From positions 1 to 25,952 of IMG/VR virus record IMGVR_UViG_3300009551_000111: 25,952 nt of DNA, one strand, 5' to 3'. The notes beneath the pieces were generated by a model. It saw only the letters and a program-made list of their open reading frames with translations, was not told where the DNA came from and ran no database searches. Both the position numbers and the translations under genes were made by a program. The stretch is from a virus. This document shows, one piece after another, positions 1-25,952 of this stretch; positions within the stretch are counted from its first letter, which is position 1; every line of letters begins with the position of its first letter.

Positions 1-27
1 CGGGCAACGTCTGCCGAACAAAACAAA

Positions 28-216
28 ATGAAAAACAGAGAAGCATTGAAACTCGTCGAAGAAACCTCGCGAGCGTTGAACGATATCATCGAAAACGGAT
101 ACAAGCGACGTGGGAAATATGAGGATTACCACGTTCACCCCGAAGTATTCGAGCGTGGTAAAAAGGTGATAGAGAAAATCAAACTATCCAGCGGAATTAC
201 CCATGAAAGCAACTAA
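28..216 (+). CDS. Small hypothetical protein, 62 aa
   Basis: I do not recognise a family. The product is a charged, mostly helical 62-residue protein with many Lys and Glu residues, no membrane segment and no cysteine. It is the first of three plus-strand genes that overlap one another: its stop lies inside the start of the 203-343 gene. The start codon follows an A-rich leader (AACAAAACAAA) without a Shine-Dalgarno sequence. The orientation is opposite to the structural operon it faces. The overlap chain supports it being a real gene; the function is unknown. The window begins only 27 bases upstream, so more genes of this plus-strand unit may lie outside. Confidence 0.6.
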   Translation: MKNREALKLVEETSRALNDIIENGYKRRGKYEDYHVHPEVFERGKKVIEKIKLSSGITHESN

Positions 217-343
217 AAACCCCCACGCCGTAGCGCTTGGCAAAATCGGAGGAAAAGCCACCGGCCCGCGCAAGGCGAGAACCTCGGAGCAAGCCCGCGC
301 GGCGGTCAATGCGCGGTGGGCGAAACGTAAGGAAACGAAATGA
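203..343 (+). CDS. Tiny basic Gly-rich protein, 46 aa (GGKATG type)
   Basis: The 46-residue product reads ALGKIGGKATGPRKAR in its first half and ends in an ARWAKRK-like basic tail. I recall the pattern of a GGxATG core, then KAR, SE, and a closing ARW with basic residues, from very small uncharacterised proteins in many bacterial and phage genomes. Its basic character suggests nucleic-acid contact, but this is inference. It starts 14 bases before the end of the upstream gene and its TGA overlaps the ATG of the next gene as ATGA, so translation of the three is probably coupled. Confidence 0.7.
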   Translation: MKATKNPHAVALGKIGGKATGPRKARTSEQARAAVNARWAKRKETK

Positions 344-531
344 TCACCGTCACCCTAACCGAAGAACAGGCGCAGTATCTGCGCGAGGAAATGCTTGCGT
401 CGTCCATGCGTCACAGCGTGGATATTGAGAACGACAGGGAATGGCGCGAAGGTAAGAAACGGATTGCGCTGAAAATTCGGTTATTCGTGACTTTGGCAAT
501 GGAAGCTGGAGTCACGACGCCGCCGCGTTGA
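340..531 (+). CDS. Small hypothetical protein, 63 aa
   Basis: A 63-residue charged protein of unknown family, with a Glu-rich N-terminal helix (TEEQAQYLREEM) and a basic middle. The start overlaps the previous stop as ATGA, which fixes the start codon and supports the call. Its last 20 bases overlap, tail to tail, the end of the minus-strand gene at 512-1348, so the two operons converge without any intergenic space or terminator between them. No domain assignment is possible from what I see. Confidence 0.65.
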   Translation: MITVTLTEEQAQYLREEMLASSMRHSVDIENDREWREGKKRIALKIRLFVTLAMEAGVTTPPR

Positions 532-1348
532 AATCCTTTTCCAATTCCGCCGCTGATTTGTCCAAATAATATTGCATCGCCGCTCGGCCTTCCCTGTCGA
601 TTGCGGCTTGCAGTATTGGCGCTCCAATCGTCTGTTGAGCGCGGTCCATGCTCGCACGATTCTTTCCCTCCGTCCCCACGTCGCTCGCGATGACGCAGGT
701 CGCCACCGGCCCGCCAGCCTTCGCAGGGTCGGCGTGTCCGAGGTTTCCGCCCAAATATTGCTTATTCCCGTCCGATGGATCTCCTGACCCGGGCGGACTG
801 TAACGGCTCGAAACGTATCGCTTGAGCGTTTTGACCGGCTGCACCCATGTAGCCTTCAGAAAGCTCACAGACGACCGACGGCCTTTCGCCATCTTATCGA
901 CTAATGCCCTCATTGCAGCCCGTCCCGCTGCCCTGGTGACGCCCGCGAACGGATTCCGACTCAGAGCATACCTCGCGTTTGTCAGCGTGTTGTAGCGGCT
1001 CCCAGGCTTCGCGCGCGCGGCGACGATCAGCGCAGCCAACGGCACGTCGCGCGGACCGATGGCCCCGCCGTCAAGCTGGTTCGCCGTCCCTGCACTGCCC
1101 GAATAAGCTTTCCCGCGCTTCAACGGCCGTCCGCGCTTCCCAATTTTCGGCACAACTACAAGCGAAAGCTGACTATCGACCGTCCCCACATTAACAGCGG
1201 GCATCGCGTTTTTCGTGTTCACCGCTACCCAATAACCGGCCGTGTTGCAGGCTTCCGCCGGCGATCTCCGGGAATACTGTTGCGCAATCTCGATGCCCCG
1301 GTTCAAACCGGTCATGTCGATTTTGACGGTGGGGTTAAAATCAGGCAT
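512..1348 (-). CDS. Probable tail-completion / virion morphogenesis protein
   Basis: A 278-residue protein with an N-terminal stretch typical in style of HK97-gp10-like or lambda gpZ-like completion proteins: an early helix followed by repeated Ala/Arg-rich segments and a C-terminal helix (KSAAELEKDFNAA). It has no signal peptide or membrane segment. It is the last gene of the head operon and overlaps the preceding 110-aa gene by 8 bases. In lambda-like order the genes after the capsid encode head-tail joining and tail-completion proteins, and this assignment rests mainly on that position and length. It could instead be a minor structural protein with another role. No tail-tube gene follows, because transcription here meets the opposing plus-strand unit. 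Confidence 0.55.
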   Translation of the reverse strand: MPDFNPTVKIDMTGLNRGIEIAQQYSRRSPAEACNTAGYWVAVNTKNAMPAVNVGTVDSQLSLVVVPKIGKRGRPLKRGKAYSGSAGTANQLDGGAIGPRDVPLAALIVAARAKPGSRYNTLTNARYALSRNPFAGVTRAAGRAAMRALVDKMAKGRRSSVSFLKATWVQPVKTLKRYVSSRYSPPGSGDPSDGNKQYLGGNLGHADPAKAGGPVATCVIASDVGTEGKNRASMDRAQQTIGAPILQAAIDREGRAAMQYYLDKSAAELEKDFNAAAS

Positions 1349-1673
1349 TTTGATTTGAATCGTCTACGGTTAGTTCCCAAGCGAAAATGCAATCTCGCAC
1401 ACCTTCATTGGCCACCTTCAACGCTCTCGAGGTGCCGTTGCCATCGGTCACAGTTATTGGCTGGCCCGTTTTCGGAATTCCCGTGAACACAGATTTGCGA
1501 ATCACAACCGTTTGCTCCGCATTCGGCGAGAATCCGCCGGCAACGAATCGCGAGCCTACGCCAATACTCCCTGGGCTGCACGGCACGTCCTGCTTTTGCA
1601 GAATACAACGCCCACCGAAATCGCTGGACTCGAAAGCCATCAGCGCAATTTCCATCAAATCAGATTCACCCAT
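1341..1673 (-). CDS. Probable head-tail joining protein (gpFII-position), 110 aa
   Basis: A small 110-residue protein rich in beta-strand pattern, with a core of alternating hydrophobic residues and the segment GIPKTGQPITVTDGNGT. Size and place, directly after the capsid genes and before the completion-protein candidate, fit the lambda gpFII-like head-tail joining or head-closure proteins. The ATG at 1673 has a good Shine-Dalgarno sequence (GAGGA, five bases upstream), one of the clearest in the window. It lies just behind a strong rho-independent terminator (1685-1726), so it may be expressed from read-through or from its own promoter. A second in-frame Met at residue 7 is a less likely start. 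The function is inferred from position. Confidence 0.6.
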   Translation of the reverse strand: MGESDLMEIALMAFESSDFGGRCILQKQDVPCSPGSIGVGSRFVAGGFSPNAEQTVVIRKSVFTGIPKTGQPITVTDGNGTSRALKVANEGVRDCIFAWELTVDDSNQNA

Positions 1674-1684
1674 AATTATCCTCG

Positions 1685-1726
1685 AAAATAAAACCGCCGC
1701 AATCGTGCGTGAGCGACTGCGGCGGT
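1685..1726 (-). terminator. Rho-independent terminator after the signal-peptide gene
   Basis: On the minus strand a 9-bp perfect stem (ACCGCCGCA pairing with TGCGGCGGT, 1718-1726 and 1693-1701), extended by a further 3 bp inside, is followed directly by TTTATTTTC. It lies 22 bases after the stop of the signal-peptide gene. Stem strength and the T-rich tail make this a convincing intrinsic terminator. It separates the capsid genes from the joining genes, and could set a higher dose for the former. Confidence 0.85.
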
Positions 1727-1747
1727 AACCCTAACCCAAAAGTGTGA

Positions 1748-2338
1748 TTACCGTCGCGCAGGCTCGGTATAAACCCGTCGGTTCGGCATGACGAAATTAA
1801 CCAGCAAGTTGGTAACATCTTGCGCTGCCGCTGAACCAGTGTTTCCGATGCCGACTATTCCCAGGTGAGTAGCGACGCTGTTGGTCAGCAAAAACAACTG
1901 ACAACGGTTGGTGAACCCGTTGACACCGTTCAAGCTCTGCTCGACTGCGGTCGGGAGTGCGGCAGTAAGGACAATTGACGGCTTAGTTTCAAACGTGGTG
2001 CCGTTGTCGTAACTCTGCGCAATCAGCAGGACAATGTTGCAGTTCGTTGCGGCCGGATTGGCGTCGGAATAGTTCAACTCGATGCCAATGGCGTCATGCT
2101 CGAAAACGGAAATGGTGTTGTTTGGGAAATTGACGATGTTCGTATTTCCGGCATACGTGTTAGTCGTCAATGTGCTGTAGGTGTTGGTGACACCGTGAAC
2201 CACGCCGTTTGTTCCGCCGATGAGCAGTGTCGAATAAACACCCGCCTGTTGGGCGGACGCAGGGAATCCAACCAGCGCAAGCACAAGCGCAATCGCAATC
2301 GCGGTAAAGGATTGAAAAATGGAATTAAGCGGTTTCAT
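1748..2338 (-). CDS. Exported beta-rich protein with signal peptide inside the head operon
   Basis: A 196-residue protein with a textbook Sec signal peptide. The N-terminus carries one Lys, a hydrophobic core (AIAIALVLALVGF, residues 13-25) and an ASA signal peptidase I site, with cleavage expected after residue 29. The mature part is Asn/Thr-rich with alternating hydrophobic residues and a segment SYDNGTTFET, suggesting a beta-sandwich. There are two cysteines, which could form a disulfide after export. It overlaps the preceding gene by 14 bases and is followed by a strong terminator. A capsid decoration protein would be expected at this position, but such proteins normally stay in the cytoplasm. 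I see no lipobox, so it is not a lipoprotein. The family is unknown to me; surface exclusion, host adhesion or decoration are all possible. Confidence 0.8.
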   Translation of the reverse strand: MKPLNSIFQSFTAIAIALVLALVGFPASAQQAGVYSTLLIGGTNGVVHGVTNTYSTLTTNTYAGNTNIVNFPNNTISVFEHDAIGIELNYSDANPAATNCNIVLLIAQSYDNGTTFETKPSIVLTAALPTAVEQSLNGVNGFTNRCQLFLLTNSVATHLGIVGIGNTGSAAAQDVTNLLVNFVMPNRRVYTEPARR

Positions 2339-2783
2339 TGGTTTCGTCGGTTTTCGTGGTCAGTGTTTCAATTTGAGATTTGAGATTGTCGATGTATCCC
2401 TTGAGCATCGGATGTTGGCGGCAGAGATCGTCAACCAACATCTGTTGAGCTAGATTATTTTGAGCATCGGACAACGGGCGAAAGTTTGCCGACGTAATTG
2501 CAGGCGAAGGCGGACCTTGCTGAATCGCGTGCAGATGTTGCGCGATGTGCGTGATTGTTCGATGACGCTTGATTTGGTTTTCCTTCGTGTCAGAAGGCAG
2601 ATTGTGCGCCTCGGCTAAAAGTGCCAGGACCTCTTTTGCGTCGCCCGGTAATTGGGGGGCGTCAAACTCAAACGTCGAATCGTCTGGCACGTCGCCATCC
2701 GGAACGCGGACATTTGCGAGAGCTGCGGTAAGCCGCTTTAGCGCGGCGTCCCGGCGATCTGGGATTTCTTTTGGTTCGCCCAT
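2325..2783 (-). CDS. Hypothetical head-operon protein, 152 aa
   Basis: I choose the ATG at 2783, four bases after the capsid stop. A longer reading to 2906 exists but would overlap the capsid gene by 119 bases. The product is acidic in its first half (DVPDDSTFEFDAPQLP), has a His-rich helix in the middle and ends with a probable short coiled coil (LKSQIETLTTKTDETNETA). It has no recognisable domain. Its place directly after the major capsid gene suggests a minor head, stabilisation or connector role, but that is position-based inference only. Confidence 0.7.
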   Translation of the reverse strand: MGEPKEIPDRRDAALKRLTAALANVRVPDGDVPDDSTFEFDAPQLPGDAKEVLALLAEAHNLPSDTKENQIKRHRTITHIAQHLHAIQQGPPSPAITSANFRPLSDAQNNLAQQMLVDDLCRQHPMLKGYIDNLKSQIETLTTKTDETNETA

Positions 2784-2787
2784 AATC

Positions 2788-3831
2788 TTATCCGTTCGAC
2801 CTGAGACATGCGATGCCGACACGGTCAGCTGTGGCGTAATCCAAGGTCCAATTCGCAGCCGTGGCCAATTCCGTGTTGCTGGCCGATTGACCCGCCGGGA
2901 CGCCACCCCATCTCAGCCCATTCGGATGCAGGATGAAACGCGTGCGGTCGTAGATTTCGCCGACGTTGGTCTGCGCTGCGGCCCAGTAATTGAGACTGGC
3001 CACGTCGACGACGGGTTGATTCAGAGGACCGCCGACCTGCGGCTTCTCACCCCAGGCGAACACACCCGGCGCGAAAATGTAGGTGTCAAACACAAGCCCA
3101 CTAACAGCGCCCGCGCGGACCAAGCTGTTGGAAACGAACACGCGATACCCCTTATAGGTTTCGAGCACGGTGCCGTCCTGCTGACTGTATTGCTTGAAGC
3201 TGATTTGATCCTGCTTCAGCAATGCGCCACGGATTGTCGGGTGCATCATGATTCCGCCGCCCAATGTGGTATCAGCCAACTCGCCCAATAGCGCGATGGT
3301 GTCGACGATTGAAAACGTCGAAATAATGTTGTTCGCGGAAGGATTCGCGCCCGTCTCGCTGAACGTATCGTTACGAACTGCGGACATTGCGCCCGCGCCC
3401 GCCGGCGCATTCGAGAATCCGAAAATTCCGCGCAATATTGCCACCATGGTCGTTTGCCGCTGCTTCTGCTTGCGAACGGCGAGCTGTCCGACGATTTCCT
3501 CAACCGGCTCGGAGCCGGACACGGCGGCAGCTAGTGCCGTTGCGCTATTCGCGGTCTCGCGATTCATGATCGGCGCAATTTGCTTTCCGCTGCCGATGAT
3601 TTGCCGCGTCGGCTGAGTTGCCTCAACCTGGGGCGCGTCCGACTGGTCGCTGATGTCGCGAAAATACGGAAGATTGACAGTGATGCCACCGCCGGTAGCG
3701 ATGGCGTCAAATTCCCCGGTTCGCTTGACGATGGGGGATGAAATCAGCGACGGGAAAGAACGAACCTTTTCCGCCATACCTCGAATCCAAATGTCCGGCG
3801 TCCAGAGATCAGAAATGCGTGTATCAGCCAT
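2788..3831 (-). CDS. Major capsid protein
   Basis: A 347-residue protein forming the phage head shell. It resembles major capsid (coat) proteins of the gp13-like group. The N-terminus has a TPDIWIRGMAEKV segment and an early DISDQSD strand region. The middle has GEL.DTTLGGGIMMHP, then a 'KGYRVFVSNSLV' strand and a 'FDTYIFAPGVFAWG' strand, and the C-terminus reads RFILHPNGLRWGG. The succession of a peptide-binding-like long arm, a central A-domain and a C-terminal Leu-His-Pro motif is common in this coat group, as I recall it. It sits after protease and scaffold and before the small head genes, exactly where the coat gene is expected. The leader before the ATG contains an A8 tract and no Shine-Dalgarno sequence, although the protein must be made in bulk. 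Confidence 0.9.
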   Translation of the reverse strand: MADTRISDLWTPDIWIRGMAEKVRSFPSLISSPIVKRTGEFDAIATGGGITVNLPYFRDISDQSDAPQVEATQPTRQIIGSGKQIAPIMNRETANSATALAAAVSGSEPVEEIVGQLAVRKQKQRQTTMVAILRGIFGFSNAPAGAGAMSAVRNDTFSETGANPSANNIISTFSIVDTIALLGELADTTLGGGIMMHPTIRGALLKQDQISFKQYSQQDGTVLETYKGYRVFVSNSLVRAGAVSGLVFDTYIFAPGVFAWGEKPQVGGPLNQPVVDVASLNYWAAAQTNVGEIYDRTRFILHPNGLRWGGVPAGQSASNTELATAANWTLDYATADRVGIACLRSNG

Positions 3832-3866
3832 AAATCAGGTGTGTGTTTTTTTTGTTGGTTGCGGAA

Positions 3867-4349
3867 TTACTTGGTTGCGGCGGCCTGCTTACGAGCGGCG
3901 ATCTCCTCGTCAAGGGACATTTTCTTTCCGGCGGGTTTTCCGCTGGCAGTCGTCGGCGCGGGATTAGGGATGTTGGCAGCGGAAACGTTCAGCTTCGCGA
4001 GCGTCGAGGCTACGCCATTGGACAGCGCGTCAATCATTTCGGCATTCGTCGCGCCGTCCTTAATTTCCAACTTGAGAGCAGCGCACGCGGCTTTCAGCTT
4101 GCCACCCAGGGCATTGACCTCGCCTTGCGCTTTTTCAGTGGCCGCATTCGCGTTGCTGATCGTGGTTTTTGCCTCAACTAACGCGTTCGTTGCGGTTTCC
4201 AATTCCTTCGCGGTGCCGGATTCGAGCGCGGTGAGCTTGGATTGGAAACCGGCAACGGCGGATTCAGTGGCCTTGGTTTTGTCGGAAAGGTAACCCGTCA
4301 AGGTTTCCTTCATCGACTTAAGTTCAGCAACAATTTCGGAAAGTTTCAT
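3867..4349 (-). CDS. Probable capsid scaffold protein, 160 aa
   Basis: A 160-residue, almost wholly helical protein. Residues 1-85 or so are rich in Ala, Lys, Glu and Thr with heptad-like spacing and look like a long coiled coil. A Pro/Ala linker follows (NPAPTTASGKPAG) and then a short basic helix at the C-terminus. Its place between the maturation protease and the coat gene, its length and its coiled-coil nature fit a scaffolding protein that guides prohead assembly and is then removed by the protease. There are no cysteines apart from one near the middle. The family name is not recognised; the role is inferred. A near-perfect inverted repeat lies just before its start. Confidence 0.75.
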   Translation of the reverse strand: MKLSEIVAELKSMKETLTGYLSDKTKATESAVAGFQSKLTALESGTAKELETATNALVEAKTTISNANAATEKAQGEVNALGGKLKAACAALKLEIKDGATNAEMIDALSNGVASTLAKLNVSAANIPNPAPTTASGKPAGKKMSLDEEIAARKQAAATK

Positions 4350-4352
4350 CGG

Positions 4353-4382
4353 TTTGTAAGTGCGTTAGTCCGCATTTACAAA
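4353..4382. repeat. Inverted repeat directly before the scaffold start
   Basis: TTTGTAAGTGCG at 4353-4364 and CGCATTTACAAA at 4371-4382 form 12-bp arms with one mismatch around a 6-base loop. On the minus strand the stem ends only three bases before the scaffold ATG at 4349, where no Shine-Dalgarno sequence is present. There is no T-run after it, so it is not a standard terminator. It could control translation of the scaffold or bind a dimeric protein. Confidence 0.7.
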
Positions 4383-4427
4383 ACTGAGCGAAGTCAACCG
4401 GGGATCATTCCCGACTTGTATGTGCGC

Positions 4428-5252
4428 TCATTTCAAGAACGAAATAACCGAATCCAAATCAGGCATCAGGTCGTCAATCAAACCAGCTTCCAACGCCTGT
4501 TGACCTTTGAAAGTTTGACCTTGCATATCAGCGTCGGAGATTTCCCCGCGCATCGCGCGAACGTGATCGTAGAACACATTGGCCAGTTGCTTGACGCGTG
4601 CCTGTAAATGAATTTCCTGCTGTGCTGTCAAGCTGGTTCCCGGCGTCCCCATTCCCTTGTAATCACCAGACCCGAAAACTTTCACTTTGATTCCCGCCAT
4701 GTCCGCCATTTTTGACAGGTCCATGAACGACATACAGACGCCGATACAGCCGACATCGCTGGACGGTGTCGCGAATACGTAATCGCAGGCGGAACCAAGC
4801 CAGTAGCCAGCGGAACACATTTGACCACGCGTGAAAGCCGCAATCGGTTTTTCAACCTGCAGAATCCGTTGTCCAAGTTCGGGAGTGCCAGTCACCATGC
4901 CGCCTGGCGTGTCGAAATTCAGGATTATGCTTTCGACGGAATCATCATCTTCTGCGTCGTCCAGTTCCGCGCGAATGTCGTCGGTGTCCACGGCGCCGGC
5001 ACCTTTCTCGAATCCACCAAGCCCCTGGCCGATAGGACCGCCGACAGGTATAATCGCGCAACCGTCGCGAATCTCCATGTCTTCAACGTCAAGCTCCTGG
5101 CCGGACCGCGCCATGCCTTGCCGTTTCGATTTGAAGTCCGCACGCTCGAGCTCGTCGTGTTGCTGGAACAATTCGAGCAGCGTGAACCGATAACCGTCGG
5201 CGCAATAAAGCGGCTGGCTTTTCAGGACCGATAAAATTCGTGCGAGGTTCAT
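4428..5252 (-). CDS. Head maturation protease, S49 (SppA-like) family
   Basis: A 274-residue serine protease of the S49 family, the lambda gpC-like enzyme that cleaves scaffold and head proteins during prohead maturation. Seen in the sequence: a strand IILNFDTPGG near residues 109-118, the nucleophile Ser147 in CSAGYWLGSA, and Lys199 in SGDYKGMGTP as general base. This is the Ser-Lys dyad of SppA enzymes. There is no signal peptide or membrane anchor, as expected for the phage type. Lambda-like proteases often carry the scaffold as a C-terminal extension; here the protein ends after the catalytic domain and the scaffold is a separate gene downstream. It overlaps the portal gene as ATGA. Confidence 0.93.
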   Translation of the reverse strand: MNLARILSVLKSQPLYCADGYRFTLLELFQQHDELERADFKSKRQGMARSGQELDVEDMEIRDGCAIIPVGGPIGQGLGGFEKGAGAVDTDDIRAELDDAEDDDSVESIILNFDTPGGMVTGTPELGQRILQVEKPIAAFTRGQMCSAGYWLGSACDYVFATPSSDVGCIGVCMSFMDLSKMADMAGIKVKVFGSGDYKGMGTPGTSLTAQQEIHLQARVKQLANVFYDHVRAMRGEISDADMQGQTFKGQQALEAGLIDDLMPDLDSVISFLK

Positions 5253-6859
5253 TTGGTTGCGACTTTCGGCGGTTCGGATTCTGGTTTTTCAGGCGCAGCC
5301 TGAACGGAACTATTCGGATTCGGCTGATAGAAAAATTCCATGGCTTTCTCGAAAGGAAATTCCTCCCCGCGTCCCAAGCTGGCGGCGAATTTACAAGCGC
5401 GGTCGGCGGCAAGTAGCTTTGCCTGCAATTCTTTTTCGCGCTGCCTCAAGATGTGTTTCGCGACGTGACCATCTTTCGACGCTTCAATGCGCTCGTTTGT
5501 CAGCCCCATTTTGAGCCGATTCAACGAAGCGGTAACGTCATTCCCAGAATCGACGGTAAGCGAGGCAGGGAATCCAATTCCCCACTTGAAAGGATCTGTT
5601 CCGTTGCGATTGCGCGAGATACGCCCGTTTTCCATCCCCTTGGAAATCGCGTATTGGAAAAACCGGATACTGCGCGATTCCTGCCCTGATTGCCGCTCGC
5701 AAATCGAGTTATTCGCCTTTTGCGTTTCCAACCGGGTCGGCGCTCCGCTTGTGCCGTCACTGGCCAATAGCTTATAGCTCCATCCCAAGTCACCTAGGCA
5801 TTCAACCATGACGCGCACGGCGAAAGCTTCCGCGTTAGGATGTGGATTCTCGAAATCTATGCCACCTAACTCCTCGTCAGCGCCGATATAGGCCACGTTG
5901 CCGTCTTGCGTGTATTCTACAAAAACAGTCCGTTCCTCAGTCGTCCCATCAGATAGCGGAACGCTTACGGTCGTTTCCTGAATCGCGTTCCCGAGTGCCA
6001 TCGAGGCGTCTTTACCGGGTGGCAACTTGTGAATAACGGCCCGTTGCGCGGCATTGGCGAGGCCTTTCAAGAATTGATCGTCAATCTCTTCTTTCTTCAT
6101 CCAATGCAGGATGCTTGCGGCCGGCCGGGGAAGCCCGCGCCCTTGTCCCAAAAACTCCATCTCGCACGCATAGTGCGCAGAGCTGCCAAGGTCGATGTCG
6201 GTAAACGTCGGGTTTCCGTTCGAGTCATACCCGAGCACGCGGCAGGCAACGGGTATGCCATTGCGCCGTATCACACCGTTGTAGATGCCACAGCCGGCAA
6301 ATCGACCTTCCGTAATCAGCCCTTGCCCGTCCGGTCGAATGCCGGTCATCGAACCGCTTAAAACCGTCGTCACATACTGGTAACCATTCGTTCCGCTGCC
6401 AATGCGCGGCCCGGGAATGATGTCGATTTTCGGATTGTGTTGCTCGTCCTCAGTAAAAACGGCCAGGTCGTCGCCGTGAATGTCGAGGCCCATACCGCTA
6501 ACGCGCATTAGCCAAGCGTAATCCCGGCGAAGTTCGCGAAAGGCGGCATTCGGGAGGACCTCGTCAATCAAATACTCTTCCGCTTCTTCGCCCCATTTCT
6601 CATCGTCACCCAAAAATATCGGCAACCAATTAGCGAAAGCCCATGAGTTTTTGTCTCGAATCGCGCCTCGCAAAGCGGGAATTCGGCAGCAAATCGACGT
6701 GGAAATACTGACTAATTCCGCGTGATCATATTGCGAGATGCTGCGCTTTACCTCGCGAGAAATCAGCGGACGCGGTCGATGTTTGCCGGGCGATTCACGC
6801 GGCGTCGGGTATATTTGTTGGCCGGATGGCCCGTAAAGAAATCCGTTGTAGGCGCTCAT
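5249..6859 (-). CDS. Phage portal protein, lambda gpB-like
   Basis: A portal protein forming the dodecameric DNA gate at the head vertex. The N-terminal part has the usual helix and strand pattern before 'YDHAELVSISTSICCRIPALRGAIRDKNSWAF', quoted here only as its short motifs ALRGAIRDK and CCRIPAL. A long middle carries RGLPRPAAS and SAHYACEM, and the C-terminus has an Arg/Gln-rich helix and an acidic Pro-rich tail. I choose the ATG at 6859 (536 aa), whose ATGA overlaps the stop of the gene before; an upstream Met at 6895 would give 548 aa. Neither start has a Shine-Dalgarno sequence. Place between the terminase genes and the S49 protease supports the assignment. Confidence 0.9.
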   Translation of the reverse strand: MSAYNGFLYGPSGQQIYPTPRESPGKHRPRPLISREVKRSISQYDHAELVSISTSICCRIPALRGAIRDKNSWAFANWLPIFLGDDEKWGEEAEEYLIDEVLPNAAFRELRRDYAWLMRVSGMGLDIHGDDLAVFTEDEQHNPKIDIIPGPRIGSGTNGYQYVTTVLSGSMTGIRPDGQGLITEGRFAGCGIYNGVIRRNGIPVACRVLGYDSNGNPTFTDIDLGSSAHYACEMEFLGQGRGLPRPAASILHWMKKEEIDDQFLKGLANAAQRAVIHKLPPGKDASMALGNAIQETTVSVPLSDGTTEERTVFVEYTQDGNVAYIGADEELGGIDFENPHPNAEAFAVRVMVECLGDLGWSYKLLASDGTSGAPTRLETQKANNSICERQSGQESRSIRFFQYAISKGMENGRISRNRNGTDPFKWGIGFPASLTVDSGNDVTASLNRLKMGLTNERIEASKDGHVAKHILRQREKELQAKLLAADRACKFAASLGRGEEFPFEKAMEFFYQPNPNSSVQAAPEKPESEPPKVATK

Positions 6860-7185
6860 AATGTCGAGCACGGGAACGGCGGGAATGGATAGCAACCGTG
6901 AACCGATTCGACCCGCATGATTTTCTCTTTACGCGGGTCGGGCCAAGCAAGAACGGCTTGATCCTTGTCCGGACCGGCTTGCATGGCTTGCGCGACGCGA
7001 TAGCCTTCCATTCGGCAGTCGGCAATCAAAGCGCGACGATCTTCGTTGCTTACCGTCCCGGAGTGGGTGCGAATCCCGGAGACTTGCAGGTCAGTTACGC
7101 CGCCGCTCGCGAGTCCGCCGCGCAGGCTTTCCAGAATCGCCTTTAATTCGGCGAGGTTTTTTCCAAAGTAGATTCGTTCCGGCAT
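6856..7185 (-). CDS. gpW-position head-tail connector or small head protein, 109 aa
   Basis: A 109-residue protein between the large terminase and the portal, where lambda-like phages encode gpW, a head-tail joining protein of about 68 residues. The N-terminal half (helix LAELKAILESL, then a strand region) would be compatible with a gpW-like helix-strand fold, and the C-terminal 45 residues are an extension with a Pro-rich end. Similarity is weak, so the name is positional. The stop codon overlaps the portal start as ATGA, and the gene begins 18 bases after the terminase stop. Confidence 0.6.
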   Translation of the reverse strand: MPERIYFGKNLAELKAILESLRGGLASGGVTDLQVSGIRTHSGTVSNEDRRALIADCRMEGYRVAQAMQAGPDKDQAVLAWPDPRKEKIMRVESVHGCYPFPPFPCSTL

Positions 7186-7204
7186 CTACCGGAATGCGGC
7201 AAGT

Positions 7205-9166
7205 CTACGCGGCTTCTTGGATTTGCTCCGCAGTAGCGGGCATGCCTAACTTGCCAGCCATGTCGAAAAGAACCAAACATTCGCACTCGCAATCCCGATA
7301 GTGGACATTGGGATTGTATTCCAGCCACTTATCACGCCCGCGCTCTCGCCCGCGATACTCAGAATCCATCTGCGCGGAATACGTCAATCCGTCGCGCTCT
7401 TTTTGCTGCGTCACCGCTGGAAGGCTCTCCCGAGGCAACACCAAAAGCTTAGGCAGATTTGGACCGCCTAACCGCAGCCGGTGAAGGTGATCTTTAACGC
7501 TCAAATTCGACCAGATGTAAACCGGGATTCCGATTTGCATCTGTTTTCCTTCGTAATTTATCACGCGCCGGTGAAACGACGGGACGGAAAATGACCGCAT
7601 GATTTTTCCTCCATCGTTCAGCGGATGAGGGAACGAGGATCGGTTTAATTTATCGCCGCAGAGGATTTGCCAGACCTTGAACACCTTGAATTTCTTGCGC
7701 CCGCGAATTTCTTCGACCCATTCCCCGCACTCCGCAGCCTTATCAAGGATTTCGTCAAGGTAATTGCCACCGTCAAAAGCGCAATTTGCATTCGGGATTT
7801 TTAGCCCGCGCTGAACGTCGATAATTTCTTTCCAGCTTTCGGCGTAACCTCTGCCAAGCTGCCGTAATTCTTTTCCGTCCTTATCGATGGCCCGCGCAAT
7901 CCACCAGAATTTGCCGGTCTTAAATTGAACCTCGCCCTGCTGGCAATCGACAGACAACACGCGGAAAGCTTCGTTCGGATTGTCGCTTTCGTTAGAGGCG
8001 ACAAACGAAACCGACACCGGCGATTGCACAAGTCGCGGATGCCAGGATTTCGCGCGGTCGGATTTATACCAATCGGCCAGCGGCGTGGTATTGCCGTTCC
8101 GTTGCGCTTCTTTCGCGCTCAAATATCGACGGACGGATTTTTCAAATGTGTTCCCCGGATGCGATTCCTTTGGCAGCGTGAAACAAACCTCTACCGGCGA
8201 AAACCTCAATCCATTTTTGCCGACGATCTGATAGTCTTGCTGGTAACTATCCATGATCGCCTTGCGAATCGCTGGCGTATCACGGATTTGTTCGCCGCAA
8301 TGGTAACACTCCCAAGTTGCGGTCCTGGCCTTTTCGTCAATCGACAAATCCGCGCCATTATCCCATTTCATTCCCGCGTAAGTGCCCGGTTTGGCTTTTT
8401 CGGTCGCCGGGAAGTCGTCCGGCCTGAGAATGGCCAACTCGTGAGTGCATTCCCACGATTGCCGACCTCCACAGTGCGGGCAAGCCCATGTCAGCGGCAC
8501 CTGATGCGCCGTTTTGGATAACCTGTGCGCGTCCTCGCCTTCATCGCCGCATTGAGATTCGTCAAGAATCTTCGAGGATTTGTCGAAACGGTCTGCCCGT
8601 TTCATGGCCTTTTCCTCCTGACCATCGGACTTGTGTTGCCAGGCTTCCGAGATCCAGATGTATTGATACGAAATCGTAGACGTGTTGCCTTCGTTCAAGC
8701 CGCAAATTTGAAGGCTCATTCCCGGTAATTGTAGTGTCGTCGTCGTCGCCGCGTAGGTGTCAGCAGCTTTGATTTGAGTTTTGATGATAGGATGATTTTC
8801 TAGTGTCGGCATTAGTCGCTCCCGGGCGAACGTCTTGCCTTTCGGATCGTCCTCGAAATAAACGATCATGCTGCCGGGGAAATGTTCGACAATAAACGGA
8901 ATCCACACGTCGCCGACGACCGACTTGCCAACTTGCGTAGCACCTCGAATGAACACGACGCGAACGTTCGGGTCGAGCAATGCGCGTAACGGCCCTTCGC
9001 AATGCCGCATGAATTCTATGCTGAAATACCGATTCAAATGTGGCGGCATCGAATTGTAGCCGACGCCGCACAACTGGAATCGTGCGCAGTTCTCCCAGAT
9101 TTGACCGCGAAAAGTATTGCCTATGCTGGCAAGGCCTTCGCGAATTAGTTGGTCTTCTGGTGACAT
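7205..9166 (-). CDS. Terminase large subunit, GpA family
   Basis: The 653-residue packaging motor and headful/cos nuclease. The N-terminal ATPase has a Walker A motif GATQVGKS (about residues 75-82) and a Walker B-like strand IWISEAW (about 171-176). A CPHCGG and a later CYHCGE form a likely zinc-binding pair, a feature of GpA-type terminases. The C-terminal half carries the nuclease fold (VLSVDCQQGEVQFK and NCAFDGGNYLDE supply acidic residues of an RNase-H-like centre). Length matches lambda gpA (641). The ATG at 9166 has a Shine-Dalgarno-like AAGGGG. It overlaps a 34-aa mini gene by 22 bases. Confidence 0.95.
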   Translation of the reverse strand: MSPEDQLIREGLASIGNTFRGQIWENCARFQLCGVGYNSMPPHLNRYFSIEFMRHCEGPLRALLDPNVRVVFIRGATQVGKSVVGDVWIPFIVEHFPGSMIVYFEDDPKGKTFARERLMPTLENHPIIKTQIKAADTYAATTTTLQLPGMSLQICGLNEGNTSTISYQYIWISEAWQHKSDGQEEKAMKRADRFDKSSKILDESQCGDEGEDAHRLSKTAHQVPLTWACPHCGGRQSWECTHELAILRPDDFPATEKAKPGTYAGMKWDNGADLSIDEKARTATWECYHCGEQIRDTPAIRKAIMDSYQQDYQIVGKNGLRFSPVEVCFTLPKESHPGNTFEKSVRRYLSAKEAQRNGNTTPLADWYKSDRAKSWHPRLVQSPVSVSFVASNESDNPNEAFRVLSVDCQQGEVQFKTGKFWWIARAIDKDGKELRQLGRGYAESWKEIIDVQRGLKIPNANCAFDGGNYLDEILDKAAECGEWVEEIRGRKKFKVFKVWQILCGDKLNRSSFPHPLNDGGKIMRSFSVPSFHRRVINYEGKQMQIGIPVYIWSNLSVKDHLHRLRLGGPNLPKLLVLPRESLPAVTQQKERDGLTYSAQMDSEYRGRERGRDKWLEYNPNVHYRDCECECLVLFDMAGKLGMPATAEQIQEAA

Positions 9167-9249
9167 TGATTGGCCCCTTGGAGAGCAGCTTGCTCGGCCA
9201 CGCGAAGATCAGCCTCTTCTTCAGTTTTAATAATTTCCTCTTTTGTCAT
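9145..9249 (-). CDS. Mini ORF between the terminase subunits, 34 aa
   Basis: A 34-codon reading frame beginning with an acidic helix (MTKEEIIKTEEEADLRVAEQ) and a Gln-rich end. Its ATG overlaps the small-terminase stop as ATGA, and its end overlaps the large-terminase start by 22 bases, giving an unbroken coupled chain of three genes. Whether the peptide itself works or simply carries ribosomes to the large-terminase start cannot be decided. No family is recognised. Confidence 0.5.
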   Translation of the reverse strand: MTKEEIIKTEEEADLRVAEQAALQGANQCHQKTN

Positions 9250-9794
9250 ATCTCTGACTTTCCCTGTTCCGCGCATTCTTTTTCAACCGCATCAATAAAC
9301 GCCCGCGATTGCGTCAAATCGAATTCGTAAAAGTTGGCAACGATCTCGGGCGCCACTCCATGCGTTTGCAGCCAGTCGCGACGCGCCGCCGTCAGGTGAA
9401 CCTCGATCTTTGTCCGCACGATGTTGTGATACGATTTGGCGACGCCGATAACGGCCCGGCGAGCCGCGTCTTTGTCGATGAGCTTACCAAGTTCCGACTC
9501 GTGTTCGCGCTTGGCTTCCGCCGCCTTCGTAATCTTCAGTTCCGCTTCCGCGATCTTCGACCGCTGAAACAAATCCGCTTCGACTGCGTTTGTCGGTTTC
9601 GGCATCCGATTCTCGACAAACCATTCTTCGCACTCGGCTTTGTTGTAGCGGCCGGACGCGTCCGGCGCGGGGAACGGTGGTGAAAGTTTCTTCCAATCGA
9701 CGATGTTTTTCCGGCTCACCCCGGAGTGATATTTTTCGCACAGGTGAGCCGCAATAGCCGTCGCGTTTTGGGATTGATGTGGGGGGCATTTCAT
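9246..9794 (-). CDS. Terminase small subunit, Nu1-like
   Basis: A 182-residue DNA-recognition subunit of the packaging motor. The N-terminal 60 residues look like a winged helix of the Nu1 type (TAIAAHLCEKYHSGVSRKNI, then WKKLSPPFPAP and RYNKAECEEWF). A long charged helical region follows (ELKITKAAEAKREHESE), usual for oligomerisation. The C-terminus probably contacts the large subunit. It directly precedes the large subunit in transcription order. The start overlaps the previous mini ORF as ATGA, which fixes it. Assignment is by architecture and position, both strong. Confidence 0.85.
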   Translation of the reverse strand: MKCPPHQSQNATAIAAHLCEKYHSGVSRKNIVDWKKLSPPFPAPDASGRYNKAECEEWFVENRMPKPTNAVEADLFQRSKIAEAELKITKAAEAKREHESELGKLIDKDAARRAVIGVAKSYHNIVRTKIEVHLTAARRDWLQTHGVAPEIVANFYEFDLTQSRAFIDAVEKECAEQGKSEI

Positions 9795-9886
9795 GTCGAT
9801 TCCCCCCCAATTGCGACAACTTCGAACGTTGGAATTCCGTCTTTGTCCATCGTAAACGGACGCACTTTCATTTTGGTTTTCTTCAT
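9791..9886 (-). CDS. Mini ORF before the small terminase, 31 aa
   Basis: A 31-codon frame with a basic beginning (MKKTKMKVRPF) and a beta-like end (GIPTFEVVAIGG). It starts four bases after the stop of the previous gene and its stop overlaps the small-terminase start as ATGA. The tight placement supports translation. The peptide has no family that I know. Confidence 0.5.
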   Translation of the reverse strand: MKKTKMKVRPFTMDKDGIPTFEVVAIGGEST

Positions 9887-9890
9887 AACA

Positions 9891-10745
9891 TCACTCTGCC
9901 AAAAGCTTCTGAACCTTCTCGCGCTCAATTTGCAACCAGTCCGTTGCGTCGATGAACTCCTCGCGCTCGGTTCGCGTCCAGTTCTCCGGCGGCGCGTCGC
10001 TGATGGCTTTCGTGAACAGACCGCGAATCGTCGTCGCTTGTTTCAGGAATTTCTGAATCAGCGGGAAGTTGCTCGGGTTTTGAGGTTCACCCCGCGCCGG
10101 CGCCGCGATCATGCCGACCGCCTGGAATCCTGGCAGGAATATCTCGACCGCCTGACCGACCTCCGTAATCGCTTTCGGCTGGGAATTAGCGACCGACACA
10201 TACCACTTGGAGAGCTCGAAATCGAACGGCACCTTGCCCTTGAGATGCGCGGCGAAATAATCCGCGTCCATGTGCTTATGACCGCACATCGTCTGAAGGA
10301 TGATGCCCAGCGCCCGGGCTTTGTTCCCTGCCTTGACACCGATCTTGCCAAGCTCTTTGAGCATGGCCGTGAATTCACCATGGCCCGCGATGAGTTGCGC
10401 GATCTCGCTGCGTTCCGCATCCTTTCGCAGCATGATGCCGGATTCAGCGTTATTGGGATCTGATAGCTTTCGGCTGATAACGTCAAGACTGCTCAAGTCG
10501 GCAGACATCTCGATTGTCGTTTCTTCTCCTTCGTGTTTCCACGAGCCGACGACCAACGCCTCCGCAACCGCGATAACGGAGCGGTTGCTGTCGATTACGC
10601 CGGCAGTCTCAAGTTGTGCGAGGACGGTTACCGCGGTATCTCCGCCGATTTTCAATTCGTTGCGCAAGAGCCGGACGCTCGCTTTGTTTTTCTTTCGGAC
10701 AAGTTCGGTCGCTTCGGCGACTAAATTTCTATTTTGGGTTTTCAT
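9891..10745 (-). CDS. Protein with N-terminal FtsK-gamma-like winged helix
   Basis: A 284-residue protein. Residues about 8-51 closely follow the gamma domain of the DNA translocase FtsK, which reads oriented KOPS sites: E..ELVRKKNKASV...LR.ELKIGGDTA with a later LETAGVI match the family pattern of KAS, R, L, IG, A and GI. The FtsK motor is absent. The rest is helical, of unknown family, with a segment FDFELSKWYVSVA near the middle and a C-terminal region of Arg/Glu helices. It precedes the terminase genes. It could be a DNA-binding regulator or packaging helper. The leader is A-rich without a Shine-Dalgarno sequence. Confidence 0.75.
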   Translation of the reverse strand: MKTQNRNLVAEATELVRKKNKASVRLLRNELKIGGDTAVTVLAQLETAGVIDSNRSVIAVAEALVVGSWKHEGEETTIEMSADLSSLDVISRKLSDPNNAESGIMLRKDAERSEIAQLIAGHGEFTAMLKELGKIGVKAGNKARALGIILQTMCGHKHMDADYFAAHLKGKVPFDFELSKWYVSVANSQPKAITEVGQAVEIFLPGFQAVGMIAAPARGEPQNPSNFPLIQKFLKQATTIRGLFTKAISDAPPENWTRTEREEFIDATDWLQIEREKVQKLLAE

Positions 10746-10757
10746 TTTTGGGGTTTT

Positions 10758-11015
10758 TCAAATAGTCGGATTCGCTGATAAAACTGATCCTATTGCCTCG
10801 CAATCGATTGAACACGTCACGTCCATTAGCCGATTCAACTCGCGCCGAAATACTTCATTCTGCGCACGCAACCTGGCAATAAGCGCAACCTGGCAATAAG
10901 CGCGTCTTTGATTGTCAGCTAGGTTCGCGGCGTGATCTTTCGCGGCTTGCTGGATTGAGTCGAGGGTGGTCATTTTTGGATTTATTGTAACCTTGCTTCC
11001 GAAATTTTGGTTCAC
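10758..11015 (-). CDS. Small hypothetical protein altered by a 17-bp tandem duplication
   Basis: An 85-residue helical protein whose ATG overlaps the previous stop as ATGA. A perfect 17-bp tandem duplication (10868-10901) lies inside it. The duplicated unit shifts the frame: with a single copy the present frame would stop soon after QVACAE, while the present copy number lets it run into ALIARLRAQNEVFRREL and on to the current stop. The two halves of the protein could therefore have been in different frames before the event. No domain recognised. An assembly error is possible. Confidence 0.6.
   Translation of the reverse strand: MNQNFGSKVTINPKMTTLDSIQQAAKDHAANLADNQRRAYCQVALIARLRAQNEVFRRELNRLMDVTCSIDCEAIGSVLSANPTI
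10868..10901. repeat. Perfect 17-bp tandem duplication inside a coding region
   Basis: GCAACCTGGCAATAAGC occurs at 10868-10884 and again at 10885-10901 without any difference. Because 17 is not a multiple of three, it changes the reading frame of the gene at 10758-11015. Identity of the copies suggests a recent slippage event. Confidence 0.95.
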
Positions 11016-11407
11016 TGATTTCCTTTCAATTGTTTCTTCCGCGCAACTTTCATCGCTTTCCGTCCGATCTCACTCCGCTGGCCGGTGCACGGTGGCAAGC
11101 CAAGCTGCGAACGAAACTCTTCAACGCATTTGTTCACGGTCTGTTTCGGCAAACGAAAGTGCGTCGCCATCTCGCGCACGGTTTTGAATCCCGTTTCTTC
11201 AATCTCTCCCATGGCCACAAAGAACGCGCTGAGTGCCATTAGGCGGTTTCCGTCGTATTGCAGGACCAATCGAAGCCCGCGCTTCCAAAATCGGTCCAGG
11301 CGTCCAATGGCTGCGTCCCTTACGGCTTGCATCTCGGGGTCCATTGCAGATTCATGGGCCAGTTCTTCGCACTCTTCATCCGGCTCTAAATTTTCGTTAA
11401 TCTGCAT
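11012..11407 (-). CDS. Helix-turn-helix protein, 131 aa
   Basis: A 131-residue protein with an acidic N-terminus (NLEPDEECEELAHES), a helical middle (RFWKRGLRLVLQYDGNRLMA) and a likely helix-turn-helix: TVREMATHFRLPKQTVNKCV, followed by a basic C-terminus (GRKAMKVARKKQLKG). The HTH has a recognition helix of the sigma region 4 / MarR kind; the family is not fixed. Its stop overlaps the next gene's start as ATGA. A DNA-binding regulator or a packaging or replication accessory is plausible. The preceding 160 bases hold the sigma-54-like sites, on the other strand. Confidence 0.7.
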   Translation of the reverse strand: MQINENLEPDEECEELAHESAMDPEMQAVRDAAIGRLDRFWKRGLRLVLQYDGNRLMALSAFFVAMGEIEETGFKTVREMATHFRLPKQTVNKCVEEFRSQLGLPPCTGQRSEIGRKAMKVARKKQLKGNQ

Positions 11408-11480
11408 TAAATCGATGTAGATTGTGTAACTTTGTAAAGAAAACCGACATTGTGTGCGAGTTTAAGAGTTCGGCAACCTT

Positions 11481-11579
11481 TTGGCATAAAAATTGCTTTC
11501 AAAAGATTCCTTATGGGGTGGGGTGTCCGCGATTGGCACGCCGTTTGCTTAGCGTTTATTGGCATGGCTATTGCTTAGC
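11481..11579 (+). promoter_or_regulatory. Three tandem sigma-54-like (-24/-12) promoter sites
   Basis: Three sites follow TTGGCA-N6-TTGCTT: 11481-11498, 11533-11550 and 11559-11576. The second, TTGGCACGCCGTTTGCTT, fits the published sigma-54 consensus YTGGCACG-N4-TTGCW at every position; the others each differ slightly in the region after TGGCA. All keep the GG-N10-GC spacing that sigma-54 needs. All point rightward, opposite to every gene nearby, so they would transcribe antisense across 11568-12123 toward the hairpin array. They could instead be operators for an HTH protein. I see no bacterial enhancer-binding protein gene in the window. Confidence 0.6.
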
Positions 11580-11750
11580 TGCCATATCCGCTCCGATTAG
11601 TGCGATGGCCATCGGGCCTTCGTCGTCTGGTAATTCCTTCATCATGGATTGGATTTTGCCGACCAGCGCGAAGATTCGATCTTGGCTTGGTTGCGGAAGC
11701 TGTGATACCAGCCCACGGATTGCGAGTGCGGTTAGTTGTTCTTCAGTCAT
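11568..11750 (-). CDS. Small hypothetical protein, 60 aa
   Basis: The ATG at 11750 overlaps the stop of the gene before as ATGA, so I prefer it to an upstream Met at 11783. The product is a helical 60-residue protein (EEQLTALAIRGLVSQLPQPS, then FALVGKIQSMM) with an acidic turn DDEG and a small C-terminal helix. It has no cysteines and no membrane segment. The last sigma-54-like site overlaps its 3' end. Function unknown. Confidence 0.65.
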   Translation of the reverse strand: MTEEQLTALAIRGLVSQLPQPSQDRIFALVGKIQSMMKELPDDEGPMAIALIGADMAAKQ

Positions 11751-11947
11751 TTCGCGTATTTGGTTTTGATTGCGTTGGAGCATTCGACCGTGAACAGGTG
11801 AGTCTTGCCTTGGCGATATGGTGCTACGACCTCACCGCAGGCTATGAGCTTGGCGAACCGTGGCCCTGGCAGATTGGCCGCTCGTGCTACCTCGCTGGCA
11901 CTGTATAGGGTTATCACGTTCGCTTGTTGGTTCGTTGTTCCGTTCAT
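11747..11947 (-). CDS. Small MerR/excisionase-like HTH protein, 66 aa
   Basis: A 66-residue protein dominated by one helix-turn-helix: LYSASEVARAANLPGPRFAK, followed by a wing-like strand VVAPYRQGKTHLF and a C-terminal helix. The pattern of YSASEVAR with a following turn and a Gly/Lys-rich wing is typical of MerR-like or Xis/AlpA-like DNA-binding domains without an effector domain. It is the second gene after the hairpin array and is a good candidate to bind that array, or to regulate the adjacent replication operon. Both ends are in ATGA overlaps with neighbours. Confidence 0.7.
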   Translation of the reverse strand: MNGTTNQQANVITLYSASEVARAANLPGPRFAKLIACGEVVAPYRQGKTHLFTVECSNAIKTKYAK

Positions 11948-12123
11948 TCGTTATTTCGCTCTGAGTCAACCGTCTCCTCCTCTGTGCCCGGTTCTTCCCC
12001 ACTCATTCCACACCAGTTCGTTGACGCTCCGTCGTATCGGTAATGGGCCTCGAAAGTTCCGGCTTTGGAGAGTCGAACCAAGCCGTTACATTCTGGACAA
12101 ATTTGGGCTATGAATTCGTGCAT
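11944..12123 (-). CDS. Small putative zinc-binding protein, 59 aa
   Basis: I choose the ATG at 12123. A longer in-frame reading up to 12444 would translate the repeat array and is rejected. The product begins MHEFIAQICPECNGLVRL; CPEC with a later WC pair and His residues may hold one zinc. The second half is very acidic (GEEPGTEEETVDSE). A GGAAAG sequence nine bases before the ATG may serve as ribosome binding site. It is the first gene after the array, so its promoter is expected within or just beside the repeats. Its stop overlaps the next start as ATGA. Confidence 0.7.
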   Translation of the reverse strand: MHEFIAQICPECNGLVRLSKAGTFEAHYRYDGASTNWCGMSGEEPGTEEETVDSERNNE

Positions 12124-12180
12124 GTTTTTTTCTTTCCGAATTTCTCTCGCAACTTCCGAGTCCGCGCCAAGTCCGCGTTT

Positions 12181-12406
12181 GCTGTTCCGCAACAACCCCT
12201 CTAAAGGGGGTTGCGAACATGCGAACAGGTCGATTTTGGAGACTTGCGAACAGCTATGGAACCATTGATAATAAAGGCCCAAATAGCTGTTCGCAAAGAG
12301 CTGTTCGCAATAGCTGTTCGCACGATTTGCGAACAGCTCTGAAACGTGTCGGGATTCTTTACAAAAGCTGTTCGCAAAACACATGCGAACAGCTCTGCGA
12401 ACAGCT
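12181..12406. repeat. Array of an 11-bp motif in both orientations with perfect hairpins: candidate origin
   Basis: The motif TGCGAACAGCT and its complement AGCTGTTCGCA occur at 12245, 12328, 12384 and 12396 (forward) and at 12285, 12299, 12312 and 12366 (reverse), plus degenerate copies near 12182, 12212 and 12220. Reverse/forward neighbours form hairpins: 12312-12322 with 12328-12338 (11-bp arms, 5-base loop), 12366-12376 with 12384-12394 (11-bp arms, 7-base loop), and 12244-12257 with 12283-12296 (14-bp arms). A GC-rich hairpin lies at 12193-12214. Placed directly after the primase-helicase gene and before two HTH/zinc proteins, the array looks like an iteron-type replication origin or a cooperative operator. 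The surrounding 12124-12453 holds no credible gene. Confidence 0.9.
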
Positions 12407-12453
12407 CCTGATTTTAGGCTTTGATTTTGACGAAAAATTGTCACTTTAGGTTG

Positions 12454-14460
12454 TTACTTTTTTGGAAGGATTTTCCGCCAAAGATTGTCGGTTTTTGAGA
12501 GGTGGATTTTGTTGTCAGCTGACAGCCTGGCGCGATGACCTTCGAGCGTGCGTTTCCCCATCTCCAGATTCGTGCTGGCAAGCTCACTGAGCGCCGCCGC
12601 GGTAATCCCGCTGCCGTCGGGCGGGAATAGCGCCAGGACGTCGCCAGCGGTCGCTTTAGCTTTTTTGGTCTGATTGTCCGGCTCCTTGAGCGTCGACGCG
12701 TCCAGAGACGAATCTAGGCGCATCAATGGGTATTCCCAGCGGACCACAAAGGATTGCACAGGCGGCATCTCGCGAAGGATTGCCTCAATCGCGAACGCGC
12801 CATCTTCTTTGTGCGCGGTCATGGTGAGCATCGCATCCGGGTCGCGGAGGAGGACGCCGGATCCTGATACGCGATCTCCGGAGAATTTCGACGACTGGTT
12901 GCCCTTCGAGAAGTGTGCAGAAATGACCAGCGCACATTTTACGCGCATCGAAATTTCCTCGAACGAGTTCATAATCTGCGTCATGCAAGCCGATGAATTT
13001 TCGTCTGATCCTCCCCCGAGCAACTTGTAAAACGGGTCCAGAATTACCAGGTCAAACTCGCGATTACCAATTTTCGAGATTAGCTCGGGAATCATGGTTT
13101 CGAAGCTGGCAGCGTAACCGCGCAGGTTCAAAATTGTGAGCCAACCTTTCTGAATTTCGGACGATTCGAGCCAAGCCTCGTCGAATTTTATTCGCGAGAC
13201 CTTTTTGAGCCGGCGTTGCAACCCGAACGGCTGTAGCTCGAGGTTAACAAATAGCACGCGCCCGCGGGTGACCGGGAACGATAACCACGGGATGCCGTGT
13301 GACACGCTCAAAGCGAGGTCCAGCAATACCCACGTTTTGCAAGTTTTGCTGCCACCACCCAGGATCATTCGAGCGCCCTTGTGCAGGATGCCATGGATAA
13401 TCTGAGTCGGCTCGGGAATTTCGACTGCCACAAAGTCCGCGGCATCGATCATCGGCGGGAGATAACTCGCAGCCGACTTGCAAATCAGTTCCCAATCGGT
13501 CCAGCTTGCGGCGCCATGGGCCAATGTCAGCAACTCTTGCCGACCGTTCCCGCGCGTGCAGCCTGGTAACCGGGAGAGTCGCGACGGGTTTTTGTTCTTC
13601 GGGTCGATGCCGTAACTCGCGAAATGCTCATGGAGCAGCTTCACCCGGTCGGCGTATTCCTTCGCGTCTTTGGCATCGATCTTTACGAGCGCATGAATCG
13701 ATTTTCCGCCCGACGTATAGACGGCAGCGCAAGGGATTTGGGACTGCTCGTAAATGCTCCACTGTTCCGCCATGGGACGCCCGTCGAATTCGAGCAGGGT
13801 ATAACGCCAATCTGTGACATCGGCGTCCCTGGAGCCGTCCGGCTTCATCGGGTTGACCCGGAAATAGACGCCTGTCCGGTCGTCGCTCCAAATCATTCCG
13901 CCTTGCGTGTCGTTAAAATCGCCGCCCTTGGCTTCGATTTTCTCAATCCACGTTTCGAGCGGCCACACGACACCGTTGCCGTCGGGCACCTCGCGGCCCT
14001 CTTCATTCAGCACCGCCGGGCAAATGGCGACATTCTCGCCCGGCCGGAACACCGCGCGAAGGAAAGTCACCGTCGGATTATCCTTCATCGCCGGCGGAAT
14101 CGCGGCATCCGGCTTAGGGGTGTAATGGGCTTTCGCTACAGGGGTCACAGCAGGCTTTGCGCTCATCGATGACGGTCGGTAATCTGGACGCGACTGAGAC
14201 GAGCCTAGGAGATGCCCGGCGGCCTTGTCGTGAGGCGTCGCGACTGCCTGTCTGATTTTGTGCTCAAGCTCGGCTTCCGTCCAGGGCGGGGAGCATCGGC
14301 TATTGTATTCGCGTAGGACCGTCAGCGCGTCAACTTCGGATAATCGGAATCCGTTCGTCAGTGCGACGGCCGTAGAAAACGTTTGAGAGTGGCCGTTACT
14401 CCCCGACACCGCGCCGGGAATCGCCGCAACGTAAGCGCGGGCTTGGTCAATTGGACTCAT
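12454..14460 (-). CDS. Primase-helicase (AEP-like primase with RepA-like helicase)
   Basis: Start at 14460 has GGTGA five bases upstream and overlaps the previous gene by 14 bases (668 aa). Three parts can be seen. First, residues about 30-75 form a helical primase-associated region (LREYNSRCSPPWTEAELEHK). Second, about 195-305 is archaeo-eukaryotic primase-like: LLEFDG, SGGKSIHALVK and NPSRLSRLPG correspond to its acidic, His and Arg motifs. Third, about 350-560 is a RepA-type RecA-fold helicase with Walker A GGGSKTCKTW (368-377), Walker B LVILDPF and a later VISAHFSKG. A winged helix ends it. It should unwind and prime the phage DNA at the adjacent array. Regulation is not visible. Confidence 0.88.
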   Translation of the reverse strand: MSPIDQARAYVAAIPGAVSGSNGHSQTFSTAVALTNGFRLSEVDALTVLREYNSRCSPPWTEAELEHKIRQAVATPHDKAAGHLLGSSQSRPDYRPSSMSAKPAVTPVAKAHYTPKPDAAIPPAMKDNPTVTFLRAVFRPGENVAICPAVLNEEGREVPDGNGVVWPLETWIEKIEAKGGDFNDTQGGMIWSDDRTGVYFRVNPMKPDGSRDADVTDWRYTLLEFDGRPMAEQWSIYEQSQIPCAAVYTSGGKSIHALVKIDAKDAKEYADRVKLLHEHFASYGIDPKNKNPSRLSRLPGCTRGNGRQELLTLAHGAASWTDWELICKSAASYLPPMIDAADFVAVEIPEPTQIIHGILHKGARMILGGGSKTCKTWVLLDLALSVSHGIPWLSFPVTRGRVLFVNLELQPFGLQRRLKKVSRIKFDEAWLESSEIQKGWLTILNLRGYAASFETMIPELISKIGNREFDLVILDPFYKLLGGGSDENSSACMTQIMNSFEEISMRVKCALVISAHFSKGNQSSKFSGDRVSGSGVLLRDPDAMLTMTAHKEDGAFAIEAILREMPPVQSFVVRWEYPLMRLDSSLDASTLKEPDNQTKKAKATAGDVLALFPPDGSGITAAALSELASTNLEMGKRTLEGHRARLSADNKIHLSKTDNLWRKILPKK

Positions 14461-15436
14461 ATAAATCACCGCCGCCGTCATTTGAGAGAACACCCAGATT
14501 CTCCGGTCTGTAATTCGCTGATTTCCAATCTTCCCAAGAGAATCTTTTGTCGTAAGCTCCAATAACCCACCGTTGAAAACCTACTAGTTCTGGGGTTCGC
14601 TTGAACGGCATTGGGTATGGTCTCGCTCCGAATTCACGAAGCTTAGCTTGTCGAAAGATACGATCTTGTTCGGTCTCTCCGGGCCAATAACCGATCAGCA
14701 TGTAAACCATTATATGATCCGGCTTCACGCCGTATTTAACCAAGCGATCCAAGCCAGCAAAGAGACGGCTTTCGTCTTTGCGATTATCCCAAGCTGTGTA
14801 AATCCTTTTAGATTTCATCGAGTCGTCTCGATAATCAATCGAGGCGATCGCTTCCGCTGCCTCGTCGGTTAAGAATCTCGCATTTATTCCCTGATTGAAT
14901 GACACCTTGAACTTGCCGTCTCGGATTTCAGAGATTCGCGCTTTCCAATTCGGCTGTCCGAAAAAGTCATTGTCCAGTAATAGCAGTTCGCGCGGCCACG
15001 TATCGCCGCGCCAGATATCAGATATGGAAGATTCCTCGCGCATCTCGCCTTCCTTTTTAGGAACCACACAAAACGAACATTTCAAACGGCAACCACGCTG
15101 GGTGAAACCAATGCTTTGCCGCCATTTCGGGTAAATAGAATAATCCTGACGAGTCGTAACAATTCCAAACTGTTCAAGGTTTACTTTGAGATCTATACCA
15201 GTGCCGCCAATTATTGCGTTTGGGTATGCAAGTTTAAGCTTTTCGGCGGATGGTGTTGATTTTTCAAATATAAGAGAACCATATACAATGTCCGGATTGT
15301 CCCACAGTTCACGCTCCGGATTCCCTGTCCAACGGAATGAAACCTCATCTCCTAGCGATTTGTGATGCGCACTGATTCGCATCAACGCAATGTTTGGAAT
15401 CTTTCCGTCTAATTGGAATATGAGCACCTTAGCCAC
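14447..15436 (-). CDS. Radical SAM protein with B12-binding-like N-terminus
   Basis: A 329-residue radical SAM enzyme. Residues 1-90 or so form a Rossmann-like domain (MAKVLIFQLDGKIPN, then AIIGGTGID) resembling the cobalamin-binding domains that precede many radical SAM cores, though I see no cobalamin-ligand His motif. The core has GFTQRGCRLKCSFC, with Cys116, Cys120 and Cys123 as the CX3CX2C cluster ligands, followed by strands such as ELLLLDNDFF and VSFNQGINARF that fit the TIM-barrel SAM-binding motifs. I choose the GTG at 15436, which overlaps the preceding mini gene by 8 bases; another GTG lies at 15460. Substrate unknown: nucleic-acid or protein modification is possible. Confidence 0.85.
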   Translation of the reverse strand: MAKVLIFQLDGKIPNIALMRISAHHKSLGDEVSFRWTGNPERELWDNPDIVYGSLIFEKSTPSAEKLKLAYPNAIIGGTGIDLKVNLEQFGIVTTRQDYSIYPKWRQSIGFTQRGCRLKCSFCVVPKKEGEMREESSISDIWRGDTWPRELLLLDNDFFGQPNWKARISEIRDGKFKVSFNQGINARFLTDEAAEAIASIDYRDDSMKSKRIYTAWDNRKDESRLFAGLDRLVKYGVKPDHIMVYMLIGYWPGETEQDRIFRQAKLREFGARPYPMPFKRTPELVGFQRWVIGAYDKRFSWEDWKSANYRPENLGVLSNDGGGDLYESN

Positions 15437-15575
15437 GACAATTAATATTCGTGCAAACACCGCGCCCGTTTGGGGTGTAATTCAGAACGCCCCGACACCG
15501 ATGGCAACGCCCAAAGAAATTGAGAATCAATCGACGGTAATAAGCGAGCCGATAGCGTAAGGTTTGGAAGGTCAT
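15429..15575 (-). CDS. Mini zinc-ribbon-like protein, 48 aa
   Basis: A 48-residue, Arg-rich protein with two cysteine pairs: CHRCRGVLNY near residues 25-34 and CTNINC near 41-46. These can bind one zinc ion as a short ribbon. The start overlaps the previous mini gene as ATGA and the end overlaps the radical SAM start by 8 bases. Its net positive charge suggests nucleic-acid contact. No family is recognised; the chain of overlaps argues that it is real. Confidence 0.7.
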   Translation of the reverse strand: MTFQTLRYRLAYYRRLILNFFGRCHRCRGVLNYTPNGRGVCTNINCRG

Positions 15576-15730
15576 GTCTGCTTTGGTTTGCAGATTTCGT
15601 TGTTATCTGTCTGCCAATATGGCTTCCAATAATGACCGACTGTCCGGTGCTTTGGAAATGACCCGTCAGGATTTACGGCAATGGTTCTACCGCAATTCTT
15701 GCATTTTCTTCGCTTAGGATTTGATTTCAC
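15572..15730 (-). CDS. Mini zinc-finger-like protein, 52 aa, GTG start
   Basis: A 52-residue protein beginning MKSNPKRRKCKNCGRTIAV. CKNC and later cysteine (EICKP) and His residues could hold a zinc ion. A WKPYWQTDNN segment follows. It starts at GTG, overlapping the RuvC stop as GTGA, and its TGA overlaps the next start as ATGA. Both neighbours in the pair carry CxxC motifs, so they may be remnants or a duplicate pair of one small zinc-ribbon type. Function unknown. Confidence 0.7.
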   Translation of the reverse strand: MKSNPKRRKCKNCGRTIAVNPDGSFPKHRTVGHYWKPYWQTDNNEICKPKQT

Positions 15731-16182
15731 ACTTTCGCTTTCTCCACCACATACGCCGCGAGCGCGAAGGCCTGCCAGACGTCGGCGGAAAATCCGTAGA
15801 AGAAACCCAGCGCGGCTTTTGTTCCCTTGACTCCGTATTTATCGCGCAGAGCTTGCGCAACTTCCCCGTCCTTTGCGCGTGCTTGGCCGCAGTGATGCAA
15901 CTTTACGTCGCGCCGATACACCAGTGAATGACGGCCCTTGAACGCTTCGCAGAATTTTCCAATCCATACGCAGGTCTCGAATACCTCTTTTCCGACTGCC
16001 ATTCCGTAGGACGCGATCATTTCAATATGGAGTTCGCAGAGTTCAGGTTGCGGGATCATTCGGACCATGCGAAGCATCTCGTCATTGGGCATCTTGCGAG
16101 CCAAATCGATTCTTGTTCCGCCATCCCAAATAACGACTCCGCTTTCCGCAGTCCCTGGGTCGATTGCAATTATGGTTTTCAT
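15727..16182 (-). CDS. RuvC-like Holliday junction resolvase
   Basis: A 151-residue RNase-H-fold nuclease of the RuvC type, which cuts branched DNA made in recombination and replication so that packaging can proceed. The four-part acidic pattern is visible: Asp8 in IIAIDPGTAESG, Glu54 in LHIEMIAS, a middle Glu in the following helix, and Asp134 in FSADVWQAFALAAY near the C-terminus. Length fits phage and bacterial RuvC (about 150-173). The start overlaps the previous 58-aa gene as ATGA. It sits among helicase and recombination genes, as expected. Another RNase-H-like resolvase subfamily is possible. Confidence 0.85.
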   Translation of the reverse strand: MKTIIAIDPGTAESGVVIWDGGTRIDLARKMPNDEMLRMVRMIPQPELCELHIEMIASYGMAVGKEVFETCVWIGKFCEAFKGRHSLVYRRDVKLHHCGQARAKDGEVAQALRDKYGVKGTKAALGFFYGFSADVWQAFALAAYVVEKAKV

Positions 16183-16355
16183 TTCTTATTAGGATTTTTC
16201 TCGCTGTCCAATTTTGCTTCGAGCCATCCAACCTTGAAACATTTCTTCGCGAATGATTCAAGCGCGGGCATGGTTATGGGTGACGTTTCGGTTTTCTCGT
16301 GATCCTTGCGAAGGCTGGCGATCATTGCCTTTTCGGCGATTGCGTATGCGGTCAT
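16179..16355 (-). CDS. Small hypothetical protein, 58 aa
   Basis: A 58-residue protein with an N-terminal helix (AYAIAEKAMIASLRKDHEK) and a C-terminal helix with FAKKCFKVGWLEAKL, ending Lys/Asn-rich. It has one cysteine and no membrane segment. Both ends form ATGA overlaps, with the helicase-methyltransferase before it and the RuvC-like gene after it, which strongly supports translation. No family recognised. Confidence 0.65.
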   Translation of the reverse strand: MTAYAIAEKAMIASLRKDHEKTETSPITMPALESFAKKCFKVGWLEAKLDSEKNPNKK

Positions 16356-18898
16356 GTTGTTATCACTTTCGCCCCGTAGTCAGCCAAGTCGAACAGTGTG
16401 GGCGCGTGACGCTGGTTTTCTGCCATCTCGCAGTAACCCACAGCATCGGCCCAGTAGTCAGGATTCAACTCGCAACCCCAACCTTTTCGGTCCATGTGGA
16501 TTGCGTGATATGCCACGCTGCCGATGCCGAGGAACGGGTCGAACACGACTTCGCCTTTGTTGCTGAATCGTTCGATTAACCGTTTTATGATGTCCTCTTG
16601 CAATGGGCAAACGTGCTTTTCCTCGTTGCGCTGGCTCTGCTGAGTGTTAAGCGTGCGCATCCGAATGATGTCAGACCAGATGCCAGGATGATTACTAATC
16701 GGAGGAAACAGCATGAAATCCGACGGCAAGACTCCTTTATCATCCAGCGCGACAGACACCGAGGTATGCTCGTTGTATTCGTAACGGTGGGTCGCGCAAT
16801 GTTGCTTCCACAGTCGCAACACGTTTGAGTGTCCCATGTTCGCGAGCAGTTCCGGATCCGGCAACCGATTCCCGCTCGACTTCCAAAATCCTGCCGCGTC
16901 TATTTGCCACAGCCCGCGCGGATACTTCACCTTGTCATGCTCAACCGGCATGTCCGCGTAACCCTTGTCAAGATTCGTTTGCGGCTTGCGAAACAACAGG
17001 ACGTATTCGCAGCAGCCTACGCCCATCTTGCTCATGTCCTTGCAAGCTTCGGTCCACCCGAGCCGATAGGTTTGATTGTTCTCGCGGACGACGTCGGTAT
17101 CGATTGCAATTCGACCGATGAAATTAAATCCGTGCTTCTCAAAAGCATCGGCGGTTTGGTCTGAGAACCTGTCAATGGTTGGAACGCCCTTCCCGGTGAC
17201 GTTCGCGAATCGGACGCGGTCCTTTGTGTGAATTGCAGCTACGCGCCCCGGTTTAAGCACGCGAAACAAATTCGGCAGCATGTAATCAAACTGCTGAAAG
17301 AATGCGACGTTGTCAGGATTGTGGCCCATGTCATTGACGCTGGGCGAATATTCGTATTGATTGCCGAACGGAATCGACGTGACTATGGCGTCAATGCAGT
17401 TATCCGGCCACGGTTCCGGCGCGTCCAGCATCAGTTCAAGCGTGGTGTCATTGTGGATTGCGCGGAAGCAATCGTGATTTCCAACCGCTTCCTTGCGGTC
17501 GCATCCGAGGGTTCTTTTGAGTTGCATATCTGGTTTTAGGGAGAGCTTGTATTTGCGGAGCAATCCGGCCATCTTCGCGACTAACACATCGTGTTGCGCC
17601 CATTTCTTTTTGAGGGATGCGATAACCGGGTCTTCCGACTCGGTATAGACAATGTGAATGTTTACCTCGTGAAGCTGGCCGAAGCGGTAGATGCGGTGAA
17701 CGGCTTGAATGAAGTCGTTGAATTTGTAAGTCGACCCCATGAAGATCGCATCCGAGCAATGCCGTTGAAAATTGCAACCACTTCCCGCAATGCTTGGTTT
17801 CGTGGCGAGGTTTTGAAACAGGCCGTTACCAAAGTCGAGAATGATTTCCTCGCGCAGGTCCAGCGGCATTGAGCCGTAAGCAGTCTTGAGCTTGTCGCGG
17901 TCTGGGAATGCCTTTTCGATGTAATGCCGCTCAAGTTCCAGGTCATGCCACAACAACCAATGCGCGTCCGGTTTACTGGCCATGATCTCGCGAGCTTTAT
18001 CGAGTCGCGTGAATATAGTTTCACGTTTGATCTCTGCTCCCTCTTTCAACCCGGAAGTCTTATCCTGAATTAGTTGCGCCTGGCCCCATGAGTCGTAAAT
18101 CTTCCAAGCTTTCTTGTGATCGACCGGGACGCAATGCCAATGCACCTTCATCGGCGGCAAATCGTATCCGGTAGAGTCGTATCCAAGGTCGGACGGCGAT
18201 TGCATGAACACGGCCCAGGATGAGAGCCACAACCAGAATTGCTCTTCCATGTGCGGATAGAGTGTGAGGTTATTCGCCTGCGTCGAATCGCGCTTAAAGA
18301 ACCGGGTGAGAGCGTCGCCGGTATCCATCACGCCAAGGAAACCGCCGTAATGGATTAGTTCCTTGTGCTTGTTTGGTGATGGCGTAGCCGTGAAAACGAA
18401 TCGGTATTTTACGGCCGCAAACAAGCCAAGGAACGTCTGATAGGTCTTGCTACCGTAGGAGCGCAACACGCTCGCCTCGTCAAGGCCCGCGCCGATAAAA
18501 CGATCATCGATCTTTATCCCGCCATCTCGCACGCGTTCGTAATTGGTGATGACGAATTGACCGGCTGCGTTGATCTCTGCGTCATTGGTGCAATAGACAA
18601 AGTCGCAACCCATCTGCGGACCCTGTTCGTGGACGAATTCATGCTTTACGCCAAGGGGGCAGATGATTAGATATTTCTTGCTGGGATTCGCTTCACAAAC
18701 CCATTTTGCGACTTGCAGATTGATGCGCGTCTTTCCCATTCCGAACGCTGCAAAGCACGCGCGTTGACCGCCACGACACATCCAAGCGGCGATGTCGGAT
18801 TGATGCGGCTTATTTGTCGAGACCGGCGGCGACAGTGGTTCAAAGCCGCGATCTTCCGCGCGTGGGATTTTGGCGAGTAGGAATTCTTGGTAGGTCAT
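16352..18898 (-). CDS. SNF2-like helicase fused to a beta-class DNA methyltransferase
   Basis: An 848-residue two-domain protein. The N-terminal half is a superfamily 2 helicase of the SNF2 kind: Walker A FGMGKT (52-57), a DEAS box (140-143), a FTATPSPN motif and QAVHRIYRFGQ (398-408). The C-terminal third is an amino-methyltransferase whose catalytic motif TSIPFG (about 507-512) comes before the SAM-binding motif DPFLGIGS (about 787-795), the order of the beta class, which makes N6-adenine or N4-cytosine. The usual catalytic PPY is IPF here. There is no nuclease domain. The start at 18898 overlaps the MazG stop as ATGA; an upstream Met at 18961 is less likely. It may modify phage DNA against host restriction. 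Confidence 0.88.
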   Translation of the reverse strand: MTYQEFLLAKIPRAEDRGFEPLSPPVSTNKPHQSDIAAWMCRGGQRACFAAFGMGKTRINLQVAKWVCEANPSKKYLIICPLGVKHEFVHEQGPQMGCDFVYCTNDAEINAAGQFVITNYERVRDGGIKIDDRFIGAGLDEASVLRSYGSKTYQTFLGLFAAVKYRFVFTATPSPNKHKELIHYGGFLGVMDTGDALTRFFKRDSTQANNLTLYPHMEEQFWLWLSSWAVFMQSPSDLGYDSTGYDLPPMKVHWHCVPVDHKKAWKIYDSWGQAQLIQDKTSGLKEGAEIKRETIFTRLDKAREIMASKPDAHWLLWHDLELERHYIEKAFPDRDKLKTAYGSMPLDLREEIILDFGNGLFQNLATKPSIAGSGCNFQRHCSDAIFMGSTYKFNDFIQAVHRIYRFGQLHEVNIHIVYTESEDPVIASLKKKWAQHDVLVAKMAGLLRKYKLSLKPDMQLKRTLGCDRKEAVGNHDCFRAIHNDTTLELMLDAPEPWPDNCIDAIVTSIPFGNQYEYSPSVNDMGHNPDNVAFFQQFDYMLPNLFRVLKPGRVAAIHTKDRVRFANVTGKGVPTIDRFSDQTADAFEKHGFNFIGRIAIDTDVVRENNQTYRLGWTEACKDMSKMGVGCCEYVLLFRKPQTNLDKGYADMPVEHDKVKYPRGLWQIDAAGFWKSSGNRLPDPELLANMGHSNVLRLWKQHCATHRYEYNEHTSVSVALDDKGVLPSDFMLFPPISNHPGIWSDIIRMRTLNTQQSQRNEEKHVCPLQEDIIKRLIERFSNKGEVVFDPFLGIGSVAYHAIHMDRKGWGCELNPDYWADAVGYCEMAENQRHAPTLFDLADYGAKVITT

Positions 18899-19272
18899 CG
18901 CAGTTGCTCCTTCACAATCGCCTTTAGATTCGCCGGTGAATACGAAGGGCCTTTTACCCATTTACCATCGGCGCGACGGTGACCGTCGATGAACTTGGAA
19001 AGGTTCGACCGCTGAACCTCGTTCCATCCTGGCTCGATTTCCAATCCCATCGCCGACGCCGCGCCTACCGTGACATACAACAGGTCGATGATTGCGTCAT
19101 AAGCTTCAACCATGTCACCTTGCTTGAAAGCCTCTTCAAGCTCGACAAGCTCTTCGAGAATCAGATTGACGTGAAGATCGCGAGCACTCGGCGAAGGCAT
19201 GACTGGGCGCGCGGGCAAGCCTTGCTGTGCAAGCTGCATGAATATTTCAACCTCTCTTTGTTCTTTTCTCAT
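18895..19272 (-). CDS. MazG / PRA-PH-like nucleotide pyrophosphohydrolase
   Basis: A 125-residue all-alpha protein. The core EELVELEEAFKQGDMVEAYD followed by IIDLLYVTVGAA has the EExxE and following ExxD-type acidic metal-binding pattern of the MazG / phosphoribosyl-ATP pyrophosphohydrolase superfamily, which splits (d)NTPs to (d)NMPs and pyrophosphate. The tail FIDGHRRADGKWVKGPSY, with its invariant-looking KxxxGPxY end, is characteristic of a phage-associated subgroup. It could clear modified nucleotides or tune nucleotide pools and alarmones during infection. It has an AAGG nine bases before the ATG and follows a small membrane-protein gene. Confidence 0.85.
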   Translation of the reverse strand: MRKEQREVEIFMQLAQQGLPARPVMPSPSARDLHVNLILEELVELEEAFKQGDMVEAYDAIIDLLYVTVGAASAMGLEIEPGWNEVQRSNLSKFIDGHRRADGKWVKGPSYSPANLKAIVKEQLR

Positions 19273-19276
19273 TGTT

Positions 19277-19414
19277 TCAACCTTTCTTTTTCAGATAATC
19301 CGTGACCATTGCCGCGCCGACCGCGATAAAGCAAAATTCGATTCTGATCCAGTGCGGGATTACGAGTGACGCAGTCCCGAGCACGATTAGTAGATAGCCG
19401 ATGGTGAGTTTCAT
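19277..19414 (-). CDS. Small membrane protein, 45 aa, two hydrophobic segments
   Basis: A 45-residue protein with two hydrophobic stretches (IGYLLIVLGTASLVI and FCFIAVGAAMV) separated by a short polar turn PHWIRIE, and a basic tail KKKG. This makes a likely two-helix hairpin in the inner membrane with the basic end inside. Phage holins can look like this, but most are longer and sit with a lysis enzyme, which is absent. Its start overlaps the gene before as ATGA. Function unknown. Confidence 0.65.
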   Translation of the reverse strand: MKLTIGYLLIVLGTASLVIPHWIRIEFCFIAVGAAMVTDYLKKKG

Positions 19415-19584
19415 GGCAGTTCTTGAAGGTCTGCCAGTATGACTACTCCATCACAATCTCCGCTCTTTCCTGCTACCTTTGTAGCTTCAAATATCACGTC
19501 AAATTCTTCGGCATGATGGATTATCAAGGCTTCCGCCTCTTGATCTTCATCCAGCAATTGCGCAATCAGTTCTTTTACTTTCAT
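19411..19584 (-). CDS. Small acidic hypothetical protein, 57 aa
   Basis: A 57-residue acidic protein starting MKVKELIAQLLDEDQEAEAL, a form often met in small phage proteins whose N-terminal helix is followed by a beta region (VVILADLQELP). It contains one cysteine. Its start overlaps the helicase stop as ATGA and its stop overlaps the next start as ATGA. No biochemical function is known to me for this type. Confidence 0.65.
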   Translation of the reverse strand: MKVKELIAQLLDEDQEAEALIIHHAEEFDVIFEATKVAGKSGDCDGVVILADLQELP

Positions 19585-20984
19585 GCTGCGATCCTCCTGT
19601 TCCTGTTTGCTTGAATTTTCTCCCCGATAATCTTCGACGCTTCGGCCTTTGTCATCCCGGTAGGGTCGATTCCGAACTGGATAATCAACTTCCGTTGCGC
19701 AAGCGAATGCGGACCATTCGGCCCGTCATTACCCCACTGCGAAACCGCTTGCTCGGTTGCGGATTTCATCAGCGCATCCGCGCGTTCCTGTTTCTTCCGC
19801 TTCCGTTCCAACTCGCGAGCGAGTGCGTTTTCCCGTTGTTCCTGCACCGTGTTGCAGATGTCTTTCAGGTCAAGCTCTTCATCGGAACCATGACCCGCCG
19901 TTGCCTCGCTGACTGCCGCCGCAAGTTCTTCATCTTCACATAGCAGGCTCGCCGGCCGGCAAATGTTGTGCTTGCCGTGCTGCCAGAGGAAATCGAGCAC
20001 TAGCAGGTTTTCTTTTCCGGGATAGAGCCGTGTCCCGCGCCCGATGATTTGCGAGTAAAGCGACTCTGACTTTGTGAGTCGCAAATTCACCACGCAATCG
20101 ACCGCCGGGCAGTCATAGCCCTCGGTGAGCAGCATCGCGTTGCACAGCACTTCCGTATAGCCGCTCGCAAATCGCTTCAAGATCTCGCCACGATCGTCGC
20201 TCTCCCCGCTGACGTGCTCGCTTACGAAACCCTCTTTCAGCATCGCCTGATTCATTTTCTGCGAGGTCGCGATGAGCGGCAGGAAAATCAGGATTCGACG
20301 GAAGGGTGCCCGCGCTTTAATGGCCCGCGCAATCTCCGGCAAATAGGGGTCCAGGGCGGTCGCCAGTTGTTTGGTGTCCCAATCGCCCTTTTCGATTCCG
20401 ACGTTGCCTACCTCAATCTTGAGCGGAATTGAGCGCACCGTGATAGGTGACAGGTATTTCTGATCGATCAATTCCGAAAGGCTGATCTCATAGGCCAGAT
20501 GCTCGAAATAGGTCATTAGACTTTTCTTGTCCGTCCGGTTGGGTGTCGCTGTCACCCCGAGTATTTTCGCGCCCGTAAAGTGACGGAGAGTTGTCTGCCA
20601 GCCCGGCGAAAGCGCATGGTGACATTCGTCCGCGATCACCAACCCGAAATGATTCTGGGGCCATTTGGCGAGCCTGCTGCCCTTTAGCGTCTGGACGCTG
20701 CCGACTATGACGGGAGAGTGGCGACTGCCGCGCATTTCAGCTTTCTCGACACTGGCCATTATCCCCGTCGTTTTGTGAAGCTTCTCGACCGCCTGTTTTA
20801 CCAACTCGTCCCGGTGAGCCAGGATAAGCGTCCGTTCCCCGCGCTGCTCGTAATCATGCGCAATCTGCGAGAACACAACCGTCTTGCCCCCGCCAGTCGG
20901 AAGGACGCCGAACACGCGTTGGACGCGGGTGAACGCCTCATGCACGGCGCGGCGGAAATCCAACTGGTAGGGGCGAGCGTCCAT
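19581..20984 (-). CDS. DEAD/DEAH-box (SF2) helicase
   Basis: A 467-residue superfamily 2 helicase of the UvsW / RadD / type III restriction-like group. Motifs: Walker A PTGGGKT (29-35), LILAHRDEL, DECH (119-122), a VTATPNRTD motif, TEGYDCPAV and QIIGRGTRLY (311-320). The C-terminus (about 400-467) is basic and ends in a helical segment GMTKAEASKIIGEKI that may bind DNA or a partner. It probably remodels replication or recombination forks, comparable to UvsW in T4. There is no nuclease motif. It is followed by small genes in the same strand with overlaps, and preceded by an 81-aa gene with one base between. Confidence 0.9.
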   Translation of the reverse strand: MDARPYQLDFRRAVHEAFTRVQRVFGVLPTGGGKTVVFSQIAHDYEQRGERTLILAHRDELVKQAVEKLHKTTGIMASVEKAEMRGSRHSPVIVGSVQTLKGSRLAKWPQNHFGLVIADECHHALSPGWQTTLRHFTGAKILGVTATPNRTDKKSLMTYFEHLAYEISLSELIDQKYLSPITVRSIPLKIEVGNVGIEKGDWDTKQLATALDPYLPEIARAIKARAPFRRILIFLPLIATSQKMNQAMLKEGFVSEHVSGESDDRGEILKRFASGYTEVLCNAMLLTEGYDCPAVDCVVNLRLTKSESLYSQIIGRGTRLYPGKENLLVLDFLWQHGKHNICRPASLLCEDEELAAAVSEATAGHGSDEELDLKDICNTVQEQRENALARELERKRKKQERADALMKSATEQAVSQWGNDGPNGPHSLAQRKLIIQFGIDPTGMTKAEASKIIGEKIQANRNRRIAA

Positions 20985-20985
20985 G

Positions 20986-21231
20986 TCAATTCCAATGCAG
21001 CATTTTCGCGATGTCTTGATTTTCTTCGATGGCTTGCCGCAGGTAGCAGGCGAGGTCTAACGCTTCTTGATAGGCATCAACCAGCGCGTTTCGTCCGTTG
21101 TGTGGCTTGAGCCGCGTGCCGTATTTCTTACGGCCTGTCCTCGCCCGCGCTTCCAAGTCACGCTTCACAAGGTTGGTTATGTCGCGCCCGTGCGAGCAAT
21201 TTACCGCGGTAATTGATTTCGCCGGGTCCAT
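20986..21231 (-). CDS. Small helical phage protein, 81 aa (YGTxL/DAYQEALDL type)
   Basis: The start at 21231 has GGAAG four bases upstream and lies one base after the previous stop; a longer frame to 21513 only shadows the neighbour. The protein shows a pattern I have met in many phages: ARTGRKKYGTRL, then GRNALVDAYQEALDLACYLR. The conserved-looking Glu and Asp of the DAYQEALDL helix recall MazG-like all-alpha pyrophosphohydrolases, but a full metal site is not visible. It is best called a conserved hypothetical phage protein, likely helical. Confidence 0.75.
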   Translation of the reverse strand: MDPAKSITAVNCSHGRDITNLVKRDLEARARTGRKKYGTRLKPHNGRNALVDAYQEALDLACYLRQAIEENQDIAKMLHWN

Positions 21232-21232
21232 G

Positions 21233-21727
21233 TTACTTCCAAGGATCGTTTTCCGGTGCCACCTTAGCGCGAAGCTTTTCGGTCTCAGGCGTGCAAGGCA
21301 GTTTCGGTGCGATTTCCGGGAAAACGATTTGATTGTAAACGTTCGACGGCTTGTTCGGGTCGGGACGATGTTCGATCTCGACCGCCGCCCGAAGTCCGAC
21401 GCACGCCGCCGGGTCAACGAAAATCCATCCGTCGTTTTGCTGAACAACGTCGGCGTCGAAGGACCATCCTTGGTCAAGGCCGATGCCGAAATGTTCCGTG
21501 ATGCGGAAGCCATTGGCGAAATCGTTCATTTTCCACGCGAGGCTTTCGCACTCAGTGAGGCGCTCTTGAATGTGTGAGCCAGTGCCCTCGTGTTTGAGTT
21601 CAAAAATAAACAGAGACGCGCCGGCGTGTCTGGTGTCAAGGCCTTTGGTAATCAGCCTGGTGATTTGCAGGACAGCTTTCCCTTTCGGGAGTAATGTGAA
21701 TTTCTTCGGAGGTTCGAATTTAGGCAT
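21233..21727 (-). CDS. Possible single-strand DNA-binding protein, DUF669-like
   Basis: A 164-residue beta-rich protein. The start reads FTLLPKGKAVLQITRLITKG, a strand pair; then LFIFELKHEGTGSHIQERL; later a VGLRAAVEIEHRPD strand and a PSNVYNQIVFPEIAP end. This arrangement of short barrel-like strands followed by the N.V..F.. strand and a disordered acidic tail (ENDPWK) is like phage DUF669 and OB-fold binding proteins that partner RecT-type annealing systems. The position between helicase and nuclease genes agrees. Similarity is by pattern only. The leader is A-rich with no Shine-Dalgarno sequence and lies next to a structured inverted repeat. Confidence 0.55.
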   Translation of the reverse strand: MPKFEPPKKFTLLPKGKAVLQITRLITKGLDTRHAGASLFIFELKHEGTGSHIQERLTECESLAWKMNDFANGFRITEHFGIGLDQGWSFDADVVQQNDGWIFVDPAACVGLRAAVEIEHRPDPNKPSNVYNQIVFPEIAPKLPCTPETEKLRAKVAPENDPWK

Positions 21728-21763
21728 TTGTATTTTGTTTGTGTTAACTGTTTTGGAAATTGT

Positions 21764-21809
21764 CCCGGCGCTCGTCAGATAGTCTGATAAAAACCAAACT
21801 CACGCCGGG
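21764..21809. repeat. Nested inverted repeat in a 125-base gap
   Basis: CCCGGCG (21764-21770) pairs with CGCCGGG (21803-21809), enclosing a second short stem TCAGA-TAG-TCTGA at 21775-21787. On the plus strand TTTT follows, so it could end rightward transcription. On the minus strand, in the direction of the genes, no U-run follows, so it would be a leader structure for the gene starting at 21727. The rest of the gap (21728-21852) is A/T-rich near the start codon and holds no gene. Confidence 0.7.
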
Positions 21810-21852
21810 TTTTCTCCGTTCTCCCAATCCTCAACGAGAGGCGGCCGGAAAA

Positions 21853-23031
21853 TTATTCTGATTCGTCGTCAGCATCGCCGACCTTAACCAGCTTCGGCGA
21901 CGGATTTCCGCGCGACAACACTCCCGCAAGCTTCGCGGTCAGTTCTTTCTTGGCTCTCGATTTGGGGATGTTATTCGCGGTCGCGTAAGAATCCACGAGT
22001 CCAACGCGATCCATGTATTTCTTGCTCGTATTCATTCGGAGCGTGCAACTTCCGAGGAATATGTTTTGCGGGAGACCGGCCAGCGTGAAGGCTTGCGTTA
22101 CGTCGGAGCAATGAATCTTGCCTTGCGTCTCTTTCAACTCGTAACCAGGTATCACGCCGCCTTTCATCGCGAAATCTTTGGCGTGAAATTCCCAGCTTTC
22201 CGCCCACTTGCGAACGATCTTTGCGACGTCCAGACCGATGGCCAATTCTTTGCCGTCGGTGACTTGCGACGGATGCCACTGCGTTAGGTCAATCGTCGGT
22301 TCGCTGTAGCCCATGGCGACTTGTTTCGCTGGGCCAACGTTCGCTGGGCATGTGAGTTGATGCTTACACCAGCAACAATACTCGCAGGCGGTTGGCTTCA
22401 GGGGAATCCATTGGTATTCCCCGTTTACTCCGCTCCCGACCGGGACTAAATCCAATTCACCTTTGGTCGCCCTCGTGGTTATGCTTTCGACGATATCCAT
22501 CGCATCTTCCCGCGTGATCTCGTAAACCTCTACCGTCTGACCGATGGCGAACAGGATATGCACGCGGACGAATTGAAACTCGGGATGTTCCTCGAAAATC
22601 ATCAACGCATAAGCCGCCATCTGCGAACGGTAATCCCGGCGGCGCGACTTCAAATCGAATAGCTGATTACCGCAAACAGCATCCGGCGTTCCTTCCATCG
22701 CCGAAAAGTCTGGCAATAGAAAACTCATCTTGTGCTCACTGAACCACGGGTAATCCGACAACGGCGCGTGCAGCATGAAATAATCTGCGGCCCATTCGCA
22801 GGCTTCAACGTCGTCCGGATTCAGCAGCGCATCTAGGGCGCGTATTGCATCAGATGATCGCATTGCAGACGTGTCGTGTAACATCCTGACCCGGTCCGCA
22901 ATCATTGACGCGAAAAGCTTATGCCGCTTCGTCCCGTCGCTAAGATCGAGATCGTTCGACTCGTTGCGCGTGTTGTCGGATTCCCAGCAGGGACACGCGG
23001 CGAGCATGGGGAGTGATGATGGGCGGATCAT
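21853..23031 (-). CDS. PD-(D/E)XK nuclease, DUF2800 / Cas4-like
   Basis: A 392-residue nuclease of the PD-(D/E)XK fold. The catalytic signature is GTPDAV (Asp117), then LFDLKSR with Asp126 and Lys128, and the helix QMAAYALM with Gln137. It also has an N-terminal CPC pair (Cys13, Cys15) and a cluster CEYCCWCKHQLTC near residues 219-231. An iron-sulfur cluster held by an N-terminal Cys and three C-terminal Cys is known in Cas4 and AddB and may exist here. It probably makes single-strand ends for the RecT-like protein at 24021-24989. The start overlaps the preceding gene as ATGA. Confidence 0.85.
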   Translation of the reverse strand: MIRPSSLPMLAACPCWESDNTRNESNDLDLSDGTKRHKLFASMIADRVRMLHDTSAMRSSDAIRALDALLNPDDVEACEWAADYFMLHAPLSDYPWFSEHKMSFLLPDFSAMEGTPDAVCGNQLFDLKSRRRDYRSQMAAYALMIFEEHPEFQFVRVHILFAIGQTVEVYEITREDAMDIVESITTRATKGELDLVPVGSGVNGEYQWIPLKPTACEYCCWCKHQLTCPANVGPAKQVAMGYSEPTIDLTQWHPSQVTDGKELAIGLDVAKIVRKWAESWEFHAKDFAMKGGVIPGYELKETQGKIHCSDVTQAFTLAGLPQNIFLGSCTLRMNTSKKYMDRVGLVDSYATANNIPKSRAKKELTAKLAGVLSRGNPSPKLVKVGDADDESE

Positions 23032-23246
23032 AACGAGGCGATAAGGCTCGCTTTGTCGGCAAACACAAATTGAGTCTCGAACGATGTAACGGATTCGTTG
23101 AAAGGAAGTTCAAGGCGATATTCAATCTTAACCCTGCCGCGCTCCGTCTGGAAGGTCTTCACCAGAAGAACAGTGAAGCATTGCGCCTTGTTGTCCCGCA
23201 TCGTCCAGACCTTATCGCCTGGTTCAAATATTGTGTCAATTTTCAT
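23028..23246 (-). CDS. Small hypothetical protein, 72 aa
   Basis: The ATG at 23246 overlaps the exonuclease stop as ATGA, so the upstream Met at 23318 is unlikely. The product (MKIDTIFEPGDKVWTM, then CFTVLLVKTFQTERGRVKIE) is a beta-rich small protein with an SH3-like pattern of strands and an FVFADKASL end. The opening GDKVW is common in small beta-barrel phage and bacterial proteins of unknown function. Its stop overlaps the nuclease start as ATGA. No function assigned. Confidence 0.7.
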   Translation of the reverse strand: MKIDTIFEPGDKVWTMRDNKAQCFTVLLVKTFQTERGRVKIEYRLELPFNESVTSFETQFVFADKASLIASL

Positions 23247-24001
23247 ACAATCTCTCCTTTCAAAATCTTGCTCACTACGCTTTTCGTGTTGCTCGTGAAT
23301 TGGTTGCGCAATATCCAATGTCCGAATCCAGCATCATCAACCACAGGGACACCTTTCGCTTTCCCGAAATTGTAGACGGGTTGCCGCGCCTCGTTGCGCA
23401 CGATTTTACCGGCCAGATCAACGCGATTGTCGAATTGCGAATATTTTCCAAGGTCCGAAATCGACATGCCGCGCAAGTCTTCATAACGGCGCAACTGGCC
23501 CGTTAGAACGTTCGCCGTCGCCCGTGTGTCAGCTAGCGCGTTGTGCGCGTCTTCTAACACCGGAGTCCCGTAGAAATGACAGGCTGCGCTAAGCGTGCGC
23601 GGTTCCTTGAGCTTGAAAATGTTCCCCGCGTCCACGATGGTTACGCCTGTCAAATCCCATTCAATCCCGGCCCGAGAAAATTCTTCCCACAGCAACGGAA
23701 CGTCGAAATTGATGCAGTTGAAACCGGCGATGTCGCAGCCTGCTAGGAGCGCGATAAGTTCCGGCGCGTGATGGCTAAACGGCGGGCATCGCTTGACCAT
23801 CTCATCGGTGATGCCATGAACCTTGCTCGACTCTGCCGGGATAGGAATTCCCGGATCGACGAGAATCGAAACTTCTTGCGGATCAGAGAACTCAATATCC
23901 GGGAAATGTTTGACGACAGCGAGCGAGATAACGCGGTCGGCGGCGACGTCCGTCCCGGTGGATTCGATGTCGAAAAACGCTAATGGTCGAACAAGGTTCA
24001 T
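23243..24001 (-). CDS. DnaQ-like 3'-5' exonuclease (DEDDh)
   Basis: A 252-residue exonuclease of the DnaQ family. The metal-binding residues can be read directly: Asp11 and Glu13 in FFDIESTG, Asp100 in NCINFDVPLL, and His153 with Asp158 in DAHNALADTR, i.e. the DEDDh type. The exonuclease domain covers about residues 7-170. The last 80 residues have short beta segments (VYNFGKAKGVPV, then GHWILRN) similar to the C-terminal extension of exonuclease X-like proteins. It probably degrades or proofreads DNA 3' ends in the phage recombination or replication system. The start is 19 bases after the RecT-like gene. Confidence 0.9.
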   Translation of the reverse strand: MNLVRPLAFFDIESTGTDVAADRVISLAVVKHFPDIEFSDPQEVSILVDPGIPIPAESSKVHGITDEMVKRCPPFSHHAPELIALLAGCDIAGFNCINFDVPLLWEEFSRAGIEWDLTGVTIVDAGNIFKLKEPRTLSAACHFYGTPVLEDAHNALADTRATANVLTGQLRRYEDLRGMSISDLGKYSQFDNRVDLAGKIVRNEARQPVYNFGKAKGVPVVDDAGFGHWILRNQFTSNTKSVVSKILKGEIV

Positions 24002-24020
24002 GGGTGTGATTACGATTAGT

Positions 24021-24989
24021 TTAGGATGCGAACGCTTTAAGGAATCCGGCTTGATCGCCGAACACGCGCTGAATGCGGCCTAGCGGAATTGACGCAATAT
24101 CGCCGTTTGTGAACCAACCTTTGGCTTCGAGCTTCGGAATGATTGTGTCCGCTTGTTTACCCATGATCTTGCCGAATTCAGACAAGGTCTCAGCAGTGAG
24201 CTTGCCGGCACCCTTATGGCCTTCCGGGTAGACGGCGGGAACGAATCCGACCGGCGCAAGTCCCTGTTTCGAAAGTTCCGGTTCGTCGCTTTTCGGCTCG
24301 ACTGACGACGCTGGCTTGACCGCTGTTGCGTCCGGGATAACTTCCGCGTCGACAACCTTCGACGGTTGCGCGGCGGGCGTAGCGACTGCGGCAGGCTGTT
24401 CCACTGTGACGCTGCCGGGCTTGGCTTTCGCTGACGCATCCGGAACGGCGCCCGTGGCGAGATCCAGCGCAACGCCCGGACCGTCGTCATCCATCTCCCC
24501 GAAGAAAATCGACGGCTCGATAATCGGGAGAGCATTCGTGTAAACGCGGGAACGACACATCGACCCTGGCCGTTTCGTCCATCGCGAGTCCGTCTTCACA
24601 AGGCCCTCGCGCTTTGCGTCCGCGATGGAGTAGCTGTAGACGATGCTACGACCGGATTTGCTCTCGAATTTGAAAGTCGCCTTGCGGTCGTCTTCTTTCG
24701 CGTAAACGCCGTCGCCGGTTTCGAGGCACTCAAACTTGCCGCCCATTGCCTCGAATTCCGCAAGGGCCGCACCAGCCTTGAGCGAGACCGCACCATTCGG
24801 CATGGTGTGAAATTTCCGCATGTAAGTCAGCGGAGTCATGTTCTCCGTGACCATGATTGTCAGCGCAGTGACGCCCTGCTCCTGGCGCGTGAACCCGAAC
24901 ATCCCAGATTTGCCGAGCAACATTCCGTGCTTTTCCAGCGCAGCTTGATCTTTCGACAGCGTCGAATAGAGTGCAATTTCAGTGGACAT
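24021..24989 (-). CDS. RecT-like single-strand annealing protein
   Basis: A 322-residue protein. Residues about 25-165 show the RecT/RedBeta-type arrangement: an N-terminal helical part with TPLTYMRKFHTM and SLKAGAALAEFEAMGGKFE, a strand KATFKFESKSGRSIVYSYS, a DAKREGLVKTDSRW segment, and an Arg-rich MCRSRVYTNALPIIEP stretch. These agree with RecT motifs of WkkyPr and Ra. A long Pro/Ala/Val linker (about 180-245) leads to a small C-terminal domain which may bind the ssDNA-binding partner. GAGG lies seven bases before the ATG. Partners in the same operon are the exonuclease and PD-(D/E)XK nuclease. Confidence 0.75.
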   Translation of the reverse strand: MSTEIALYSTLSKDQAALEKHGMLLGKSGMFGFTRQEQGVTALTIMVTENMTPLTYMRKFHTMPNGAVSLKAGAALAEFEAMGGKFECLETGDGVYAKEDDRKATFKFESKSGRSIVYSYSIADAKREGLVKTDSRWTKRPGSMCRSRVYTNALPIIEPSIFFGEMDDDGPGVALDLATGAVPDASAKAKPGSVTVEQPAAVATPAAQPSKVVDAEVIPDATAVKPASSVEPKSDEPELSKQGLAPVGFVPAVYPEGHKGAGKLTAETLSEFGKIMGKQADTIIPKLEAKGWFTNGDIASIPLGRIQRVFGDQAGFLKAFAS

Positions 24990-24991
24990 AA

Positions 24992-25168
24992 TCAGGCCTC
25001 GGCGGGGACGTAGGTGTTGAGTTTTGAATTTTGGAAAGGCGAATGACCGAAAGCACCTTTGATTGACGTGTCGCGTCCAGTTCGTCGGATGACGCGATGT
25101 TTGCTCATACGAGCGATTCGCGCTCGCCGCGACTTGCGATTGAACTGCCAGAATGGAAAAGGTTTCAT
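24992..25168 (-). CDS. Small very basic hypothetical protein, 58 aa
   Basis: A 58-residue, Arg/Lys-rich protein (NRKSRRARIARMSKHRVIRR) that ends two bases before the RecT-like start. There is no Shine-Dalgarno sequence. Charge suggests nucleic-acid binding or a ribosome-carrying leader for the next gene. No family recognised; moderate support because it fills the gap between its neighbours. Confidence 0.5.
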   Translation of the reverse strand: MKPFPFWQFNRKSRRARIARMSKHRVIRRTGRDTSIKGAFGHSPFQNSKLNTYVPAEA

Positions 25169-25225
25169 GTTTTAGAAAGCCGCGCGGATTCTTAGGTCCG
25201 CGCAGCGTTGCGGATGTTGGCGGGA

Positions 25226-25537
25226 TTACTTCTTTTTCGCAGGCTGCGGCGCGGCGGCAGCTTCTTTTGCGGCTTTCGCTGCGGCCTTTTCCTCGGGTGT
25301 CTTCACATTGCGCTTGGTGACCGGGCGGAGCAAAGCGAATGCGGTGTCAATCTTCGCGCGGTCGGCGAGGATTGCTGGCGTGATGCGATCTACGATTTCG
25401 GAAGCGCTCTGCGGGACAACACCGTCCAATGCGCGATTTATCGACAGCTTGATTTCATGCGCTGCCAGCAACTGCGGGTCAAGGAAAAGCGAGTTATCAC
25501 TTGCGACTAATGCCAATACTTTATTTGCGTTTTTCAT
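25226..25537 (-). CDS. Small protein with Lys/Ala tail, 103 aa
   Basis: A 103-residue protein with a helical N-terminal half (LALVASDNSLFLDPQLLAAH, then INRALDGVV) and a low-complexity Lys/Ala/Pro end (EEKAAAKAAKEAAAAP). Such tails are common in DNA-binding or disordered extensions. No domain is known to me. Its leader is an A-rich stretch with nine As in a row and no Shine-Dalgarno sequence. It is probably the start of the recombination operon, as the nearest upstream gene is 28 bases away. Confidence 0.65.
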   Translation of the reverse strand: MKNANKVLALVASDNSLFLDPQLLAAHEIKLSINRALDGVVPQSASEIVDRITPAILADRAKIDTAFALLRPVTKRNVKTPEEKAAAKAAKEAAAAPQPAKKK

Positions 25538-25565
25538 ACTGATGTTTTGTTTTTTTTTGTTGAGG

Positions 25566-25655
25566 TTAAATTTTCGGAGCGCGGTAAAACTCGTAAACGA
25601 GCCAACCGAATCCGACGGTAATTGCGGCCAGGCCGATGGCGTAGATTGCGGTCAT
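25566..25655 (-). CDS. Single-span membrane peptide, 29 aa
   Basis: A 29-residue peptide with one hydrophobic stretch (AIYAIGLAAITVGFGWLV) and a short basic end (FYRAPKI), i.e. a likely single membrane helix. An AAGGA sequence nine bases upstream supports translation, and its ATG overlaps the stop of the repeat-containing frame as ATGA. Function unknown. Confidence 0.55.
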   Translation of the reverse strand: MTAIYAIGLAAITVGFGWLVYEFYRAPKI

Positions 25656-25951
25656 TTGCGGTTATCCTTGGTTGCTTTAATGGTGTCCCCGAGTAGCCCG
25701 TTGAAATATTTAGAAATCTCGCTGAGCGTCCCGCCCCGCATCGCGCTGAGCGTCCCGCCCCGCATCGCGCTGAGCGTCCCGCCCCGCATCTCGCTGAGCG
25801 TCCCGCCACACATCTCGCTGAGCGTCCCGCCATACATCGCGCTGAGCGTCCCGCCCCGCATCGCGCTGAGCGTCCCGCCCCGCATCGCGCTGAGCGTCCC
25901 GCCCCGCATCTCGCTGAGCGTCCCGCCACACATCGCGCTGAGCGTCCCGCC
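25652..25951 (-). CDS. Repeat protein frame (8-aa repeat), truncated by the window end
   Basis: This minus-strand frame is open from 25652 to the window end and starts outside it. Each 24-bp unit gives an 8-residue repeat of the form M-x-G-G-T-L-S-A/E, where x is R, C or Y, followed by a non-repeat end FNGLLGDTIKATKDNRK. Its stop overlaps the next start as ATGA, which favours this frame over the other two minus-strand frames, which are also open. Every unit holds an ATG. Whether it is translated is uncertain; low-complexity repeats can stay open by chance when the unit length is a multiple of three. Confidence 0.4.
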   Translation of the reverse strand, partial: GGTLSAMCGGTLSEMRGGTLSAMRGGTLSAMRGGTLSAMYGGTLSEMCGGTLSEMRGGTLSAMRGGTLSAMRGGTLSEISKYFNGLLGDTIKATKDNRK

Positions 25952-25952
25952 A
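25719..25952. repeat. 24-bp tandem repeat, ten copies, running off the window
   Basis: Ten copies of a 24-bp unit (core CTGAGCGTCCCGCC, first at 25722, last at about 25937) run to the last base. Variation is confined to a few positions near ATC/CTC and CGC/ACA. The order of variants (A A B C D A A B C') shows a second-level unit of 120 bp: 25741-25800 equals 25861-25920. The array cannot be closed here and likely continues. There are no spacers, so it is not a CRISPR array. Confidence 0.97.

Follow-up and report, generated by a model that had tools for sequence, protein, structure and literature searches.

Origins located directly behind the gene of an initiator-helicase have been described for SaPI and SCCmec, and in the case of SCCmec the C-terminal domain of Cch2 was shown in vitro to bind the origin (PMC7581432). 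In the PLE satellites of Vibrio cholerae, origin and initiator domain form modules which are exchanged, and the cognate pairing of the two has been proven by swaps (PMC7145576, PMC8263062). For pRN1, a stem-loop origin lies behind the gene of the AEP-helicase ORF904, and the same has been suggested for some phages (PMC4234260). Phage NrS-1 encodes a PrimPol in which an AEP is combined with a helicase domain, and a short word found on both strands has been suggested as its origin; this word occurs in two copies only, at the centre of the genome, and is recognized as single-stranded template by a helix-bundle domain (PMC7102993, PMC8718748). Finally, the iterons of RSF1010 are bound by a separate protein, RepC (PMC4234260).

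Here, we analyzed a window of 25,952 bases, which is the whole sequence of the virus record and in which the main genes all lie on the minus strand. Since portal, terminase and major capsid genes are recognizable, the record derives from a tailed phage, probably in incomplete form. Among the matches listed, the best bacterial-genome relatives of its primase are found in Verrucomicrobia, which suggests that the host probably belongs to this phylum. Directly 3′ of its primase-helicase gene, the window carries an array of an 11-bp motif. As the position of such arrays is kept across the family and their motif tracks the C-terminal domain of the primase, we propose, from sequence comparison and structure prediction, that this array is very probably the replication origin of the phage, at which the C-terminal winged helix of the adjacent primase-helicase would bind the 11-bp motif as duplex DNA.

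Similar to SaPI Rep and SCCmec Cch2, the repeats cluster directly 3′ of an initiator-helicase gene and their proposed reader is C-terminal; in those elements, however, the helicase is a different and separate one and another protein serves as primase, whereas here primase and RepA-type helicase are fused. PLE RepA resembles the present case in that the DNA-binding domain co-varies and moves with the origin, the remainder of the protein staying the same, but it is a RepA_N initiator with an N-terminal binding domain, its origin lies away from the gene, helicase and primase are not fused, and few modules are known compared to the many motifs encountered here. In pRN1 (ORF904) and phage BIP-1, AEP, helicase and winged helix are likewise joined and an origin element immediately follows the gene (PMC4234260), although the helicase is of the SF3 instead of the RepA type and the element is one long stem-loop instead of a short-word array. 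NrS-1 PrimPol shares with our protein the phage-encoded AEP and helicase domain and the short word on both strands, and differs in the copy number, location and mode of recognition given above. RSF1010 has an iteron origin as well, and its RepA is the solved structure closest to the helicase domain studied here; RepC is a separate protein, whereas none of the small neighbours of our array is conserved among relatives. What appears to be new, judged from these comparisons, is a lineage-specific array of mixed orientation whose putative reader is the tail of a fused primase-helicase and whose position is maintained across a large phage family, the kind of origin being known from SaPI, SCCmec and PLE. 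In the open-access literature searched (subscription journals lay outside this search), no description of an origin was found for the primase type to which the protein appears to belong.

The primase-helicase gene occupies 12454-14562 on the minus strand and encodes 702 amino acids from the listed TTG. As residues 1-32 are predicted to be disordered and an ATG is present at residue 28, the real start may be at 14481. Next to it, a Radical-SAM protein (phrog_9298) is encoded at 14447-15460 on the same strand, the 3′ end of its gene overlapping the listed start of the primase-helicase; a Radical-SAM protein near the primase was also seen in a few distant relatives (L036, L077). The primase-helicase matches phrog_2597 'DNA primase' (E 2.8e-107) and AAA_25 (E 8.8e-30), and its model, built from 56 relatives, is confident for both the AEP and the RecA-type domain. 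The AEP domain (residues about 165-345; 13528-14070, minus strand) is delineated by alignment, by the model and by a profile match to the PrimPol AEP domain 6zp9 among solved structures. Residues E258, D260 and H290 are invariant in the alignment of 56 relatives, H290 being the histidine of an SGGKSLHA-type motif II. The RepA/RecA-type helicase domain (residues 375-556; 12895-13440, minus strand) is defined by AAA_25 and Foldseek, and RSF1010 RepA was retrieved both by profile (E 2.6e-9) and, as 1nlf, as the top Foldseek match of the whole protein model (E 1.9e-11). The helicase half of the RSF1010 comparison drawn in the sequence-only reading is thereby borne out, while the binders which that reading proposed are not supported, the likely binder here being the primase-helicase itself rather than a counterpart of RepC. 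A C-terminal winged-helix-like domain (residues 639-698; 12469-12648, minus strand), delineated by the model, the fold of relatives and covariation, is the proposed reader of the array.

The InversePrim family of AEPs comprises prophage primases in which the PriCT domain precedes the AEP domain instead of following it (PMC5862659). In relatives of our protein, PriCT_2 is N-terminal, ahead of the AEP domain (E 8e-17 to 2e-21); the protein itself gave no Pfam match to PriCT at E≤5 and has helices at residues 37-108 in the corresponding place. In the motif II histidine, the fused RepA-family helicase and its encoding by a phage, evident from terminase, portal and capsid in the same record, the protein agrees with this family, and we describe it as a PriCT-AEP-RepA-type, "InversePrim"-like primase-helicase.

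The non-coding gap between the primase-helicase stop and the next gene spans 12124-12453, at the 3′ end of the minus-strand gene, and measures 330 bp provided that the next gene begins at the ATG at 12123. On the grounds of the ORF list and the family-wide repeat enrichment described below, it is the proposed origin region, and the array (12212-12406, both orientations) takes up most of it. In agreement with the eight good copies and further degenerate ones seen by the sequence-only reading, the motif TGCGAACAGCT (11 bp) occurs in eight exact copies between 12245 and 12406, four on the plus strand (12245-12255, 12328-12338, 12384-12394 and 12396-12406) and four on the minus strand (12285-12295, 12299-12309, 12312-12322 and 12366-12376), accompanied by a plus-strand copy with one mismatch (TGCGAACAGGT, 12220-12230) and a copy with three mismatches at 12212. 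Perfect hairpins were confirmed as well, pairs of copies forming arms of 11-14 nt with 100% complementarity; 12312-12322 thus pairs with 12328-12338 over 11 bp around a 5-nt loop, and 12366-12376 with 12384-12394 over 11 bp around a 7-nt loop. Next to the array lies an imperfect palindrome (12181-12219; sequence and DNA fold) with a CAACCCC/GGGGTTG core and arms of degenerate motif, which lacks a T-tract and is therefore not a clear intrinsic terminator. On the other side, a stretch rich in AT (12407-12453) joins the primase stop to the array; the first 50 nt past the stop contain 64% AT as compared with 47% in the surrounding stretch, making it a candidate unwinding site.

Copies with zero or one mismatch are confined to the array within the whole 25,952-base record, and with up to two mismatches 19 matches were counted against 8.7 expected, a number equalled in 0 of 100 shuffles. 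No 11-mer exceeded two copies per 330 bp in shuffled versions of the record (n=20), nor did any in the rest of the record except within a tandem repeat at 25.7-25.95 kb. This repeat, nearly ten copies of a 24-bp unit (ATCGCGCTGAGCGTCCCGCCCCGC) at 25716-25951, forms the right end of the record, is open in several frames (e.g. GGTLSAMR...) and possibly represents a repeat of host or phage where the assembly came to a stop. The gap behind the primase is not, as had been stated, the only non-coding stretch above 300 bases: 19273-19580 (308 bp), between ORFs 18895-19272 (MazG-like) and 19581-20984 (a helicase), is another without a clear gene. The 25,952-base record yielded neither Rfam families nor tRNAs, exact inverted pairs of TGCGAACAGCT were not found in the other viral contigs searched, and no DNA similarity of 11501-12600 to phage records was detected. 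GC skew, around the primase stop or cumulative, showed no switch at the array and is uninformative with respect to an origin.

Single-protein searches with the primase and TerL did not retrieve close relatives, and alignments were consequently used as queries. Loci of relatives were taken from viral contigs and bacterial genomes, each scan covering 80 of about 560-575 confirmed relatives. Arrays were scored as repeated 7-mers on both strands in 300-bp windows against dinucleotide shuffles, a score which replaced a noisy first test based on exact 8-mers over 350 bp. The 300 bp immediately behind the primase stop codon reached, across 229 dereplicated relatives, a mean z of 10.2 (median 7.0), with 81% at p≤0.02, as compared with mean z values of 0.36-0.82 and 7-15% at p≤0.02 for 16 other 300-bp windows of the same relatives. 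This 3′ position was also the sole one to stand out in an earlier set of 93 dereplicated loci. Whereas 19% of the 3′ gaps contain five or more copies of one 7-mer, none of 159 other non-coding gaps does, which indicates that the repeat excess is not a general property of gaps. No repeat excess directly 3′ of the primase (z<2) was found in 34 of the 229 relatives, and a few carry their strongest array 1.0-1.7 kb beyond the usual place. Such displaced arrays were observed at about +1716 (L089, GAGGGAC x6) and about +1564 (L045, AATGTCA x7) from the primase stop, with other genes between, and represent either moved origins or another kind of site, e.g. a separate regulatory one.

Among the 155 strongest arrays, motif density was 23.3/kb inside and 1.17/kb outside the array. 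The first copy begins at a median of 8 nt past the primase stop and the last ends near 232. In contrast to direct repeats of the SaPI and SCCmec kind, both orientations were present in 150 of the 153 non-palindromic arrays, as in our record with its four exact copies per strand. The array words are specific to lineages: GTTCAAA was found in a Verrucomicrobia clade, ACTATCA in relative L013, and TATGTCA, GAGGACA, GCGGAAA and others elsewhere. A mixed-orientation array 3′ of the primase is thus a family-wide feature, present in most relatives.

Folding of the array region as single-stranded DNA (-71 kcal/mol, z -10.6 versus shuffles) raises the question of whether the primase recognizes stem-loops rather than duplex sites, as in pRN1, which requires a stem-loop 3′ of its AEP-helicase gene (PMC4234260). 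Nevertheless, repeats of any word in mixed orientation form stems automatically, and adjacent copies in the same direction are common (++ 251 and -- 156 of 1,050 neighbouring pairs). Moreover, pRN1 keeps structure without sequence, whereas here a word is repeated within each phage, in an array of short words instead of a single, structurally conserved long stem-loop. We consequently regard a hairpin origin of this type, formed on single-stranded DNA, as improbable.

If the reader of the array is encoded nearby, word and reader are expected to change together. We therefore compared motif sharing between two phages, defined as at least four hits within one mismatch, with the identity of the individual primase segments. 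When primase and helicase domains are equally similar, sharing climbs steeply with the identity of the C-terminal domain. In a joint model of pairs with a core identity of at least 0.7, the standardized logit coefficients were 1.34 for the C-terminal domain, 0.21 for the AEP domain and 0.18 for the helicase. Similarly, in 66 disjoint pairs the C-terminal domain predicted sharing with an AUC of 0.84 (p=1e-5), as compared with 0.66-0.72 for the other parts, and the partial Mantel r of 0.324 (p≤0.0005) exceeded all 2,000 permutations. Where core and downstream flank are alike and C-terminal identity is below 0.45, the motif was shared in 0 of 14 disjoint pairs; in comparable pairs with a C-terminal identity of at least 0.65, it was shared in 10 of 14. 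Some phages differ mainly in the C-terminal domain and the array. In L109 and L117, nucleotide identity is about 0.9-0.98 up to -400 and again from +200, and 0.5-0.7 between, so that with like flanks and an unlike middle the exchanged piece corresponds to the C-terminal domain together with the array.

In relatives (n=53), the C-terminal domain shows helix-turn-helix Pfam matches for many members, and was modelled, at pLDDT 79-89 across the helix-turn-helix, as a winged helix resembling that of the DtxR/IdeR/MarR regulators, with VIA-align Z values of up to 8.4 over 60 residues at an rmsd of 1.7 and weak Foldseek E-values (best 0.09). The predicted fold fits DNA binding, although a fold alone is not proof of function. 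In the protein of our record, the domain displays the order helix-helix-helix-strand-strand at low confidence (pLDDT 50-60). The motif of the closest relative among those listed (L013, 42% identity) is moreover a different one, so that the covariation seen among relatives would extend to this particular protein by analogy.

An alternative role as a cluster of operators, through which the primase-helicase or a small neighbouring regulator would control downstream (late/packaging) transcription, is suggested by the location of the array, which lies ahead of the small Zn/HTH genes and separates replication from packaging genes, and by two weak promoter-like matches inside it; such a role could coexist with an origin. 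With the main genes on the minus strand, the array indeed follows the 3′ end of the primase gene and precedes the 5′ end of the small Zn-type gene (11944-12123), the next one past the gap, which is followed by the HTH gene (11747-11947). The sequence-only reading had put forward these two products as binders; however, neither has a homologue in the loci of 394 relatives, in which arrays persist, so that this part of the reading is not supported, while its origin part has gained strong support from comparison. The motif furthermore tracks the primase C-terminus and not the downstream flank, and operators normally occur at promoters and not immediately past the gene of the protein that binds them. 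Taken together, we consider an operator cluster rather unlikely.

As the C-terminal coding region adjoins the array, the co-variation of domain and motif must in part reflect linkage. Should it be linkage alone, the 3′-terminal part of the gene would by chance have been exchanged jointly with the gap, and the array would bind something else. In the joint model, however, the downstream flank had no predictive value (-0.02) and the segment just upstream (LINK) a coefficient of -0.40. Likewise, at a C-terminal identity of at least 0.6 the word is common to 73% of pairs despite a dissimilar downstream flank, whereas below 0.4 it was shared in 0 of 6 pairs with a similar flank. Pure linkage is therefore very unlikely in comparison to recognition of the array by the C-terminal domain.

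That the hairpins are transcription terminators or RNA structures closing the replication operon is hardly credible, since, despite the perfect 11- to 14-bp stems and a separate GC-rich inverted repeat past the array in several relatives, 0 terminator-like sites were found against 1.5 expected, terminators have no need for one word eight or more times, including same-direction neighbours, and covariation with a DNA-binding domain would be left unexplained.

FtsK-gamma domains bind short DNA words, and at 9891-10745 (minus strand), upstream of the terminase genes, the window encodes a 284-aa protein with an N-terminal FtsK-gamma-like winged helix just below the Pfam cut-off. An SNF2/SSL2-type helicase is encoded as well, fused to a DNA methyltransferase in an 869-aa protein (16352-18961, minus strand; phrog_16/62 plus phrog_67), after whose gene the ORF at 19581-20984 encodes a second helicase of the phrog_16 family. 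That the array serves another phage protein such as the SSL2-type helicase, which is conserved and present in at least 331 relatives, or the FtsK-gamma-like protein, is highly implausible, as the identity of the SSL2-type helicase had no positive effect on motif sharing (coefficient -0.55) and the loci of relatives contain no match to the FtsK-gamma-like protein.

Returning to the array as an origin read by the primase-helicase, these results are compatible with a model in which the C-terminal domain would guide the fused enzyme to double-stranded copies of the word located immediately behind the gene that encodes it. Since the copies have both orientations, at least two helicase rings could be assembled in opposing directions, the neighbouring AT-rich stretch would open first, and the fused AEP domain would lay down the first primers, so that replication would begin at the array.

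More tentatively, and as a possibility rather than an expectation, the C-terminal winged helix and the array might constitute a fast-evolving, exchangeable cassette of replication specificity across this primase family in several bacterial phyla, with origin conflict driving motif turnover far above that of the enzyme. Sources of conflict in such a scenario would be hijacking satellites, origin-targeting nucleases and incompatibility of co-resident prophages, comparable to what has been argued for PLE versus ICP1. The Streptococcus satellite phages Javan2, Javan594, Javan375 and Javan328 encode helicases akin to the helicase domain found in this primase family, and may have origins which either imitate those of helper phages or avoid them.

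If the proposed recognition holds true, it would provide a simple rule, namely that in phages with this type of fused primase-helicase the origin is to be sought directly behind its gene. For many prophages of Streptococcus, Enterococcus, Clostridia and Verrucomicrobia, of which no mapped origin was found in the open-access literature searched, both an origin and the domain likely to read it could be located in this way. Furthermore, the natural pairs of domain and motif, and their swaps, would offer material to decode DNA reading by winged helices, as well as a testable case of origin conflict driving phage evolution.
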